A stretch of DNA of 64,000 bases, taken from the NCBI RefSeq assembly GCF_007725405.1, contig NZ_CP042163.1, positions 2,914,001 to 2,978,000 of the forward strand, read 5' to 3'. The notes under the pieces were generated by a model. The model was not told the DNA's origin. It made no database searches and saw only the letters and a program-made list of their open reading frames with translations. A program made the position numbers and the translations under genes. Of this stretch, positions 1 through 64,000 are shown in pieces. The number at the start of each line of letters is the position of its first letter. Within the stretch, counting starts at the first letter, position 1. This DNA is from Shouchella miscanthi. GTDB lineage: Bacteria; Bacillota; Bacilli; Bacillales; Bacillaceae_D.

Positions 1-69
1 TCTTCACACTTTACTTTTAACGTATGTATTAAAGAGAAGAAACATGCCTTCCGAATGCAGAGGCTATTA

Positions 70-112
70 TAAAAAATAAATGCCCTTGAGCGCCAAGCAC
101 TCAAGAGCATTT
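70..112 (-). terminator. Terminator after mqnC
   Basis: On the minus strand a 13-bp stem (AAATGCTCTTGAG pairing with CTCAAGGGCATTT, one G-T pair) is followed by a T run just after the mqnC stop. This is the form of a Rho-independent terminator. Confidence 0.8.
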
Positions 113-119
113 ACATTCG

Positions 120-1232
120 TTAATTTTGCATGACAAAATCTTTATCAACAGTCTCATCGCCTTCAAAACGGTGAAGGATGTCATACTTTGTATTTCGCTG
201 AGCTGGAATCTTACCAGCTTCGCGAATCAGTTTTAGGGTTAAGTTGGAATTGACCTTATGTGTTGTGTTCGCAGCAGACACAACATTTTCTTCCATCATC
301 GTACTTCCAAAGTCATTACAGCCAAAATGCAATGATTTCTTTCCAACTTCAGGGCCCATTGTTACCCAAGAAGACTGGAAATTAGCAATGTTATCAAGGA
401 AAATACGAGAAATTGCCACATTCTTTAAATAGTCTTCAGGCGTTAATTTTTCTAAACGTCGTAAACCTGTGTTTTCAGGCTGCAATAACCATGAAATAAA
501 CGCAGTAAAGCAACCTGTTTCGTCTTGAGCATCACGAACGCGTTGTAAATGAAGCGCCCGCTCCTCGAATGACTCGCCAAAACCGATAACCATTGTTGCT
601 GATCCAAACATACCGACTTTTTTTGATGCCTTCATGGCTTCTAACCATTGATCGGCAGTTACTTTCAAACGGCTAACACGCATTCTTGTTTCCTCTGTAA
701 GAATTTCTGCGCCACCGCCTGGCATTGAATCAAGTCCTGCTTCATGAAGTTCACGCAATACATCTTCAACAGACATATCCATTACTTCTGCTATCTTCCA
801 TATTTCAGCTGGCGAGAACGAATGCATCCAAATGTTAGGAAACCTTTTTTTGATTCCTTTTAAGAGGTCTGTATAATAATCGAGTTTTAAATTGGGATTG
901 GTTCCACCCTGCATTAAGATTTCTGTTCCACCAACGTCTTCTGTTTCTTTTATTTTTTGAAAGATTACTTCATCATCAAGAACGTAGCCGTCTTTATGAT
1001 TTGGCGGACGATAAAAGGCGCAAAACGAACAATACGTATCACAAAAGTTTGTATAATTGACATTACGTCCAATTACAAATGTTGTCACTGGCTCAGGGTG
1101 CCATTGCTTCATTATTGCGTCTGCCGCTCGTCCTAATTTATCTAAGTCATCACATTTATAAAGTTCCACAGCATCTTCCATGGAAATACGTTCGCCGTTA
1201 ACGGCTCTTTCTAGAATCGCATCTACGCTCAT
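120..1232 (-). CDS. mqnC: Cyclic dehypoxanthine futalosine synthase MqnC (radical SAM)
   Basis: Likely radical SAM enzyme that cyclises dehypoxanthine futalosine in the futalosine route to menaquinone. The 370-residue protein carries the radical SAM cluster motif CDTYCSFC (Cys 64, 68 and 71) close to the N terminus, followed by the glycine-rich GGTEILMQGG segment and MPGGGAEIL, all typical of the MqnC/MqnE/CofH-like group. The frame is open to a TTG seven codons upstream, but the ATG at 1232 is preceded by a GGGGGT Shine-Dalgarno at good spacing, so that start is chosen. It is transcribed alone, with a terminator just downstream. B. subtilis uses the classical Men pathway, so this gene separates the organism from it. 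MqnE is the closest alternative; overall look and length favour MqnC. Confidence 0.88.
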   Translation of the reverse strand: MSVDAILERAVNGERISMEDAVELYKCDDLDKLGRAADAIMKQWHPEPVTTFVIGRNVNYTNFCDTYCSFCAFYRPPNHKDGYVLDDEVIFQKIKETEDVGGTEILMQGGTNPNLKLDYYTDLLKGIKKRFPNIWMHSFSPAEIWKIAEVMDMSVEDVLRELHEAGLDSMPGGGAEILTEETRMRVSRLKVTADQWLEAMKASKKVGMFGSATMVIGFGESFEERALHLQRVRDAQDETGCFTAFISWLLQPENTGLRRLEKLTPEDYLKNVAISRIFLDNIANFQSSWVTMGPEVGKKSLHFGCNDFGSTMMEENVVSAANTTHKVNSNLTLKLIREAGKIPAQRNTKYDILHRFEGDETVDKDFVMQN

Positions 1233-1332
1233 CTCTTGTACCCCCAAGCACAAATAAATAGTCTAGTAGTCTCTATAATCGTATCATAGTTATTCTTAAA
1301 CTTCCAATTCAATCGGCTTCAATGCTCTATAC

Positions 1333-1362
1333 AAAAAGAAGGAAGGGATGACGCTCCCCTCC
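1333..1362 (-). terminator. Terminator after dnaI
   Basis: Directly after the dnaI stop, the minus strand reads GGAGGGG-AGCGTCAT-CCCTTCC followed by TTCTTTTT, a GC-rich hairpin with a T run. Confidence 0.75.
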
Positions 1363-2288
1363 TAACTTCGGCGATTTTTTCCTTTTACTTCAACAAGAGT
1401 TGTAAAGTGCTTGATTCGTTCCATGATCCGTTTCGCTTTCAATTCTTCTGTTCCACCTTTATCCGAATAGGATAGCTGAACTTCCAACTCATCGTAATCA
1501 TAATTCGATGTAAAAACAGTGGGCAATCGCTCTGACATGCGATACTGCATAATAGGACCAAGGATTTCGTCTCTTGTCCACGCTGTTGTTGTTTCCGCTC
1601 CAATGTCATCTAACATAAGAACCGGTACTTTACGAACCGCTTCTAATTTCTCTTGAAAGGTTCCATCTCCAATGGCGGCCTTCATCTCGCGAAAGAAATC
1701 AGGTGTATAAATAAGTGCGCTTTGAATACGACTTTCTTTTAAATCATTAGCGATTGCACCTAATAAATAAGATTTACCGACACCAAATTTCCCATGTAAA
1801 TATAAGCCGTGACCATTCTCTCCAGGCTGTGCTGTTGAAGCAAATTTAATCGCTTCCGTTATTGCCTTTGTTCGATCAGAATCCTGCTCTATAAGGTCAA
1901 AAGTTGCTTCTAACACATCTTTTGGAATATAAAAAGATTGGATCAAGCCTTGCTGAAGCTTTTTTTCTTCATCATCCAGTTTAAGTGGACATTTAGAATA
2001 CGTTAGCTCCAAACTACCTCTTTCCACGTAGACACTTGGACGATACCCTTGCATCATATTAGGACAGTTTTCCAAACCTGGACAGGTTTCACAATGCTCC
2101 CGTTCCTTTTTAAATTCATAGAGTTTGCTTAAACCGCGATCGATCATGTCTTCAGTCACTTCATTCGCTTCACGTAAAAATGATTGAACTGGTTTCGACA
2201 TCACGACTCGTTTTTTTTGTTCTGCGATTTGTTTTTGAAGTCTTCCGCCTTTATCAATGGCAGCAAACGATTTTTGAATGGAATCCAT
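1362..2288 (-). CDS. dnaI: Primosomal helicase loader DnaI
   Basis: AAA+ ATPase that loads the replicative helicase DnaC during initiation and restart, with DnaB and DnaD. The 308-residue protein has an N-terminal cysteine cluster (Cys 66, 69, 75 and 100) matching the zinc-binding helicase-interaction domain of DnaI, then a Walker A GKFGVGKS (166-173) and Walker B VLMLDD (223-228). The start codon abuts the dnaB stop, with GGGAG as ribosome binding site, so the two are translationally linked. A terminator follows. Length and motifs are as in the Bacillus family. Confidence 0.96.
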   Translation of the reverse strand: MDSIQKSFAAIDKGGRLQKQIAEQKKRVVMSKPVQSFLREANEVTEDMIDRGLSKLYEFKKEREHCETCPGLENCPNMMQGYRPSVYVERGSLELTYSKCPLKLDDEEKKLQQGLIQSFYIPKDVLEATFDLIEQDSDRTKAITEAIKFASTAQPGENGHGLYLHGKFGVGKSYLLGAIANDLKESRIQSALIYTPDFFREMKAAIGDGTFQEKLEAVRKVPVLMLDDIGAETTTAWTRDEILGPIMQYRMSERLPTVFTSNYDYDELEVQLSYSDKGGTEELKAKRIMERIKHFTTLVEVKGKNRRS

Positions 2289-3704
2289 TTAATGATCTCC
2301 CTTCTGCGCACGACGACGGTTCCGTTCCGCCATCAATTGGGCAAGCTCTTGAGTATCTGTATTTCCTTTCGATTCGCTTGTTTTCACAGCAGGTTGCTGA
2401 GATGATTGCTGCTGATTTTTTTCTTCATCCTTCTCTTGGACTAGCCATTTAGGAAGCGCACTCTGTCGCTTATTCCGTTTGCCAGCAGAACGGTTTGCTT
2501 GTCCTTCTTTTTTCTTTTGTTTATCTGTTTTAACGAGCTGGATAGCCTCCGGAACCGTTCCAATCTTTTTTCGCTTCCAATGGCCGGCAATTTTTTGCAT
2601 AAATAGTTTTGATAATTTCATATCATTCTGGAATAAATTATAATCAATCAACACATTAATGACTCCAGGATTTAATAGATAATCCACCATTAACTCTTCA
2701 ATAATTTTTATGTCAGGAGGTGACACAACTGCCCCTTCTTGTCTTAATTCAAGTAACGTTAAAGGAGCTGTTTCTTCATAAAACCGAATAACCCGCTCTT
2801 CCTCTGACTTCGGCTCCTCTTGAACCGTCCGTTTTGATTCTGGTTGCGTTTTTAGTCCAAGAGCAGGTGCTACTGCACTGCTTTCGAGCTTATACCATGT
2901 TTGTACCGTTTTCCGTAAATTCTTACCCTCTAATTCTCCATTCACAATGGCGCGTTCAATTAAATTTGCCATTGTTAATGGTTCAACTTGATAAACAAAG
3001 GCTAATTTTTTCACTAATTCTAGTAACTCATCCGTTAGCACATCTTTTGGCACTACATAACTTGATAAGGATTGTATCATTAGCTCACTATCGAAGTTCT
3101 GAAACGACAGCCCTTGTTTGTCTTTCCCGAGAATATTATGCCGACCATCTGTTGTAGAGCCTTGTCGATCCATTAAAGCAGACTGCATTTCTGAATGCTG
3201 CAACGAAGCAAAGACATCAGAAAACGACACCGTCACTTCTTCATAAGCATCTTGATCAATTTCCTTTAAACTGAATCGTTCCTTGATAGCAAGATACCCT
3301 TTTTTGCCTAATTTATTAAATAAAAAGACACTAAGCACGTCATCAGTGAAAAACTGAACTGGTTTCATTGGCGGCTGAATCTCATAGATAAACGATCGCT
3401 TATCCTGTGATTTATGCTGATATGTTCGCATTAAATCAATCGCTTCTAGCTTTTTTCGAGCTTCTAGCAAATCTGACATCGTTAACCCAACCATTAATCG
3501 TAAATGCTGATGGGTATGCACATCCCCTTCGAAAACGTCTTTTGGTAATTGAGCAAGTAAGCTTTTGTATAGCCCCACAGCATTAGCGCCAATTAACGGT
3601 TGATAAAGCAATGTGAGGACATGTGTATCAATCTCGGTAATAAAGTCCGCTAGCCTAATCCTATATGAGTCAACTGGCAATACTTCTTTCCAGTGTGTAG
3701 ACAT
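2289..3704 (-). CDS. dnaB: Replication initiation and membrane attachment protein DnaB
   Basis: Gram-positive DnaB, which together with DnaD and DnaI brings the helicase to oriC and restart sites and attaches the origin to the membrane. It is not the E. coli DnaB helicase. About 471 residues; the C-terminal half holds a DnaB/DnaD-type domain (around VPKDVLTDELLELVKKL onward) and ends in a lysine/arginine/glutamine-rich tail. Two adjacent ATG codons occur; the second (3704) is 6 nt from AGGAGG and is preferred, the first (3707) is possible. It sits between nrdR and dnaI as in B. subtilis. Confidence 0.95.
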   Translation of the reverse strand: MSTHWKEVLPVDSYRIRLADFITEIDTHVLTLLYQPLIGANAVGLYKSLLAQLPKDVFEGDVHTHQHLRLMVGLTMSDLLEARKKLEAIDLMRTYQHKSQDKRSFIYEIQPPMKPVQFFTDDVLSVFLFNKLGKKGYLAIKERFSLKEIDQDAYEEVTVSFSDVFASLQHSEMQSALMDRQGSTTDGRHNILGKDKQGLSFQNFDSELMIQSLSSYVVPKDVLTDELLELVKKLAFVYQVEPLTMANLIERAIVNGELEGKNLRKTVQTWYKLESSAVAPALGLKTQPESKRTVQEEPKSEEERVIRFYEETAPLTLLELRQEGAVVSPPDIKIIEELMVDYLLNPGVINVLIDYNLFQNDMKLSKLFMQKIAGHWKRKKIGTVPEAIQLVKTDKQKKKEGQANRSAGKRNKRQSALPKWLVQEKDEEKNQQQSSQQPAVKTSESKGNTDTQELAQLMAERNRRRAQKGDH

Positions 3705-3721
3705 CATTCTCCTCCTAGCGT

Positions 3722-3757
3722 AAAAAAGAGCTCAAGCGCAGCTTCGCTTTAGCTCCT
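3722..3757 (-). terminator. Terminator between nrdR and dnaB
   Basis: Minus-strand hairpin with arms GAGCTAAAGCG and TGCGCTTGAGCTC followed by TTTTTT, lying between the nrdR stop and the dnaB Shine-Dalgarno. It should at least partly separate nrdR from dnaB-dnaI, so dnaB either has its own promoter (none is obvious) or depends on read-through. Confidence 0.75.
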
Positions 3758-3758
3758 T

Positions 3759-4214
3759 TTATCCTTTGTTCATTAAATCCGTTAGTTCTTTAATAAAAAC
3801 ATTAATATCTTTAAACTGCCTATAAACAGATGCAAATCGCACATAGGCAACGTCATCGACTTCTGCTAAATACCCCATAACGAGTTCGCCTACGTCTTCA
3901 CTTTGGACTTCTTTCTTCCCATCGTCACGCAATTGGCGTTCAATGTTTAGAACGATGTCTTCAAGGGTCTCAATAGGAACAGGACGTTTTTCGCACGCAC
4001 GAACAAGCCCTCTAAGCATTTTTTCTTTACTGAACTCTTCACGCATTCCGTCTTTCTTTATGACCAGTAACGGTGTTTCTTCGACCGTTTCAAAGGTTGT
4101 GAAACGCTGCATGCACTGTTCACATTCGCGTCTTCGTTTAATTGAACGACTTTCATCGCTTGGTCTAGAGTCTAATACCCGTGTACCATTATGGTGACAT
4201 TTGGGACAGCGCAT
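3759..4214 (-). CDS. nrdR: Ribonucleotide reductase repressor NrdR
   Basis: Zinc-finger and ATP-cone repressor of ribonucleotide reductase genes that senses ATP/dATP. The 151-residue protein shows the N-terminal zinc ribbon MRCPKC ... CEQC (Cys 3, 6, 31 and 34) with the invariant [10 protein letters not shown] segment, then the ATP cone beginning near PLLVIKKDG. Length is exactly typical. No NrdR box was seen in this window, so its targets lie elsewhere. Position upstream of dnaB-dnaI matches B. subtilis. Confidence 0.97.
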
Positions 4215-4289
4215 CTCATCATCTCCATTTGTGACCTATACACTTCATTTTAGTCTATCATAGTAAAAAAAACACGTTCTGGCAAGCAA

Positions 4290-4700
4290 TTATAATAATT
4301 CACTCCCAAGTGCTGAACCTATGTATGGAAGGGTATCATCTAGTTCCTTATATAGAGAAACTGTTAATTTACGGCTGCTTCCGAAGTCACTTGGCAATGC
4401 TGTTTCGGTTGCGCAAGAGAAATCGACTGCTGTGCGGAACGGCTTAACCGTTATAACCGATACAACGATAAGCACTTTTTTTCCTTTTGTAGACTGTCCA
4501 ACAATCTCTCCACGCTCTTCCTCACTGCGCTTAATCACGAAGCCACGTTTTTTTAATACGTCTTCTACAGCTTTCATTGCTTTATCTTTTGACGTTTTAT
4601 AGTAACGTGTTTGCAGCTCTTTACTAGGATGCACTTCCCCTGTTTCTGTTCTAGTACTAAACACTCGATTAAATGTATCGCGAACACCCAAAGCATCCAA
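4290..4700 (-). CDS. Uncharacterised conserved-type cytosolic protein
   Basis: 136-residue soluble protein I cannot assign to a function. There is no signal peptide or membrane segment. The C-terminal half looks like alternating beta strands (KVLIVVSVITVKPFRTAVDFSC is the most hydrophobic stretch), the N-terminal part is charged and contains a lysine-rich helix (KDKAMKAVEDVLKKRG). It sits between nrdR and speD, where B. subtilis has no such gene that I recall. Good codon usage and a plausible AGGGGAG-like ribosome binding site upstream of 4700 support that it is real. Confidence 0.7.
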   Translation of the reverse strand: MDALGVRDTFNRVFSTRTETGEVHPSKELQTRYYKTSKDKAMKAVEDVLKKRGFVIKRSEEERGEIVGQSTKGKKVLIVVSVITVKPFRTAVDFSCATETALPSDFGSSRKLTVSLYKELDDTLPYIGSALGSELL

Positions 4701-4793
4701 CTCCCCTTATCACCTTTTTTCTTATCATACCATAAGATTGTAAGCGGTACAGAAGCGTTTTATGCACATACTTTCTTTAAACTACAACTACGC

Positions 4794-4829
4794 AAAAAAA
4801 GTACCGCATTGTGTATGCGATACTTTTTA
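4794..4829 (-). terminator. Terminator after speD
   Basis: Minus strand AAAGTATCGCAT-ACACA-ATGCGGTACTTT followed by a T run, directly after the speD stop. Confidence 0.85.
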
Positions 4830-4833
4830 TTCA

Positions 4834-5226
4834 TTAACGAGCTGTTTCGCTCATTTCCATTTTCTTATCCATTTTTATCGGTCCCATACCGCGAGGAATT
4901 TCAACCACTTCACTCGTTTTTGCGCCTAACTCTTCTGCAATAAAGGATGCAGCTACGTTAGGATCAATAATTGGACCACATGTATACACGTCAATGCTAG
5001 CATAGCCATGCTCTGGAAAGCTGTGAATGGTTAGATGTGATTCAGAAATAATCACGACTCCACTTACACCTTGTGGTGCAAATTTATGAAAAGCAACCTC
5101 TCTCACTTCGGCTCCTGCTTTTAACGCTGCATTCACAAATACTTTTTCAATAAATTCCATGTTATTCAGTTTCTCTGTGTCACAACCCCAAAGCTCGGAA
5201 ATGACATGACGACCCATTGTATCCAT
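4834..5226 (-). CDS. speD: S-adenosylmethionine decarboxylase proenzyme SpeD
   Basis: Pyruvoyl-dependent enzyme that makes decarboxylated SAM, the aminopropyl donor for spermidine. The proenzyme cuts itself at Glu62-Ser63 in the motif [15 protein letters not shown], and Ser63 becomes the pyruvoyl group. The frame extends further upstream, but the ATG at 5226 follows a strong AAGGGGGAT ribosome binding site and gives the start [15 protein letters not shown] seen in the B. subtilis protein; the resulting 130 residues fit the family. In B. subtilis speD is cotranscribed with gapB; here a strong terminator lies between them. Confidence 0.95.
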
Positions 5227-5333
5227 ATCGATATCCCCCTTAATCGTTATTCGCCATGCACGCATCTGCATGTAGGATCGCATTCGTACAGGGGGGAAAG
5301 TTAGTCCAAAGAGGTCCTAACCCATGCTGTAAG

Positions 5334-5372
5334 AAAAAACGAATCCCGTAGTTAAACGAACTCACGGGATTC
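5334..5372 (-). terminator. Terminator after gapB
   Basis: Minus strand stem GAATCCCGTGAG / CTACGGGATTC with a 9-nt loop, followed by TTTTTT. It separates gapB from speD downstream. Confidence 0.85.
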
Positions 5373-5433
5373 AGTATACTTGTTTTAAATCGTTATTGCA
5401 ACTGAAAATTAAAGAAATCAGCGTAATTCAACC

Positions 5434-6465
5434 TTAGGACGCAGAGTACTCTTCCTTCTTGTTTTTCATTCGCTCAGCAACAAAGTTCATAAGGTCAACA
5501 ACTCGGCAAGAGTAACCCCATTCATTATCATACCAAGCTAATAGTTTTACTTGACGATGATTTAACACTGTTGTTGATTGCCCATCAATGACTGCTGACT
5601 GCTCTTCGCCATTAAAATCGATCGAGACGAGAGGCTCACTTGTAAAACCTAAGATTCCCTTCATCGAATGATTCGCTGCGTGTACAAAGGTTTGATTCAC
5701 TTCATCAACAGTGACATCAGTTTTCAACTGCACCACAAGATCGACAAGCGATACGTTTGGTGTCGGAACACGTAAAGCCATACCCGTTAATTTTCCTTCT
5801 AACTGGGGTAATACTTTTGAGATTGCTGTCGCTGCACCCGTAGAAGTCGGGATAATTGACTGGCCACAAGCACGAGCACGACGCAAATCTTTATGTGGGT
5901 TATCAATATTTTTTTGGTCATTCGTATAGGAATGAACCGTTGTCATCATACCGCTCTCTATGCCATATGTTTCTTCAAGTACTTTGACTACAGGAGCTAG
6001 GCAATTTGTCGTGCAAGAAGCGTTTGATAAAATTTGATGTTCTTCTTTGTAATCGCTTTCGTTTACGCCCATCACAATCGTCACATCTTCGCCTTTAGCA
6101 GGAGCTGTAATGATGACTTTCTTTGCCCCAGCTTCAAGGTGGTAACCAGCTGTTTCTCTTGTTTTAAATTTTCCAGTCGCTTCAATGACAATATCAACGT
6201 TGAGTTCTCTCCAAGGAAGTTGTTTAGGATCTCTCTCGGAAAGTAACATTACTTCCTGTCCATTTACGAATAGTTTTCCATCTTGTGCAAATACTTCACC
6301 GATAAAAGGACCATGAACTGTATCATATTTTATAAGATGCGCCAACGTCTCTGCTGGATAGGAGGCGTTAATCGCTTTAATGGTTACATCACCTTCCAAA
6401 AATGCTTTACGGAATACCATTCTTCCAATTCTTCCAAAACCATTGATCGCTATGTTCGTTTTCAT
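5434..6465 (-). CDS. gapB: Gluconeogenic glyceraldehyde-3-phosphate dehydrogenase GapB
   Basis: NADP-preferring GAPDH that runs in the gluconeogenic direction. The 343-residue protein has the Rossmann start NIAINGFGRIGR and the catalytic Cys151 in ASCTTNC. At the end of the second beta strand it reads AINASYP, lacking the acidic residue that glycolytic GapA uses to bind the NAD ribose; this is the best internal evidence for GapB over GapA. The location between speD and coaE is the gapB locus of B. subtilis. CcpN-like boxes lie upstream, in keeping with repression on glucose. Confidence 0.95.
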   Translation of the reverse strand: MKTNIAINGFGRIGRMVFRKAFLEGDVTIKAINASYPAETLAHLIKYDTVHGPFIGEVFAQDGKLFVNGQEVMLLSERDPKQLPWRELNVDIVIEATGKFKTRETAGYHLEAGAKKVIITAPAKGEDVTIVMGVNESDYKEEHQILSNASCTTNCLAPVVKVLEETYGIESGMMTTVHSYTNDQKNIDNPHKDLRRARACGQSIIPTSTGAATAISKVLPQLEGKLTGMALRVPTPNVSLVDLVVQLKTDVTVDEVNQTFVHAANHSMKGILGFTSEPLVSIDFNGEEQSAVIDGQSTTVLNHRQVKLLAWYDNEWGYSCRVVDLMNFVAERMKNKKEEYSAS

Positions 6466-6491
6466 CAGGATTTCATCCTCTCGGTCTGAAA

Positions 6492-6535
6492 TGTGTTATA
6501 TTTTTTAGTATCATTCTATGAAATAGTATAACATA
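6492..6535. promoter_or_regulatory. Two CcpN-like boxes upstream of gapB
   Basis: TGTGTTATATT lies on the plus strand at 6492-6502 and TATGTTATACT on the minus strand at 6525-6535. Both agree with the CcpN consensus TRTGHYATAYW as I remember it, and the second overlaps a possible gapB -10 (TATACT). CcpN represses gapB in B. subtilis. A perfect 12-bp palindrome, AATAGCGCTATT, follows at 6545-6556. The -35 region is poor. Confidence 0.6.
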
Positions 6536-6672
6536 AATGAACAAAATAGCGCTATTATTTTTCTTGAATCGAAAAAAAACCGATTAAAGGATCACTTTTG
6601 GTTCTTTTACTGTTTCCAAAGGATAAATGAGGAGTAAAAAGGGATAACACAATACATGAGCGAATCATAACG

Positions 6673-6711
6673 AAAAAAAAACTTTCATCATTTCATTTAT
6701 GATGAAAGCTT
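6673..6711 (-). terminator. Terminator after coaE
   Basis: Minus strand stem CTTTCATCAT / ATGATGAAAG with loop AAATGAA, followed by nine T residues. It closes the polA-mutM-ytaF-coaE run. Confidence 0.85.
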
Positions 6712-6725
6712 TTTGTTTTTCACAA

Positions 6726-7319
6726 TTATGTTGCTGTGATTGTTTGTAAAATGGCATCAATCTGATTGTATGTTTCTTGCTTCGTTCCCGTATTTTTAAT
6801 CACTTGATCTGCATACTGTACTTTTTGCTCTAAAGGAATTTGTGCACGTATTCGCTGTAACGCTTCCTCTTTTGTTGATTGATCTCGCTGCATTAAACGA
6901 GCTAATTGCGTTTGTTCGTCAACATAAACAACCCAAACTTGATCGACTAAATGAAATAAGTGACTTTCTACTAAAAGTGGAATATCAAAGATGATAAGCG
7001 CATGCCCTTTTCGTTCAAAAGCCTCTGCTTCTTTAAGCATTTGTTTTCTTACTGCTGGATGAACAATTTTGTTGAGCTGCTGTCGTTTTTCTTCACTTGT
7101 AAACACAATGGACCCTAGCGCTTTTCGATTTAACTGGCCATCCTCATGCAACACATTTACACCGAATGTATTACTAATTTCTTCAAGCGCTGGTGTACCA
7201 GGTTCAACAACCTGTCTTGCAATTTTATCTGCATCAATAATAGGGTGGCCTTTTTCGTAAAGATAGGTTGAAGCTAAAGACTTTCCACTTGCAATTCCAC
7301 CTGTTAAACCAATTTTCAA
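6726..7319 (-). CDS. coaE: Dephospho-CoA kinase CoaE
   Basis: Last step of coenzyme A synthesis: phosphorylates the 3' hydroxyl of dephospho-CoA with ATP. The 197-residue protein begins with the P-loop GLTGGIASGKS, and has the family's DADKIARQVVEPG segment and FDIPLLVE motif. It ends a run of same-strand genes polA-mutM-ytaF-coaE with short gaps, as in B. subtilis (ytaG). Confidence 0.96.
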   Translation of the reverse strand: MKIGLTGGIASGKSLASTYLYEKGHPIIDADKIARQVVEPGTPALEEISNTFGVNVLHEDGQLNRKALGSIVFTSEEKRQQLNKIVHPAVRKQMLKEAEAFERKGHALIIFDIPLLVESHLFHLVDQVWVVYVDEQTQLARLMQRDQSTKEEALQRIRAQIPLEQKVQYADQVIKNTGTKQETYNQIDAILQTITAT

Positions 7320-7334
7320 GACGGTTTCCCTCCA

Positions 7335-7958
7335 CTACAGCTTCAAAAGCCCAATAAGTATAAGTAATAAGCCTGGAAGAAAAGACAATCGTTTTACCCA
7401 TTTCACATGAGCGAGTCGATATCCCCCTACCATCCCTAATGATACAAATAGAGCGCTAAGAAAAGCAACCATTAGTGCCAAACCAATTGGTGAGAAGCCC
7501 ATTAAGGCCGCCGCAATCCCTGCTCCAAATGCATCTAGTGAAAGCGCTAAGCCAAGTAAGAGAGCTTCCCGTCCTGTTACCGTTCCCGATGAATCCATGT
7601 CTGCTTTCGCTGGATCTCGCAGGATATGAATGACGTATCCAAACATTTTTATGGTAAAATCGACATCTTGTTTTTGCAAGCGCTGAACAGGTTCCTTTTG
7701 TGGACGATACGTTTCAACTAGTGCCCATGCTCCAATGGCAATTAGAATCAGTGCACCAATTGTTTCAGCTGCAGAAATGGAAATCACTTGCGCAATCGTA
7801 GCTCCGACACTCATGGCAATCAGAATGGAAAATCCAGAACACAATCCAATGAAGGCAAGCGAAAGCCACGGAATTTTAATTTTTCGCATTCCGTATGTTA
7901 ATCCAACACCAAAGCTGTCAAGACTCAAGGCCATGGCTAAAATGATTAAGGATAACAA
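7335..7958 (-). CDS. ytaF: Sporulation membrane protein YtaF (MntP-like)
   Basis: Integral membrane protein of the YtaF/MntP type, about 207 residues. Two similar hydrophobic halves each begin with an LSLDSFG or LSLDAFG motif in a membrane helix, the internal repeat seen in this family; a hydrophilic loop of about 40 residues separates them. Translation most likely starts at a TTG, since GGAGGGG lies at good spacing and no ATG is nearby. The B. subtilis counterpart is a sporulation-associated membrane protein; whether it moves a cation is not established from sequence. Confidence 0.88.
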   Translation of the reverse strand: MLSLIILAMALSLDSFGVGLTYGMRKIKIPWLSLAFIGLCSGFSILIAMSVGATIAQVISISAAETIGALILIAIGAWALVETYRPQKEPVQRLQKQDVDFTIKMFGYVIHILRDPAKADMDSSGTVTGREALLLGLALSLDAFGAGIAAALMGFSPIGLALMVAFLSALFVSLGMVGGYRLAHVKWVKRLSFLPGLLLILIGLLKL

Positions 7959-8016
7959 AAAACCCCTCCTTACTAATTCATCATTGAACTAGTATATGGA
8001 GAGGACTGATTTTGTG

Positions 8017-8841
8017 TTAATGCTGACATTGAGGACAATAATGTGTGCCTCGTCCTCCTACAACTGTCTTCGTGATAAGCGTCCCGCATTCATGACATGG
8101 TTCGCCTTTTCTACCGTAAACGTTCAGACTTTGTTGGAACATCCCCATTTCACCTTGACCGTTTACATATGATTTAATAGAACTTCCTCCAGCATCTACC
8201 GCTTCCTGTAACGTTTCTACAATAGCTGTATGCAACACCGTCATCTCCTCTTCCCCAATTGATGAGGCTAGACGCTCAGGTTGAATACGCGCTCGATACA
8301 ACGCTTCATCCACATAGATATTCCCTAGACCAACAACCGTTTTTTGGTCTAACAGCGCCGTTTTAATCGTGCGCTTCGATTGTTTATAGGCATCATTTAA
8401 TCGTTCAACCGTAAACTGTTCAGAGAATGGTTCCACCCCTAGTTGCGCAAGCGGCAAAACGGTCTCTTCTGTACCCTTCGTAAACAAGTGCATCGTTCCA
8501 AACTTTCGTACATCTGCATACCGAAGTTCTGTTCCATCTGTTAAATGAAAAATGACATGGGTGTGCTTACCTGAAGATTCTTCAGGCGTATACACCCCAT
8601 AACGTCCTTCCATTCTTAAATGTGAGATAAGCACAAAATCAGTTAGTTCAAATAAAAGAAACTTCCCTCTACGTCTTATGTCCAAAATGGTTTGACCAGC
8701 AATTTGTTGCATGAACTCATACGCATCGTCTGGTTCCTTAATCATTTTAGGCCAATGAATGGTCACGTTATGAATCGTTTTGCCTTTAACGAGTTCAAGT
8801 AATGTTCTTCTAACCGTTTCCACTTCAGGTAACTCTGGCAT
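8017..8841 (-). CDS. mutM: Formamidopyrimidine-DNA glycosylase MutM
   Basis: Base excision repair glycosylase and AP lyase that removes 8-oxoguanine and formamidopyrimidines. The 274-residue protein starts MPELPEVETVRR, providing the catalytic Pro2 and Glu3, and ends with the zinc finger CHECG ... CPQCQ. It lies 17 bp downstream of polA, so both repair genes are probably cotranscribed. Confidence 0.97.
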   Translation of the reverse strand: MPELPEVETVRRTLLELVKGKTIHNVTIHWPKMIKEPDDAYEFMQQIAGQTILDIRRRGKFLLFELTDFVLISHLRMEGRYGVYTPEESSGKHTHVIFHLTDGTELRYADVRKFGTMHLFTKGTEETVLPLAQLGVEPFSEQFTVERLNDAYKQSKRTIKTALLDQKTVVGLGNIYVDEALYRARIQPERLASSIGEEEMTVLHTAIVETLQEAVDAGGSSIKSYVNGQGEMGMFQQSLNVYGRKGEPCHECGTLITKTVVGGRGTHYCPQCQH

Positions 8842-8858
8842 CTGATCTTCCTCTCCTT

Positions 8859-11486
8859 TTACTTTGCGTCATACCAAGAAGAACCGCTTGACACGTCTAC
8901 CTGTAGGGGAACATCTAATGATAATGCATTTTCCATTACATTTGTAACAAGTTCCTTCAAAGCCTGTTCGTCTTCTGGCGCAACTTCAAAAATCAATTCA
9001 TCGTGTACCTGTAACAACATCGTGACTTTCAACGAAGAACTCGCTAGTTCGTCACTCATATTTACCATCGCTTGCTTAATAATATCCGCAGCCGTCCCTT
9101 GAATAGGCGTATTCATTGCCGTACGTTCGGCAAAACTACGTTGATTAAAATTACTACTAGCTAACTCAGGCAAATACCGACGTCTCGCCAATAACGTTTG
9201 AACATAACCTGTTTTCTTTGCTTCTTTTACGACATTTTCCATATATGCTTTTACATCAGGGTAGCTAGCCAAATAACGATCTATAAATGCTTTTGCTTCT
9301 TTTCGAGTGATGTTTAAATTTTGCGAGAGACCGTAATCACTAATTCCATAAACAATACCGAAGTTTACTGCTTTTGCGCTACGCCTCATTTGGTCCGTCA
9401 CTTCATGTTCTTCAACATGAAACACGTCCATAGCCGTTTTTGTATGGATATCCATATCCTTCAAAAATGCTTCTTTCATTCTTTCGTCGCCTGATATGTG
9501 TGCAAGTACTCGTAATTCAATTTGTGAATAGTCAGCAGACACCATCACCCAACCCTCTTGAGACGGTACAAATGCTTTACGGATTTTTCTTCCTTCTTCT
9601 AGTCGTATCGGAATATTTTGCAAGTTGGGATCTGTTGAAGAAAGCCGTCCAGTTTGTGTAAGTGCTTGATTAAATCGTGTGTGCACTTTTCCTGACTGCT
9701 CATCCGCTACTTTTAACAGTCCTTCAATGTAGGTTGAATACAGCTTTCCGAGCTGACGATAGAGTAAAATATGTTCAATAATTGGGTGCGAACCTGCTAA
9801 TTTCTCTAATACATCTGCACTTGTAGAATAACCTGTTTTTGTTTTCTTTACTGGCGGAAGCTCTAACGTTTCAAATAATACTTGTCCTAATTGCTTCGGA
9901 GAATTAATGTTAAACGTCTCACCAGCTTCTTTATGAATCTCTTTTTCAAGATTTGCTAATCGTGTCGATAAATCGTCACCCATGTTCTGAAGCTGCGAGC
10001 GGTCGACTTTGATGCCTTCTTTCTCCATTCGTCCTAATATAACAGATAACGGCATTTCAAGTTCTGCAAAAAGCGAAAATTGTTCGTTTTCCTTCAGCTC
10101 ATTTGCCAATATGTCTTTTAATACATACATCGCATAAGCTTTTCTAGATAAATGCGCAGCAAGCTGCTGCTCATCAGGAATTGCTTGCTTTGCCCCTTTT
10201 CCATAAACGGTTTCATCTTCTAAGACACGGACTGATCCTTTTCGAGATGCAATATCGCTCATTTCATGGGAAGAAAGAGACGGATCAAGTAAATATGATG
10301 CCATTTGTAAATCGAAAGCAACACCATGTAATTCAATATCTTGCCATGCTAACGCAACAACTGCTCGTTTCGCATCAAACAAATACTTTTCTTTCTTCTG
10401 ATCGGCCATAAACGTTTGAAAGAGATCTGACTCTACAGCAACCTTTGTCGGAATAAAGTAGCTCCCATTTTTATTTGCTAAGCCAACCCCGATAATATCA
10501 GCATGATGATAATTGTCACCGAGCATTTCAATCACTAAAGCGGATGGACTGACAAGATGATCTTCCTTTATCTCCGAAACCACTTCAAATGGCACTTTCT
10601 CCAATGCCTCTTCTTTTTGATCTTGATTGCCACCAATCCGATTTAATAAAGAATTAAATGCATATGCTTTAAACAATTCCTTAACTGCTTGATAATCAAA
10701 TCCGTTATATGCTAAGTCGTTAAGAGCCGTTTCTAACGGTACTTCCGTCATAATGGTTGCAAGTTGTTTACTTAAAATCGCTTGTTCTTTATTTTCCTCT
10801 AACCGCTCTTTAAGCTTTTTCCCTGAAACCTCATTAATCGAGTCAAGTACAGTTTCCACGTCTGAGAATTGAGTTAACAGCTTAATAGCCGTTTTCTCTC
10901 CAACACCAGGAACACCAGGGATATTATCAGAGGTATCCCCCATAAGTCCTTTTAAATCAATAATTTGTTTGGGTGTTAGCCCGTATCGCTCTTCTATTTT
11001 TGCTTCATTATAACGATCAACTTCGGTTATTCCTTTTCGAGTAAGCACGACTTCGATATGGTCATCAACAAGTTGGAGTAAATCTTTATCTCCCGTAATG
11101 ACAACAACCTCAAACCCTTCTTTTGCTGCTTCTACAGCCTGTGTTCCAATAATATCATCTGCTTCGTACTCTTTTGCTTCATATCGTTTTATAGAAAAAG
11201 CATCTAAAAGCTTATGAATCATAGGAATTTGACCGGATAATTCTGAAGGTGTTTTTTGACGCGTCCCTTTATATTCAGCATACGTCTTATGTCGAAATGT
11301 CGATTTGCCTGCATCAAATGCTACGAGTAAATGAGTGGGCTTTTCTTCCTCAAGTACTTTTAAAAGCATCGTTGTAAAACCATAAACTGCGTTCGTATAT
11401 TCCCCTTTTTCATTGCTTAAAAGCGGTAATGCGAAAAAGGCTCGGTAGGCAATACTATTTCCGTCAATTAATACTAATTTTTTCAA
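8859..11486 (-). CDS. polA: DNA polymerase I PolA
   Basis: Repair and Okazaki-fragment processing polymerase. The 875-residue protein has a 5' nuclease domain (start KKLVLIDGNS, then a helix-hairpin-helix around VPGVGEKTA), a degenerate 3'-5' exonuclease domain in which the usual DxE start is replaced by VIEMLGDN as in other Bacillus PolA, and an A-family polymerase domain with SADYSQIELR and QVHDELIFE. The open frame extends 61 codons further upstream, but that extension is not like PolA; a TTG at 11486 preceded by AGGAAGGGA gives the conserved N terminus and family length. Confidence 0.96.
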   Translation of the reverse strand: MKKLVLIDGNSIAYRAFFALPLLSNEKGEYTNAVYGFTTMLLKVLEEEKPTHLLVAFDAGKSTFRHKTYAEYKGTRQKTPSELSGQIPMIHKLLDAFSIKRYEAKEYEADDIIGTQAVEAAKEGFEVVVITGDKDLLQLVDDHIEVVLTRKGITEVDRYNEAKIEERYGLTPKQIIDLKGLMGDTSDNIPGVPGVGEKTAIKLLTQFSDVETVLDSINEVSGKKLKERLEENKEQAILSKQLATIMTEVPLETALNDLAYNGFDYQAVKELFKAYAFNSLLNRIGGNQDQKEEALEKVPFEVVSEIKEDHLVSPSALVIEMLGDNYHHADIIGVGLANKNGSYFIPTKVAVESDLFQTFMADQKKEKYLFDAKRAVVALAWQDIELHGVAFDLQMASYLLDPSLSSHEMSDIASRKGSVRVLEDETVYGKGAKQAIPDEQQLAAHLSRKAYAMYVLKDILANELKENEQFSLFAELEMPLSVILGRMEKEGIKVDRSQLQNMGDDLSTRLANLEKEIHKEAGETFNINSPKQLGQVLFETLELPPVKKTKTGYSTSADVLEKLAGSHPIIEHILLYRQLGKLYSTYIEGLLKVADEQSGKVHTRFNQALTQTGRLSSTDPNLQNIPIRLEEGRKIRKAFVPSQEGWVMVSADYSQIELRVLAHISGDERMKEAFLKDMDIHTKTAMDVFHVEEHEVTDQMRRSAKAVNFGIVYGISDYGLSQNLNITRKEAKAFIDRYLASYPDVKAYMENVVKEAKKTGYVQTLLARRRYLPELASSNFNQRSFAERTAMNTPIQGTAADIIKQAMVNMSDELASSSLKVTMLLQVHDELIFEVAPEDEQALKELVTNVMENALSLDVPLQVDVSSGSSWYDAK

Positions 11487-11522
11487 TCGGGATCTTCCCT
11501 TCCTAGCATAACTTGTATCGGT

Positions 11523-11528
11523 ATTGTA
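11523..11528 (-). promoter_or_regulatory. Possible extended -10 promoter of polA
   Basis: Minus strand TGGTACAAT (extended -10 form TGnTAnAAT) lies about 37 bp upstream of the polA start and downstream of the phoR terminator. The -35 hexamer is weak, so this is tentative. Confidence 0.4.
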
Positions 11529-11573
11529 CCATACTCGCAATTGAAAAAGAAAACAGATGGGAACGAGCGTACG

Positions 11574-11602
11574 CAAAAAAAGACAAGAGACATAGCTCTT
11601 GC
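11574..11602 (-). terminator. Terminator after phoR
   Basis: Minus strand GCAAGAG-CTATGT-CTCTTG then TCTTTTTTT. It ends the phoP-phoR transcript about 100 bp past the phoR stop. The rest of the phoR-polA gap (11603-11705) shows nothing I recognise. Confidence 0.75.
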
Positions 11603-11705
11603 CATCAAAGTCGACCGACAGAGGAATATCGATCAGGATAAGACCGTTCTTCCTAAGTGTAGGCGACAAATGTGTTGTGGATATAAACGAACTGTAAAGA
11701 TCTTG

Positions 11706-13469
11706 TTAAGCTTGTCTCTTTGGAAACAAAATTTTAAATACCGATCCCTTTCCTTCTTCACTTTCCACTTCTAGTTTTCCATGATGAGCTTCAGCCAAAT
11801 GTTTCACAATCGCAAGACCCAAGCCTGTTCCTCCAGAATTTCGACTCCTCGCTCGATCAACTCGGTAGAAACGTTCAAAAATACGAAGTCTTTCTGGCAC
11901 ACTAATGCCAATTCCTGTATCTTTCACTTGAAGCTCCACATCATTTTCTTTTTCAATTAACTTTACGTGAACCGTACCATCCGCTGGTGTGTACGCAATC
12001 GCATTTGTAACAAGGTTTAAAATAATTTGTTTTAAGCGTTGTGCGTCTCCCTCAATAGTAGATTGACCTGTTTCTGTTACATGAATGGTCATTTTCTTTT
12101 CTTCAGCTTTGCTTGAAAGCAATGTGACAACTTCATCGGAAATCCCTTTTAAGGAGACTTCTTCTAAATGGAGTAAGAACTGAGCATTTTCAATTTTAGA
12201 CAGTTCAAGTAAGTCCATGATTAGCGTTTGTAGACGATCACTTTCTTTCCAAATAATCTCCGTAAATTGCTTCGACAATTCCGGCTCTTGAAGCGCACCA
12301 TCAATTAACGTTTCCGCAAAACCTTTAATTGACGTTACCGGTGTCTTTAATTCATGAGAGACATTTGCGACGAAATCTTTGCGAATTTGTTCAAGTTTCT
12401 TTTGCTCTGTTATATCATGGAGTACAATCGTTACCCCACGCAAACGACCGGAATCTGTCACAACAGGAGCCCCGTAGACGTCATAGAATTTCGTGACAAA
12501 ATGATCTGTCCATTCGATTTGTCCTCGTTGTTTTGTTTCAGTCATATAGACCGACTGGACAAATTTACTAAGATTATCACTTGGAATAATTTCATAGTAA
12601 GGCTTACCTGTTATTTCCTGCGCTTTAACGAAAAACAGTTGTTCTGTTGTTCGATTTACCAGCTCTACATCGCCACGAACATTAATAAATAATAACGCAC
12701 TCCCCATATGATCAATCAAAGCAGCCATTTGTTCTTGCTGTACTTTATGACGCCTTGACAGTTGTTCTAGATTGTATGCGAGTATATTAATGGAGCGACC
12801 TAAGCGTCCCAGTTCTTTATGTTGATCTTCAAACGTCCGTGTTTTATAGTCACCTTCTGCTAAACGAATCGCTGCCTCTGTCGCATGATCAATCGGTTTA
12901 ATAATTTGCTTTGTAATGCGTGTAACAAGAATAAATAGAATGAAAAATGCAATGAAAAAGCTTGCTGCAATGACGAACCATACGGTTTGATTAATTTGGT
13001 TAAGTGATTCTACTGATAAACCTACACGAATATAACCTAGAAGCATTTCATCTTCATAAAGAGGTAAAGCATAATAAAGCAAGTCCTCACCGATTGTCTC
13101 ACTATACCTTAGTTCAACGTCGTTATCAGCAAGGGCGCGCTTAATTTCAGGTCGATCAAGATGATTTTCCATTTCTTCTGGCTCAGCCCATGAGTCTCCT
13201 AAAACCGTTCCTGTGTCATCAATAATCGTTAAACGTCCTTCAAATAATTCACCGGCTTTAGCCGCAATTCGCTGTGCTTCCTCTTGCTCTGGAAAGCCAT
13301 TTTCCGTGACGGTCCATGTTGCTAGTGCTGTTTCGTTCTTCATTCGCTCTTCAATAAAATTTAAATACTGCTCATTTGACCAGGCACCAATGGTTAGTCC
13401 GAGTGCTAGCAAAACAAAGGTAACAACAAGCATAATGCTTACAACGAACCGATTTTTTACGTTAGTCAT
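11706..13469 (-). CDS. phoR: Phosphate-sensing histidine kinase PhoR
   Basis: Membrane sensor kinase of the PhoPR phosphate-starvation system. About 587 residues: N-terminal membrane helix, an extracytoplasmic sensor domain of about 125 residues, a second membrane helix, HAMP linker, PAS domain, a HisKA domain with the phosphorylated His near residue 372 (VSHELKTP) and an HATPase domain with GTGLGLAIVKHL. The ATG at 13469 overlaps the phoP stop by 8 bp (ATGACTAA), giving translational coupling; upstream in-frame codons lie inside phoP and are discounted. The neighbourhood phoP-phoR-polA-mutM is the same as in B. subtilis. Confidence 0.94.
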   Translation of the reverse strand: MTNVKNRFVVSIMLVVTFVLLALGLTIGAWSNEQYLNFIEERMKNETALATWTVTENGFPEQEEAQRIAAKAGELFEGRLTIIDDTGTVLGDSWAEPEEMENHLDRPEIKRALADNDVELRYSETIGEDLLYYALPLYEDEMLLGYIRVGLSVESLNQINQTVWFVIAASFFIAFFILFILVTRITKQIIKPIDHATEAAIRLAEGDYKTRTFEDQHKELGRLGRSINILAYNLEQLSRRHKVQQEQMAALIDHMGSALLFINVRGDVELVNRTTEQLFFVKAQEITGKPYYEIIPSDNLSKFVQSVYMTETKQRGQIEWTDHFVTKFYDVYGAPVVTDSGRLRGVTIVLHDITEQKKLEQIRKDFVANVSHELKTPVTSIKGFAETLIDGALQEPELSKQFTEIIWKESDRLQTLIMDLLELSKIENAQFLLHLEEVSLKGISDEVVTLLSSKAEEKKMTIHVTETGQSTIEGDAQRLKQIILNLVTNAIAYTPADGTVHVKLIEKENDVELQVKDTGIGISVPERLRIFERFYRVDRARSRNSGGTGLGLAIVKHLAEAHHGKLEVESEEGKGSVFKILFPKRQA

Positions 13470-14181
13470 TTGAGATTGGTTCTTCCAACTTATAGCCCAG
13501 CCCACGAATCGTCTTAATGTACACAGGCTTTTTCGGATTTGGTTCGATCTTTTCTCTCAAGTGGCTAATGTGTACATCGACTATTCGTGTATCACCAACA
13601 AATTCATAATTCCATACAGCATTAAGAAGCTGGTCTCTCGTTAACACCCGGCCTTTATTCTCAGACAAGTAGACGAGTAGCTCAAACTCTTTTGGTGTCA
13701 AGGTTAGCAAATCCTGCTTTACGTATACTTCATAATTGTCTGGGTAAATGGTTAAGTCTTTTATGACGCGTCCCTTCCCTTTTACAGCTACATCTTCTTT
13801 AGTAGCCTGTGTCTGGTCGACCCGACGTAAAATGGCACGGACTCTTGCGGATACTTCTCGAGGTGAAAATGGTTTAGTCATATAGTCATCGGCACCTAAT
13901 TCTAGACCGAGTACTTTATCAAATTCATCATCTTTAGCCGTTAGCATTAAAATTGGTACAAAAATATGTTCCTGCCTTAAATTGCGACACACATCCATTC
14001 CATCCATACTTGGTAACATAAGATCAAGTATGATTAAATCGAAAGGAACTTCTTTTGCTCGCTCAAACCCAGCTAGTCCATCTAACCTCGTTTCCACTTC
14101 AAAGCCAGCCTGTTCTAAGTTGTACTTGAGTAAGGTGGAAATGGATGGTTCATCATCGACTACTAAAATGCGCTTTGCCAT
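13462..14181 (-). CDS. phoP: Phosphate response regulator PhoP
   Basis: OmpR-type response regulator, partner of PhoR. The 239-residue protein has a receiver domain with the acidic pair Asp9-Asp10, phosphoacceptor Asp53 (LIILDLMLP) and Lys in MTKPFSPRE, then a winged-helix DNA-binding domain (LTPKEFELLVYL ... VDVHISHLREKIE). It lies directly upstream of and overlaps phoR. Other OmpR regulators are similar, but the locus next to phoR, polA and mdh makes PhoP the best call. Confidence 0.93.
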   Translation of the reverse strand: MAKRILVVDDEPSISTLLKYNLEQAGFEVETRLDGLAGFERAKEVPFDLIILDLMLPSMDGMDVCRNLRQEHIFVPILMLTAKDDEFDKVLGLELGADDYMTKPFSPREVSARVRAILRRVDQTQATKEDVAVKGKGRVIKDLTIYPDNYEVYVKQDLLTLTPKEFELLVYLSENKGRVLTRDQLLNAVWNYEFVGDTRIVDVHISHLREKIEPNPKKPVYIKTIRGLGYKLEEPISND

Positions 14182-14274
14182 ATAGGTAGTTGCACTCCTT
14201 TTTCTTGTGTTTGAACGGTCTTATCCTATCTTCTCTCTATTCTCTCTTAAGTATAGCAAAAATATAAGAATGTG

Positions 14275-14718
14275 CTATTCCTTTATATCAGGAAGGATTG
14301 TTCGGTAAGGTACAGGTGAATTTAAAACGGTTGATGTATTAATGGTTCCGTACGGTATTAATCGATCAATAAGAGCACGCATACTATTCACATCCGACAC
14401 AGCGGCTTTTAAAAAGTAGCTTACTTCTCCAGTTACTCGATGGCACTCGATAATTTCTGCTTCATCCTTTATAACCTCTTCAAAATCCGATAGCGCCACT
14501 TTCAACCCGCTAACTTGTATTAAAAGCAAGATATCCTTGCCGATTTCTTTTAATGATACCCGCGCTGTAAACCCTTCAATAACACCTTTTTCTTGTAAAC
14601 GTACGAGACGTTCTGACATACTCGGTCGGCTTAATGCCAGCTCCTTTGATAATTCACTAATTGTCATCCTGCCATTGTCTTGAAGCAGCTTTAGGATATC
14701 GCAATCCATTTTATCCAT
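14275..14718 (-). CDS. Lrp/AsnC-family transcriptional regulator
   Basis: 147-residue regulator with an N-terminal winged helix-turn-helix (MDCDILKLLQDNGRMTISEL, then LSRPSMSERLVRLQEKGVI) and a C-terminal RAM/AsnC ligand-binding domain (HRVTGEVSYFLKAAV). Such proteins bind amino acids and often regulate an adjacent transporter or themselves. The start at 14718 is chosen since AAAGG lies 11 nt upstream; a GTG at 14730 overlaps that signal. It is divergent from the YitT-like gene across 149 bp containing repeated TTGTTA sequences. B. subtilis has no Lrp gene between phoP and mdh. Confidence 0.88.
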   Translation of the reverse strand: MDKMDCDILKLLQDNGRMTISELSKELALSRPSMSERLVRLQEKGVIEGFTARVSLKEIGKDILLLIQVSGLKVALSDFEEVIKDEAEIIECHRVTGEVSYFLKAAVSDVNSMRALIDRLIPYGTINTSTVLNSPVPYRTILPDIKE

Positions 14719-14803
14719 TAAGAAAATCACCTTTTTTCATTTTGTACAAATAATTTATCATTTCCCTTCATTTATTAAACCACATTTTAGAAGATCCTAC
14801 TAG

Positions 14804-14849
14804 TTGTTATACAAAACTCCTTCATTGTTATATAAACTTATAGTAACAA
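14804..14849. promoter_or_regulatory. Repeated TTGTTA sites between lrp-like and yitT-like genes
   Basis: TTGTTATA occurs at 14804-14811 and again at 14825-14832, 21 bp apart (two helical turns), and an inverted TAACAA sits at 14844-14849. Lrp-type proteins bind several sites on one DNA face, so this is a candidate operator for the neighbouring regulator. It is 18 bp upstream of the plus-strand start at 14868. Confidence 0.4.
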
Positions 14850-14867
14850 TAACGTGTAGGTGATTGA

Positions 14868-15491
14868 ATGATTTTTTTCCGAAAGGCCATTGCGATTTTA
14901 TTAGGTTGTTTCATTGTTTCGATTGGCGTTTTATTGCTCCGTCACGCTGGTCTTATTACTGGCGGAACAGCTGGTTTGACCTTAACCTTATCCTATTTAG
15001 TTAACCTTCCTTTTTCCTTACTCTTTTTCCTAGTAAACATACCGTTTTACATATTTTCTTTTATAAGAATGGGCTTAAGCTTTACAATTGTGACGATGCT
15101 ATCGGTTACATTTTTATCCTTGTTAACAGCGGTTGATACGTTTTTACCTTCTTTTACAGTCCCAATGTTTTTTGGAGCTGTCCTAGGTGGGGTTAGCATT
15201 GGGACAGGATTAACGCTTTTATTTAATCAGCAAGCTTCTTTAGGTGGGGCAAATATTCTTGCTTTGTATCTGCAAAAGAAAGCTGGAATTGACCCAGGCA
15301 AAACAAACTTTCTTTTTGATGCGTTTGTTGTACTCCTCAGTTTCCTAGTCGTCGGTCTTATCCCGGGACTGTTTTCCGTTCTGTCTATTCTTATTACATC
15401 TAAAATCATCAGCCTCTATAAACATCGCTTTATTAAACATGTCAAACCAGTTCAATTGAAAAAAGCCTCTGTCTCTGGTGCCGGAGTATAA
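14868..15491 (+). CDS. YitT-family membrane protein lacking the DUF2179 domain
   Basis: 207-residue integral membrane protein resembling the membrane part of YitT/DUF161 proteins: the conserved GLITGGTAGL motif after the first helix, five or six hydrophobic segments, and the QASLGGANILALYLQKKAGIDPG-type signature (segment near residues 122-145). Full-length YitT relatives have about 80 more residues forming a cytosolic DUF2179 domain; this one stops soon after the last helix with a short basic tail. Function of the family is unknown; a transporter role is only a guess, made slightly more likely by the Lrp-type regulator facing it. Confidence 0.8.
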   Translation: MIFFRKAIAILLGCFIVSIGVLLLRHAGLITGGTAGLTLTLSYLVNLPFSLLFFLVNIPFYIFSFIRMGLSFTIVTMLSVTFLSLLTAVDTFLPSFTVPMFFGAVLGGVSIGTGLTLLFNQQASLGGANILALYLQKKAGIDPGKTNFLFDAFVVLLSFLVVGLIPGLFSVLSILITSKIISLYKHRFIKHVKPVQLKKASVSGAGV

Positions 15492-15493
15492 TA

Positions 15494-15528
15494 GAAAAAT
15501 CCTCACGCGTAAACGCATGAGGATTTTT
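15494..15528. terminator. Bidirectional terminator between yitT-like gene and mdh
   Basis: AAAAATCCTCA ... TGAGGATTTTT stem flanked by A and T runs, lying between two convergent stop codons. Confidence 0.88.
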
Positions 15529-15530
15529 AT

Positions 15531-16475
15531 TTATGCTGTTGGTAAAGCATCCATTACATGACGAACAGAATCAGCAGACTTATTTAACTGGTCTTGTTCC
15601 TCATCTGTCAAGTCAAGCTCAATTACTTTTTCAATACCGTCTCCACCTAAAATAGTAGGAACCCCTAGATATAAGTCGTGATGTCCATACTCGCCTTCTA
15701 GATAAGCAATTGTCGGAATCACTCTTTTCTTATCTTTGACAATCGCTTCAACCATTTGCGTTAGGGATGCTGCCGGTGCATAGTAGGCACTACCGTTTCC
15801 AAGTAGTCCAACAATTTCACCGCCACCTTTTCGTGTCCGTTCAACAATTTCCTCTAAACGCTCAGGCGAGATTAATGTTGAAAGTGGCACGCCGCCAGCT
15901 GCTGAATAGCGAATAAGTGGAACCATATCATCACCGTGACCACCAAGAACAAATCCAGTAACATCTTCAACAGATAGATTTAATTCCTCGGCAATAAACG
16001 TTCTAAATCGAGCTGTATCCAATACACCCGACTGACCAATAACCCGATTTTTCGGTAATCCCGATTCTTTGAATACCGTATACGTCATCGCGTCTGCTGG
16101 ATTCGTTAACACGATGATATAGCAATCTGGAGAATGTTTGACAATTTCTTTTGTTACAGACTTCATAATTTTAGCGTTAGTGGAAACTAGGTCATCGCGA
16201 CTCATACCTGGCTTACGCGCAATTCCAGCTGTGATGACAACAACATCGGAGTCTTTTGTATCTTCATAACTCGATGTGCCAATAATTCGGGAATCAACAC
16301 CTTGTACAGGTGTTGATTCCATCATATCTAACGCTTTTCCTTTTGTCGGTCCTTCCATATCCGGAATATCAACAAGAACAACGTCGCCTAGTTCTTTTTG
16401 TGCAACCATAAGAGCCGTTGTTGCACCTGTAAAGCCACTACCGATAATTGAAATTTTTCTACGTTTAATCGCCAT
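15531..16475 (-). CDS. mdh: Malate dehydrogenase Mdh
   Basis: NAD-dependent oxidation of malate to oxaloacetate in the TCA cycle. The 314-residue protein has the Rossmann motif [11 protein letters not shown], catalytic residues in [15 protein letters not shown] and substrate arginines in [11 protein letters not shown]. It belongs to the LDH-like malate dehydrogenases of bacilli; Met-Ser-Arg-Asp (rather than the LDH Gln loop) supports malate specificity. Downstream of icd with a 41-bp gap, in the conserved citZ-icd-mdh order. Confidence 0.96.
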
Positions 16476-16516
16476 GCTAACATCTCCTCGTTCCCATTAT
16501 GATTCACATTTGTTGA

Positions 16517-17782
16517 TTAGAGGTTTTTGATTAGTTCATCAGCAAAACCAGAACAAGAAACTTCTGTTGCACCATCCATCAAACGTGCAAAATCATATGT
16601 CACGACTTTACTTTCAATGGTTTTATCCATTGACGACATGATCATATCAGCTGCTTCTGTCCAGCCAAGGTGACGGAGAAGTAGTTCACCAGACAATAGA
16701 ACAGAAGATGGATTTACTTTATCTAATCCAGCGTACTTAGGAGCAGTACCGTGAGTAGCTTCAAAGATTGCATGCCCTGTATCGTAGTTGATATTCGCTC
16801 CTGGAGCAATACCAATTCCACCAACTTGTGCTGCTAATGCGTCGGAAATATAATCTCCGTTTAAGTTCATTGTAACAACAACATCAAACTCTTTTGGACG
16901 TGTTAAAATTTGTTGCAAGAAGATGTCTGCAATTGAATCTTTCACAATAATTTTTCCAGCGGCTTCTGCTTCACTTTGTGCTTGATCGGCAGCTTCTCTT
17001 CCTTTTTCCTCAACAATTTTATCGTATGTTGCCCACGTAAAGACTTTATCTCCGAACTCGCGCTCAGCTAAATCGTAGCCCCAGTTTTTAAATGAACCTT
17101 CTGTATACTTCATGATGTTTCCTTTATGAACAAGCGTTACACTCTTTCTACCTTCATCCAAAGCGTATTGAATAGAAGCACGCACAATTCGTTCTGTTCC
17201 TTCTTTTGAAACTGGCTTAATACCAATTCCAGATGTTTCAGGAAAACGAATTTTATTAATGCCCATTTCATCTTGTAGGAACGCAATGACTTTTTTCACT
17301 TCATCGGAACCTTCTTGGAATTCAATTCCTGCATAAATATCTTCTGTGTTCTCACGGAAAATTGCCATATTTGTGTCTTCTGGACGTTTTACAGGCGAAG
17401 GAACACCAGTGAAATAACGAACTGGACGTAAACATGTATAAAGATCAAGCTCTTGACGAAGCGCAACGTTTAACGAGCGAATTCCTCCACCAATTGGTGT
17501 TGTTAAAGGCCCTTTAATCGCAATTAAATATTCACGTACAGCATCTAATGTTTCCGCCGGAAGCCATTCACCTGTTTGGTTGTACGCTTTTTCACCAGCT
17601 AAGATTTCTTTCCAGTGAATTTTGCGCTCTCCACTGTATGCTTTTTCTACTGCTGCGTCTAATACGCGAGATGCTGCTGCCCAAATATCAGGACCTGTGC
17701 CGTCTCCTTCAATAAAAGGTACAATTGGTTCGTTTGGTACATTTAGAACTCCGTTAGTTGTTTGAATTTTTTCTGCTGCCAT
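16517..17782 (-). CDS. icd: NADP-dependent isocitrate dehydrogenase Icd
   Basis: Oxidative decarboxylation of isocitrate to 2-oxoglutarate with NADP. The 421-residue protein shows the substrate-binding serine segment [15 protein letters not shown] and the metal-binding region [25 protein letters not shown] typical of Icd (written here in two motifs around residues 335-360). The ATG at 17782 follows GGAGGG; an in-frame ATG five codons earlier overlaps that ribosome binding site. Second gene of citZ-icd-mdh. Confidence 0.96.
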
Positions 17783-17848
17783 GTGTATTCCCTCCATCCA
17801 AATATGTAGAACGGATGACTCCGTTCAATTTTTACATTAAACTAGTTG

Positions 17849-18964
17849 CTATCTTGATTCAATGGAAACATATGAGCGTTTATCAGGACCAACATATTCT
17901 GCCCTTGGTCGGATTAAACGATTGTTTGCATATTGTTCTAAAATGTGCGCAAGCCATCCTGATGTGCGACTAACTGCAAAAATAGGTGTAAACAAGTCAT
18001 GCTTAATTCCAAGACTATGATAAACCGTTGCAGAATAAAAATCGACGTTTGGCAATAAACCTTTTTCTTTTGTAATCATCTCTTCAATTTGAATCGACAT
18101 ATCGTACCATTTCGTTTCATTTACAACACTTGTTAATTGTTTGGACATATCACGCAAATGCTTTGCACGAGGATCCCCATTTTTATAGACACGATGTCCA
18201 AAACCCATAATTTTTTCTTTGTTGTCTAATGCTTTTCTAAGGTATGGTTCTACTTCTTCTGGCTCATTAATGTCTAATAGCATGTTCATGACAGCTTCAT
18301 TTGCTCCACCGTGTAAAGGTCCCTTTAATGCACCAATAGCAGCTGTTATTCCTGAATAAACGTCAGACAGTGTTGCTACACAAACACGTGCAGTAAAAGT
18401 TGAAGCATTCAATTCATGATCGGCGTGCAAAACAAGTGCTTTATTAAACGCCTCTACAGATAAATCATCCGGTGTTACACCATTTAACATGTATAGAAAA
18501 TTCGCAGCAAACGATAGATCTTTGTTCGGTGGAATTGGCTCTTTTCCAGAACGAATCCGTTCAAAACCTGTCACTATTGTCGGAATTTTCGCTTGAAGTC
18601 GAACTGCTTTGTTATAATTTTCTTCTTCGTCCATCTTTTCTGCATCTAAGTCAAACAAGCCAAGCGCTGAAATAGCTGAGCGCAACGCCGCCATTGGATG
18701 TACGTCATTAATTGGATAGGCTTTCATTTGAGTGAAAATTTCTTCAGGAACTTCGGCTTCAGCAGCCAACTTCTCTGTAAACGATTTCAATTCTTCTTTG
18801 GTCGGAAGTTCACCATTCCAAAGTAAATAAATAACCTCTTCAAAGCTTGCATTTTCTGCTAACTCATCAATGCCATAGCCTTGATAGGTTAATTCATCGT
18901 CAATAATTGAACTTACGCTTGACTGTGTTGCTACAATACCTTCTAATCCACGAGTAGTAGTCAC
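17849..18964 (-). CDS. citZ: Citrate synthase CitZ
   Basis: Condenses acetyl-CoA and oxaloacetate to citrate. The 371-residue protein has the catalytic histidines in LHADHELNAST and GPLHGGANE and the segment GFGHRVYKNGDPRAKHL. Its place upstream of icd-mdh identifies it as CitZ rather than the minor CitA or methylcitrate synthase. Translation probably starts at GTG (AAGGAG ten bases upstream). It is preceded by a 324-bp leader/promoter region with hairpins. Confidence 0.96.
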   Translation of the reverse strand: MTTTRGLEGIVATQSSVSSIIDDELTYQGYGIDELAENASFEEVIYLLWNGELPTKEELKSFTEKLAAEAEVPEEIFTQMKAYPINDVHPMAALRSAISALGLFDLDAEKMDEEENYNKAVRLQAKIPTIVTGFERIRSGKEPIPPNKDLSFAANFLYMLNGVTPDDLSVEAFNKALVLHADHELNASTFTARVCVATLSDVYSGITAAIGALKGPLHGGANEAVMNMLLDINEPEEVEPYLRKALDNKEKIMGFGHRVYKNGDPRAKHLRDMSKQLTSVVNETKWYDMSIQIEEMITKEKGLLPNVDFYSATVYHSLGIKHDLFTPIFAVSRTSGWLAHILEQYANNRLIRPRAEYVGPDKRSYVSIESR

Positions 18965-19288
18965 CTATATCTCTCCTTTTCTCTAATAAATCCTTCACAA
19001 GACGTAACGATACCAAGTGAAGCGTTTTCGCAAAAGGATGCGAACTCTCCTATCTCCTTCAACAATGAAAGAATACGATTCAAACTGAATCGAGAGCGGG
19101 TTCATAGTCTAGTAGGCTAGCCATAAACCAAACTTGTTAAGCAACTTAAATGAAGTCGAATGACAAAACAGATTTATCTCTACCATAACCGAAAGAAGGT
19201 AAGATATAAAGTGTTTTGCGACAACCTAAGCACTTCATATCATACCATAATTTTAAAAATACGGCTATAACCAGCATTTTTCGACATG
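18965..19288 (-). promoter_or_regulatory. citZ upstream region with structured leader elements
   Basis: No gene is visible in these 324 bp. It holds a 6-bp-arm hairpin TTCGCA-AAAGGA-TGCGAA at 19027-19044 and a perfect palindrome CGATTCA-AAC-TGAATCG at 19076-19092, both about 60-130 bp upstream of citZ and likely in its 5' leader. I could not pick a convincing promoter. In B. subtilis the citZ leader RNA is bound by aconitase, so structure here is of interest. No classical cre or ATAA-N7-TTAT CcpC site was found. Confidence 0.45.
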
Positions 19289-19687
19289 CTATCTTCTTTT
19301 GATGACAACAAACCTACCGTTTGCAATACCAGAGTGAATGCTTTTTAATATGCCCGCTTTTATAATGGTTCTTGTCCACGGTATTAAAAACATCGCTCCG
19401 ACAACATCTGTAAAAAAACCAGGTAACGTTAACAGTGCACCACCAATAAAGATACAAGCACCATCAATCATTGCCTGACTAGGAACTTGTTGCTTTTGCA
19501 TTTGGAGTTGAGCTAAACGTATGACCTGCATGCCTTGACGACGTGCAACTAAAAAACCGATAATGCTGGTCGAAAGCATAGCAAGAATGGTGTACCAAAC
19601 TCCAATCCATTGCACGGAAAAAACAATGAGCAAAAGCTCAATTAATGGAATTCCAATCGCAACAGGTAGAAGAAACCGTTTGAACAT
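19289..19687 (-). CDS. fxsA: FxsA-family membrane protein
   Basis: 132-residue membrane protein of the FxsA family (YtwI in B. subtilis; E. coli FxsA reduces exclusion of phage T7 by F plasmid, physiological role in bacilli unknown). It has two N-terminal membrane helices starting FKRFLLPVAIGIPLIELLL, the family's ARRQG segment, a further hydrophobic pair with LLTLPGFFTDVVG, and a basic cytosolic end. The ATG at 19687 is preceded by GAGGTGG. It lies between pyk and citZ as in B. subtilis, though ytvI is absent here. Confidence 0.9.
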   Translation of the reverse strand: MFKRFLLPVAIGIPLIELLLIVFSVQWIGVWYTILAMLSTSIIGFLVARRQGMQVIRLAQLQMQKQQVPSQAMIDGACIFIGGALLTLPGFFTDVVGAMFLIPWTRTIIKAGILKSIHSGIANGRFVVIKRR

Positions 19688-19708
19688 AAATGACCACCTC
19701 ATTTATAA

Positions 19709-19739
19709 GAAAAAGAAGAGCAGTTGCTCTTCTTTTTCT
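19709..19739 (-). terminator. Terminator after pyk
   Basis: Near-perfect palindrome GAAAAAGAAGAGCA-GT-TGCTCTTCTTTTTC immediately after the pyk stop, with T-rich 3' arm on the minus strand. Confidence 0.8.
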
Positions 19740-19742
19740 ACA

Positions 19743-21497
19743 TTATAGTACACGCGCTTTGCCGCTGTAAATATTCCCGGTTTTTGCATCAACCGTTACT
19801 TCTTCCCCATCGGTAAAGAGAGCCAATGCATCATCAACACCTACAACAACAGGTGTGCTTAAGTTCAAGCCTACAACTGCAGCGTGAGACGTTAACCCGC
19901 CTTCCTCTGTAATAACAGCCGCCGCTTTCTCAAATGAGTCAATCATATCTTTGTCAGTAGATTTTGTAACAAGGACTGCGCCTTGCGTCATTTTCGCACT
20001 CGCTTCAGCTGCATTCTCAGCTAAAACGACTTTGCCTGAACCAGAACGCTGGCCAATGCCTTGACCTTTTGCTTTCACTTCTCCTAGTACATGTACTTTA
20101 AGAAGATTTGTTGTTCCCGTTTCCCCTACTGGCACACCAGCTGTAATCACAACAAGGTCTCCTTGAGCCACATGTCCTGATTCCATAGCCGCCTCAACTG
20201 TTAAGTCAAGCATTTCATCTGTCGTGCTTGCTTGCTTACCAAATAGCGGTGTTACGCCCCATACAAGCGCCATCTTCCGAAATGCTCTTTCATTGCTTGT
20301 AATCGCCAAGATTGGTGATTTAGGACGGAAGCGTGAAGTCATGCGTGCCGTGTAGCCACTTTCTGTTGCTGTTAAAATAGCTGTCGCATCTAGGTTAGAC
20401 GCCGTATGCGCTACAGACTGACCGATGGCGCTTGTGATCGTTTGCTTTGATTCTTCACTTTTCTTCCGTAACAGTTGATCGTAATTCAAAGCTTGCTCCG
20501 TACGGCTAGCAATATTGTGCATCGTTTGCACAGACTCTACAGGGTAATCCCCTGCTGCTGTTTCACCCGATAACATAATCGCGTCTGTACCGTCAAAGAT
20601 AGCGTTAGCTACGTCACTTGCTTCGGCACGAGTTGGGCGTGGATTTCTTTGCATTGAATCAAGCATTTGTGTTGCCGTAATAACAGGCTTTGCTTGTTCG
20701 TTACATTTCTTAATTAACTGCTTTTGTACAAGTGGTACTTCTTCAGCAGGAATTTCAACGCCTAAGTCGCCACGAGCAACCATTAATCCATCTGATACTT
20801 CAAGAATTTCATCGATATTATCGACACCTTCTTGGTTTTCAATTTTAGGGATAATCGCAATGTCGGCTGCACCGTTTTTCTCAAGTAATTCGCGAATTTC
20901 TAATACATCAGATGCACGACGAACGAATGAAGCCGCTATGAAATCAACATTTTGCTCCACACCAAACAGAATATCTGCCGCGTCTTTATCTGTCATACCT
21001 GGTAGGTTGACACTAACATTTGGCACATTTACACCTTTTTTATTTTTCAATGTACCGCTGTTTTTTACTGTTGTAACGATTTCGTTATCACGAACATCTG
21101 TAATCTCAAGGCCAATTAAACCATCATCGAGTAATAACGTACTACCTACACTACAATCATTGACAAGACCTGGGTACGTAATCGAAATCTTTTCTGTTGA
21201 ACCGACTACTTCTTCCATCGATACAATAAGTTGTTGTCCTTTTACAAGGTCAATTGCACCGTCTACAACCGTTTGCGTACGAATTTCAGGACCCTTTGTA
21301 TCTAGTAAGATCGCAACGGTTTTTCCAGTCTTCTCGGATGCTTCGCGGATATTACGAATACGCGCTCCATGTTCCTCGAAATCTCCGTGGGAAAAATTTA
21401 GACGGGCTACGTTCATACCAGCGTCTATTAATGAAACCAGTTGATCCACCGATTCACTTGCTGGTCCTATTGTACATACGATTTTTGTTTTACGCAT
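19743..21497 (-). CDS. pyk: Pyruvate kinase Pyk with C-terminal phosphohistidine-like domain
   Basis: Makes pyruvate and ATP from phosphoenolpyruvate in glycolysis. The 584-residue protein starts [14 protein letters not shown], has the active site [15 protein letters not shown] and the [10 protein letters not shown] metal site, and carries the roughly 110-residue extension found in Bacillus pyruvate kinases, ending with [18 protein letters not shown], a PEP-utiliser (phosphohistidine) domain with its Thr-Ser-His-Ala motif. It is the second gene of pfkA-pyk. Confidence 0.97.
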
Positions 21498-21518
21498 TTT
21501 GTTCCTCCTACTATTTTC

Positions 21519-22478
<960 letters not shown>

Positions 22479-22584
22479 TTATGTTCCTCCTAACGAACAA
22501 TAAGACAGACGAAGCTTGTCTTAACTAGTCTCTGCAAGTAAAGATACCACTTTGATTTCCTGAACACAAGTGTTTCCATACTAC

Positions 22585-22614
22585 AAAAAATGCTTTCATA
22601 TCAATGAAAGCACT
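22585..22614 (-). terminator. Terminator after accA
   Basis: Minus strand TGCTTTCAT-TGAT-ATGAAAGCA followed by TTTTTT. It ends the malic enzyme-gntR-accD-accA run and separates it from pfkA. Confidence 0.85.
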
Positions 22615-22620
22615 TCCAAA

Positions 22621-23598
22621 TCATTTAGATTCTGCTTTAACTCGTTTATCAGCTATTTGTCCCATTTTCTTATACTTTTCATATCGTTCCTCTAAAAGCG
22701 TCTCTACAGGCTTTGCTTTTAAGTCATTCAAGGCATCACGTAACACACGTCTCATGCTAACAGCCTGCTCCTCCATGTTACGTTGCGCGCCGCCTTTAGG
22801 TTCTTCAATAATTGAATCGATTACACCAAGCTCATATAAATCCGGTGCAGTAATTTTCATCGTCTCTGCCGCTCTTTTCGCTTGTGTAGAATCTTTCCAT
22901 AATAATGCAGCTGCGCCTTCTGGTGAAATAACCGAATACGTTGAGTTCTCCAACATATAAATTCGATCAGCAACGCCGAGGGCAAGTGCCCCACCGCTTC
23001 CACCTTCTCCTATGACAATGCTAATAGTTGGAACGTTTAAACCAGCCATCATAAGTAAGTTTCTTGCAATGGCTTCGCTTTGTCCACGCTCTTCTGCCGA
23101 CTTACCTGGATAAGCGCCTTTAGTGTCAATAAAGCAAACGATTGGGCGATTAAATTTTTCTGCTTGCTTCATTAAGCGTAATGCTTTTCGGTAACCTTCT
23201 GGATGAGGAGAACCAAAGTAGCGCATAATATTTTCTTTTGTATCTTTTCCTCGTTGGTGACCAATTACCGTAATAGGCTGATCTTCAAACGTCGCAATTC
23301 CAGCAACAATCGCTTTATCATCGCCAAAAAGTCGATCACCGTGAAGTTCCAGAAAATCAGAAAACAAAAGAGAAATATAATCAAGGCTCGTTGGCCGTTC
23401 ATGATCTCGAGCAATTTGCACCCGTTCCCATGGCTGTATGTTCGTGTAGACCGATTCCTCTAGTTCTTGTAAACGAACTTCCATTTTATGGATCTCAGAA
23501 CTTAAATCTAAATCTTTTTCTTTTGCAAATTTGCGAAGCTCTTCTATCTTATTTCGAAGCTCCAATACAGGTTTTTCAAAATTTCGTTCAGTAGTCAT
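22621..23598 (-). CDS. accA: Acetyl-CoA carboxylase carboxyltransferase subunit alpha AccA
   Basis: With AccD forms the carboxyltransferase that moves CO2 from biotin to acetyl-CoA, making malonyl-CoA for fatty acid synthesis. The 325-residue protein has a coiled N terminus ([18 protein letters not shown]), the crotonase-like core with [16 protein letters not shown] and the glycine-rich [17 protein letters not shown]. It lies 15 bp after accD. Confidence 0.97.
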
Positions 23599-23613
23599 GT
23601 TTGCTCCCCCTAC

Positions 23614-24459
23614 CTACTGGTGAATTGCCAACACTGTTGTCAGCGTATCTTTCATTTCTAGTCGTGGGATAACTCGATCTAATTGCCCATGCTCTAACAG
23701 AAATTCCGCAGTCTGGAAGTCTTCCGGAAGTTCCTCTCGAATCGTTTGTTCAATAATGCGACGACCAGCAAAGCCGACAAGTGCTTTTGGTTCTGCAAAA
23801 TTGTAATCACCTAACGATGCGAAACTTGCGGAAACACCACCTGTAGTCGGATGTGTCATTACTGAAATAAACAAGCCACCGGTGCGATCTAATTTTTCAA
23901 GTGCAGCACTTGTCTTCGCCATTTGCATTAAACTAATCATCCCCTCTTGCATACGCGCACCGCCAGAAGCAGCCACGATAATTAGAGGATGTTTCGTTTC
24001 AATTGCTTTTTCAATTGCTCTTGTCAGCTTTTCACCGACCGCTGCCCCCATACTCGCCATTCGGAAATGAGGATCCATAACAGCTAAAACAACTGAATGA
24101 CCGTTTAATTCACCAACACCTGACACACACGCTTCGTTTAAGCCTGTTTTCTTACGGTCTGCTTCAAGTTTCTTCTCATAATCAGGAAACGCTAATGGAT
24201 TTCCACCAATTACATCGGCATCCATTTCCTGAAACGTTCCTTCGTCTATTAACGCTTCAATTCGTTCCCAAGCGCCCATCCGGTGATGATGTCCACATGT
24301 TCGGCACACACTTAAATTCTTTTTAAGGTCTTTAGTGTACATAATCGTGCGACATGATGGGCATTTTGTCATTAGCCCTTCAGGTACTTCTATTTTTGCT
24401 CGCTCAGATGGAATCGTTGCATATCGTTTCTTTTTCTTAGAAAACATATCCTTTAACAT
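23614..24459 (-). CDS. accD: Acetyl-CoA carboxylase carboxyltransferase subunit beta AccD
   Basis: Partner of AccA. The 281-residue protein has the N-terminal zinc ribbon CPSC ... CRTCG (Cys 33, 36, 52 and 55) and the carboxyltransferase core with [19 protein letters not shown]. The ribosome binding site AAGGAG precedes the ATG. Cotranscribed with accA and probably with the upstream GntR regulator (23-bp gap). Confidence 0.97.
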
Positions 24460-24482
24460 GGGATCGCTCCTTGCTATATCCT

Positions 24483-25142
24483 TTAAAAACGGCTGTTTTT
24501 CAAGTGATGACTCATCGCTTCCAACGCCTTCTCTACTTCTCCATGCTTAATCGCTTCGACAACTAGCTCGTGTTCTTTAATCGACTCAGGTGGCCTTCCC
24601 TTACGTTCAAGAGATTCTTTAATTGCTTCTTTATTAAACGCCACTAACGATTTCCAAATATTATAAAGTAAAACATTCCCACATGCTTTAACGATAGTCT
24701 CATGGAACTGGTAATCTGCTTCTACAGGAAAGTCCCCATGACTCCATTTCATTTTCGAATGTGAAATAAGCTCGTCTAAGTGGTGTACTTCGTCTTCAGA
24801 AATTCGATAGACAGCTAACTTTAACGCTTCTATCTCTACAATTCGCCTCGTCTCACTTAAATCCTTCCTTGCTTGGTCGTCTTTTAAGATAAAAGATAAA
24901 AGCAGATCCACTAGCCTATAGCTTGAGGGAGCTTTCATGAAAGTCCCTTCGCCTCTTTTTGTCTCAATGATGTCAAGAAGCTCTAAGCCTCGTAAAGCTT
25001 CACGAATGGATGAGCGACCAACTTGGAGTCGGTCGCTCAATTCTCTTTCCGATGGTAGCTTGTCGCCACTTTTTAAGTCATCTTGCTGAATCATCTCGCT
25101 AAGGGCACGAATAATTTCAATGTAGCGTTTGTCCGTAGCCAT
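24483..25142 (-). CDS. GntR/FadR-family transcriptional regulator
   Basis: 219-residue regulator: N-terminal winged helix-turn-helix with [28 protein letters not shown], and an all-helical FCD ligand domain ([17 protein letters not shown] ... [11 protein letters not shown]) of the FadR subfamily, which usually binds acids such as lactate, pyruvate or acyl-CoA. It sits between the malic enzyme gene and accD with gaps of 9 and 23 bp, so it is very likely cotranscribed with both. A FadR-type palindrome in front of the malic enzyme suggests autoregulation of this whole run. Effector unknown. Confidence 0.9.
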
Positions 25143-25151
25143 AGCGCCTCC

Positions 25152-26384
25152 TTAGTCGATGATCGTTAATTGTCTCGTTTTCTCCGCAACCTCTTCAGGA
25201 TCCACCTTTACTCTTGAAACCCCTGTTTCCATTGCTTTTTTCGCTACTGCCGCTGCAACAGCTGGAGCAACACGTGGATCAAACGGTGCAGGAATGACGT
25301 AATCTGCCGTTAAATCTTTCTCGTCCACTAAGTTAGCAATGGCATAAACGGCTGCAACTTTCATTTCTTCATTTATATGCGTAGCTCGTACATCTAATGC
25401 TCCTCTGAAAATACCAGGGAAAGCAAGTACGTTGTTTACTTGGTTAGGAAAATCTGAACGACCTGTTCCGATTACAGATGCACCTGCTGCTTTTGCATCC
25501 TCAGGCATAATTTCAGGAATTGGATTGGCCATAGCAAAGATAATGGGATCAACGTTCATGCTTTCAACCATTTCTTTTGTAACGGCTCCAGCAACAGACA
25601 CACCAATAAAGACATCGGCGCCTTTCATAACGTCTGCCAGTTGACCTTCTTGTCTATTAGGGTTTGTACGCTTTGCAACTTGTTCTTTAACAGCGTTCAT
25701 TCCATAAGGACGACCTTCATAAATGGCGCCCTTCGTGTCGCACATAACGATATCACGAACACCCATCCGCAACATTAATTTAATTATCGCAATACCAGCA
25801 GCACCGGCACCATTTGCCACTACTTTAATTTCTGATAGCTTTTTGCCGCTTAGTTTAAGTGCGTTGATTAAACCAGCTAATGTAACAATAGCTGTCCCGT
25901 GCTGGTCATCGTGGAAAATAGGAATATTTGTTTCTTTCTTTAAACGTTCTTCTATAACAAAACAGTCTGGAGCAGCTATATCTTCTAAATTCACTCCACC
26001 AAACGTAGGCTCAAGCATTTTAACGGTATTAACAATTTCATCCACGTCGTTCGAACGGAGACAAATTGGAAACGCGTCTACTCCAGCAAACGATTTAAAT
26101 AAAACTGCTTTACCTTCCATAACAGGTAAGGATGCTTCTGGACCAATATTCCCTAGCCCAAGCACAGCAGTCCCGTTACTAACAACCGCAACCATATTGC
26201 CTTTCATCGTATATTCATAAACCGATTCAACATCTTCAAAGATTTCTTTACATGGCTCCGCTACTCCTGGTGAATAAGCTAAGCTTAAATCCCTTGCATC
26301 TTTAACGGGCACTTTCGCTTTTGACTCTAGTTTTCCTTGATTAACACGATGCATGTGAAGCGCTTCTTCTCTCGTAGTAGACAC
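25152..26384 (-). CDS. ytsJ: Malic enzyme (YtsJ type)
   Basis: Decarboxylates malate to pyruvate with reduction of NAD(P). 410 residues from a GTG at 26384, preceded by AAAGGAGAG; this gives the N terminus VSTTREEALHMHRVNQGKLE and the same length as B. subtilis YtsJ, whereas the longer frame runs 42 codons into non-homologous sequence. Motifs: the catalytic region DLSLAYSPGVAEPC, the metal and substrate site FHDDQHGTAIV, and the Rossmann motif VANGAGAAGIAI. Its locus between dnaE and accD is that of ytsJ, which is NADP-preferring in B. subtilis. Confidence 0.94.
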   Translation of the reverse strand: MSTTREEALHMHRVNQGKLESKAKVPVKDARDLSLAYSPGVAEPCKEIFEDVESVYEYTMKGNMVAVVSNGTAVLGLGNIGPEASLPVMEGKAVLFKSFAGVDAFPICLRSNDVDEIVNTVKMLEPTFGGVNLEDIAAPDCFVIEERLKKETNIPIFHDDQHGTAIVTLAGLINALKLSGKKLSEIKVVANGAGAAGIAIIKLMLRMGVRDIVMCDTKGAIYEGRPYGMNAVKEQVAKRTNPNRQEGQLADVMKGADVFIGVSVAGAVTKEMVESMNVDPIIFAMANPIPEIMPEDAKAAGASVIGTGRSDFPNQVNNVLAFPGIFRGALDVRATHINEEMKVAAVYAIANLVDEKDLTADYVIPAPFDPRVAPAVAAAVAKKAMETGVSRVKVDPEEVAEKTRQLTIID

Positions 26385-26413
26385 AATTCTCTCTCCTTTA
26401 TATAAAACCTGAC

Positions 26414-26424
26414 TGGTCAGACCA
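26414..26424. promoter_or_regulatory. FadR-type operator palindrome in front of malic enzyme
   Basis: TGGTCTGACCA (minus strand reading) is a perfect TGGT-N3-ACCA palindrome, the half-site pattern of FadR-subfamily GntR regulators such as PdhR. It lies just downstream of the predicted transcription start and 30 bp upstream of the GTG start, so a bound repressor would block the polymerase. Confidence 0.6.
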
Positions 26425-26441
26425 CCTATTGTTCGCCTTCT

Positions 26442-26470
26442 ATTATAAACACGTTCGTTCCATCTGCCAA
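26442..26470 (-). promoter_or_regulatory. Sigma-A promoter of malic enzyme-gntR-accDA
   Basis: Minus strand TTGGCA at 26465-26470, a 17-bp spacer and TATAAT at 26442-26447, directly after the dnaE stop. An excellent housekeeping promoter for the downstream run. Confidence 0.75.
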
Positions 26471-26490
26471 TAGGTTGATGGAAACTTCTT

Positions 26491-29400
26491 TTATTCTTGC
26501 TCATCCTCACGTTCTTCTATGCGGACGTTATCTTCACCAAATAACCGTTTTAAAAGCTGGATCGTTCGCTTTGACGGCTGCACAGCATATTTATCTGGAA
26601 GCTTTATTTTGGTATGATTTTTTTTTCGATATAGGATGACAGGTGCTGTCCCCCTATCTTGGCTTAAGATGTATTTTAAATCACTTAATTTCGTCGGCAC
26701 ATCTTGCTCTTTTTCAATATAAACGTGTAGAAATTGTTTACTTTCAGTTGACGGCAGTTGATTCAGATCAATCGCTTTTTGAACAATGAACTGTTTTTTT
26801 CCTTCTCTTTCCTCTACAACTCCATGTAAAAGCACGAGGCTTCCCTCAGTTAAGACCGTTTCCACATCTTTCCACACAGTAGGAAAAACTACACACTCAC
26901 ATTCTTCCGTCTCGTCACTTCCAATAAAAAAAGCCATTGCTTTCCCTTTTTTTGTTGTAATTTTTTTTAGTGCTTTCACTAACACCCCTACTCGAATACC
27001 TTTTCTTGAAGGTTCCGCTTGGATAAGTGTCGTGCGGTGAAAAGGCGCGAGACGCTCCTTTTCATTTTCAATTGGATGACCAGAGAAGTAAAACCCAAGC
27101 ACTTCTCTCTCCCACCCGATTTCTTCCATCTTTGTTGATGGTTCAATATCTATATAGGCAGGTGTAACTGGATTAATCGTAAACAAACTACCTGCTGACT
27201 GCTTAAAATCATCAATTTGTTTAGCAAATGCAATTGCTTTATCTACGTTTGCCAATAAAACCGCTCGTGAATATCCCCAATGATCACATGCACCGGCTTT
27301 AATTAATGCAGTTAGAACTGGTTGCGTGATGGTTGAAGAATACACCTTTGCAACAAAGGTAAAGAAATCTTGGAACGGTGTCGTTCTTGCTTCTTTAATT
27401 TGATCTACGATGCGCCGATTTACGGTTGTAATTGGAAGTAGCCCAAAGCGAATGCACGCTTTTTCCACAGTAAATAAAGCATGACTATCTTGAATAGATG
27501 GTGGAAGCACCTCAACGCCTGCTTTTCTAGCTTCATAAATATAGTTGTAAAGCTTCTGATGATCTTGCCAATTGGCTGAACAGAGTGCCGCAAAAAACGC
27601 TTCTTGGTAGTGCACACGCAAATAAGCCAGCCAATAACTGATCATACTGTAAGCCGTTGCGTGAGACTTTGGAAATCCGTAATTCGAAAATTTTTCAATT
27701 AATGTAAATAACGTCTCTGCTTCCTCTTTCGTATAACCTCGTGCTATCGACCGCTCGACAAAAGAATCCTTATTCATTAACTCTCGCTGTTTTTTACTGA
27801 TGGCTCGTCGAAATATGTCTGCCTCAGCAAGACTATATCCAGCACTAATTTGTATCAATTGAATAATTTGTTCCTGGTAGACGATGACACCGAAAGTTGG
27901 TTGTAGAATGCGGTTAATCTCCACATGGTGAGAAAATGTTTTTTTCTGCTCATGTTTGCTTTGAATATAGTCTTTAATAAATGTCATTGGACCTGGTCGA
28001 TACAACGAAGTCGTTGCGACAATATCATTAAAACTGGACGGCTTTAACTGCTTTAACACACGTCTCATTCCGTCTGATTCTAATTGGAAAATACCCGTTG
28101 ATTCTCCTTGTTGTAATAAGCGAAACGTCTTCTCATCATCGAATGGAATATCGCGCAAATTGAGTTTCTGATTTGTTGCTCCTTCAATTAAACGGAGCAT
28201 CTGTTCAAGCAATGTCAAATTCTTCAAGCCAAGAAAATCAAATTTTACGTACCCGAGCGCATCAAGACTATCCATATCCGCTTGTGTAATGACCCGTTCA
28301 TCGCTTCCATACTGAAGAGCTACTTTTTCTTTAAGGGGACGATCGCTAATAATCACTCCAGCAGCATGAGTTGATTCATGTCTGAGCATGCCTTCTAATT
28401 GCTTTGCAAAGAAAAGAAGTGTATCAAGCTCAGTTGATTGAAACGATGAAAATAGCCCTTGCTGTTCAGCCTCTTCCAATGTGAGCGCTGAATTCATCGC
28501 CTTTGCAACACGATCAACGAAGCCACTGTTCAGTCCAAACGCTTTTCCTGCATCTCGAATGGACGCTTTTCCTGCAAACGTACCGAACGTCAACACTTGC
28601 GCGACGTGATCGTTTCCAAACCGTTCTCGAACGTATTGAATCACATCGTCTCGACGGTAATCAGGAAAATCAATATCAATATCTGGTAGCGAAATTCGCT
28701 CTGGATTTAAAAAACGTTCAAAGAGCAGACCATGCTTAAGAGGATCAACATCTGTAATACGCAATGCATAAGCAACAATAGAGCTAGCAGAGGAACCCCT
28801 TCCTGGCCCTGTAAGAATATTAGAGCGATGAGCATAATTCATAAAATCAGCCACAATTAAGAAGTACGAAGCAAAACCAAGCTGTTTAATTACGTTTAGT
28901 TCTTTTTCCAATCGCTCCATTGCTTCTTCCGAAGGGTTGGACTGGTACCGTTGCTGAAATCCTTTCATTGCTTTTTCCTGCAGTTGTTCATGTGCCTCTT
29001 TTTCTTCTAAACCGTCAAAGCGTGGGATAGTCGGCTTTTGAAAAAGAGTAAACGTCTCTATCTTGTCAGCCAACGCATCCGTCTCCTGCAGAAGTGCTTC
29101 TGAGAACCGTTTCTTCCGTTCTGTTAACGACAATAAGTACGCGTTTTCCGATTCTTCTTCTAGCACTACATGATCCACCGTTGTTCCTGCGCCAATTGCA
29201 GTGAGCAAACGATAGAAATCGTAGTTTTCCTCTTTCAAAAATCGAATAGGCGGTGCTGCCACGCATACAATACCATGCGCTTCCGCAAATTCGATAAGTG
29301 TATAATCACTTGCACCATGAATTTCTAATCTTCCTTCACTATGTGAAGTAAGTGCTAACCACCTTTTGTGCCAGTCCTTCGCTTGAGTAAATGACTGACG

Positions 29401-29775
29401 CGACAATAAAACAATACACGCCGTTGTATGTTGCTGAAAAACTTCATATGAAATTCCGTTCTCCTTGCTCATCCGCATCGCTGAGCTTAGTTCAACTAGT
29501 TGTTGATAACCTTGCTTATTTTTAGCAAGCAAGCGTACGGTAAGTCGAACGTCTTTAACAAGGACTGTGCATTCTAGCCCGACCAATGGTTTCATATCAA
29601 CTTTCTCACACTCTTTTAAGAAATCGTACACGCCACTTAATGTATGCTTGTCTGTTAATGCAAGGTTTTTATATCCTAATTGCTTAGCTTGCTGTACATA
29701 GGCTTTTATCGTTAAGCCGGACTGAAGTAGACTATGCTCACTATAAATATTTGAAAGCAAGGTGCTCAACACCAT
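26491..29775 (-). CDS. dnaE: DNA polymerase III alpha subunit DnaE
   Basis: C-family replicative polymerase; in Bacillus it extends primers before handing over to PolC. About 1094 residues: N-terminal PHP domain (degenerate; see findings), polymerase core with the catalytic aspartates in LPDIDIDFPDYRRDDV (Asp 365, 367 and 369) and GPGRGSSASSIVAYAL, helix-hairpin-helix region and a C-terminal OB fold (GVLVKALKKITTKKGKAMAF). Start: GTG, ATG and GTG occur in tandem; the ATG is used here, after AAAGGAG. Length fits DnaE, not the longer PolC. Confidence 0.95.
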   Translation of the reverse strand: MVLSTLLSNIYSEHSLLQSGLTIKAYVQQAKQLGYKNLALTDKHTLSGVYDFLKECEKVDMKPLVGLECTVLVKDVRLTVRLLAKNKQGYQQLVELSSAMRMSKENGISYEVFQQHTTACIVLLSRQSFTQAKDWHKRWLALTSHSEGRLEIHGASDYTLIEFAEAHGIVCVAAPPIRFLKEENYDFYRLLTAIGAGTTVDHVVLEEESENAYLLSLTERKKRFSEALLQETDALADKIETFTLFQKPTIPRFDGLEEKEAHEQLQEKAMKGFQQRYQSNPSEEAMERLEKELNVIKQLGFASYFLIVADFMNYAHRSNILTGPGRGSSASSIVAYALRITDVDPLKHGLLFERFLNPERISLPDIDIDFPDYRRDDVIQYVRERFGNDHVAQVLTFGTFAGKASIRDAGKAFGLNSGFVDRVAKAMNSALTLEEAEQQGLFSSFQSTELDTLLFFAKQLEGMLRHESTHAAGVIISDRPLKEKVALQYGSDERVITQADMDSLDALGYVKFDFLGLKNLTLLEQMLRLIEGATNQKLNLRDIPFDDEKTFRLLQQGESTGIFQLESDGMRRVLKQLKPSSFNDIVATTSLYRPGPMTFIKDYIQSKHEQKKTFSHHVEINRILQPTFGVIVYQEQIIQLIQISAGYSLAEADIFRRAISKKQRELMNKDSFVERSIARGYTKEEAETLFTLIEKFSNYGFPKSHATAYSMISYWLAYLRVHYQEAFFAALCSANWQDHQKLYNYIYEARKAGVEVLPPSIQDSHALFTVEKACIRFGLLPITTVNRRIVDQIKEARTTPFQDFFTFVAKVYSSTITQPVLTALIKAGACDHWGYSRAVLLANVDKAIAFAKQIDDFKQSAGSLFTINPVTPAYIDIEPSTKMEEIGWEREVLGFYFSGHPIENEKERLAPFHRTTLIQAEPSRKGIRVGVLVKALKKITTKKGKAMAFFIGSDETEECECVVFPTVWKDVETVLTEGSLVLLHGVVEEREGKKQFIVQKAIDLNQLPSTESKQFLHVYIEKEQDVPTKLSDLKYILSQDRGTAPVILYRKKNHTKIKLPDKYAVQPSKRTIQLLKRLFGEDNVRIEEREDEQE

Positions 29776-29880
29776 CACTCTCCTTTACCTTCTACTATCG
29801 AATCTCCGTTATTTGTTGTCATAAACGTAATGGTTTGTCCTTATATATAATTAATACGTAGAAACGAGGTGGTGAAATCA

Positions 29881-30216
29881 ATGCTTTTAACAAAAGAAAT
29901 GCTTGCCCATTTAGTAATGAACTTCTTCATCGCTTTCGGCGTCATGATTGGTGGTGCATTAATTGGCGGTATAGGTGCCTTTCTAATCGGAAAACCCGTC
30001 CTTAGTGAAATTTTCAGCTTATCGAACAGCTTAAAAATCTGGGCAATTGTCGCAGCCATTGGTGGTTCTTTTGATGCGATTACGAAAATAGAAAGCGGCT
30101 TATTTAGCGGTGTACATGAAGATATTTATCGAACGCTTGCCATGCTGCTCGTTGCTTTTTGCGGTGCACAATCTGGCTCTATCTTGTTAAGGTGGATTGT
30201 AGGTGATCCAGTCTAA
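29881..30216 (+). CDS. ytrH: Sporulation membrane protein YtrH
   Basis: 111-residue membrane protein with three hydrophobic segments (around residues 10-38, 52-68 and 85-105) and glycine-rich GGALIGGIGAFLIG, matching the YtrH family, which is made in the mother cell and is needed for proper spore cortex/coat in B. subtilis. The ATG at 29881 follows GAGG; GTG codons at 29869 and 29872 are less likely. It overlaps ytrI by 1 bp (TAATG). A possible but weak sigma-E-like promoter lies around 29820-29850. Confidence 0.9.
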   Translation: MLLTKEMLAHLVMNFFIAFGVMIGGALIGGIGAFLIGKPVLSEIFSLSNSLKIWAIVAAIGGSFDAITKIESGLFSGVHEDIYRTLAMLLVAFCGAQSGSILLRWIVGDPV

Positions 30217-30734
30217 TGTTTATTCCCAATTACTCGAAGCACCGAGGCTGGCTGCGTTTTTTCGCTGGCATCATGATAGGCGCCTTAATCGGCTGGTCTT
30301 TTTTCATTGCCGAATACGGACAAAAACACGACCGCCTTCATGGAGAAATTGGAAAAAAAGACATCATTATTGAAGAATTACAAGCAAAGAACGCACAATT
30401 CATTCATGATTTATCATTACAAAATGAAGAAAATGCCCGACAGCTTCTGGTGCAAACCGTGTCTGTCACCATTTTAAATGCTGAACGCTACCATTTGAGC
30501 CAACTAAACGTATATGAACTAAGGCAGCAAATTTTAAAAGAGCTACAGCACCTTCAAGGGACAAGTATTGAAACCATTGCTAGTTTAACCGAAGTCATGG
30601 AAAGCGCCGTCGAGAATAAAGTCTACAAAATTAATGATAACCACTATACTGTAAAAATTACGAGAACGTACGCTTTACCAGACTTTCGTATTGATGTTGA
30701 AATCATTCATGAAGAACAAGCGAGCACCCCTTAA
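30216..30734 (+). CDS. ytrI: Sporulation membrane protein YtrI
   Basis: 172-residue single-pass membrane protein: basic N terminus, one membrane helix (FFAGIMIGALIGWSFFIA), a coiled-coil stretch (KKDIIIEELQAKNAQFIHDL) and a soluble C-terminal domain outside or in the intermembrane space. Translationally coupled to ytrH. Known in B. subtilis as a sigma-E-controlled partner of YtrH in spore formation. Confidence 0.9.
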   Translation: MFIPNYSKHRGWLRFFAGIMIGALIGWSFFIAEYGQKHDRLHGEIGKKDIIIEELQAKNAQFIHDLSLQNEENARQLLVQTVSVTILNAERYHLSQLNVYELRQQILKELQHLQGTSIETIASLTEVMESAVENKVYKINDNHYTVKITRTYALPDFRIDVEIIHEEQASTP

Positions 30735-30746
30735 ATCTTTCAATGC

Positions 30747-31676
30747 TTAAACATGCACTGCTTGTCTTAGCTTCCGAATGATTTCTTCCACTTCCTTCCA
30801 AGAATACGCAGTTGCTCCAGCGGCTACAGGATGACCACCACCATGGTGTTCTTTAGCAATCCCATTAATGACAATGGCCTTCGATCTTAGTCTTACTCGG
30901 ATACGATCTTCCTCTTCTACAAAAAAGACCCAAATTTGAATATCTTCTACACCAGAGAAGCAATTTACAAGCAAAGAAGATTCGTTAGATGTAACATCAA
31001 ATGATTGTAACGTCGCTTTTGGAAGCTTCATTACCCCAACACGCCCATCAAACAACTCAAAATTTTGCAGAATATATCCCTCTAAGCGGACAAGCGGTAA
31101 TTCTCGCTTGTAGAGTTGATTAAATAATTTCTGAGTATCCACTCCTTGATCAAGCAATAAAGCAGTTCTTCTTAACGTCTCTCCTGTTGTATTGCGGAAT
31201 CGAAAACGACCTGTGTCTCCGACAATTCCTGAATAAAGTAAAAATGATGCTTCTTCAGTCAGAGTTAACACAGACGAATGCTCTTGTAGCGCAACAATTA
31301 ATTCCGACGTTGAACTTACCGTGGTATCCACAAGCACAATGTCTCCATAAGGCTCTTCATTCGGATGATGATCTAGCTTAATTAGCACTTTCCCATCATT
31401 GAAACGATCGTCGCTTATCCTGTCTGTGTTTGCTGTATCACAAACAATCACCAATGCACCCTCATACACGTCGTCATCAATTGTATCCATTCTTCCTAAG
31501 AACATAAGAGATGGTTCTTCCTCGCCTACAGCATAGACATGTTTATTCGGAAAGCTTTGTTTAATCATAGCCTTTAAGCCAAGTTGTGACCCTAACGCAT
31601 CAGGGTCTGGTCGCACGTGACGATGAATAATGATCGTTTCAAATTGTTCGATTTTCTCAATAATATGGTTAAACAT
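30747..31676 (-). CDS. nrnA: Bifunctional oligoribonuclease/pAp phosphatase NrnA
   Basis: DHH/DHHA1 enzyme that degrades 2-5 nt RNA fragments and dephosphorylates pAp. The 309-residue protein has metal-binding motifs HRHVRPDPDALGSQ, VCDTANTDR and the DHH signature KLDHHPNEEPYGD, then the C-terminal DHHA1 motif GGGHPVAAGAT. Length and order are as in B. subtilis YtqI. Its 3' end lies 12 bp from the convergent ytrI stop. Confidence 0.95.
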   Translation of the reverse strand: MFNHIIEKIEQFETIIIHRHVRPDPDALGSQLGLKAMIKQSFPNKHVYAVGEEEPSLMFLGRMDTIDDDVYEGALVIVCDTANTDRISDDRFNDGKVLIKLDHHPNEEPYGDIVLVDTTVSSTSELIVALQEHSSVLTLTEEASFLLYSGIVGDTGRFRFRNTTGETLRRTALLLDQGVDTQKLFNQLYKRELPLVRLEGYILQNFELFDGRVGVMKLPKATLQSFDVTSNESSLLVNCFSGVEDIQIWVFFVEEEDRIRVRLRSKAIVINGIAKEHHGGGHPVAAGATAYSWKEVEEIIRKLRQAVHV

Positions 31677-31760
31677 TCTATGACCTCTTTCAATCAGAAC
31701 TAGTCTTTTCTATTTTTACGCTGTACAATAAACACAGCTTGTCTATATAGGAGGACCTGT

Positions 31761-32048
31761 ATGTTGAATCAAATTCTTATTATTGTAGCCATTGCTGCTT
31801 TTCTTTTATATCTTTTTAGTCGAATTAAAGCGATTCGTTTAAAAGATTCTTTAGAAAAGAAGATTTTAGAATCTCGAGCGCAACTGGCCTTAGGTGCGAC
31901 GTTAATCGCTATTAGTGTTATTTTACTACTCTTGTCAAACTTCACTGCCATTCAAATAGTAATTGGCGGGATCTTTTTACTGTTTGGTATTGCCAACACT
32001 ACTCACGGGGCACGCGCCCATAAACATTATACAGCTCAACTTGACTAA
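31761..32048 (+). CDS. ytpI: YtpI-family small membrane protein
   Basis: 95-residue protein with an N-terminal membrane helix (LIIVAIAAFLLYLF), a basic amphipathic stretch and two more hydrophobic helices, matching B. subtilis YtpI in size and place between nrnA and ytoI. TATAGGAGG precedes the ATG. Function unknown. Confidence 0.85.
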   Translation: MLNQILIIVAIAAFLLYLFSRIKAIRLKDSLEKKILESRAQLALGATLIAISVILLLLSNFTAIQIVIGGIFLLFGIANTTHGARAHKHYTAQLD

Positions 32049-32072
32049 ACTTCCCTAGGCTACTAGGGAAGT
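32048..32072. terminator. Terminator between ytpI and ytoI
   Basis: AACTTCCCTA-GGCTAC-TAGGGAAGTT hairpin between two convergent genes, with a short T-rich tail on the plus side. Confidence 0.7.
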
Positions 32073-32075
32073 TCT

Positions 32076-33386
32076 TTAAGCTTCGATCAACTGTGCTGTT
32101 AATAACGCTTTCCCAACAATCTCTCCTTCTCGGTAAACCTCCACATCAAATTTGCCGTGTTTTCTCCCCACTTCTAGCAATCGTGGTATAACTTTTACTT
32201 CTGTATCAATTTGAATGGGCTTTAAAAAGTATAGTGTTAAATTTTCGACAACGATATCGCCACGCTTGTGCATACGTAATGTACGTCTAGCCCCTTCAAT
32301 CATAATCGTTGTCATTACCCCATAAGAAACCGTTCCTAATTGATCAGTCATTTGCGGGCTAACAACAATATGATAAACAGGCTCTTGTTTATTTTCTGTC
32401 ACCTGCTCCATTCTGCTTGTTACAATTTCTTCTAAGGTCTCTCCTACGTGCGGCTGACGTTGTGTTGTTTGCATAGCCTTTAAAACATCTTGTCTACTAA
32501 CAACACCAAGCAACCTTTTTTGTCCATCGGTTACAGGTAGCAATTCAATGCCTTGCCACACCATAATATGGGCTACAGCGGCAATTGACGTTTTTTCATT
32601 CACAGTAATAGGGTTTTGCGTCATCACTTTTTCGATTGGCTGTTGTTTTAATTGATCAAATACGTCTTTTGCAGCAATCATCCCTTGTACTTTAAGCGTA
32701 TTGTCCACAACTGGATAGCGACTATGACCTGTTCGTTCGTTGAGTTCTTGCCAGTGCTGAACCGATTCACCTATCGTTAAATAGTACGTTTTTTCTAACG
32801 GAATTAAAATATCATCAACTACGACAATCTCTTTTTTAATTAACTGGTCGTATATAGCTCGGTTAATCATTGCAGCGACTGTAAATGTATCGTAAGACGT
32901 CGAAATAACCGGCAAATCAAGTTCATCTGCAAGCTTAATCACATCTGAGCTCGTATCAAAGCCTCCTGTAATTAACACTGCCGCTCCTGTTTCAAGGGCG
33001 ATCTTATGCACTTGATAACGATTACCAACAATGAGTAAGTTTCCTGCCGTTACATAGCGCATCATAGCTTCTGTTTTCATCGCTCCTATGACAAAGCGAC
33101 TTAGCGTTTTATGTAAACCAGATCTCCCTCCAAGAACTTGTCCATCAACAATATTTACGACTTCTGCAAAGGTTAGCTTCTCGATGTTGTCTTTTTTCTT
33201 TTTCTCAATTCGAATCGTTCCTACTCGTTCAATCGTTGAAACAAGCCCCTGTGATTCGGCTTCTTTAATTGCTCGATAAGCCGTCCCCTCACTTACAGAC
33301 ATTGCTTTAGCAATTTGACGAACGGAGATCTTTCCTCCAATTGGGAGCTGAGTAATATAATCAATTATTTGCTCATGTTTAGTCAC
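32076..33386 (-). CDS. ytoI: DRTGG/CBS-domain regulator YtoI
   Basis: 436-residue multidomain protein: N-terminal helix-turn-helix (GKISVRQIAKAMSVSEGTAY), a DRTGG domain (about 80-190), two CBS domains (about 195-310; IEKVMTQNPITVNEKTS and LGVVSRQDVLKAM) and a C-terminal hot-dog thioesterase-like domain (MTTIMIEGARRTLRMHKRGDI segment onward). CBS pairs usually sense adenine nucleotides, and the fold suggests a nucleotide- and acyl-CoA-responsive regulator; the targets are unknown. Starts at GTG with a weak ribosome binding site. Confidence 0.92.
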   Translation of the reverse strand: MTKHEQIIDYITQLPIGGKISVRQIAKAMSVSEGTAYRAIKEAESQGLVSTIERVGTIRIEKKKKDNIEKLTFAEVVNIVDGQVLGGRSGLHKTLSRFVIGAMKTEAMMRYVTAGNLLIVGNRYQVHKIALETGAAVLITGGFDTSSDVIKLADELDLPVISTSYDTFTVAAMINRAIYDQLIKKEIVVVDDILIPLEKTYYLTIGESVQHWQELNERTGHSRYPVVDNTLKVQGMIAAKDVFDQLKQQPIEKVMTQNPITVNEKTSIAAVAHIMVWQGIELLPVTDGQKRLLGVVSRQDVLKAMQTTQRQPHVGETLEEIVTSRMEQVTENKQEPVYHIVVSPQMTDQLGTVSYGVMTTIMIEGARRTLRMHKRGDIVVENLTLYFLKPIQIDTEVKVIPRLLEVGRKHGKFDVEVYREGEIVGKALLTAQLIEA

Positions 33387-33455
33387 TTTGGCACCACGCT
33401 TTCACCATTTCACTTCTATTTAGTATACGACTTGACGTAGTGCCCTAGCAACTTC

Positions 33456-33695
33456 TTATCCGTACTGTCTTAACTTTTTTCGATTTGCCGCTTTAGCAGC
33501 AAGTTTTTCCTTCTGTTCCAAACGTTGGGCTTTTAAAACAGCAAGTCCATTTCCTACGACTACAAGCAAACAAAAGCCAACCCAAGAATAAGCAAAAACT
33601 TGGCTTAAACCAGCTTCCTTGAATGGTAAGTGTTCAAAAGCATAAGCCCCCATAATACATGCGAGGAGCAAACAAATCACACCACGTTGTTTCAT
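33456..33695 (-). CDS. Small two-helix membrane protein, unknown
   Basis: 79 residues: N-terminal hydrophobic helix (GVICLLLACIMGAYAF), a short loop, a second helix (VFAYSWVGFCLLVVVGNGLAVL) and a basic cytosolic tail rich in Lys, Arg and Ala. AAGGAGGGATTCG precedes the ATG, a very good ribosome binding site. Not recognised; possibly cotranscribed downstream of ytkL were it not for other intervening signals, but it lies upstream of ytkL on the same strand. Confidence 0.7.
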   Translation of the reverse strand: MKQRGVICLLLACIMGAYAFEHLPFKEAGLSQVFAYSWVGFCLLVVVGNGLAVLKAQRLEQKEKLAAKAANRKKLRQYG

Positions 33696-33745
33696 CGAAT
33701 CCCTCCTTGTCTACTACTTTATGTACAAACAAGTGGAACATGACT

Positions 33746-33785
33746 AAAAAAAGACCGAATACAAGGGATTCTGTCCTTGCATTCA
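33746..33785 (+). other. Inverted repeat (terminator form on minus strand) at ytkL 3' end
   Basis: Plus-strand GAATACAAGG ... CCTTGCATTC. Read on the minus strand it is GAATGCAAGG-loop-CCCTTGTATTC followed by GGTCTTTTTTT, i.e. a terminator for ytkL, lying just after its stop codon and before the small membrane-protein gene. Confidence 0.75.
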
Positions 33786-33795
33786 GCTATATGTC

Positions 33796-34482
33796 TTAAA
33801 GGCGAATCGTTTCACCCGCTTCTAAAAATTTTCCTTTTCCGTGTGGCAATCGCTCCACAAAAGCTTTAGCATCTTGCTTAATAGGTGGGAAGGTATTGAA
33901 ATGAATTGGAACCGCTACTTTTGGGTTTATCCATTCAACAGCTGTCTTTGCATCTTCAGGGCCCATTGTGAAATTATCTCCCATTGGTACAAAGGCAACG
34001 TCAATATTATTTCGTTCACCAATCATTTTTAAATCACTAAATAATGCGGTGTCACCCATATGATAAATCGTTTTGCCTTCTGCTTTAAACAAAATTCCAC
34101 CTGGCATTCCTGTATACACAATTCTTTGGTTTTCCTCCTCTGTATACGAGGAACCATGAAATGCCTGTGTAAACTTCACGGTACCAAAATCAAATTCGTA
34201 CGAGCCACCAATCGACATAGGATGAACAGATTCTACACCTTGAAAACTCATATAAGTAGCGAGTTCTGCTACGGCAACCACTAGTGCACCAGAGCGTTTG
34301 GCTATTTCCACAGTGTCCCCAACATGGTCATTATGACCGTGGGTAAGTAAAATGACATCAGGATGTTCGTCTTGCGCCGTCAGATCCGTTTGGCTATTTC
34401 CTGTAATGAACGGATCAATTAAAATCGTTTTCCCGCTTGTTTTAACTTTAACAACTGAATGTCCATGAAAACTGACTTCCAT
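33796..34482 (-). CDS. ytkL: UPF0173 metal-dependent hydrolase YtkL
   Basis: 228-residue metallo-beta-lactamase-fold hydrolase of the UPF0173 group. The metal site [12 protein letters not shown] is intact, with further ligands in [18 protein letters not shown] and [10 protein letters not shown]. Substrate unknown. The strong ribosome binding site TTGGAGGGA precedes the ATG. It is followed by a terminator and divergent from the M24 peptidase gene. Confidence 0.92.
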
Positions 34483-34596
34483 TCTCTATCCCTCCAATTC
34501 AAACTCATTCATTCTTTTTATTAGCCTGTTTAGAATTAACCTAAACATTCCTACTTTTATGTTTTATAATAATAAAGAAGAGGGGGCAGGTAAAGA

Positions 34597-35709
34597 ATGA
34601 ACTTAGAGCGACTGCAATTACTACAACAGCATACGAAACAAGAAGAAGCGGACTTTGCTTTTATTACGAACAAAGACTCTTTATTTTATTTAACTGGATT
34701 GCTTGCCAATCCCCATGAGCGATTAATGGCGCTTTTCATCTTACAGGATTCTTATGTATTTGTTATTCCTAAAATGGAACAAGAGCTTGTTCGGCAAGCA
34801 GGTTATCAAGGCGACATTCTCCCTTACAGCGACCATGAAGACGTATGGCAACTGATAAAAGAAAAACTTCAGGAAAACCAACTAACTACTATTACGTCGA
34901 TTTTAATGGAGGAAAGCACACTAACTTTCGCCCGTATGAAAGCTTTAGAATCGCTGGGCCATTCGATTCGTTTTACGAATTGCGAACACGTTCTAATGAA
35001 TCAGCGTTTAGTAAAATCTGATGATGAATTGGAAATTTTACAAGAAGCGGCTGCTTTTGCTGATGCTGGTGTCGAGTTTGGCATTAAAGCATTGTATACA
35101 GGAGTTACAGAATTAGAAGTCATTGCTGAAATTGAATACGAGTTAAAAAAGCAAGGCATTTCGGAAATGGCGTTTCAAACAACGGTTTTGTTTGGCGATC
35201 ATGCCGCCTCTCCACATGGTAAACCGGGGACACGCGCGTTAAAAGAAGGCGAATTCGTATTGTTTGATTTAGGAGTTGTAGTAAATGGCTACTGTTCCGA
35301 CATTACACGTACAGTTGCATATGGCGAAGTCCCTGAAAAGCACCAGCTTGTTTACAATACAGTCTTAGAAGCAGAGGAAACAGCGGTTGCAGCGGTTAAA
35401 CCAGATGTTGTCATTGGGGAATTAGACACGATTGCTCGAACCGTAATCGAAAACGCTGGGTTTGGTGATTATTTTACTCATCGTTTAGGTCACGGTCTCG
35501 GTATTAATGTACACGAATTCCCTTCTATGAGTCAGAACAATGTCGATGTACTGCTAGAAGGCATGACGTTTACAATTGAACCAGGTATTTATATCCCTGG
35601 TGAAGTAGGTGTTCGAATTGAAGATGATGTCGTTGTCACAGATAGTGGCGTCGAGACACTGACCATTTTCCCTAAAGCACTTATTAACGTCCCACCAAGA
35701 GAGCACTAG
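34597..35709 (+). CDS. M24-family Xaa-Pro peptidase
   Basis: Two-domain metallopeptidase of 370 residues: a creatinase-like N-terminal domain (1-130) and a pita-bread catalytic domain whose metal ligands are visible in FDLGVVVNGYCSDITRT, HRLGHGLGINVHE, FTIEPGIY and VRIEDDVVV. It probably cleaves dipeptides or short peptides at proline, in the cytosol. Similar paralogues occur in bacilli (YkvY, YqhT), so I do not give a symbol. It has its own terminator. Confidence 0.88.
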   Translation: MNLERLQLLQQHTKQEEADFAFITNKDSLFYLTGLLANPHERLMALFILQDSYVFVIPKMEQELVRQAGYQGDILPYSDHEDVWQLIKEKLQENQLTTITSILMEESTLTFARMKALESLGHSIRFTNCEHVLMNQRLVKSDDELEILQEAAAFADAGVEFGIKALYTGVTELEVIAEIEYELKKQGISEMAFQTTVLFGDHAASPHGKPGTRALKEGEFVLFDLGVVVNGYCSDITRTVAYGEVPEKHQLVYNTVLEAEETAVAAVKPDVVIGELDTIARTVIENAGFGDYFTHRLGHGLGINVHEFPSMSQNNVDVLLEGMTFTIEPGIYIPGEVGVRIEDDVVVTDSGVETLTIFPKALINVPPREH

Positions 35710-35714
35710 TATAA

Positions 35715-35744
35715 AAAACAAGGGGCTATGGACCGCCCCTTGTT
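35715..35744. terminator. Bidirectional terminator after M24 peptidase
   Basis: AAAAACAAGGGGC-TATGGAC-CGCCCCTTGTTTTT between two convergent genes. Confidence 0.85.
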
Positions 35745-35745
35745 T

Positions 35746-36123
35746 TTACTTTTCCCAGCTCCATATATAGCGCTCACTCTGAGAATCCATCCATCGTATC
35801 TCAAAGCTAGACATCTGTGGGTAATATGGTTTTAACACCTGTTTATACTGGTCAGCTGTTTTCGTTTGATCTAGTTGAAGCAAAGCAGTCATTTTTAGTA
35901 CTTGAACCTTGGCATGGTCGCCTTTCATCACTTTAGTACCTTTCTCGTACTCGTAATGGTTTGGATTATCAAATTCCCATTGATATTCCACATCCTCTTC
36001 CACAACAGTAATTCGAACTGAAAAAGCATCCATCAATTCATTTCCAGATACCGCCACTGCTTTTTCTGACATTTGAGTAAAGCAAAGCAGCATAAGTAAC
36101 AACATACCGATCACACGCTTCAT
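35746..36123 (-). CDS. Small secreted or membrane-anchored protein, unknown
   Basis: 125 residues with an N-terminal signal sequence (MKRVIGMLLLMLLCFTQMSE, likely cut after AVA near residue 24). A Cys occurs at residue 14 but there is no clean lipobox. The mature part is about 100 residues with several Trp and Tyr, looks beta-rich and has no cysteines. Not recognised; lies between the M24 peptidase and ytkK. A ribosome binding site AGAGGTG precedes it. Confidence 0.72.
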   Translation of the reverse strand: MKRVIGMLLLMLLCFTQMSEKAVAVSGNELMDAFSVRITVVEEDVEYQWEFDNPNHYEYEKGTKVMKGDHAKVQVLKMTALLQLDQTKTADQYKQVLKPYYPQMSSFEIRWMDSQSERYIWSWEK

Positions 36124-36169
36124 ATCGCACCTCTTTTTTCTTAACGTGTGTGGTTTTCGATAAATTTAT

Positions 36170-36922
36170 TCATCTGTATCGGTGGATAACATCGACTCCG
36201 CCAGTTACTTCAACTACGGTGCCTGTGACCATATCTGCGTTATCTTCACATAAAAACATAACGGTTCGGGCAATATCTTCTCCTGTGCCTGATCGCCCGA
36301 TTGGTGTATTTTGATCCTTATGATGACGTGCTTCTTCAATCGTAGCTTCCTTCATCTCTCCCATTATATTACCTGGACATACCATATTCGCCGTAATGCC
36401 GTATTCCGCTTCCTCAATTGAAATGGTCTTCATTAATGAAACGAGCCCCACTTTAGCAGCTGCATAAGCAGATCGGTAAATCCAGCCAGGTGCATTGTTG
36501 GCACCTTGGAAGCCATAAAAGACGATTCGACCAAATTGCTGTTTTCTCATAATCGGAACGACTTCTTTCATTAGATGAAAAGAAGACGTTAAATTGCCAT
36601 CAATCATAGCATTCCACTCAGCTTCTTCATAATCCACCAGCTTCTTCTTCTCAAATACATAAGGGCCTGCATTATGAATACATACATCTATTCGACCTGC
36701 AAATGCTTGAGCACGTGTAACAAGTTCTTTGCAATCGTCTCGCTTTGTCACGTCTGTTCGAATAATTTGTAAGCGCTCTGTTCCCCATTTGTCTTGCAAC
36801 GTTTGTGCACGTTCGCGGTCATTTAAATACGTAACCGTTACTTGATAGCCTGACTTCAGAAATGATTCAGTTACTTTTAAACCTAGTCCTTTTGTTCCAG
36901 CCGTTATCATTGCATGTCGCAA
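36170..36922 (-). CDS. ytkK: SDR-family protein YtkK
   Basis: Short-chain dehydrogenase fold of about 250 residues resembling B. subtilis YtkK. It has the cofactor motif ITAGTKGLGLKV, the NAG segment HNAGPYVFE and YAAAK of the catalytic Tyr-Lys pair, but the position of the catalytic Ser, 13 residues before the Tyr, is Gly (GFQGANNAPG). The start is probably TTG at 36922, giving LRHAMITAG with GGTGGTG upstream; GTG codons up to 36937 are alternatives. Reductase activity is therefore uncertain. Confidence 0.85.
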   Translation of the reverse strand: MRHAMITAGTKGLGLKVTESFLKSGYQVTVTYLNDRERAQTLQDKWGTERLQIIRTDVTKRDDCKELVTRAQAFAGRIDVCIHNAGPYVFEKKKLVDYEEAEWNAMIDGNLTSSFHLMKEVVPIMRKQQFGRIVFYGFQGANNAPGWIYRSAYAAAKVGLVSLMKTISIEEAEYGITANMVCPGNIMGEMKEATIEEARHHKDQNTPIGRSGTGEDIARTVMFLCEDNADMVTGTVVEVTGGVDVIHRYR

Positions 36923-36984
36923 CTCATTCACCACCACATCGTTAGTTATCTCTTTTTAAGATACACTACCTTTATGGTAGTAGG

Positions 36985-37030
36985 CAAAAAAAAGACGACC
37001 ACGCTTGAAAGGATGAAAGCGCGATCGTCA
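36985..37030 (-). terminator. Terminator after the 48-residue gene
   Basis: Minus strand GACGATCGCGCTT-loop-AAGCGTGGTCGTC followed by TTTTTTTT, upstream of ytkK and downstream of the small gene at 37086-37232. Confidence 0.8.
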
Positions 37031-37085
37031 CAAGGTACTTTTCTAAATGGAAAATTGTCCTTCCGTTGTCCGAATAAACATGACC

Positions 37086-37232
37086 TTATTTAGCGTCGTC
37101 TTTATGATCCTCTTTCGTTTGGTTTAATGCTTTTCCTTGATCTTCTACTGTACCTTGCTGATAAGATGCCATCAATTGATCATGTACAAGCGTTTCTTCT
37201 GATTGTTGTTTTCGTTCTTCGTGTTTGTCCAT
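37086..37232 (-). CDS. 48-residue hydrophilic protein
   Basis: A small gene between ytkK and argH. The 48 residues start MDKHEERKQQSEETLVHDQL and end in EDHKDDAK; very hydrophilic, rich in Glu, Gln, Lys and Asp, no Cys and no membrane segment, probably disordered or helical. AAAGGAGGTCGTAAAATG is a near-perfect ribosome binding site, and a strong terminator follows, so it is likely a real expressed gene. The style resembles small bacillar sporulation or stress peptides, but I do not recognise it. Confidence 0.7.
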   Translation of the reverse strand: MDKHEERKQQSEETLVHDQLMASYQQGTVEDQGKALNQTKEDHKDDAK

Positions 37233-37282
37233 TTTACGACCTCCTTTTTCTATAGAATGCCTTAAAAAAAGAAAACTATGAG

Positions 37283-37316
37283 AAAAACAAAAAGGCTTGG
37301 ATTTCTATCCAAGCCC
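37283..37316 (-). terminator. Terminator after argH
   Basis: Minus strand GGCTTGGAT-AGAA-ATCCAAGCC then TTTTTGTTTTT, just after the argH stop. Confidence 0.88.
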
Positions 37317-37321
37317 TTGTG

Positions 37322-38701
37322 CTAACCCTTACTTACGATTTCTTTCGCTTTTTGTATGGCGGTTTCAACTTGAGCGAAGCCTGTACCACCTGCACTATTT
37401 CGACGAGCCACTACAGTCTTTGGTTGTAAGACATCGTAAATGTCTTCATCAAATAAGGCACTTGCCTCTGTAAAATCATCCATTGATAGATCAAGTAAGT
37501 ACACGTTTTTTTGAATTGCTTTTAAAACAAGTTTCCCCACTACTTCATGAGCTTCACGAAACGGCATTCCTTTTGTCGCTAAATAATCTGCTAATTCTGT
37601 TGCATTGGAGAAATCTTGACTTACTGCCGCTTCCATTTGCTCTGTTTTCACCGACATACTCGCAATCATACCTGAAAAAATGCGAAGTGATCCTTTTACA
37701 GTTACAACGGTGTCAAACAATCCCTCTTTATCTTCTTGCATGTCTTTATTGTATGCGAGAGGAAGCCCTTTTAACGTCGTTAATAGGGAGAATAAATTAC
37801 CATACACACGACCGGTTTTTCCGCGAATGAGCTCTGCCATATCAGGGTTTTTCTTTTGCGGCATAATACTAGAGCCTGTCGCAAACGCATCATCCAGTTC
37901 AATAAACTGGCATTCTTGAGAGGACCAAAAAATCATTTCCTCACACAGGCGAGATAAGTGCATCATGAGAGTAGATGAAGCTGATAAAAATTCCACAATA
38001 AAATCACGGTCACTAACCGCATCTAAACTATTCTCATAAATACCGTCAAACCCTAGTAGCTCTGCTGTCATATGACGATCGATCGGAAACGTAGTTCCTG
38101 CAAGTGCACCTGCACCTAGAGGCGACACATTCACTCGTTTTAAACTGTCATGAAAACGACTGTAGTCACGCTCAAGCATCCAAAAGTATGCAAGTAGATG
38201 ATGTGCAAATGACACTGGTTGCGCACGCTGTAAGTGTGTATAACCAGGAATGAGGGTTTCTACATGCTCTTGAGCCTGATGAATAAGTGATTCTTGCATA
38301 GCCCGAATCGCTTCCATAATTGTCTTTGTCTCTTTATACAAGTACAGGTGCATATCTGTAGCCACTTGATCGTTACGGCTACGTCCTGTGTGTAGCTTGC
38401 CTCCCACAGGACCAATCTCATCAATTAGTTGCTTTTCAATATTTAAATGAATGTCTTCCTGAGCAACTTCATATGCTAGCGTTCCCTCTTCGGCTTTTTT
38501 CTTCAACGTTTGTAAGCCAGCTACAATTGTATTCTTTTCTTCTTCCGTCACGATTTCACAAGCGGCAAGCATCGTCACATGAGCGATGCTACCTTGAATG
38601 TCTTCAAATACTAATTGTTTATCAAACCCAATGGAGGCGCCAAATTCATCGACCCATTCTTCGGCTGATTTGGTGAATCTTCCGCCCCACAGTTTACTCA
38701 C
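37322..38701 (-). CDS. argH: Argininosuccinate lyase ArgH
   Basis: Final step of arginine synthesis, splitting argininosuccinate into arginine and fumarate. 459 residues from a GTG at 38701 ([11 protein letters not shown]), which overlaps the argG stop as GTGA and is preceded by AGAGGAGGTAAC inside argG; the longer frame runs into argG and is discarded. Signature [12 protein letters not shown] and [13 protein letters not shown] are present. Translationally coupled to argG. Confidence 0.96.
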
Positions 38702-39909
38702 GATGTTACCTCCTCTTTTGCTTTTGTGACCATGCTGTGTACCTTCGTTGGCAATCCCCATAAGGAAATAAAGCCAACTGCTGCATTGTGGTCAAACTCA
38801 TCATCCGGTGTATACGTTGCTAATTTTTCATTGTAAAGAGAATACGGTGATTTTCTTCCTTCTACAATTGCATGCCCTTTAAAGAGCTTGACGCGTACAA
38901 TACCTGTTACGTGCTGCTGTGACTCTTTTAAGAAAGCTTGAAGAGCTGGCTGAAGGCTGGAGAACCATAAACCTTCATAAATTAATTCAGTTAATTTCTT
39001 TTCAATAACAGGTTTAAAGTGTGCCAATTCCTTCGGCAACGTTAAGTCTTCAAGCTCTTTATGGGCCTTAATTAGCGTCATTGCACCTGGACACTCATAT
39101 ACTTCACGCGATTTAATACCAACAAGACGGTTCTCTACATGGTCAATGCGTCCAACACCATGCTTACCAGCAAGGTTATTTAAAGAAAGAATCAGTTCAT
39201 CTAATGGCATCGCTTGACCATTAATAGCCACTGGTACCCCTTTCTCAAAATGAATCTCAATTGTATCGGCTGTATCAGGTGTTTTCTCTAATGGCGCTGT
39301 TAATTCATAGGCGCCTTCTGGTGGTGTCGCCCAAGGATCTTCTAGAATACCGCACTCATTGCTTCTGCCCCATAAATTTTGATCAACAGAATATGGGTTA
39401 TCTAAATCAATTGGAATTGGAATATTGTTTGCTTTTGCATATTCAATTTCCTCATCACGGGACCATGCCCAGTCACGAACAGGTGCAAGGACCTTTAGAT
39501 CGGGATTAAGTGCTTGAATGGATACTTCAAAACGGACTTGATCATTCCCTTTTCCAGTGCATCCATGGGCTACTGCGGAAGCACCTGTTTGTTCTGCAAC
39601 CTCTACAAGCTTTTTCGAGATTAATGGGCGAGAAAGAGCAGATACTAGCGGATATTTTTGTTCATAGAGTGCATGAGATTGAAGAGCTGGAAGAACAAAT
39701 TCCTCAGCAAACTCTTTTTTCGCATCAATGGTATACGATTGAATGGCTCCAACAGTTAATGCTTTTTGCTTCACAAATTCTAAGTCTTTTCCTTCGCCTA
39801 CATCAAGGCCAACGGCAATCACATCATACCCTTTATCGGTTAACCATTTCACTGCTACGGATGTGTCTAATCCACCTGAATATGCAAGTACTACTTTTTC
39901 TTTCGCCAC
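38698..39909 (-). CDS. argG: Argininosuccinate synthase ArgG
   Basis: ATP-dependent joining of citrulline and aspartate. The 403-residue protein has the PP-loop [17 protein letters not shown] at the N terminus and the substrate motif [15 protein letters not shown]. It forms an operon with argH and lies downstream of a sequence matching the ARG box, so arginine repression by AhrC/ArgR is likely. Confidence 0.97.
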
Positions 39910-39928
39910 AAAAATCTCCTCCAGTTTT

Positions 39929-39946
39929 TATGAATAAAAATTCTCA
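39929..39946. promoter_or_regulatory. ARG box (AhrC/ArgR operator) of argGH
   Basis: TATGAATAAAAATTCTCA matches the ArgR/AhrC half-palindrome (TGAATWWWWATTCA) at all but one or two positions, 20 bp upstream of the argG start. On the minus strand TATAAT abuts it, so the operator covers the likely transcription start. A second AT-rich imperfect copy adjoins at 39947-39965. Confidence 0.8.
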
Positions 39947-39974
39947 TTATATTATTTTTATACAATCAAAGGTG

Positions 39975-40004
39975 AAAAATGAACTGGGGGTATGCTCCCC
40001 AGTT
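39975..40004 (-). terminator. Terminator upstream of argG
   Basis: Minus strand AACTGGGG-AGCATAC-CCCCAGTT followed by CATTTTTC. Either it ends the EcsC-like gene transcript or acts as an attenuator in a longer argG leader. Confidence 0.7.
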
Positions 40005-40027
40005 GTATAAAACCAAACAATCAACTT

Positions 40028-40041
40028 ATGAATATACATTA
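40028..40041. promoter_or_regulatory. Distal ARG-box-like site
   Basis: TGAATATACATTAC (40028-40041) resembles an ARG half-box and lies about 95 bp upstream of the main one. A loose promoter, TTGTCA-17-TAAAGT, ends just before it on the minus strand. Paired, spaced ARG boxes are known for arginine operons of bacilli. Confidence 0.4.
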
Positions 40042-40144
40042 CTTTACCAGTCATAGATTGTTTTGACAAGAGGTTTTTGGGATTTTTTGTTCTAAGTTTT
40101 AAATCCCTTCTATCGAACTATTCGTTTCTGTATAATTCTAACTA

Positions 40145-40921
40145 TTAGTTCTCTGAAAAGCGATGAAGCCAACGCTTTCTGTAGAAGCATTGTGCATCCA
40201 ATGTTAACGATTGCATAGATTTATAGGAGACTGAAGCTTGATATGTACCAAGAATGATACGTTTCAACGGAACACGTTTAGGTCCAACTTGTTTATACAG
40301 TGACATGCGTATAATCTGTTTTAATAGCTGCTTTATAACGGCCTCTGATATCATGTCTTCTTTCCCAAGATACATAGGCTCATTTTGGTCACACACAATA
40401 CCATCATTTGTTAACGAGCGCCACTCTTCATACTTTAAATGCTTTGGTAAAAAACTGTATAGTAACAGCCGCAGTGACAAAATGGTTTCTGCAGTCCCAC
40501 CTGTTTGAGTGAATTGATAAAAATGACCGACTTTATTAAGTGCTTTCTTTGATAAATACAGACTAAGAGGAATGTGTGTCAGTAAAGCCATGTTTGAGTG
40601 GATACTCATCCCCCCCTGTAAGAGAGCAAGCAATCGAGTTCGCGCTAATTCTTTTTGTAAGAGGTGTTCCTTCTCATTTCGAACAGCAATGGAATCATCT
40701 GGTTCTAACTGTATCATTGACTGAAACGTTGACTGTTGTAAAAAGTCAGATTGAATCCACTGATACAATTGAATGGCAATTGGATCCGTGTACTGTGTCC
40801 ACTTTTCGTCAATTGGTTGCCTCCCATCATCCCAGCCCTTTTTCTTTGATTGAATGAACAACTGCTTTTCATACTGATCAATTTCTGCTAACCATTGCTC
40901 AACACTAGACACGCTTGTCAT
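40145..40921 (-). CDS. EcsC-like protein
   Basis: 258-residue protein whose central part (about residues 98-165; GGMSIHSNMALLTHIPLSLY, then KKALNKVGHFYQF) resembles the EcsC family, with the short hydrophobic segment and a bulky-residue helix typical of it. EcsC-family function is unknown; some members are near transporters. The ATG overlaps the upstream gene's stop as ATGA, so the two are translated together. This pair has no counterpart between argG and ackA in B. subtilis, which instead has moaB there. Confidence 0.65.
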   Translation of the reverse strand: MTSVSSVEQWLAEIDQYEKQLFIQSKKKGWDDGRQPIDEKWTQYTDPIAIQLYQWIQSDFLQQSTFQSMIQLEPDDSIAVRNEKEHLLQKELARTRLLALLQGGMSIHSNMALLTHIPLSLYLSKKALNKVGHFYQFTQTGGTAETILSLRLLLYSFLPKHLKYEEWRSLTNDGIVCDQNEPMYLGKEDMISEAVIKQLLKQIIRMSLYKQVGPKRVPLKRIILGTYQASVSYKSMQSLTLDAQCFYRKRWLHRFSEN

Positions 40922-41823
40922 TCTCCTTCCTCATCAAAGTGGGTAAACATTTTCCTTTTAAATAAAGGAATATATGGAAATCCTGCTTCGTTAACTTGCT
41001 CTAGTGCTCGTAATTCTGTATTCATCCGTTTCAAATAAAAATACAAAATAGCTTCCGCCGTTTTTGGCTTTACTGATGTCTCTTCTGTTTGATCATACTG
41101 ACCAAGAATGGTGTGTTTTAGTTGTACAATCTCTTTATTAAACCCATCAATCTTTTGCTGTTGTGCCGCTTGATTGATCATTTCGACACTTAATACAACT
41201 TGACCAATCAGCTCACCTACAGCTGTATATTCAGGGGTAAGTGGATCATTTAATGCTTGAATTTTTCCAATGTCACCTAATAAGCAAGCCGCTAAAACAA
41301 TGTCTCGATTAACCGTCTTATACAAAGGAAGGAGCTGCAGTGCTGCCGTCATAAGTTCAACAATTTGCTCTAGTAGCCCTGCATAATAAGCATGATGATA
41401 GGTTTTACCAGCAGGATAGGTAGTCAATTTCTCACGAATCCCACGATTACTGTATATTTCTTTCACAAGCTGTTGTAGAATAGGCGACTCAATCTCATCC
41501 ATCATCATCCGTAACTCATGCCAGAGATCTTCTCGGGATAAACCCGGCTTCGAGATTAGTTCAGTTCGATTTATTTGATCATCCTCTGTCGCCAATCGGA
41601 TTTTCTTTATTGTTAACATTTGCTTCGAACGAAAGGTTTCAATGGCTCCTTCAACCTTCACAACCGATTTTGGGACAAACTTCTGCTGTTGGTCATCTGT
41701 TATATCCCACAGCCGAGCCGAGAGGAGGTTATGTTGCTGTTGCAACGTAAAATTTGCGTAAAGCGACCCGTTTGCTGCCTGCTTAATTTCACGCTCTCGA
41801 ATCATATAAAAACCAGATTCCAT
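40918..41823 (-). CDS. YhaM-like OB-fold/HD protein with degenerate active site
   Basis: About 301 residues resembling the 3'-5' exoribonuclease YhaM: an N-terminal OB-fold (FTLQQQHNLLSARLWDITDD, then VVKVEGAIETFRSKQMLTI) and an HD-type helical domain. Of the usual metal ligands only the first HH (143-144) and a KH (236-237) remain; the HD pair is Gly183-Asp184 in LLGDIGK, the other His positions are Gln (LLEQ, IGQV) and the SHHG motif is GQYD. Catalysis is therefore unlikely. Start at 41823 is 7 nt from GGAGGT; ATG codons at 41826 and 41838 are alternatives. Translationally coupled to the EcsC-like gene. Confidence 0.75.
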   Translation of the reverse strand: MESGFYMIREREIKQAANGSLYANFTLQQQHNLLSARLWDITDDQQQKFVPKSVVKVEGAIETFRSKQMLTIKKIRLATEDDQINRTELISKPGLSREDLWHELRMMMDEIESPILQQLVKEIYSNRGIREKLTTYPAGKTYHHAYYAGLLEQIVELMTAALQLLPLYKTVNRDIVLAACLLGDIGKIQALNDPLTPEYTAVGELIGQVVLSVEMINQAAQQQKIDGFNKEIVQLKHTILGQYDQTEETSVKPKTAEAILYFYLKRMNTELRALEQVNEAGFPYIPLFKRKMFTHFDEEGE

Positions 41824-41948
41824 CATCAACACCTCCATCCATTATCTTAGCTGAGAAGCGTTTAAAAGGCAAAAGAAGTTCTTACCCTCATTCTAGCTTT
41901 CAACCTGTATCTATACTATTTTTTTCTCATTCCAAGCATTCTCAAGAA

Positions 41949-42002
41949 TAAAAAAAAGCTAATCCCAATAAGGTTTAGCGAAACAACCTAATGGGACAGC
42001 CT
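41949..42002 (-). terminator. Terminator after ackA
   Basis: Minus strand CCCATTAGG-loop-CCTTATTGGG closed by outer GGCT/AGCT and followed by TTTTTTTT. Confidence 0.8.
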
Positions 42003-42012
42003 TCTTTCTTTA

Positions 42013-43197
42013 TTACGTTAAACGAACTGTATCACGGGCAATCATAACTTCTTCATTCGTAGGAACAATCAAGACTTTCACTTTGGAATCCGCAGTTTGT
42101 AAGAAGGTTTCTTTTCCGCGTACATTATTTTTAGATAAATCAACTTCGATTCCCATAAATTCTAAGCCTTTTAGAACGCGCTCTCGAACAACGGTGCTAT
42201 TTTCGCCAATACCGGCTGTGAAAATAAGAACATCAATGCCGCCCATACGTGTTGCATATGCACCAACATAATCCTGAATTCTTGAAGTAAAGACATCAAG
42301 AGCTACCTTTGCACGCTCGTTGCCTTTTGCTTCTTCACTTTCGATATCGCGTAAATCACTTGAAAACCCTGTAAGACCAAGCAGTCCACTTTGCTTATTT
42401 AACGTGGAAATTACTTCTGTCACCGTTTGATTGGTCTTATCCATGATGAACGGGATAAGAGCTGGATCAATATCACCAGAACGTGTGCCCATTGTCACAC
42501 CTGCAAGAGGTGTAAAACCCATAGACGTGTCAACTGACTTACCACCATCAATTGCTGCTATACTTGCTCCATTTCCTAAATGACAAGAAACCATTTTTAA
42601 GCTTTCAATTGGCTCAGCAAGCATTTCAGCAGCTCGTTCAGACACATATTTGTGAGAAGTGCCGTGGAATCCATATTTACGAATACCGTGCTCTGTATAG
42701 TATTCATATGGAAGGCTGTACAAGTATGCGTGTTCTGGCATCGTTTGATGGAAAGCCGTATCAAATACTGCGACGGCCGGTACATTTGGAAGCACTTCTT
42801 TAAATGCTTTTATTCCTGTAATATTTGCCGGGTTGTGAAGTGGAGCCAATTCGGACACTTCTACAATGCCTGCTAATACATCGTCCGTTATGAGAACCGA
42901 ATCGTTAAATTTCTCGCCGCCATGAACAACACGGTGACCAATTCCCTCAATATCATCTAGAGAGGAAATAATATTTAAGCTTGTTAGTTTATCAAGTAAC
43001 ATCTTCACAGCTTCGGAATGATCCGCAATATCTGCTGTAGTTTCGTGCTTTTCTCCGTTTTTCTCAATTGCAAAAACAGAGTCTCTCAATCCAATGCGCT
43101 CAACAAGGCCTTTTGTAATAACTATCTCTTCAGGCATTGAGAGTAATTGAAATTTAAGGGATGAGCTCCCTGCGTTAATTGCCATAATCGTAGCCAT
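42013..43197 (-). CDS. ackA: Acetate kinase AckA
   Basis: Reversible acetyl-phosphate + ADP to acetate + ATP in overflow metabolism. The 394-residue protein has [13 protein letters not shown] at the N terminus, [13 protein letters not shown], the catalytic region [16 protein letters not shown] and GNGASIAA. Its promoter region carries a cre-like sequence in the position used for CcpA activation in B. subtilis. Confidence 0.97.
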
Positions 43198-43237
43198 AAT
43201 TTTTCCTGCACTCCTTTAATCTAAAGCCATCTCTACC

Positions 43238-43266
43238 ATTTAAGCATTCTCTATTCGTCATTTCAA
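43238..43266 (-). promoter_or_regulatory. ackA promoter
   Basis: Minus strand TTGAAA (43261-43266), a 17-bp spacer and TTAAAT (43238-43243); predicted start of transcription near 43231, about 35 bp before the ATG. Confidence 0.5.
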
Positions 43267-43277
43267 GCAGACAAAAT

Positions 43278-43293
43278 TGGTAAAGCGCATACA
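43278..43293 (-). promoter_or_regulatory. cre-like site upstream of ackA
   Basis: Minus strand TGTATGCGCTTTACCA resembles the catabolite response element (TGWNANCGNTNWCA; 11 of 14 positions). Its centre is about 54 bp upstream of the predicted start, close to the activating cre position I remember for B. subtilis ackA. Confidence 0.5.
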
Positions 43294-43337
43294 TGTAAAT
43301 AATTAAAATTTACTGTTAATTAGAATAGTTTTTCTAT

Positions 43338-43369
43338 AAAAAAAGGGGTACCATGCTCACATGATACCC
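43338..43369 (-). terminator. Terminator after ytxK
   Basis: Minus strand GGGTATCATG-TGAG-CATGGTACCC followed by CTTTTTTT. Confidence 0.88.
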
Positions 43370-43376
43370 AGCCCTC

Positions 43377-44363
43377 TTAGCGCCCAAGTTGCTCCTTAAA
43401 CCACTTATTAATACTACTCATCATTTCCTGCATAGCAGATACGTTTGAAAACGATGGTAACTCTGCGAGAAGAGCTTGCTGTGGCTTCTTCATTTTTTCC
43501 GCTTTCTTTTGAATCATTAAGATGCTTTTTTGCTGTTGCTTATTGGAAAACATTGACGCTGGTAACTGCAATAAGCCTAAGACAACTGCATGCTCTTTTA
43601 GGAAAGCGTGAAGCTTATCGGCTTGATCACTTTCAAAAATAAAATTTGGCACCAGTAACAAGCCAAAACCGCCTGGCTGGAGCGCCCGAATACCTTGTTC
43701 AATCATTAAGTGATGAATATACGAATGGCCTGATTCAGCTTTTAGATCATAGTTAGTTGCGATATCATCTTTTGGATAATAACCTACAGGCAAATCCGCT
43801 ACAACAAGATGAACATCAGGCATGTTGACGTGCAAACTATCTTGGTGAAACAGCTGAATTTCATGCTTTTGTAGATTAGCACTTGCAAAAGCATTCTTAA
43901 GCAGCGTCTCATCCACTTCAAAACCATAGGCCTGACCAATTCGACCTTCTGCATGGTTACAGATCGAGAAAAGCAAGTTTCCAGATCCCACTGCTAAATC
44001 GAGGACATCTCCTGTTGAATCTGTACCCTGTAGTTTATTTGCTAGATAGCTCATGAACAAGTTAACAGCATCAGGGGTCATGGAATGGTTAGGCTGAACA
44101 GTCCCTTTCATTCCTTTCATCACAGCAAGTTGAAATGCTTTTCGAACGTCTTCTTTCGTAAACGTGATGGAGTTCACTGGCTCCATTAACTGAAGAAGCT
44201 GCTCTTTACGTTCACTTGCAAGCTCTTGAATGATAGCTTTTTCAAATAAATTGTCCCCAGCTTCTGCTAAGGCGTCTAAATAGGTCACATCCAGTACTTG
44301 CTCTAATACCTTTGCTGATTCGTCTAAATACTCGTATAGCGCCGTTACATTGGTTTGTTCCAT
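43377..44363 (-). CDS. ytxK: YtxK-family SAM-dependent methyltransferase-like protein
   Basis: 328 residues resembling N6-adenine methyltransferases of type I restriction systems in fold: helical N terminus (1-95), SAM-binding motif VLDLAVGSGNLLFSI near residue 115, and catalytic loop ADLPVGYYP where true adenine methylases have (N/D)PPY/F. YtxK is a conserved orphan next to ackA and tpx in bacilli; the substrate is unknown. There is no restriction subunit or specificity gene nearby, which argues against a restriction role. Confidence 0.88.
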   Translation of the reverse strand: MEQTNVTALYEYLDESAKVLEQVLDVTYLDALAEAGDNLFEKAIIQELASERKEQLLQLMEPVNSITFTKEDVRKAFQLAVMKGMKGTVQPNHSMTPDAVNLFMSYLANKLQGTDSTGDVLDLAVGSGNLLFSICNHAEGRIGQAYGFEVDETLLKNAFASANLQKHEIQLFHQDSLHVNMPDVHLVVADLPVGYYPKDDIATNYDLKAESGHSYIHHLMIEQGIRALQPGGFGLLLVPNFIFESDQADKLHAFLKEHAVVLGLLQLPASMFSNKQQQKSILMIQKKAEKMKKPQQALLAELPSFSNVSAMQEMMSSINKWFKEQLGR

Positions 44364-44670
44364 ACAACCTTCACCCTTTTGTTCTCATTTTCACACTTAG
44401 CAAATGAAAAAGCGCTACCGACGGTGAGTGTTCATGGACAACGCCTCAGCTTTTTTCACATAGATCACTCTTATGTGTCTAAGCTGCCGTTCTCCTGAAT
44501 TGATCATCGTCGAATGCGCCCCATCACTCCAGCTCTTTTGTTTCACTTTACTCACACAGATGTTGCCCCTATGTCGGAGGTCTTTGTTATTCAGAAGTTC
44601 CGTCTTCTGTCTGTATACGTGCGTTTACGTTCACCTTTCTAACATGAACATTTTTAAGACACGTTAATCA
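44364..44670. other. Unexplained 307-bp gap between ytxK and tpx
   Basis: No convincing gene. Several minor inverted repeats occur, e.g. CAGAAG-ACGGAA-CTTCTG (near 44590-44610) and CACATA ... TATGTG (near 44458-44477). On the minus strand a structure GAAAAAAGC ... GCGCTTTTTC ends in T residues around 44405-44456 and could be a terminator far downstream of tpx. The only longer frame (64 codons, plus strand at 44473) has no ribosome binding site and odd composition. Confidence 0.4.
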
Positions 44671-45171
44671 TTATGACCGATTTTTTATTGCTTTCAATGC
44701 TGCATCATAATCTGGGTGCTCACTCACTTCGTTAACGTACTGCGCATAAATCACTTCGTCTTCTTCGTTTACAACGAATACCGAGCGTGCTAGTAGACGT
44801 AACTCTTCAATTAATACACCATAGGCTTGTCCAAAAGCAACCTCTTTATGGTCAGATAATGTTTTCACTTCATCAATTCCTTCTGCAGCACACCATCTTC
44901 TTTGCGCAAAAGGTAAATCGACACTAATAGTTAACACAACTGTGTTTTCTAAAGTCGCTGCTTCTTCATTGAAACGTCGCGTTTGGGCATCACATACACC
45001 TGTATCAATAGATGGGATGACACTTATAAGCTTTATTTTCCCTTTAAAATCAGCTAAAGAAACTTCTGTTAAATCATTTGCTAGCACACGAAAATCAGGT
45101 GCCTTGTCACCAACTTGTACTTGTTTACCTACTAATGTAACTGGCTTTTGTTTAAACGTTACTTGTGTCAT
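44671..45171 (-). CDS. tpx: Thiol peroxidase Tpx
   Basis: Thioredoxin-dependent peroxiredoxin that reduces hydroperoxides. The 166-residue protein has the peroxidatic Cys60 in [17 protein letters not shown] and the resolving Cys in [10 protein letters not shown], the arrangement of atypical 2-Cys Tpx. GGAGTGG precedes the ATG. Adjacent to ytxK as in B. subtilis. Confidence 0.96.
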
Positions 45172-45249
45172 ATGTAATCCACTCCTTTATCTTCTTATCA
45201 TACCGTCTCTTCCTTGTGTATTGCAAAAATGATGCACAACACTACGTAA

Positions 45250-45283
45250 GAAAAAGCGTAAAGATAGAAGTCTTTACGCTCTT
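45250..45283 (-). terminator. Terminator after gerW (ytfJ)
   Basis: Minus strand AGCGTAAAGA-CTTCTA-TCTTTACGCT followed by TTTTCTT, after the gerW stop. Confidence 0.85.
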
Positions 45284-45288
45284 ACTCG

Positions 45289-45741
45289 TTATACTATTGG
45301 ATCTTCATAAGGTTCATGATCATCGTCATGTGAAGCATGGTGTTTATCATGATGGTCATGGCCATCATGTCTCATGAGATGTTGAATCTTTTCAAACGCT
45401 TGAGGCGCTAAGTCTAATAATCGTTCGTACAGATGGGTTGAACTGTCAAGATGAACCATATTAACTCCTTTATGATTCACAACAAGAAAAGCGATAGGTG
45501 TAATGGATACGCCACCTCCGCTTCCTCCGCCAAAAGGATGCCCTTGTTCAGCATAAGTTTGTGAGTGCTCTGTATAAAACTCACTTCCTCCAGCGGCAAA
45601 GCCAAAACCCACTTTTGATACAGGCATAATAATACTGCCATCAGGTGTTTCGACTGGATCACCGACAATGGTGTTGACATCTGCCATTGCTTTAATGTTT
45701 TCCATAGCAGTCTTCATTAAGCCTTGAATAGGATGTTCCAT
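45289..45741 (-). CDS. gerW: Sporulation protein GerW (YtfJ)
   Basis: 150-residue GerW-family protein, needed for normal germination in B. subtilis (forespore-expressed, sigma F). Conserved core VGDPVETPDGSIIMPVSKV and the glycine-rich FGGGSGGGVSITPIAFLVV are visible. The C terminus is unusually rich in His and Asp (DGHDHHDKHHASHDDDHE), which could bind metal. Preceded 15 bp upstream by ytfI, with which it probably forms an operon. Confidence 0.93.
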   Translation of the reverse strand: MEHPIQGLMKTAMENIKAMADVNTIVGDPVETPDGSIIMPVSKVGFGFAAGGSEFYTEHSQTYAEQGHPFGGGSGGGVSITPIAFLVVNHKGVNMVHLDSSTHLYERLLDLAPQAFEKIQHLMRHDGHDHHDKHHASHDDDHEPYEDPIV

Positions 45742-45756
45742 TTCACGTATGCTCCT

Positions 45757-46431
45757 TTATTGAGTAAAATAACGTTCCCCACCTGAAGCCGGTTCAAAAC
45801 GCTTTTCAATTTTTTTGTAACTGATTACTAACAACAGCAATGTAGTCATAGCGTGCCACAATGTAAAGGTGACTATGCACGATAGAAACATTCGATATCC
45901 TTTCATTTGAAAATGTGGCGTTACTTCCAGTCTTTTTTCCCCCTTCCAATTCACTTTCGTCTGTACCCATCCTAAACACATTGATTTTATTGTCCAGATC
46001 AGTCCGGCTAGCTGCGCGGTTTTCGCAGCGTCCCCTGTTCCGAACTCTGTTTTCCACGTCACATGTTTGCATGTAACTTTCCCTAAAAAGCGGTACGCCA
46101 ATTGCTTTAGTTTCGGAAAATGTGCCGCTAATCGTTTAGCCATTTTGATGTATTTCTTAAGACTTTCAATCCCCCACTTTTTTTTCTTTTTCTTATCGTT
46201 AAAGATCGATTCCTCTTCTTCTTCCACTGTAACAGTTTGCGTTGAAGCATTCACATGAATAACAGGCACTTCCAACGTATAGACTTTCAGTCCTATAACG
46301 TATACGTACAACGTTAATAAATCATCCTGCTGGTGATGAGCATAGCGGATATGTATTTTAATTGGTATAAATAAAACAATCAGTAAGATGACTAAAAGAA
46401 TGATTAGTGGTAGTACAATCCAAATAAGCAT
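45757..46431 (-). CDS. ytfI: DUF2953-type membrane protein YtfI
   Basis: 224 residues: N-terminal membrane helix (LIWIVLPLIILLVILLIVLF), a KKKKKKWG-containing basic segment near residue 84, the GTGDAAKTAQLAGLIW motif characteristic of DUF2953, and a second hydrophobic helix near the C terminus. Forms the ytfI-gerW pair seen in sporulating bacilli; sporulation role inferred from this context. GGAAAGGAGG precedes the ATG. Confidence 0.86.
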   Translation of the reverse strand: MLIWIVLPLIILLVILLIVLFIPIKIHIRYAHHQQDDLLTLYVYVIGLKVYTLEVPVIHVNASTQTVTVEEEEESIFNDKKKKKKWGIESLKKYIKMAKRLAAHFPKLKQLAYRFLGKVTCKHVTWKTEFGTGDAAKTAQLAGLIWTIKSMCLGWVQTKVNWKGEKRLEVTPHFQMKGYRMFLSCIVTFTLWHAMTTLLLLVISYKKIEKRFEPASGGERYFTQ

Positions 46432-46467
46432 AAGACCGCCTCCTTTCCTTTACTATGCTCAACTAAA

Positions 46468-46500
46468 TAAAAAAAAACCAGCTAATGATTTAGCTGGTTT
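46468..46500 (-). terminator. Terminator after yteJ
   Basis: Minus strand AAACCAGCTAA-ATCA-TTAGCTGGTTT followed by T residues; the stem begins at the yteJ stop codon. Confidence 0.88.
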
Positions 46501-47032
46501 AATCAATATGGACAACATACGTTTCGGCAAATAAATCATGTATTCCTTGTTTCTTTGGTGTACATGCAACAACAATGTAAGCAAGCCCATTAATATTTCC
46601 TAAAAGAGGGGCATGTTGTAAGAAACGTCCTACCCCTTCTCTAAAAAACAATTGACTCCACGTTAGTTTTGCTCCATTAGATGATATGACGCGTATGCCA
46701 AAAATCATTTTTCCTAGCGTTTGTTGAAAATAGCGGGTCATTAACGCAAAGTAAAGAAAGAAAACAATAGCGTAAAGAACACTCGGTAGTAAGAAGACCG
46801 TCGCAAAAAATGCCCACCGTGAGTCTCCGTCTGCAATGAGCGGAACCCATGTACTAACGAGCACACCGTTTAAGCCTGTAATTATTAATAAATCAACTAT
46901 AAATGCCCAAAATCGCATCCAAAACCCAGCATAACGATAGGTATGGGGTTGCGCCTCTTCTTCAATAATTTCGGTGGCATCTGCTGGTCTAAGGTGTCGT
47001 TTTAATCGAACTGATCCTGTTGTATACTCCAT
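46499..47032 (-). CDS. yteJ: RDD-family membrane protein YteJ
   Basis: 177-residue membrane protein of the RDD family: YAGFWMRFWAFIVDLLIITG contains the conserved Arg and Asp residues of the first helix, followed by two further membrane helices and FQQTLGKMIFGIRVIS. It lies 11 bp downstream of sppA. In B. subtilis SppA and YteJ act together against lantibiotics (YteJ inhibiting SppA); this role is carried over by homology only. Confidence 0.9.
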   Translation of the reverse strand: MEYTTGSVRLKRHLRPADATEIIEEEAQPHTYRYAGFWMRFWAFIVDLLIITGLNGVLVSTWVPLIADGDSRWAFFATVFLLPSVLYAIVFFLYFALMTRYFQQTLGKMIFGIRVISSNGAKLTWSQLFFREGVGRFLQHAPLLGNINGLAYIVVACTPKKQGIHDLFAETYVVHID

Positions 47033-47043
47033 TTATTCACACC

Positions 47044-48006
47044 TCATTCATGATTGTACATGTAGTATGGCTTTGGCTGATTAAAGTCAATTTTTATCGG
47101 GCTATCATTCCCAAACAATTGCTGCAACGTCAATCCTAATAAGTTTCCGAAATTCAAAAATTCATCGTTTGATACGACTTGATAATTACTTCCTAATTCC
47201 TCACGCATAGCAGTAATGGCATCTTCTAACGAGCCTAATTCATCGACTAATCCTTCTTCCAACGCCTGTCTGCCTGTATAAATACGGCCATCCCCAAGTT
47301 CACGTACACGATCTTCTGCCATATCGCGACCTTGAGCAATCACATCTACAAATTCATCATAGTATTCATCGACAATCGCTTGAATAATTTCATCTTCCTC
47401 TTCAAGTGGCTCTCTAGTTGGAGAAAGAATATCTTTGTACGGACCACTCTTGTATACTTGCTCTTCAATACCAATATTGTCGAGTAGTTCAGATACATTG
47501 TACGAGCTCATAATAACACCTATTGAGCCTGTTAATGTTTGGGGCGTTGCAAATATCCGATCCGTCGGTGCGGCAATATAGTAGCCTCCTGATGCGGCCA
47601 TACCGCCCATTGCTACATATACAGGTTTATCTGTTTGTTCTTTCATTTCAACGATGGCTCGGTGAATTTCTGCAGATTCTAATATACCGCCACCAGGTGT
47701 GTCGACAGACAAAATGATTCCTTGTACATCACGGTCTGTCATTGCTGTATCAAGATCTGTTAAAAAAGCAGCGTGATCGTAACCGCCTGTATCAAATAAA
47801 CCTGGTTCTCCTGTATCAATAATAGGACCAGTCACTTCAAGTAATGCAATTTGTCCACTAGGATCGCCATCACTTACAATGGTTTGGTCAGCCCCTCCAA
47901 GAACGGGTGCTGAATATGTATTAAATGCCACTGAAATGGTGGTAATCAGTGTAAACAATAGAACAAAGGCTCCAATTCCTAATGCTATCCATCTTCTTGC
48001 TTTCAT
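47044..48006 (-). CDS. sppA: Signal peptide peptidase SppA
   Basis: Membrane-anchored serine-lysine protease that degrades remnant signal peptides. 320 residues: an N-terminal membrane helix (8-30), then the S49 protease domain with catalytic Ser in MGGMAASGGYYIAAP and the general-base Lys in SGPYKDILSPTRE. The ATG overlaps the ytcJ stop as ATGA. Neighbour yteJ follows directly. Confidence 0.95.
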   Translation of the reverse strand: MKARRWIALGIGAFVLLFTLITTISVAFNTYSAPVLGGADQTIVSDGDPSGQIALLEVTGPIIDTGEPGLFDTGGYDHAAFLTDLDTAMTDRDVQGIILSVDTPGGGILESAEIHRAIVEMKEQTDKPVYVAMGGMAASGGYYIAAPTDRIFATPQTLTGSIGVIMSSYNVSELLDNIGIEEQVYKSGPYKDILSPTREPLEEEDEIIQAIVDEYYDEFVDVIAQGRDMAEDRVRELGDGRIYTGRQALEEGLVDELGSLEDAITAMREELGSNYQVVSNDEFLNFGNLLGLTLQQLFGNDSPIKIDFNQPKPYYMYNHE

Positions 48007-49589
48007 TCTGTTACTCCTCCTTTTTCATAAACCGTATACCCATTTACAATCGTTTCCAACACACTTGCTTTCATAAATGCTTCTTCTCCTCCTCTAAAAA
48101 GATCTCGATCAAGTATTGTCAGGTCCGCGTCATAGCCAACCTTGATTTTTCCTCTTGTTGCTTCTTTTTCAATGGCATAGGCGCTTCCTATTGTGAATAG
48201 CGCTACTGCTTCATAGGGAGTTAATGCTTCTTTTACGTTATAAGTACCTTGATTGTTCTTTCGATAAATGGCCGCATGCATCCCTTTTAAAGGTTCGATG
48301 GGTTCAATTGGTGCGTCAGAGCCTCCTGCACAATGAATTCCAGCTTCTATCAGCGTTTTCCACGCAAAGGAAAACGACATTCGCTTTTCCCCAAGCCGCT
48401 CTTCTACCCAAGGAAAATCAGACACAACAAAATGTGGCTGCACGTCAATAACAATTGGCAATTTTGCCATGCGTTGCAATAAATCTTCTCTAGCTACTTG
48501 AACATGAATAAGTCGATCACGCTTCTTACTTTTTTCATTTTGTTCAATTGCGGTTAACGATAATGCCAAGGCTTGATCGCCAATAACGTGAATAGCTACT
48601 GCTAGCTGTCGTTTTCTAGCTTGGCAAACCAAGTCATGAAGAGCAGTTTGGTTATGAATTAACAGTCCAGATGTACTCGGATCATCTTCATAAGGCTCAC
48701 TTAATGCTGCTGTTCTGCCACCAAGAGCACCATCTGCAAAAATCTTTAACGCTCCCAGCTCTATATAAGGGCTTATGGTTTGTTGCTGTGTATACGGCGA
48801 TGCGTCATACGCAGACAGTTCTTCGTGATGAATGAGTAAATGAGCACGGAACGGCTTTTGCACATTCACAACTTCTTGGTAGATATCCAATGTTTCAGCG
48901 AGACCGTTGTAATAATGAAGATCTTCACTATGACCTCCTGTTAACCCTTTCGCATGGCAATCATCAATCGCCATCTGAAGCGCTTTTTTAATTGAAGCTT
49001 TTGCTAGTGGTGGCATTAAAGCTTGGACGTAGTGTACTGCAGCATCATGCAAAATTCCATTCGGATTTCCATGTTCATCTCGCTCAATCTTCCCACCATC
49101 TGGATCTGGCGTATGGCGGTTAATTCCAGCTAAATCAAGAACCGTTTGATTCACAATAGCTGCATGACGACAAATACGCATAACAAATAGAGGATGCTTT
49201 ACGCTAATCTTGTTTAAATCGGTCACTGTTAGTAACGCATGATTTGGATCATTATGTTCGTTCCAACCTAACGCTTCAATCCATTCCCCTTCTTGCACAC
49301 ATATCGCTTTTAATTTTGCTAACGCATCTTCCTTAGTAGACTGCGATAAATCTACTCGAAGTAGCTTTTGTCCGTGAGCAATTAAATGAAGATGGCTATC
49401 TACGAAGCCCGGATAAATAAAAGCGCCATTAAGATTTTTCGTGCTTGAAGCGTGCCTAGACCACTTTTCAACTAAATGCTTTGACGTACCACAATCGATA
49501 ATTTTTCCATTTTCTATGTAAAGTGCCTCTACTTGCTCTCCTTCTACTTCCATCGTGTAGACGACTGCATTATAAAGAAGTGTTCCCAT
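48003..49589 (-). CDS. ytcJ: Amidohydrolase YtcJ
   Basis: 528-residue metal-dependent amidohydrolase of the YtcJ group. Motifs: GFVDSHLHLIAHG with the first two metal histidines, AIHVIGDQAL, and AGGSDAPIEPIEPLKG with the catalytic aspartate. Small N- and C-terminal beta domains flank the barrel (YTMEVEGEQ; GYDADLTILDRD). Start at 49589 follows AAGGAGGAGGAG; the open frame extends 14 codons further but without support. Substrate unknown. Overlaps sppA by 4 bp. Confidence 0.9.
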   Translation of the reverse strand: MGTLLYNAVVYTMEVEGEQVEALYIENGKIIDCGTSKHLVEKWSRHASSTKNLNGAFIYPGFVDSHLHLIAHGQKLLRVDLSQSTKEDALAKLKAICVQEGEWIEALGWNEHNDPNHALLTVTDLNKISVKHPLFVMRICRHAAIVNQTVLDLAGINRHTPDPDGGKIERDEHGNPNGILHDAAVHYVQALMPPLAKASIKKALQMAIDDCHAKGLTGGHSEDLHYYNGLAETLDIYQEVVNVQKPFRAHLLIHHEELSAYDASPYTQQQTISPYIELGALKIFADGALGGRTAALSEPYEDDPSTSGLLIHNQTALHDLVCQARKRQLAVAIHVIGDQALALSLTAIEQNEKSKKRDRLIHVQVAREDLLQRMAKLPIVIDVQPHFVVSDFPWVEERLGEKRMSFSFAWKTLIEAGIHCAGGSDAPIEPIEPLKGMHAAIYRKNNQGTYNVKEALTPYEAVALFTIGSAYAIEKEATRGKIKVGYDADLTILDRDLFRGGEEAFMKASVLETIVNGYTVYEKGGVTE

Positions 49590-49640
49590 TCTCCTCCTCC
49601 TTTTTGTACTAAGTATAGCATTAGACATCAAATGAGAACA

Positions 49641-49669
49641 TGAAAAAGGAGCAGGGAATCCTGCTCCTA
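49641..49669 (-). terminator. Terminator after the SASP gene
   Basis: Minus strand AGGAGCAGG-ATT-CCCTGCTCCT followed by TTTTC. Confidence 0.85.
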
Positions 49670-49684
49670 GCCATGAATATGAAA

Positions 49685-49879
49685 TTATTTTTGATATCCA
49701 CCCATTTGTTGTTCAGCTTGAGCTACAAGACGTTTAGTGATTTCACCACCTACAGATCCGTTAGCACGAGCAGTTGAATCAGGACCAAGGTTTACTCCGA
49801 ATTCGCTAGCGATTTCGTATTTCATTTGGTCAAGAGCTTGTTGTACACCAGGTACTACTAAGTTGTTTGTGTTTGCCAT
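49685..49879 (-). CDS. Alpha/beta-type small acid-soluble spore protein
   Basis: 64-residue SASP that coats spore DNA. Both family signatures are present: [10 protein letters not shown], which includes the germination protease (GPR) cleavage site, and [19 protein letters not shown] ribosome binding site GAAGGAGGTG precedes the ATG. It is at the sspA locus of B. subtilis (next to thiI). On the minus strand CATTCTA at about 49904-49910 could be a sigma-G -10, but the -35 is unclear. Confidence 0.95.
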
Positions 49880-49955
49880 GTTGTTTCACCTCCTTCGGTA
49901 CTTCTAGAATGTGCGAAAGAGGAAATAACATACATACAAAATCACTGGAAATTTT

Positions 49956-51161
49956 TTAAAATAAATTTTCGACTGAAGAACTGCCTTCATAAGCGTTGAT
50001 ATGAACTGTCTCAATCCTATTTAAGGCGTCCTCACATTTTTTTTCAATCTCCACATATTGCTCAAATTTTGCGGCCCCTTCTCGTTTCGGCTTTGTCTTG
50101 GAGTCTGTTGGTAAGAAGATGGTACAGCAATCTTCGTAAGGCAGAATTGATGTTTCATACGTACCAATACGCTTTGCATAAGCAATGGTCGTTTCTTTAT
50201 CAATCGCAATTAAAGGACGAATAACAGGCAATGTCGTAACTTCATTAATCGTATTCATACTCTGCAACGTTTGCGATGCCACTTGTCCAAGGCTTTCCCC
50301 ATTTGAAATTGCTAAAATTCCGTTCTTCTGAGCAAACGCATCTGCAATTCGTAACATCATTCTACGCATAATAGTCATCTCATAATTAGAGGGAACCTCT
50401 TTATGGATATGTGTTTGAATATCTGTAAATGGAACAAGGTGCACCTTAATGCTTGTCCCGTATTTCGTTAATTCTTTTGTTAAATCGAGTACCTTTTGTT
50501 TTGCTCGTTCATTCGTATATGGTGGACTATGAAAATGAAGCATTTCAATTTGGGCGCCACGTCCCATTAACATATGTGCTGCAACAGGTGAATCGATTCC
50601 TCCAGATAACATGTGCAACACTTTTCCACTCGCTCCAACTGGAAGTCCTTTTGCTGCTTCTATTGCCCCACCAGTAATATACGTACCTGCATCACGCACA
50701 TCAATGGATAGTTCGAGTTCAGGTTGATGAACATCTACTTTTATGGCTCCGTCTAGAGCGCGCAAGATATGTCCACCGATTAGATGGTTAAGTTGTTGAG
50801 ATTGAACCGGAAATCCTTTGTTCGCACGCCTAGCTGAGACTTTAAACGTTTTAACATTCGGATGAAGTTTTTCAATAAAAAAAAGGGCTCCTTCTTTAAT
50901 CGTGTCGACGTCATTCTCCACCTGCATGGCTAAACTAAAGGAATAAATACCGAAAACATTTTTTAATGCTTCTTGAATGGGTGTTTCGTCAGCACCATGT
51001 AAATGAACAATAATTCTCCCTTGAATTCGTTTTGCCGTTACACCTGGAAACGGCTTTAATACTTTACGAATGTTGGCAAGGAGAAGCTTTTCAAAATGAC
51101 TCCGATTTTTCCCTTTTAATGCTAGTTCTCCGTAACGCACAACAATATGATCGATATTCAT
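49956..51161 (-). CDS. thiI: tRNA 4-thiouridine synthetase ThiI
   Basis: Adenylates U8 of tRNA and receives sulfur for 4-thiouridine, also feeding thiazole synthesis. 401 residues: ferredoxin-like and THUMP domains (1-165), PP-loop [17 protein letters not shown], and a C-terminal acceptor region with [13 protein letters not shown]. As in other bacilli there is no C-terminal rhodanese domain. The ATG at 51161 overlaps the desulfurase stop by 1 bp (TAATG) with AGGAGG just inside that gene. Confidence 0.95.
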
Positions 51162-52291
51162 TATGTTACCTCCTGAAGTTTTGGAACGAGTCGCTTTAGT
51201 GCCTTTATACACGTGGTCATCTCTTCTTCCGTTGTTAAAAAAGACAAACTGATTCGTATTGCCGTTTCCGCACGCTGCCGATCATGCCCTGCACCTAATA
51301 GAATTCGGCTTGGAACACCTGTTTTTGTTGAGCATGCTGATTGAGTTGAAACGTATATTTTTTCTTGAGAAAGGGATTGCACGAGTACTTCCGCTTTGAC
51401 CGCTGGAATGGACACATTTAAAATATGTGGCGCACTATTGCTAACCGGCGAATTGATGAACACACCTTTTATTTGCTCAAGTTCGTGTATGACTAGCTTT
51501 CGCAAAGAAAGTAGACGCTCTTGCTCTTTATTCGCAACCGATGCTCCCATTTCAAGAGCTTTTGCGAAACAAGCGATACCTGCTACGTGTTCTGAACCGG
51601 GCCGAAGAGATTGTTCTTGCCCACCGCCATATAGGATAGGCTTCACTAGAGAAGGGTTTTTCGCATACAACAGCCCTGTTCCATTTGTACCATGAATTTT
51701 ATGAGACGATAACGTCATTAAATCTATGTTGGAAAGTGAGCCAATCGGGACTTTTAGCAAGCTTTGCACAGCATCAACGTGGAACTGTATTCGTGGATAA
51801 GCTGATAACATCTCCGCTAGTTCCTGAATGGGTTGAATCGTTCCTAACTCACCTTGCACATGGCCGATGCTAACAAGCACCGTGTTCTTCTTAATGGCAT
51901 CTTTCACTTGCTCAACCGTTACTCTCCCAAAAGCATCTCCTTGAAGATATGTCACTTCATGACCTGCATCTTCTAGTTGTCGAACCGTTTCATAAACAGA
52001 CGCGTGCTCCACAGTTGTCGTAATCATATGTGCACTCTTTTCTTTTGTCACAATGCCTTTAATTGCTAACACATTGGCTTCTGTACCGCCACTTGTAAAG
52101 AGTAGCTGTTCTTTCTGACAAGAAAGAAAGTGGGCTATTTTCTTTCTTGCGTGGTTCAATACCTGCTCCGCTTCCATTCCTACTGAATGGAGCGATGAGG
52201 GGTTTCCAAAGTACTGCGAAGAAATCGTTGTATATAATGTTAAGACCTCTGGATAAGGTTTTGTTGTTGCACTATTGTCAAGATAAATCAT
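51161..52291 (-). CDS. nifZ: Cysteine desulfurase (NifS/NifZ type) for ThiI
   Basis: PLP enzyme that takes sulfur from cysteine and passes it as persulfide. The 376-residue protein has the PLP Lys in [13 protein letters not shown] and the mobile active-site Cys in [15 protein letters not shown]. Translational coupling with thiI makes it the dedicated sulfur donor for 4-thiouridine, as shown for NifZ in B. subtilis; other desulfurases (YrvO, SufS) have different neighbours. Confidence 0.93.
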
Positions 52292-52366
52292 GTAACAAAC
52301 TCCTTTAACCTATAAACGCTGTATAATCACAGCTAATCTTAGCATAGATACGTTGTTTGTGCAGAC

Positions 52367-52399
52367 AAAAAAAACGAAGCCACTTGAAGTGTCTTCGTT
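52367..52399 (-). terminator. Terminator after ezrA
   Basis: Minus strand AACGAAGACACTT-CA-AGTGGCTTCGTT followed by TTTTTTTT. Confidence 0.88.
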
Positions 52400-54096
52400 T
52401 AAGCTGAAAGATGTTTTGTCACTTTATTAAGTAAATCTGGTTCGTAGCGTTGAACAGCTTGTTGGACAATGGAGAGTGCTTTTTCGTAATCGTATTCTAG
52501 AAAAGCTTGTTCTGCCTCGTCAAGCTCTTTTCGAACAGTATCATCCTGTCCTCGATAACGATTACTATATTGAATGGCAAGCTCTGCCATTTGTGCGGTT
52601 TCAACCATTTCTTTAATGGCAGCACTGTTTTCTTCAACGACTCTTACGGCATCTTGAACGAGAGCTTCTACTTCTGTCATTTCGAGAGGAAACGATTCAA
52701 GCCCTTCAATTGCTTTGTTGATTTTTCCTTCCGCTTCATCTAATGCTTCTAAGTACGTAACAGGAACACCTGGTAAATTACTTTTATAAAGCAATCGCTT
52801 TGATTCAAGCACTAGCTCTCGCAACTGACTAACTGTTTCTTGGGCCTGTATTTCGTCTTTTCGCAGTCTTCTTAAACGGTCGATACTTTCTTCAATCCCG
52901 TTAGAAAGCTCTTCCATTTGTTTTCGCCATTCTTCTGTCATTTCAAAAATAGAAGAAAACGATTGTTTTCGATTTTCAAACACATCCATAATAAGCGTTA
53001 GCTGGCTCTGCACATTCCGTAAGTTTTTTTGCAATGTTTGTTGAAGCTGAATTTCTTCCGCTGCAATCATATAGCTTTTTTCCACTTGCGTTGTTTCATC
53101 AATAAGCTGTTTCATATTTTGATAGGCTTTTTCCACTTGGGCTTTTAAAGCTGGAACTTGCGCTAACAGCTTGCTTTTATAATTCGCTTCCTTTTCAAGG
53201 GTTTCATACATTTCATCAATTTCTGTTTGAAGCGATTCAAGCGCTGCTGCCGCTTCATCCACATTTAATTCTTTTAATGCTATGTACGCCTCATCAATTT
53301 CTTCTTTTTGCATGGAGATTTTTGATCCAAAAGAAAATGTCTCAAGGTGATAACCATCTTCTTCCATTTCTTTAATACCTAATTGCAAATTTGATAATTC
53401 ACCAGGAAGTGTAGAACGAACTTGCATAAGAAGATGAGGGATGCGTTCCATCTTCTCATTTAGAATATAAAGGGAGTCTTTAATTTGCAGAAGCTGCTTT
53501 CTTGCTTGCAGGTAGCTTCCATTTTGTGTCGATTCTTCAAAAGCTAGTAATGCTTGTTTAGCATGACTCATCTCTTCATCAAGGGCTTTAATCGATTCAC
53601 CAAACGAGCCTCGTTTCTTTAATAATTCGGCAGACAGCGTTTGGTAAAGCTCCTTTATTACTGCAATTTCACTGCGATTCTTTTCTTCTGCAGAAACGAG
53701 CTTATCAATATCCTCTACCATTAAATCAAGCTGCTGCTCAACAGACAGAAGTCGATTTTCTACCCATTTTAGCTGGTCTTTCGCTTTTGTAATTCGGTAT
53801 TTACCGGCTAATTCTTCCACCTCAATAAGTTGTTCTTCAATGCTAGGGAGAATAGACTCAAGAATTTCGTCCCAGTCTTTTCGCCAGCTTTCAAATTTCT
53901 GTTCTGTTTCCCCAGACATTTTCAGCTTTTTCACTTTTGAAATTTCCTCTGAAATATTCCGATTAAGTATTTGGTTTTTTCGATTATCTAATTCATCGAC
54001 TGATTTATGTATTGTTCGCCTAATTAACATTCCAGCAACTGTACCAATTACAATCACAATTAGTAAGACGACAACGATACCAATAATAATATCCAC
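52399..54096 (-). CDS. ezrA: Septation ring formation regulator EzrA
   Basis: Membrane-anchored negative regulator of FtsZ ring assembly. 565 residues: one N-terminal membrane helix followed by a long series of spectrin-like coiled-coil helices facing the cytosol. A GTG at 54096, six bases after GGAAGGGAG, gives VDIIIGIVVVLLIV, which resembles the B. subtilis start and the family length; the ATG ten codons upstream has AGAGG too close to it. Divergent from hisJ. Confidence 0.93.
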   Translation of the reverse strand: MDIIIGIVVVLLIVIVIGTVAGMLIRRTIHKSVDELDNRKNQILNRNISEEISKVKKLKMSGETEQKFESWRKDWDEILESILPSIEEQLIEVEELAGKYRITKAKDQLKWVENRLLSVEQQLDLMVEDIDKLVSAEEKNRSEIAVIKELYQTLSAELLKKRGSFGESIKALDEEMSHAKQALLAFEESTQNGSYLQARKQLLQIKDSLYILNEKMERIPHLLMQVRSTLPGELSNLQLGIKEMEEDGYHLETFSFGSKISMQKEEIDEAYIALKELNVDEAAAALESLQTEIDEMYETLEKEANYKSKLLAQVPALKAQVEKAYQNMKQLIDETTQVEKSYMIAAEEIQLQQTLQKNLRNVQSQLTLIMDVFENRKQSFSSIFEMTEEWRKQMEELSNGIEESIDRLRRLRKDEIQAQETVSQLRELVLESKRLLYKSNLPGVPVTYLEALDEAEGKINKAIEGLESFPLEMTEVEALVQDAVRVVEENSAAIKEMVETAQMAELAIQYSNRYRGQDDTVRKELDEAEQAFLEYDYEKALSIVQQAVQRYEPDLLNKVTKHLSA

Positions 54097-54286
54097 TGGA
54101 GACTCCCTTCCGACAAGCTCTTTCATCCTCTGCTAATTTTCTAGTTTATCCGTTTTCTAATACGTATTATAATATCATGAAAGCGACAGTTTGTGTGCAG
54201 ATTCAACAGATCACTTCAAGACAATTTTCGCACTACCTAAAACCGATTGAATTGTTATACACAGACGAAGGAGGTTTTCGATAAAA

Positions 54287-55075
54287 ATGCTAGATGGGCA
54301 TGTCCACACACCTTATTGTCCGCATGGATCGGCAGACGCAATGGCTTCTTATTGTGAAGAAGCCATTAAACAAGGGATTACTCAGCTTTCATTTACAGAG
54401 CACGCTCCCCTTCCTGAGGGTTTTAAAGACCCTACCCCAGCCCAAGACAGTGCGATGCGTTGGGACGATGTTCCTACTTATTTTGCTACAATAAAACAGT
54501 TAAAAAACGACTACGCCAAATCGTTGCGCATACTCGCTGGTTTGGAAGTTGATTATATTGTTGGTTTTGAGAAGGAAACGACCGCTATCCTTAACGAACT
54601 CGGACCCTATTTAGAAGACAGTCTGTTATCGGTGCACTTCTTACAAACGACTAACGGTTATCATTGCTTAGACTACAGTGCTGATGGCTTCTGGTCCCTT
54701 GCAGAAAAAATTGGTGGCGTAGACGCTTTATATCATCTTTATTATAAAACCGTGCAATTGTCCATCGAAGCTTCACTAGGCTCTTTTAAACCAAAACGGA
54801 TTGGGCATATGACATTATGTAGAAAATATCAACTGCGGTACCCAGCTAGTCATTCTTTTGAAACAGAGTGGATGCATATACTAAAAGAAGTTCGGGCGCA
54901 GGGTCTTGAATTGGACTATAACGGTGCAGGCATCATAAAGCCTGACTGCCAAGAAACCTACCCTCCTCTTTTTATTGCGAAGACGGCTAAAGAGATGGGC
55001 ATCCCACTTATTTACGGATCTGATGCCCACACTGTAGCTGGTTTAAAAAGTGGATATGACGCTTTGCTTCCCTAA
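54287..55075 (+). CDS. hisJ: Histidinol-phosphatase HisJ (PHP family)
   Basis: Dephosphorylates histidinol phosphate in histidine synthesis. The 262-residue PHP-domain protein starts MLDGHVHTPYCPHG with the metal histidines, and has FTEHAPLP, GLEVDYI, SVHFLQ and YGSDAHTV. B. subtilis also has hisJ away from the his operon, next to ezrA. AAGGAGG precedes it at slightly long spacing. Its stop codon overlaps that of the convergent refZ gene by 4 bp. Confidence 0.93.
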   Translation: MLDGHVHTPYCPHGSADAMASYCEEAIKQGITQLSFTEHAPLPEGFKDPTPAQDSAMRWDDVPTYFATIKQLKNDYAKSLRILAGLEVDYIVGFEKETTAILNELGPYLEDSLLSVHFLQTTNGYHCLDYSADGFWSLAEKIGGVDALYHLYYKTVQLSIEASLGSFKPKRIGHMTLCRKYQLRYPASHSFETEWMHILKEVRAQGLELDYNGAGIIKPDCQETYPPLFIAKTAKEMGIPLIYGSDAHTVAGLKSGYDALLP

Positions 55076-55704
55076 CTTCTAACTAAATGAAGTCGCTTAA
55101 CATCCCTTGTCTCTAATAACGATCTCATCCATTGCTCGGCATGGGTCACATATCGTCTCATAAACAGATGATCGTCTGGCGCAACTAAAAAGAGTTCTTT
55201 TAAATATTGCGGAGATGAAAATGGTAGTGTTAACATATTTCGTAAGTGAAGAACGGTCAAATCTATTGGTACTCTTTTCACTTGCTTCGCATTAAGGTGG
55301 ACCTGAATAACTTGCTCTAAAAGAAATTGCTCTTTTCTCAAGTACGTACTCATCACTTCGCGTACGAGGGTAGAGTCCATTGTCATTTCTCGATGCGCCA
55401 TTCGTGCAAGTAAATGGCAAGATTGTTGATACGTAAAGACTCGTTTAAATAAGTGAGATAATACTTGCTGTAGGTCGCCATCTGATGTGCGCATGGCTTC
55501 TTCTATAGAATGAATGTAGCCTTCAAAAAATTCAATGAGTAAGGTTTCAAATAATACGTGTTTTCCACCAAAGTAATACGAAATTAAAGCAGAATTAACC
55601 GAAGCTTCTTTGGCAATATCTCGAACGGACGTACCATGATAACCATTCGTATAAAAGAGCCGCGTCGCAGCAAGCTTAATAGAATCTTTTGTTTGATCAC
55701 TCAT
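55072..55704 (-). CDS. refZ: TetR-family regulator of Z-ring placement RefZ
   Basis: 210-residue TetR-type DNA-binding protein, at the yttP/refZ locus. In B. subtilis RefZ binds specific sites around the chromosome and modulates FtsZ near the poles during sporulation. Helix-turn-helix: TSVRDIAKEASVNSALISYYFGGK; the rest is the helical dimer domain. The ATG at 55704 follows GGAGGGGAT; the frame runs 31 codons further upstream without support. Confidence 0.9.
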   Translation of the reverse strand: MSDQTKDSIKLAATRLFYTNGYHGTSVRDIAKEASVNSALISYYFGGKHVLFETLLIEFFEGYIHSIEEAMRTSDGDLQQVLSHLFKRVFTYQQSCHLLARMAHREMTMDSTLVREVMSTYLRKEQFLLEQVIQVHLNAKQVKRVPIDLTVLHLRNMLTLPFSSPQYLKELFLVAPDDHLFMRRYVTHAEQWMRSLLETRDVKRLHLVRS

Positions 55705-55870
55705 TTGGATCCCCTCCGATAAGAGTTGATTGCACAAAACCTTTTCCCTTACTTCTGTATTCGACTTGCTCTTACAAGCTCCTGTTAAAGAATCCAAATA
55801 TAGACCAAATATTTTTAGACAAATACCGTGATAAAAAGGCGATTATTGTATCATAAAAGGAGAATCTGTC

Positions 55871-56368
55871 ATGTTTTCAACAAGCTCATATTCCAACAAT
55901 AAACAAGAAGCATATGAATTGCTTTTAAAACAAGCAAAAGCACTACTAGAGGATGAACCAAGCACGCTTGCAAATTATGCAAATGCGAGTGCCTTGCTTG
56001 GTCAATTTTTAACGGATATAAACTGGGTCGGTTTTTATATAGTAAACGAAACTGAACTCGTTTTAGGTCCTTTTCAAGGATTACCTGCCTGTACTCGCAT
56101 CGCTATTGGTAAAGGGGTTTGCGGTACAGCCGTTTCTGAGAATAAAACGATGAGGGTTGCAGATGTTCACACCTTCCCAGGTCATATTGCCTGTGATGCA
56201 GCATCAAATTCGGAACTTGTTGTTCCAGTGTGTCATGATGGAAAGGTAATTGCCGTGTTGGATATTGATAGCCCACTAAAAAATCGCTTTACGGAGGAAG
56301 ATCAACTCTACTTAGAGCGTTTCGTTGCAACAATAGAGCCATACTTGAAAGCAAACCTTGACTTTTAA
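55871..56368 (+). CDS. ytsP: GAF-domain free methionine-R-sulfoxide reductase YtsP
   Basis: 165-residue GAF protein of the fRMsr type, which reduces free methionine-(R)-sulfoxide with thioredoxin. The expected cysteines are visible in LGPFQGLPACTRIAIGKGV, then VCGTAV, and in HIACDAAS; SELVVPV follows. Located between refZ and rpsD as in B. subtilis. The last codons contain the -35 box of rpsD. Confidence 0.92.
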   Translation: MFSTSSYSNNKQEAYELLLKQAKALLEDEPSTLANYANASALLGQFLTDINWVGFYIVNETELVLGPFQGLPACTRIAIGKGVCGTAVSENKTMRVADVHTFPGHIACDAASNSELVVPVCHDGKVIAVLDIDSPLKNRFTEEDQLYLERFVATIEPYLKANLDF

Positions 56369-56386
56369 ACAAATGTTAAGTATGAT
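56358..56386 (+). promoter_or_regulatory. rpsD promoter
   Basis: TTGACT at 56358-56363, 17-bp spacer, TATGAT at 56381-56386: a strong sigma-A promoter, its -35 lying in the last codons of ytsP. Transcription should start near 56393, leaving a leader of about 185 nt. Confidence 0.75.
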
Positions 56387-56391
56387 TATTC

Positions 56392-56577
56392 GGTGTGAAA
56401 GACAGCCGAGACAAGCTGTTGTTTGTTTTATTCCATTCCTCGCGGCTGCAAGGTATGAGGTGCACTGTGTAACTTCTAGCTGTCGAAGCGAAGGTGCATG
56501 AAAATGGAATAACTTACATTCAGAGATTGTCAGACAGGTTGTTATTTTGCAAATCAAAATAACAAGGAGGAGACTAC
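56392..56577 (+). ncRNA. Ribosomal protein S4 leader (rpsD autoregulation)
   Basis: The leader upstream of rpsD is highly structured, with repeated complementary segments such as GACAGCCGAGACAAGCTGTTG and TGGAATAACTT/TTATTCCATTCC pairing across about 110 nt (the latter two at 56428-56440 and 56503-56515). This is the architecture and position of the Bacillales S4 leader, to which free S4 binds to shut down its own synthesis. Confidence 0.8.
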
Positions 56578-56579
56578 TT

Positions 56580-57182
56580 ATGTCTCGTTATACAGGTCCA
56601 TCTTGGAAATTATCTCGTCGTCTTGGTGTTTCACTAAGCGGCACTGGAAAAGAGCTTGCGAAGCGTCCTTACGCTCCAGGTCAACACGGTCCAAACCAAC
56701 GTAAAAAACTTTCTGAATATGCGCTTCAGCTTCAAGAAAAGCAGAAGCTTCGTCATATGTATGGCGTTAATGAGCGTCAATTCGTTCGTATCTTTAATGA
56801 TGCTGGCAAAATGTCTGGTATCCACGGCGAAAACTTCATGATTCTTCTTGAGTCTCGTTTAGACAATCTTGTTTACCGTTTAGGTCTTGCTCGCACACGT
56901 CGTGCAGCTCGTCAACTTGTTAACCACGGTCACGTAATGGTAGATGGCTCTCGTGTAGATATCCCATCTTACCGCGTAAAGCCTGGTCAAGCGATCTCTC
57001 TTCGTGAGCGTTCTCGCAACCTAACTGCAGTGAAAGAGTCTTTAGAAGTAAATGACTTCACTCCAGCGTATGTATCATTTGACGAAGAAAAGCTTGAAGG
57101 AACGTACACGCGTCTTCCTGAGCGTTCTGAACTTCCTGCTGAAATCACAGAAGCACTTATCGTTGAGTGGTATTCTCGTTAA
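56580..57182 (+). CDS. rpsD: 30S ribosomal protein S4
   Basis: Primary 16S rRNA-binding protein of the small subunit, also translational autorepressor. 200 residues starting [20 protein letters not shown], with the S4 RNA-binding domain [20 protein letters not shown] and [10 protein letters not shown]. The lack of the zinc cysteines at the N terminus marks the C-minus form of S4. ACAAGGAGGAG precedes the ATG. Monocistronic with its own promoter, leader and terminator. Confidence 0.98.
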
Positions 57183-57192
57183 TAAGCACGTA

Positions 57193-57229
57193 AAAAACGT
57201 CTGCCTGATAAAGGTAGACGTTTTTTTTC
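57193..57229. terminator. Bidirectional terminator between rpsD and tyrS
   Basis: AAAAAACGTCTGCCT-GATAA-AGGTAGACGTTTTTT hairpin between the convergent genes. Confidence 0.88.
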
Positions 57230-57249
57230 GCATGCATCACCGCTAATTC

Positions 57250-58494
57250 TTATACTAGACGTAATTTCGCGAATTTCCGCTTTCCAACTTGGACAATCAT
57301 ATCGTTTTCCACTGAAACGATCATCTTTATGTCATCTTGCTTTTCTTCATTAATCTTGACGCCGCCACCTTGAATCATACGACGCGCTTCTCCTTTTGAG
57401 TTTTGAAGTTTCAACTCAACAAGTAAATCAATAATGGATACGTCTTTGTCACCATTCCAATCTACAACAGGTAAATCCGTTGGTAGCGTTCGTTTTTGAA
57501 AGACTGTCTCAAAATAATGTTGTGCTTCTTTTGCTGCTTCTTCGCCATGGTACATTTCAACTAACTTTCGTCCGAGATGCATTTTCGCATCACGAGGATG
57601 AACGGAGCCATCTTTCAATCCTGCTTCAATGGCTTCTACTTCTTCCATCGGAACGTCCGTCGCAAGCTTAAAGTATTTCGCCATTAACTCATCTGGAATG
57701 GACATCGATTTACCAAAAATTTCATTTGGGGCTTCGTCAATACCAATATAGTTGTTCAATGACTTTGACATTTTGCGAACACCGTCTAACCCTTCAATCA
57801 GAGGAAGTGTCATCATGACTTGCTTTTCTTTACCGTACGCATCTTGTAACTGCCTGCCCATCAGAAGATTAAACGTTTGATCTGTACCACCCACTTCAAT
57901 ATCTGTATCCATTGCCACAGAATCATATCCTTGCATAAGTGGGTAGAAAAACTCGTGTACAGAAATCGCTTGACCAGATTTATAACGCTTATTAAAGTCT
58001 TCTCGCTCTAGCATACGAGCAACTGTCATTTGGCCAGCTAAATTTAACACATCTTCAAACTTCAGTTCTGATAACCAGTGTGAATTATAAAGAATTTCCG
58101 TTTTATCCATATCTAAGATTTTGCCGTATTGCTCTACATAGGTTTGTGCGTTTTGTTTTACTTGCTCATCTGTTAACACTTTACGTGTTTCTGATTTTCC
58201 AGTTGGATCTCCGATCTTACCTGTGAAATCACCAATTAGCAATTGAATATGATGACCATATTCTTGAAACTGACGTAGCTTTTGAAGCACAACGGTGTGA
58301 CCAATATGCACGTCAGGCGCAGATGGATCCATGCCTAATTTAATGTTAAGAGGCTTACCTGTGCGCACACTCTTTTCAATTTTTTTGCGAAATGCTTCTT
58401 CTGGCACAATTTCTACAACCCCACGCATTAGCGTTTCAACTTGCTCATTTACTCGATTTATTTGCTCAGCGGTTAACTGATTTTCTTCTGACAT
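57250..58494 (-). CDS. tyrS: Tyrosyl-tRNA synthetase TyrS
   Basis: Class I synthetase charging tRNA-Tyr. 414 residues from the ATG at 58494 (GAGGAGGAAGAGAC upstream). Motifs DVHIGHTVVLQKL (HIGH) and VRKMSKSLNNYIG (KMSKS), and a C-terminal S4 RNA-binding domain (GEARRMIQGGGVKINEE). HIGH rather than the His-Ile-Gly-His variant HVGH and the sequence GMDPSAPDVHIGH point to the TyrZ-like branch of TyrRS, although the location is the tyrS locus; function is the same. Controlled by the upstream T-box. Confidence 0.95.
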   Translation of the reverse strand: MSEENQLTAEQINRVNEQVETLMRGVVEIVPEEAFRKKIEKSVRTGKPLNIKLGMDPSAPDVHIGHTVVLQKLRQFQEYGHHIQLLIGDFTGKIGDPTGKSETRKVLTDEQVKQNAQTYVEQYGKILDMDKTEILYNSHWLSELKFEDVLNLAGQMTVARMLEREDFNKRYKSGQAISVHEFFYPLMQGYDSVAMDTDIEVGGTDQTFNLLMGRQLQDAYGKEKQVMMTLPLIEGLDGVRKMSKSLNNYIGIDEAPNEIFGKSMSIPDELMAKYFKLATDVPMEEVEAIEAGLKDGSVHPRDAKMHLGRKLVEMYHGEEAAKEAQHYFETVFQKRTLPTDLPVVDWNGDKDVSIIDLLVELKLQNSKGEARRMIQGGGVKINEEKQDDIKMIVSVENDMIVQVGKRKFAKLRLV

Positions 58495-58759
58495 GTCTCT
58501 TCCTCCTCTATTTTTGAACACAAAAAAAAGCTCCTCCCAAAAAGGGACGAACATTCGTCGCGGTACCACCCTTGTTGAAGGCAGAATAAGCCTTCCACTC
58601 TAACGATAACGGTTTTCCCGTCTTTGTGGTAAACACAAAGAAAGCTCCCAGCTGTAATTCTGCTCATGACATGTGCTAGCTTTCACCGCCCGCTAACTCT
58701 CTACTGACTACAACATCATAGGCATACTTCGGCTTTTCAACGCTTGTATACTAAATATA
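58495..58759 (-). promoter_or_regulatory. T-box riboswitch (tyrosine) upstream of tyrS
   Basis: Minus strand contains the T-box sequence GGGTGGTACCGCG at 58559-58571, an AGAGAG stem I element at the 5' end, and GAATTACAGC, where TAC (58654-58656) is in place of the specifier codon followed by A. The terminator GTTCGTCCC-TTTTT-GGGAGGAGC plus TTTTTTTT lies at 58522-58552. Uncharged tRNA-Tyr should favour the antiterminator and let tyrS be read. Confidence 0.93.
58522..58552 (-). terminator. T-box controlled terminator
   Basis: Stem of nine pairs with one mismatch and a five-T loop followed by eight T residues; part of the tyrS T-box switch. Confidence 0.85.
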
Positions 58760-58765
58760 AACTTA

Positions 58766-58794
58766 GTTTTATCATACCTCGTTTTTAAAGTCAA
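58766..58794 (-). promoter_or_regulatory. Promoter of the tyrS T-box transcript
   Basis: Minus strand TTGACT (58789-58794), 17-bp spacer, TAAAAC (58766-58771). The -10 is imperfect, but the position directly before the T-box is right. Confidence 0.5.
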
Positions 58795-58853
58795 CAGAAC
58801 GTGTATGCCCGTATTCTCATTTATGGTATACTCACCTTTATAGGGGGGAAACA

Positions 58854-61358
58854 ATGAAATCTTTTCTATTACATGTAAGAAAATCCTTTGAGCAAGTGAA
58901 TCAAAAGCTTGCCGACATTCATTTTTTTCGTAAGGTAGGCATTACCTACCAAGTACTTTGGAATTTACTACTTGTTGCACTTATCGTCGGGTTTTTACTC
59001 GTTCTATTAGCTGGTGGAACAGCAGCCGGTTATTTTGCATCTCTCGTTCATGATGAGCAACCTTACTCAGAAGAAGAATTACGCACCCACGTAGGGTCTC
59101 TAACAGAAACGAGTGAGATCTATTTAGCTAACGATGTCTATTTAGGAAAAATACGAAGTGATGTTGAGCGAGACATTGTGACATTAGATGACATAGCTGA
59201 TGAAGTGAAATGGGCTATTGTTGCAACGGAAGATGAACATTTTTACGAACACGAAGGCATTGTTCCAAAAGCGCTGCTTCGCGCTACGATGCAAGAAATC
59301 GCAAATTCGTCGGTGCAAACTGGTGGAAGTACGCTTACTCAGCAATTGATTAAACAACAAGTCCTTTCTAACGAAGTGTCGTTTGATCGGAAAGCAACTG
59401 AAATTATGCTTGCCATGCGACTAGAACACTTCATGTCAAAAGACGAAATTTTAGAAGCTTACTTAAATGTAGTTCCATTTGGACGAAATGCTTCAGGTCG
59501 AAATGTAGAAGGTATTCAAGCGGCTTCAATGGGCATTTTTGGCGTAGCTGCGTCTGAGTTAAATTTAGCCCAATCAGCTTATTTAGCTGGTATGCCACAA
59601 AGTCCATTCGGCTACACACCATTTACAGGCGATGCAGATGTGAAAGATGAAGATGGCTTACGTCCAGGCTTTAATCGCTTCCGCACAGTCCTTAACCGGA
59701 TGTATGAGAGTGGATACATTGACCAAGAGCAGCGTGATGAAGCCCTTGACTATGACCTTGCCGCTGATTTTATCGAATATGCTCCGGACCCAATGGCTAG
59801 ACACCCGCGGTTAACATCTGAAATTCTTGAGCGGGCAACAGAAGCACTGCTTGCTGTAGAGAAAGAGTCCTTTGAAGGGTGGGATCAGCTTAGTGCCAGC
59901 GCCCAAAGTTTAGAGGAAGAAGAAATGCGCGGTACTGTACAAAATCGAATTGAAAATGGCGGGTATAAAATTACTACAACCATTGATGAAGACTTATATA
60001 GCGCAATGAACGATGCTGCCAGCAATTCTGATTATTATTTCGGTCCGAATAATGGCAATGGGGACCCAGAAGAAGTCGGTGCCGTTTTGATTGATAATCG
60101 CACAGGAGCCATTCTTAGTTTCGTTGGCGGACGGGAAGAAAATTTAGATAATCAGTTAAATTATACGACTCGTTTACGTTCACCTGGTTCAACGATTAAA
60201 CCCATTCTACCGTTTGCCGGTGCTTTGGAAGCAGGGGTGACCCAACCAGGGCTTGTCATTCCAGATACGCCGACTAATCGTAGAGTAGATGGAGTACCAA
60301 TTAACAACTATGATAATAGTCATGATGGGAATATTACGCTTCGTGAATCTTTAAAGCGTTCCCGCAACGTACCTGCCATTAAAGCATGGTGGCACGTACC
60401 AGAGGAATTAAAACAGCACTTAATTCAATCCTCAGGCGTTACCAATATGTCAACAGTTGAAACAGCTGCTATCGGCGGTGGCGGGGCAACCGTAGAACAA
60501 ATTGTCTCTGCCTACTCTGCCTTTGCGAACGATGGTAAACGACCTGAAGCATACATGATTGAGAAAATTGAAACATACGATGGAGAAATTGTGTACGAAC
60601 ACGAAAAGAAAGAGTTTGACTACATTAGCCCACAATCAAATTACTTACTCGTCGATATGATGCGTGATGTCGTCAGTACTAGTGGCGGAACAGCTAGTCG
60701 AGTTCCAGGCTTGCTAAACTTTAGCGCAGACTGGGCAGGTAAAACAGGTACATCTAATGAGAATATTGACTCATGGTTTGTTGCGTCAAACCCTTATGTC
60801 TCTCTTGGTGTTTGGAATGGCTATACAGGCAGCAAACAAGTACCATTGTTAGAACGCTACAATGGAATGGGTACTGGTGAGCGTACGCAAAATATTTGGG
60901 CCAACATTGCCAATGCAGCGTACAGTGTAAAACCAAGCTTAATGACGGCTGAAGGAACAAAGTTTCAGCGTCCTAGTGGGTTAACCGAACGTCGCGTGTG
61001 TGGGTTAACAGGTGGTTCTTCAAACGCCATTTGTGACGAAGAAGGTTTAGTCACAACGGATCTTTATAATAACAACCTATTGTCTCGAATCGATGGTTTG
61101 TCCCCTTTCCAAAGTGAATTAAAAAGCACGGTTCAAAAACAGCTGGATGAATTACGCAAACGAGAAAGAGACGAACGACGTGAAAATGATAATGATGATG
61201 ATGATGAAGACGATGACAGCTCTTCTGACGACGGCGAAGAAGAAAACGATAGTTCTAACGAAGATGAAGACAATGAAGATGAAAATGAAGATGATGATGA
61301 TACAGACGAGGGAACTACAGACGAAGAAGAAGATTCAGCCGACGATGAAGAAGAATAA
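58854..61358 (+). CDS. Class A penicillin-binding protein with acidic tail
   Basis: Bifunctional peptidoglycan glycosyltransferase/transpeptidase of 834 residues, anchored by one membrane helix (about 32-62). Glycosyltransferase motifs ATEDEHFYEHEG and GGSTLTQQLIKQQ; transpeptidase motifs SPGSTIKP (Ser near 445), SRN (near 502) and AGKTGTSNENIDSWF (near 628). The last 65 residues are almost only Asp, Glu, Ser and Asn, an extracellular low-complexity tail. It is PBP1-like in domain order but B. subtilis has no PBP gene between tyrS and acsA. AGGGGGGAAAC precedes the ATG. Confidence 0.93.
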   Translation: MKSFLLHVRKSFEQVNQKLADIHFFRKVGITYQVLWNLLLVALIVGFLLVLLAGGTAAGYFASLVHDEQPYSEEELRTHVGSLTETSEIYLANDVYLGKIRSDVERDIVTLDDIADEVKWAIVATEDEHFYEHEGIVPKALLRATMQEIANSSVQTGGSTLTQQLIKQQVLSNEVSFDRKATEIMLAMRLEHFMSKDEILEAYLNVVPFGRNASGRNVEGIQAASMGIFGVAASELNLAQSAYLAGMPQSPFGYTPFTGDADVKDEDGLRPGFNRFRTVLNRMYESGYIDQEQRDEALDYDLAADFIEYAPDPMARHPRLTSEILERATEALLAVEKESFEGWDQLSASAQSLEEEEMRGTVQNRIENGGYKITTTIDEDLYSAMNDAASNSDYYFGPNNGNGDPEEVGAVLIDNRTGAILSFVGGREENLDNQLNYTTRLRSPGSTIKPILPFAGALEAGVTQPGLVIPDTPTNRRVDGVPINNYDNSHDGNITLRESLKRSRNVPAIKAWWHVPEELKQHLIQSSGVTNMSTVETAAIGGGGATVEQIVSAYSAFANDGKRPEAYMIEKIETYDGEIVYEHEKKEFDYISPQSNYLLVDMMRDVVSTSGGTASRVPGLLNFSADWAGKTGTSNENIDSWFVASNPYVSLGVWNGYTGSKQVPLLERYNGMGTGERTQNIWANIANAAYSVKPSLMTAEGTKFQRPSGLTERRVCGLTGGSSNAICDEEGLVTTDLYNNNLLSRIDGLSPFQSELKSTVQKQLDELRKRERDERRENDNDDDDEDDDSSSDDGEEENDSSNEDEDNEDENEDDDDTDEGTTDEEEDSADDEEE

Positions 61359-61365
61359 ACGAGCA

Positions 61366-61397
61366 AAAACCATCCAACTAGTTGGATGGTTTTTTTG
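61366..61397. terminator. Bidirectional terminator between PBP gene and acsA
   Basis: AAAAACCATCCAACT-AGTTGGATGGTTTTTTT, a perfect palindrome between convergent genes. Confidence 0.9.
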
Positions 61398-61398
61398 A

Positions 61399-63108
61399 TT
61401 AATCTTCCATTGTCGATAGATCACCAGTCGGTAAATCAAGTTCCCATGCTTTTAACACACGACGCATAATTTTACCACTGCGCGTCTTAGGTAAAGAAGA
61501 ACGGAACTCCATTTCCCGCGGTGCCGCATGGGCAGCTAAACCATTTTTCACAAATTGACGAATCTCTTCTTTTAAATCGTCTGTTACTTCATAACCATCA
61601 CGTAAAGCTATGAATGCTTTAATGATTTCACCACGAACGGGGTCTGGTTTACCAATTACTCCAGCTTCAGCAACTGCTGGATGTTCCACAAGTTTGCTTT
61701 CAACTTCAAATGGACCAACACGTTCACCTGCTGTCATAATGACATCGTCAATTCTTCCTTGGAACCAGAAATAACCATCTTCATCCATATATGCTGAATC
61801 ACCAGAGATATACCAGCCTGCTACTTCAAAATAACTCTTAAACTTCGGTTCGTTATTCCAAATGGAACGCATCATCGACGGCCAGCCAGCTTTAATGGCT
61901 AAATTCCCCATCCGGTTTGGAGGTAGTTCATTCCCTCGATCATCAACAATGGCCGCGTAAACACCTGGAATTGGTTTCCCCATTGAACCTGGACGAATTT
62001 CCATTGCTGGATAGTTACAAATCATTTGAGCACCTGTTTCCGTCATCCACCACGTATCGTGAATACGAAGATCGAAGACATTTTTCCCCCAACGGACAAC
62101 CTCAGGATTCAGAGGCTCACCAACACTTAATACATGGCGTAATGAAGAAAGATCGTATTTCTTCACAAGCTCATCCCCTGCACTCATAAGCATTCTAAAT
62201 GCAGTTGGTGCACTATACCAAACGGTTACATGATAACGTTGAATCGTCTCATACCAATCATCTGGAGAAAAACGTCCGCCACGTACCACATTCGTCACAC
62301 CAGCAAGCCAAGGACCGAAAATTCCGTAAGATGTACCTGTTACCCAACCGGGATCCGCTGTACACCAATAAATATCATCATCCTTTAAGTCAAGTACGAT
62401 TTTAGCCGTATGGTAGTGTTGTACCATTGCTTCGTGAACATGTAAAACACCTTTTGGTTTTCCTGTTGAACCAGATGTGTAATGAAGAATAAGTCCATCT
62501 TCTTTATCCACCCATTCTACTTCTAATTCATCTGATGCTTCGTCTAACCGTTTATTAAATTGAAGAAACGCGCCGTTATCTTCATACTTTTTATCATCAA
62601 CAAGAACCGTTTCGAGCTGCGGTAAATCGTTAAACGGCACACGCTCTAGTAATGTAGGCGTTGTTACAAGTACTTTAGCGCCACTGTCTTCAAGGCGATC
62701 CTTAACAGCTCCCTCCATAAACGCTTCAAATAATGGGCCTACAATCGCACCTAATTTGACTGCACCAAGAAGCGCAAAATAAAGTTCAGGAGATCTTGGC
62801 ATAAAAATAAATACACGGTCTCCTTTTTCTACACCCGCTTCTTTCAACACATTTGCTGCTTTGTTGGAATATGCTTTTAACTCTTTAAATGTATAGCGTT
62901 CATCTCGACGTGCGTCACTATAGTAAAGCGCAATTTGATCCGCTTTCCCATTTTCAGCGTGGCGGTCAATGGCTTCATAGGCTATATTCATTTTTCCTGT
63001 TTCATTCCAAGAGAATGCTTGTTTTACTTGATCCCAATTAAATTGTTCTTTTGCTTCTTCATAATTTTTCAGGTTATATTGTCCATCAATAACAGGAAGC
63101 GCTTTCAT
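61399..63108 (-). CDS. acsA: Acetyl-CoA synthetase AcsA
   Basis: Activates acetate to acetyl-CoA with ATP through acetyl-AMP. The 569-residue protein has the AMP-binding loop LHYTSGSTGKPKGVLH, motif DTWWMTETG and the C-terminal catalytic lysine region PKTRSGKIMRRVLK, whose Lys is acetylated by AcuA and deacetylated by AcuC/SrtN in B. subtilis. It is divergent from acuA. A sigma-A promoter overlapped by a cre-like site indicates glucose repression. Confidence 0.96.
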   Translation of the reverse strand: MKALPVIDGQYNLKNYEEAKEQFNWDQVKQAFSWNETGKMNIAYEAIDRHAENGKADQIALYYSDARRDERYTFKELKAYSNKAANVLKEAGVEKGDRVFIFMPRSPELYFALLGAVKLGAIVGPLFEAFMEGAVKDRLEDSGAKVLVTTPTLLERVPFNDLPQLETVLVDDKKYEDNGAFLQFNKRLDEASDELEVEWVDKEDGLILHYTSGSTGKPKGVLHVHEAMVQHYHTAKIVLDLKDDDIYWCTADPGWVTGTSYGIFGPWLAGVTNVVRGGRFSPDDWYETIQRYHVTVWYSAPTAFRMLMSAGDELVKKYDLSSLRHVLSVGEPLNPEVVRWGKNVFDLRIHDTWWMTETGAQMICNYPAMEIRPGSMGKPIPGVYAAIVDDRGNELPPNRMGNLAIKAGWPSMMRSIWNNEPKFKSYFEVAGWYISGDSAYMDEDGYFWFQGRIDDVIMTAGERVGPFEVESKLVEHPAVAEAGVIGKPDPVRGEIIKAFIALRDGYEVTDDLKEEIRQFVKNGLAAHAAPREMEFRSSLPKTRSGKIMRRVLKAWELDLPTGDLSTMED

Positions 63109-63143
63109 AATAGCTTCACACCTCTCCTTCTCTAATTGAGTTT

Positions 63144-63172
63144 ATTATATACAAGAAACGTCTCGATTTCAA
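63144..63172 (-). promoter_or_regulatory. acsA promoter
   Basis: Minus strand TTGAAA (63167-63172), 17-bp spacer, TATAAT (63144-63149), about 36 bp from the acsA start: a near-consensus sigma-A promoter. Confidence 0.75.
63157..63172 (-). promoter_or_regulatory. cre-like site overlapping the acsA -35
   Basis: Minus strand TTGAAATCGAGACGTT agrees with the relaxed cre consensus WTGNAANCGNWNNCWW at all but two positions and covers the -35 box and part of the spacer, so bound CcpA would block acsA. Confidence 0.55.
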
Positions 63173-63294
63173 TTGATTCATCTTAATAACTTTCAGAAGT
63201 GCTAGTCAATTTCTAATCCTTTAACGATAAGAAAAGACGTTAGACTTGATCTGTAGTATACTGGTTGGGAAGAATGTTTAATTGAGGTGAAGCC

Positions 63295-63927
63295 ATGGAC
63301 CATCCAAAAAAGTTTGTTAGAGAACCTTTCTCTTTTCAGTCGAAAACGCTTTATTTAGAAGGCCCATTACAACCAAATGAAATTGAAGCATTAGACTATC
63401 ATGAAGCACTCGTTTCTTTTCGCCCTGCTGAAGCGCAAAAAAAAGCACTAATCGAAATAGCTGAACTTCCTGAAGGAAGAATTAATGTCATTCGTGACGA
63501 TCAGAAAATTGTCGGTTACGTCACCTTCGTTTACCCCGACCCACTTGAGCGCTGGTCAGAAGGAAAGATGGAAAATCTAATTGAACTTGGTGCGATTGAA
63601 ATTGCACCTGAGTATCGAGCAAATGGATTAGGAAAACAGCTACTTCAGATATCAATGAAAGATCCTGCAATGGAAAACTATATCATTATAACAACAGAAT
63701 ACTATTGGCACTGGGATTTAAAAGGAAGCGGTCTTGATGTTTGGGAATATCGTAAAGTAATGGAAAAGATGATGAATGCAGGTGGACTGATTTGGTTCGC
63801 TACAGATGACCCAGAAATTAGCTCTCATCCTGCTAATTGTTTGATGGCACGTATTGGTGCGAATATTGATCAAGCTTCTATGGAACAGTTTGATCAGCTT
63901 CGTTTTGTTAACCGCTTTATGTATTAA
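63295..63927 (+). CDS. acuA: Protein acetyltransferase AcuA
   Basis: GNAT acetyltransferase that turns off AcsA by acetylating its catalytic lysine. 210 residues; the acetyl-CoA pocket is visible in IEIAPEYRANGLGKQLLQ near residue 110, following the beta strands of the GNAT fold. Divergent from acsA and, as in B. subtilis, probably first gene of acuABC. Confidence 0.94.
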   Translation: MDHPKKFVREPFSFQSKTLYLEGPLQPNEIEALDYHEALVSFRPAEAQKKALIEIAELPEGRINVIRDDQKIVGYVTFVYPDPLERWSEGKMENLIELGAIEIAPEYRANGLGKQLLQISMKDPAMENYIIITTEYYWHWDLKGSGLDVWEYRKVMEKMMNAGGLIWFATDDPEISSHPANCLMARIGANIDQASMEQFDQLRFVNRFMY

Positions 63928-63974
63928 CGAACGAGAGGGGGCTACGTTCTGCTTAGAAAGCAGGGTGTACACAA

Positions 63975-64000
63975 ATGAAATTACATCTTATTATGCGTAC
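63975..64000 (+). CDS. acuB: Start of a probable acuB (cut by the window edge)
   Basis: ATG at 63975 opens a frame (MKLHLIMRT...) that runs off the window, with AGGGTG nine bases upstream. The acuA neighbour predicts acuB here, and AcuB proteins begin with a similar M-x-x-x-x-I-M pattern of the first CBS domain. Only eight codons are visible, so this rests mainly on position. Confidence 0.4.

Follow-up and report, generated by a model that had tools for sequence, protein, structure and literature searches.

The ackA–argG interval of Shouchella miscanthi raises the question of what a YhaM-like protein does once most of its HD active site has gone, and whether it does so together with the EcsC-family protein encoded beside it. 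The window analysed, the whole stretch of 64,000 nucleotides, carries the YhaM-like gene (here yhaM2) and the EcsC-like gene (here ecsC2) where the original prediction had placed them, on the minus strand and with the ATGA overlap that it described (Table 1). The yhaM2 product has 306 residues counted from the first ATG, although 41823, the second of two tandem ATGs 3' of a GGAGG, is also a plausible start; the ecsC2 product has 258. A scan of the locus for promoters and terminators gave counts no different from those of shuffled sequence.

Table 1. Positions of the genes and signals discussed; positions without a prefix refer to the window.
Feature	Position	Strand	Remarks
yhaM2, YhaM-like OB-fold and HD-fold gene	40918..41838	-	decayed HD site; likely start 41826 or 41823
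ecsC2, EcsC-family (PF12787) gene	40145..40921	-	all-helical model, basic, without hydrophobic segment
ATGA stop/start overlap of yhaM2 and ecsC2	40918..40921	-	
Possible intrinsic terminator 3' of ecsC2	39982..40004	-	1 found against 1.1 in shuffles, not significant
ackA	42013..43197	-	conserved upstream neighbour
argG	38698..39909	-	conserved downstream neighbour
Canonical yhaM	G000:C1:1583080-1583907		
Canonical ecsC	G000:C1:1591868-1592548		198 bits EcsC
LonB/LonC-like AAA+ protease gene between yhaM2 and ecsC2	L095:8867-11377		
Small ORF between ecsC2 and argG	L082:9876-10238	opposite to ecsC2	
Small ORF between ecsC2 and argG	L076:9793-10140	opposite to ecsC2	
Small ORF between ecsC2 and argG	L081:9864-10181	opposite to ecsC2	
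Small ORF between ecsC2 and argG	L132:5777-6118	opposite to ecsC2	

The likeness of YhaM2 to YhaM is borne out. Residues 10-282 match the NCBIfam YhaM model NF010007 with 170.7 bits (E 4e-50), a score below the curated cut-off of 460 that places the protein outside the equivalog; L055, a YhaM2 with all ligands, reaches 255.7 bits and the canonical YhaM of the window's own genome 525.7 bits. The sequence also matches the solved YhaM structures 9h3f (E 2e-36) and 9o7t (E 1.6e-33). The AlphaFold2 model of YhaM2 (mean pLDDT 77, pTM 0.59) is weak at residues 142-153 and 198-205, where the pLDDT falls below 50, and its top match in a Foldseek search of the PDB is again 9h3f (E 2e-10). Model and match together give an OB fold followed by an HD-fold domain, while the Pfam HD and OB models stay below their cut-offs (15.6 of 22 and 12.9 of 27). 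YhaM2 thus shares with YhaM/CBF1, the Mn2+-dependent 3'-5' exoribonuclease, the OB fold, the linker and the HD-fold domain in the same motif order, and the homology is clear; it differs in its locus and in the replacement of six of the seven classical HD ligands. The single 4.25-Mb contig of this genome also encodes, at another place, a canonical YhaM with 27% identity to YhaM2. On the sequences, the window gene is therefore a second YhaM copy, a paralog, with the intact YhaM located elsewhere. A canonical YhaM occurs in each of the 50 genomes tested, and YhaM2, complete or in fragments, in 41 of these. In the window's genome canonical yhaM is found 8 kb from canonical ecsC, an arrangement that the yhaM2-ecsC2 pair recalls. 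One or two YhaM-like genes beyond YhaM and YhaM2 are present in G109, G168, G067 and G218 (family f28) and in G084 (family f45).

The active site of the window protein is altered as had been read from the DNA: the HD pair is Gly188-Asp189, glutamine stands at 158 and 213, and the SHHG motif reads GQYD at 246-249. The distal Asp-x-x-Asp, which the original prediction missed, is lost as well (Lys270..Asn273). Of the seven classical ligands (H-HD-H-HH-D, a list which we take to apply to YhaM2 by analogy with HD-GYP enzymes), only Asp189 is kept. A shift of the ligands to neighbouring positions does not explain this, as the flanking motifs are in register at each position and the only histidines within residues 140-284 are 148, 149 and 242. 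These three belong to the HH (148-149) and KH (241-242) pairs, which are indeed present but, although counted as surviving ligands, fall outside the classical seven. His148 is kept in 43 of 45 YhaM2 sequences, His149 and His242 in all 45, and Asp189 in 42. Since the three histidines lie outside the classical ligand set and are nevertheless kept in 43-45 of 45 sequences, they probably have another, structural role.

The loss of ligands is graded across the YhaM2 clade. Eleven positions were scored in 59 distinct sequences (45 YhaM2 and 14 canonical, after removal of duplicates, of broken copies and of one short fragment of a canonical protein). All eleven are kept in 14/14 canonical proteins and in five of the 45 YhaM2 (L051, L055, L058, L060 and L052; L051 is identical to Anaerobacillus alkalilacustris L092). 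By classical ligands, seven are kept in 5 YhaM2 sequences, six in 2, five in 3, four in 15, three in 7, two in 6 and one in 7, the window protein belonging to the last group. In the 31-sequence clade that contains the window protein, the SHH pair is absent from every member and the distal Asp residues are gone throughout, with one distal Asp excepted; the HD histidine was lost on the Shouchella branch and separately in Alkalihalophilus. The idea that relatives always carry the window's substitutions holds within the genus, where the set occurs in 10/10 distinct Shouchella sequences (Gln213 in 7/10), but not for the clade as a whole. In a tree built with the scored columns removed and canonical YhaM as the outgroup, YhaM2 forms a single clade (support 100/100), and the fully liganded members fall outside the window's 31-sequence clade. 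Depending on the scored position, the tree requires at least 0 to 6 changes (H1 3, H2 2, D2 3, H3 6, H5 3, H6 4, D7 4, D8 1). The deepest branches are weak (bootstrap 41 and 49%), and the tree program flagged L061 as a long branch joining the outgroup; the branching order at the base of YhaM2 is accordingly tentative. The fully liganded members share with the window protein the clade, the YhaM2 signature and the locus beside ackA with ecsC2 downstream, and unlike it they keep all 11 scored positions; judged by those positions, they are probably catalytic. The YhaM2 series, which at a single constant locus runs from a complete active site to an almost wholly lost one, amounts to a natural experiment on what YhaM does beyond cutting.

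These losses bear on the published picture of the family. PMC11347170 (section 22) describes a tree of 258 YhaM homologs in which the HD sites are invariant, and reports two YhaM paralogs for B. halodurans, among other species. At the ackA locus B. halodurans has a gene (L090) whose product retains the HD dyad and lacks the SHH pair, in agreement with both statements. Read from their sequences, the HD losses of Shouchella and Alkalihalophilus break the invariance reported in that 2024 paper. A literature search of titles and the beginnings of abstracts found no description of a YhaM pseudoenzyme. We tentatively propose, at somewhat less than even confidence, that YhaM2 constitutes an undescribed YhaM-derived pseudo-exoribonuclease family, RNA-end-binding or YhaM-regulating, with a conserved Gln/Lys/Asn pocket, graded stages of ligand loss and a pairing with an EcsC paralog. 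For annotation, a YhaM-like gene at the ackA locus of organisms that carry YhaM2 should not be assumed to encode a nuclease.

Despite the loss of ligands, yhaM2 appears to be under constraint. Between the window and a 95%-identical relative its dN/dS is 0.034 (ackA 0.039, canonical yhaM 0.011, argG 0.008, ecsC2 0.159), an estimate that comes from one informative pair, dS being saturated against more distant species; against the 99%-identical G002 the value is 0.274, on very few changes. The replacement residues are themselves conserved in the window's clade, with Gln for H5 in 31/31 sequences, Asn for D8 in 30/31 and Lys for D7 in 29/31, a conservation exceeding that of 87, 81 and 76% of columns, respectively. 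The conserved replacements and the low dN/dS against the 95%-identical relative argue that yhaM2 is not a dying gene. On the OB side, A21, N23, Y27, W44, D45, K61 and R81 are identical in 45/45 YhaM2; three of them, Y27, D45 and K61, are not the residues of most canonical proteins and form a YhaM2 signature. The OB half is less basic than that of canonical YhaM (pI 6.6 against 8.0).

The predicted loss of catalysis is well supported for the window protein, given that one of seven classical ligands is left and that the SHH pair is absent from all 31 members of its clade. According to PMC11347170, S. aureus YhaM D193A and H192A/D193A are described as inactive and H192A has residual activity; D193A still binds RNA, and at high concentration it partly degrades RNA. 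Loss of a single ligand is thus no proof of inactivity, because the S. aureus single mutants of H192 and D193 keep some activity in that account, and the non-catalytic case for YhaM2 rests on the sum of the ligand losses. A YhaM fold that lacks six of seven ligands should be able to bind without cutting, and the retained OB signature residues and purifying selection make a nucleic-acid binder plausible. We therefore favour, as the rather more probable reading, a constrained pseudo-exoribonuclease that binds RNA (or single-stranded DNA) ends or modulates the canonical YhaM. We propose that, in an ancestor of the alkaliphilic-type Bacillaceae, a YhaM paralog settled between ackA and an ecsC-type gene already resident there, and that it has become a pseudo-exoribonuclease in most lineages since. 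Its OB fold may still bind single-stranded RNA (or DNA) ends, and the re-shaped HD domain would hold or shield these ends, or dock another protein, without cutting. The simplest docking partner would be the canonical YhaM, a hexamer, which is present in every YhaM2 genome tested.

A narrower form of this proposal, in which YhaM2 co-assembles with the canonical YhaM as a regulatory subunit and tunes its trimming, ecsC2 being a mere passenger, is in our view unlikely, though worth weighing. A canonical YhaM accompanies YhaM2 in all 41 YhaM2 genomes among the 50 tested, and pseudoenzymes often pair with an active paralog. The two proteins of the window genome are only 27% identical, however. As reported in PMC11347170, wild-type S. 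aureus YhaM forms a hexamer, with Mn(II), both in solution and inside cells, but HD mutations weaken the hexamer, so a mixed YhaM/YhaM2 hexamer is not assured.

Whether the preferred pseudo-exoribonuclease acts with EcsC2, as originally suggested, turns on distribution and gene order. Within the genus, 12 of 13 genomes have a match at the level of yhaM2, and within the family 35 of 41 do (the fragments in G008 and G024 counted); in the order-level sample, 25 of 397 genomes match at E <= 1e-70, the next match, at 1.4e-47, lying across a wide gap. A pattern scan of named genomes yielded 32 yhaM2 loci, from Shouchella, Halalkalibacter, Alkalihalophilus, Halalkalibacterium, Alkalihalobacillus, Alkalihalobacterium, Anaerobacillus, Alteribacter and Salsuginibacillus and from four records titled Bacillus; the closest named species for the window YhaM2 is Shouchella oshimensis (95% identical). 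The genera that carry YhaM2 are mostly alkaliphiles. In 32/32 named loci the order is ytxK-ackA-yhaM2-ecsC2 on one strand, with argG and argH next in 31, and in the genome sample, whose loci overlap with the named set, ecsC2 lies downstream on the same strand at 45/45 yhaM2 places (G018, G024 and G028, with matches but no locus, excluded). At 41 of these 45 no other long gene was recognised between the two (in L049 the gap is ~210 nt), and a Lon-like gene or fragment intervenes in L048, L052 (the shorter piece), L053 and L054. Among the named loci, L095 and L096 have a LonB/LonC-like AAA+ protease gene there, its L095 product carrying PF13654, PF20436, PF20437 and Lon_C. In the 31 of 32 named loci read for spacing, counting those with an unbroken yhaM2 frame and no Lon-like gene, the nearest possible ecsC2 start either overlaps the end of yhaM2 or lies within ~60 nt of its stop; the ATGA is present at some loci and absent from others, and in L070, of the nearest named species, that start lies 5 nt past the stop.

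Co-occurrence holds in one direction: every YhaM2 place examined has an EcsC gene downstream, but EcsC2 is mostly found without YhaM2. An EcsC2 profile matches 323 of 397 order genomes at E <= 1e-14, including all 25 with yhaM2, although the lowest-scoring of these matches may represent other EcsC paralogs. In 20 hand-picked genomes with ecsC2 and without yhaM2, ecsC2 lies at most 350 nt after ackA in 17 and ~1.1 kb after it in L141 and L145, and in L142 the stretch holds no ackA; a yhaM2 match was sought in these 20 stretches and none was found. Loss is seen in G003, of the window's genus, which has ackA-ecsC2 with yhaM2 gone, and G140 and G243 (Anaerobacillus-type genus g34) have ecsC2 beside ackA with yhaM2 absent. 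The sister genus g2, also counted among the losses, lacks both genes, with no EcsC2-level match in 5/5 genomes and ackA directly before argG in the three stretches read. By this distribution ecsC2 is older at the ackA site than yhaM2. As EcsC2 mostly occurs without YhaM2, the simplest account is a later insertion of yhaM2 into the space between ackA and ecsC2, and since ecsC2 stands at the ackA site in 19 of the 20 genomes without YhaM2, the two probably did not arrive together. That the pair arose by segmental duplication of the stretch from canonical yhaM to canonical ecsC is an attractive idea, given their 8 kb spacing in this genome, but is not favoured.

The EcsC2 protein passes the Pfam EcsC model PF12787 narrowly (35.6 bits against a cut-off of 30.4). 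Its gene is a paralog separate from canonical ecsC, which lies near canonical yhaM; with regard to ecsAB linkage, its nearest neighbours are yhaM2, ackA and argG. A fold search gave no PDB match below E 0.2, and word searches of the literature on EcsC function returned mostly unrelated uses of the abbreviation and nothing usable. The predicted membrane association finds no support in the window EcsC2, where the highest Kyte-Doolittle mean over 19 residues is 1.13 and a hydrophobic segment is missing, whereas all 24 non-Shouchella relatives have one of the MGGxxLLxxDLP type (1.47-2.32). Of the six Shouchella proteins compared (window, L005, L006, L007, L009 and L012), five have lost the segment and L012 has a less hydrophobic form; five are basic (pI 8.4-9.7), as are 4/24 relatives (8.4-8.9). 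ecsC2 evolves fast in Shouchella (distance 4.27 to others against 1.39 among others), but this is no evidence for coupling to yhaM2, because ackA (L070-L075) tilts the same way (0.61 to others against 0.27 among others). A mirror-tree style test of distance correlation on 30 of the 32 named loci (L100, a broken draft, excluded beforehand; L094 dropped for want of argG/argH; the longest piece of L101 kept) gave no specific signal for YhaM2-EcsC2: the partial correlation of yhaM2 with ecsC2 (0.32) is lower than those of yhaM2 with ytxK (0.63) and of ecsC2 with ackA (0.81).

A YhaM2-EcsC2 complex binding RNA or ssDNA near the membrane is therefore doubtful. The position of ecsC2 downstream of yhaM2 at all places examined and the absence of both genes from g2 speak for it, but the tpx-ytxK-ackA-argG block is conserved anyway, and the frequent occurrence of EcsC2 without YhaM2, the unspecific correlation and the missing hydrophobic segment weigh on the other side. 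The adjacency, being part of a generally conserved gene order, does not bear out joint action; the case for a membrane EcsC partner is weak, and a role of EcsC2 with YhaM2, suggested by adjacency, is possible and forms a weaker part of our proposal.

Returning to the re-shaped HD domain of the pseudo-exoribonuclease, an altered chemistry, with one-metal or metal-free hydrolysis through Asp189, His149, His242, Gln247 and Lys270, would account for the near-universal retention of the first three residues and the conserved replacements, but the window protein keeps one of seven classical ligands and the fully liganded members suggest an ordinary ancestral chemistry, which makes it improbable. Neutral decay of a redundant yhaM duplicate, which could explain the repeated ligand losses, the split or frameshifted yhaM2 in drafts G008 and G024 and in L101, the lack in L100 of an unbroken frame matching a scored row, and the absence of yhaM2 from G003 and g2, is contradicted by the present data and highly improbable, as dN/dS is as low as for ackA (one pair), the replacement residues are fixed, the frame is open in 6/6 single-contig family genomes with a match, and the broken copies sit in drafts and may be sequencing errors.

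The locus had further been placed at a site where B. subtilis has moaB. A MoaB-type gene (PF00994, 110.9 bits) does adjoin ecsC2 in L136, of another family, but L082, L076 and L081 have a small ORF there, and a replacement of moaB was rejected, the relatives looked at carrying this different ORF. A Pfam search with the L082 ORF gave no match. The small ORF in the ecsC2-argG gap of the relatives encodes ~105-120 aa and contains ELASIINDLWIWFR.
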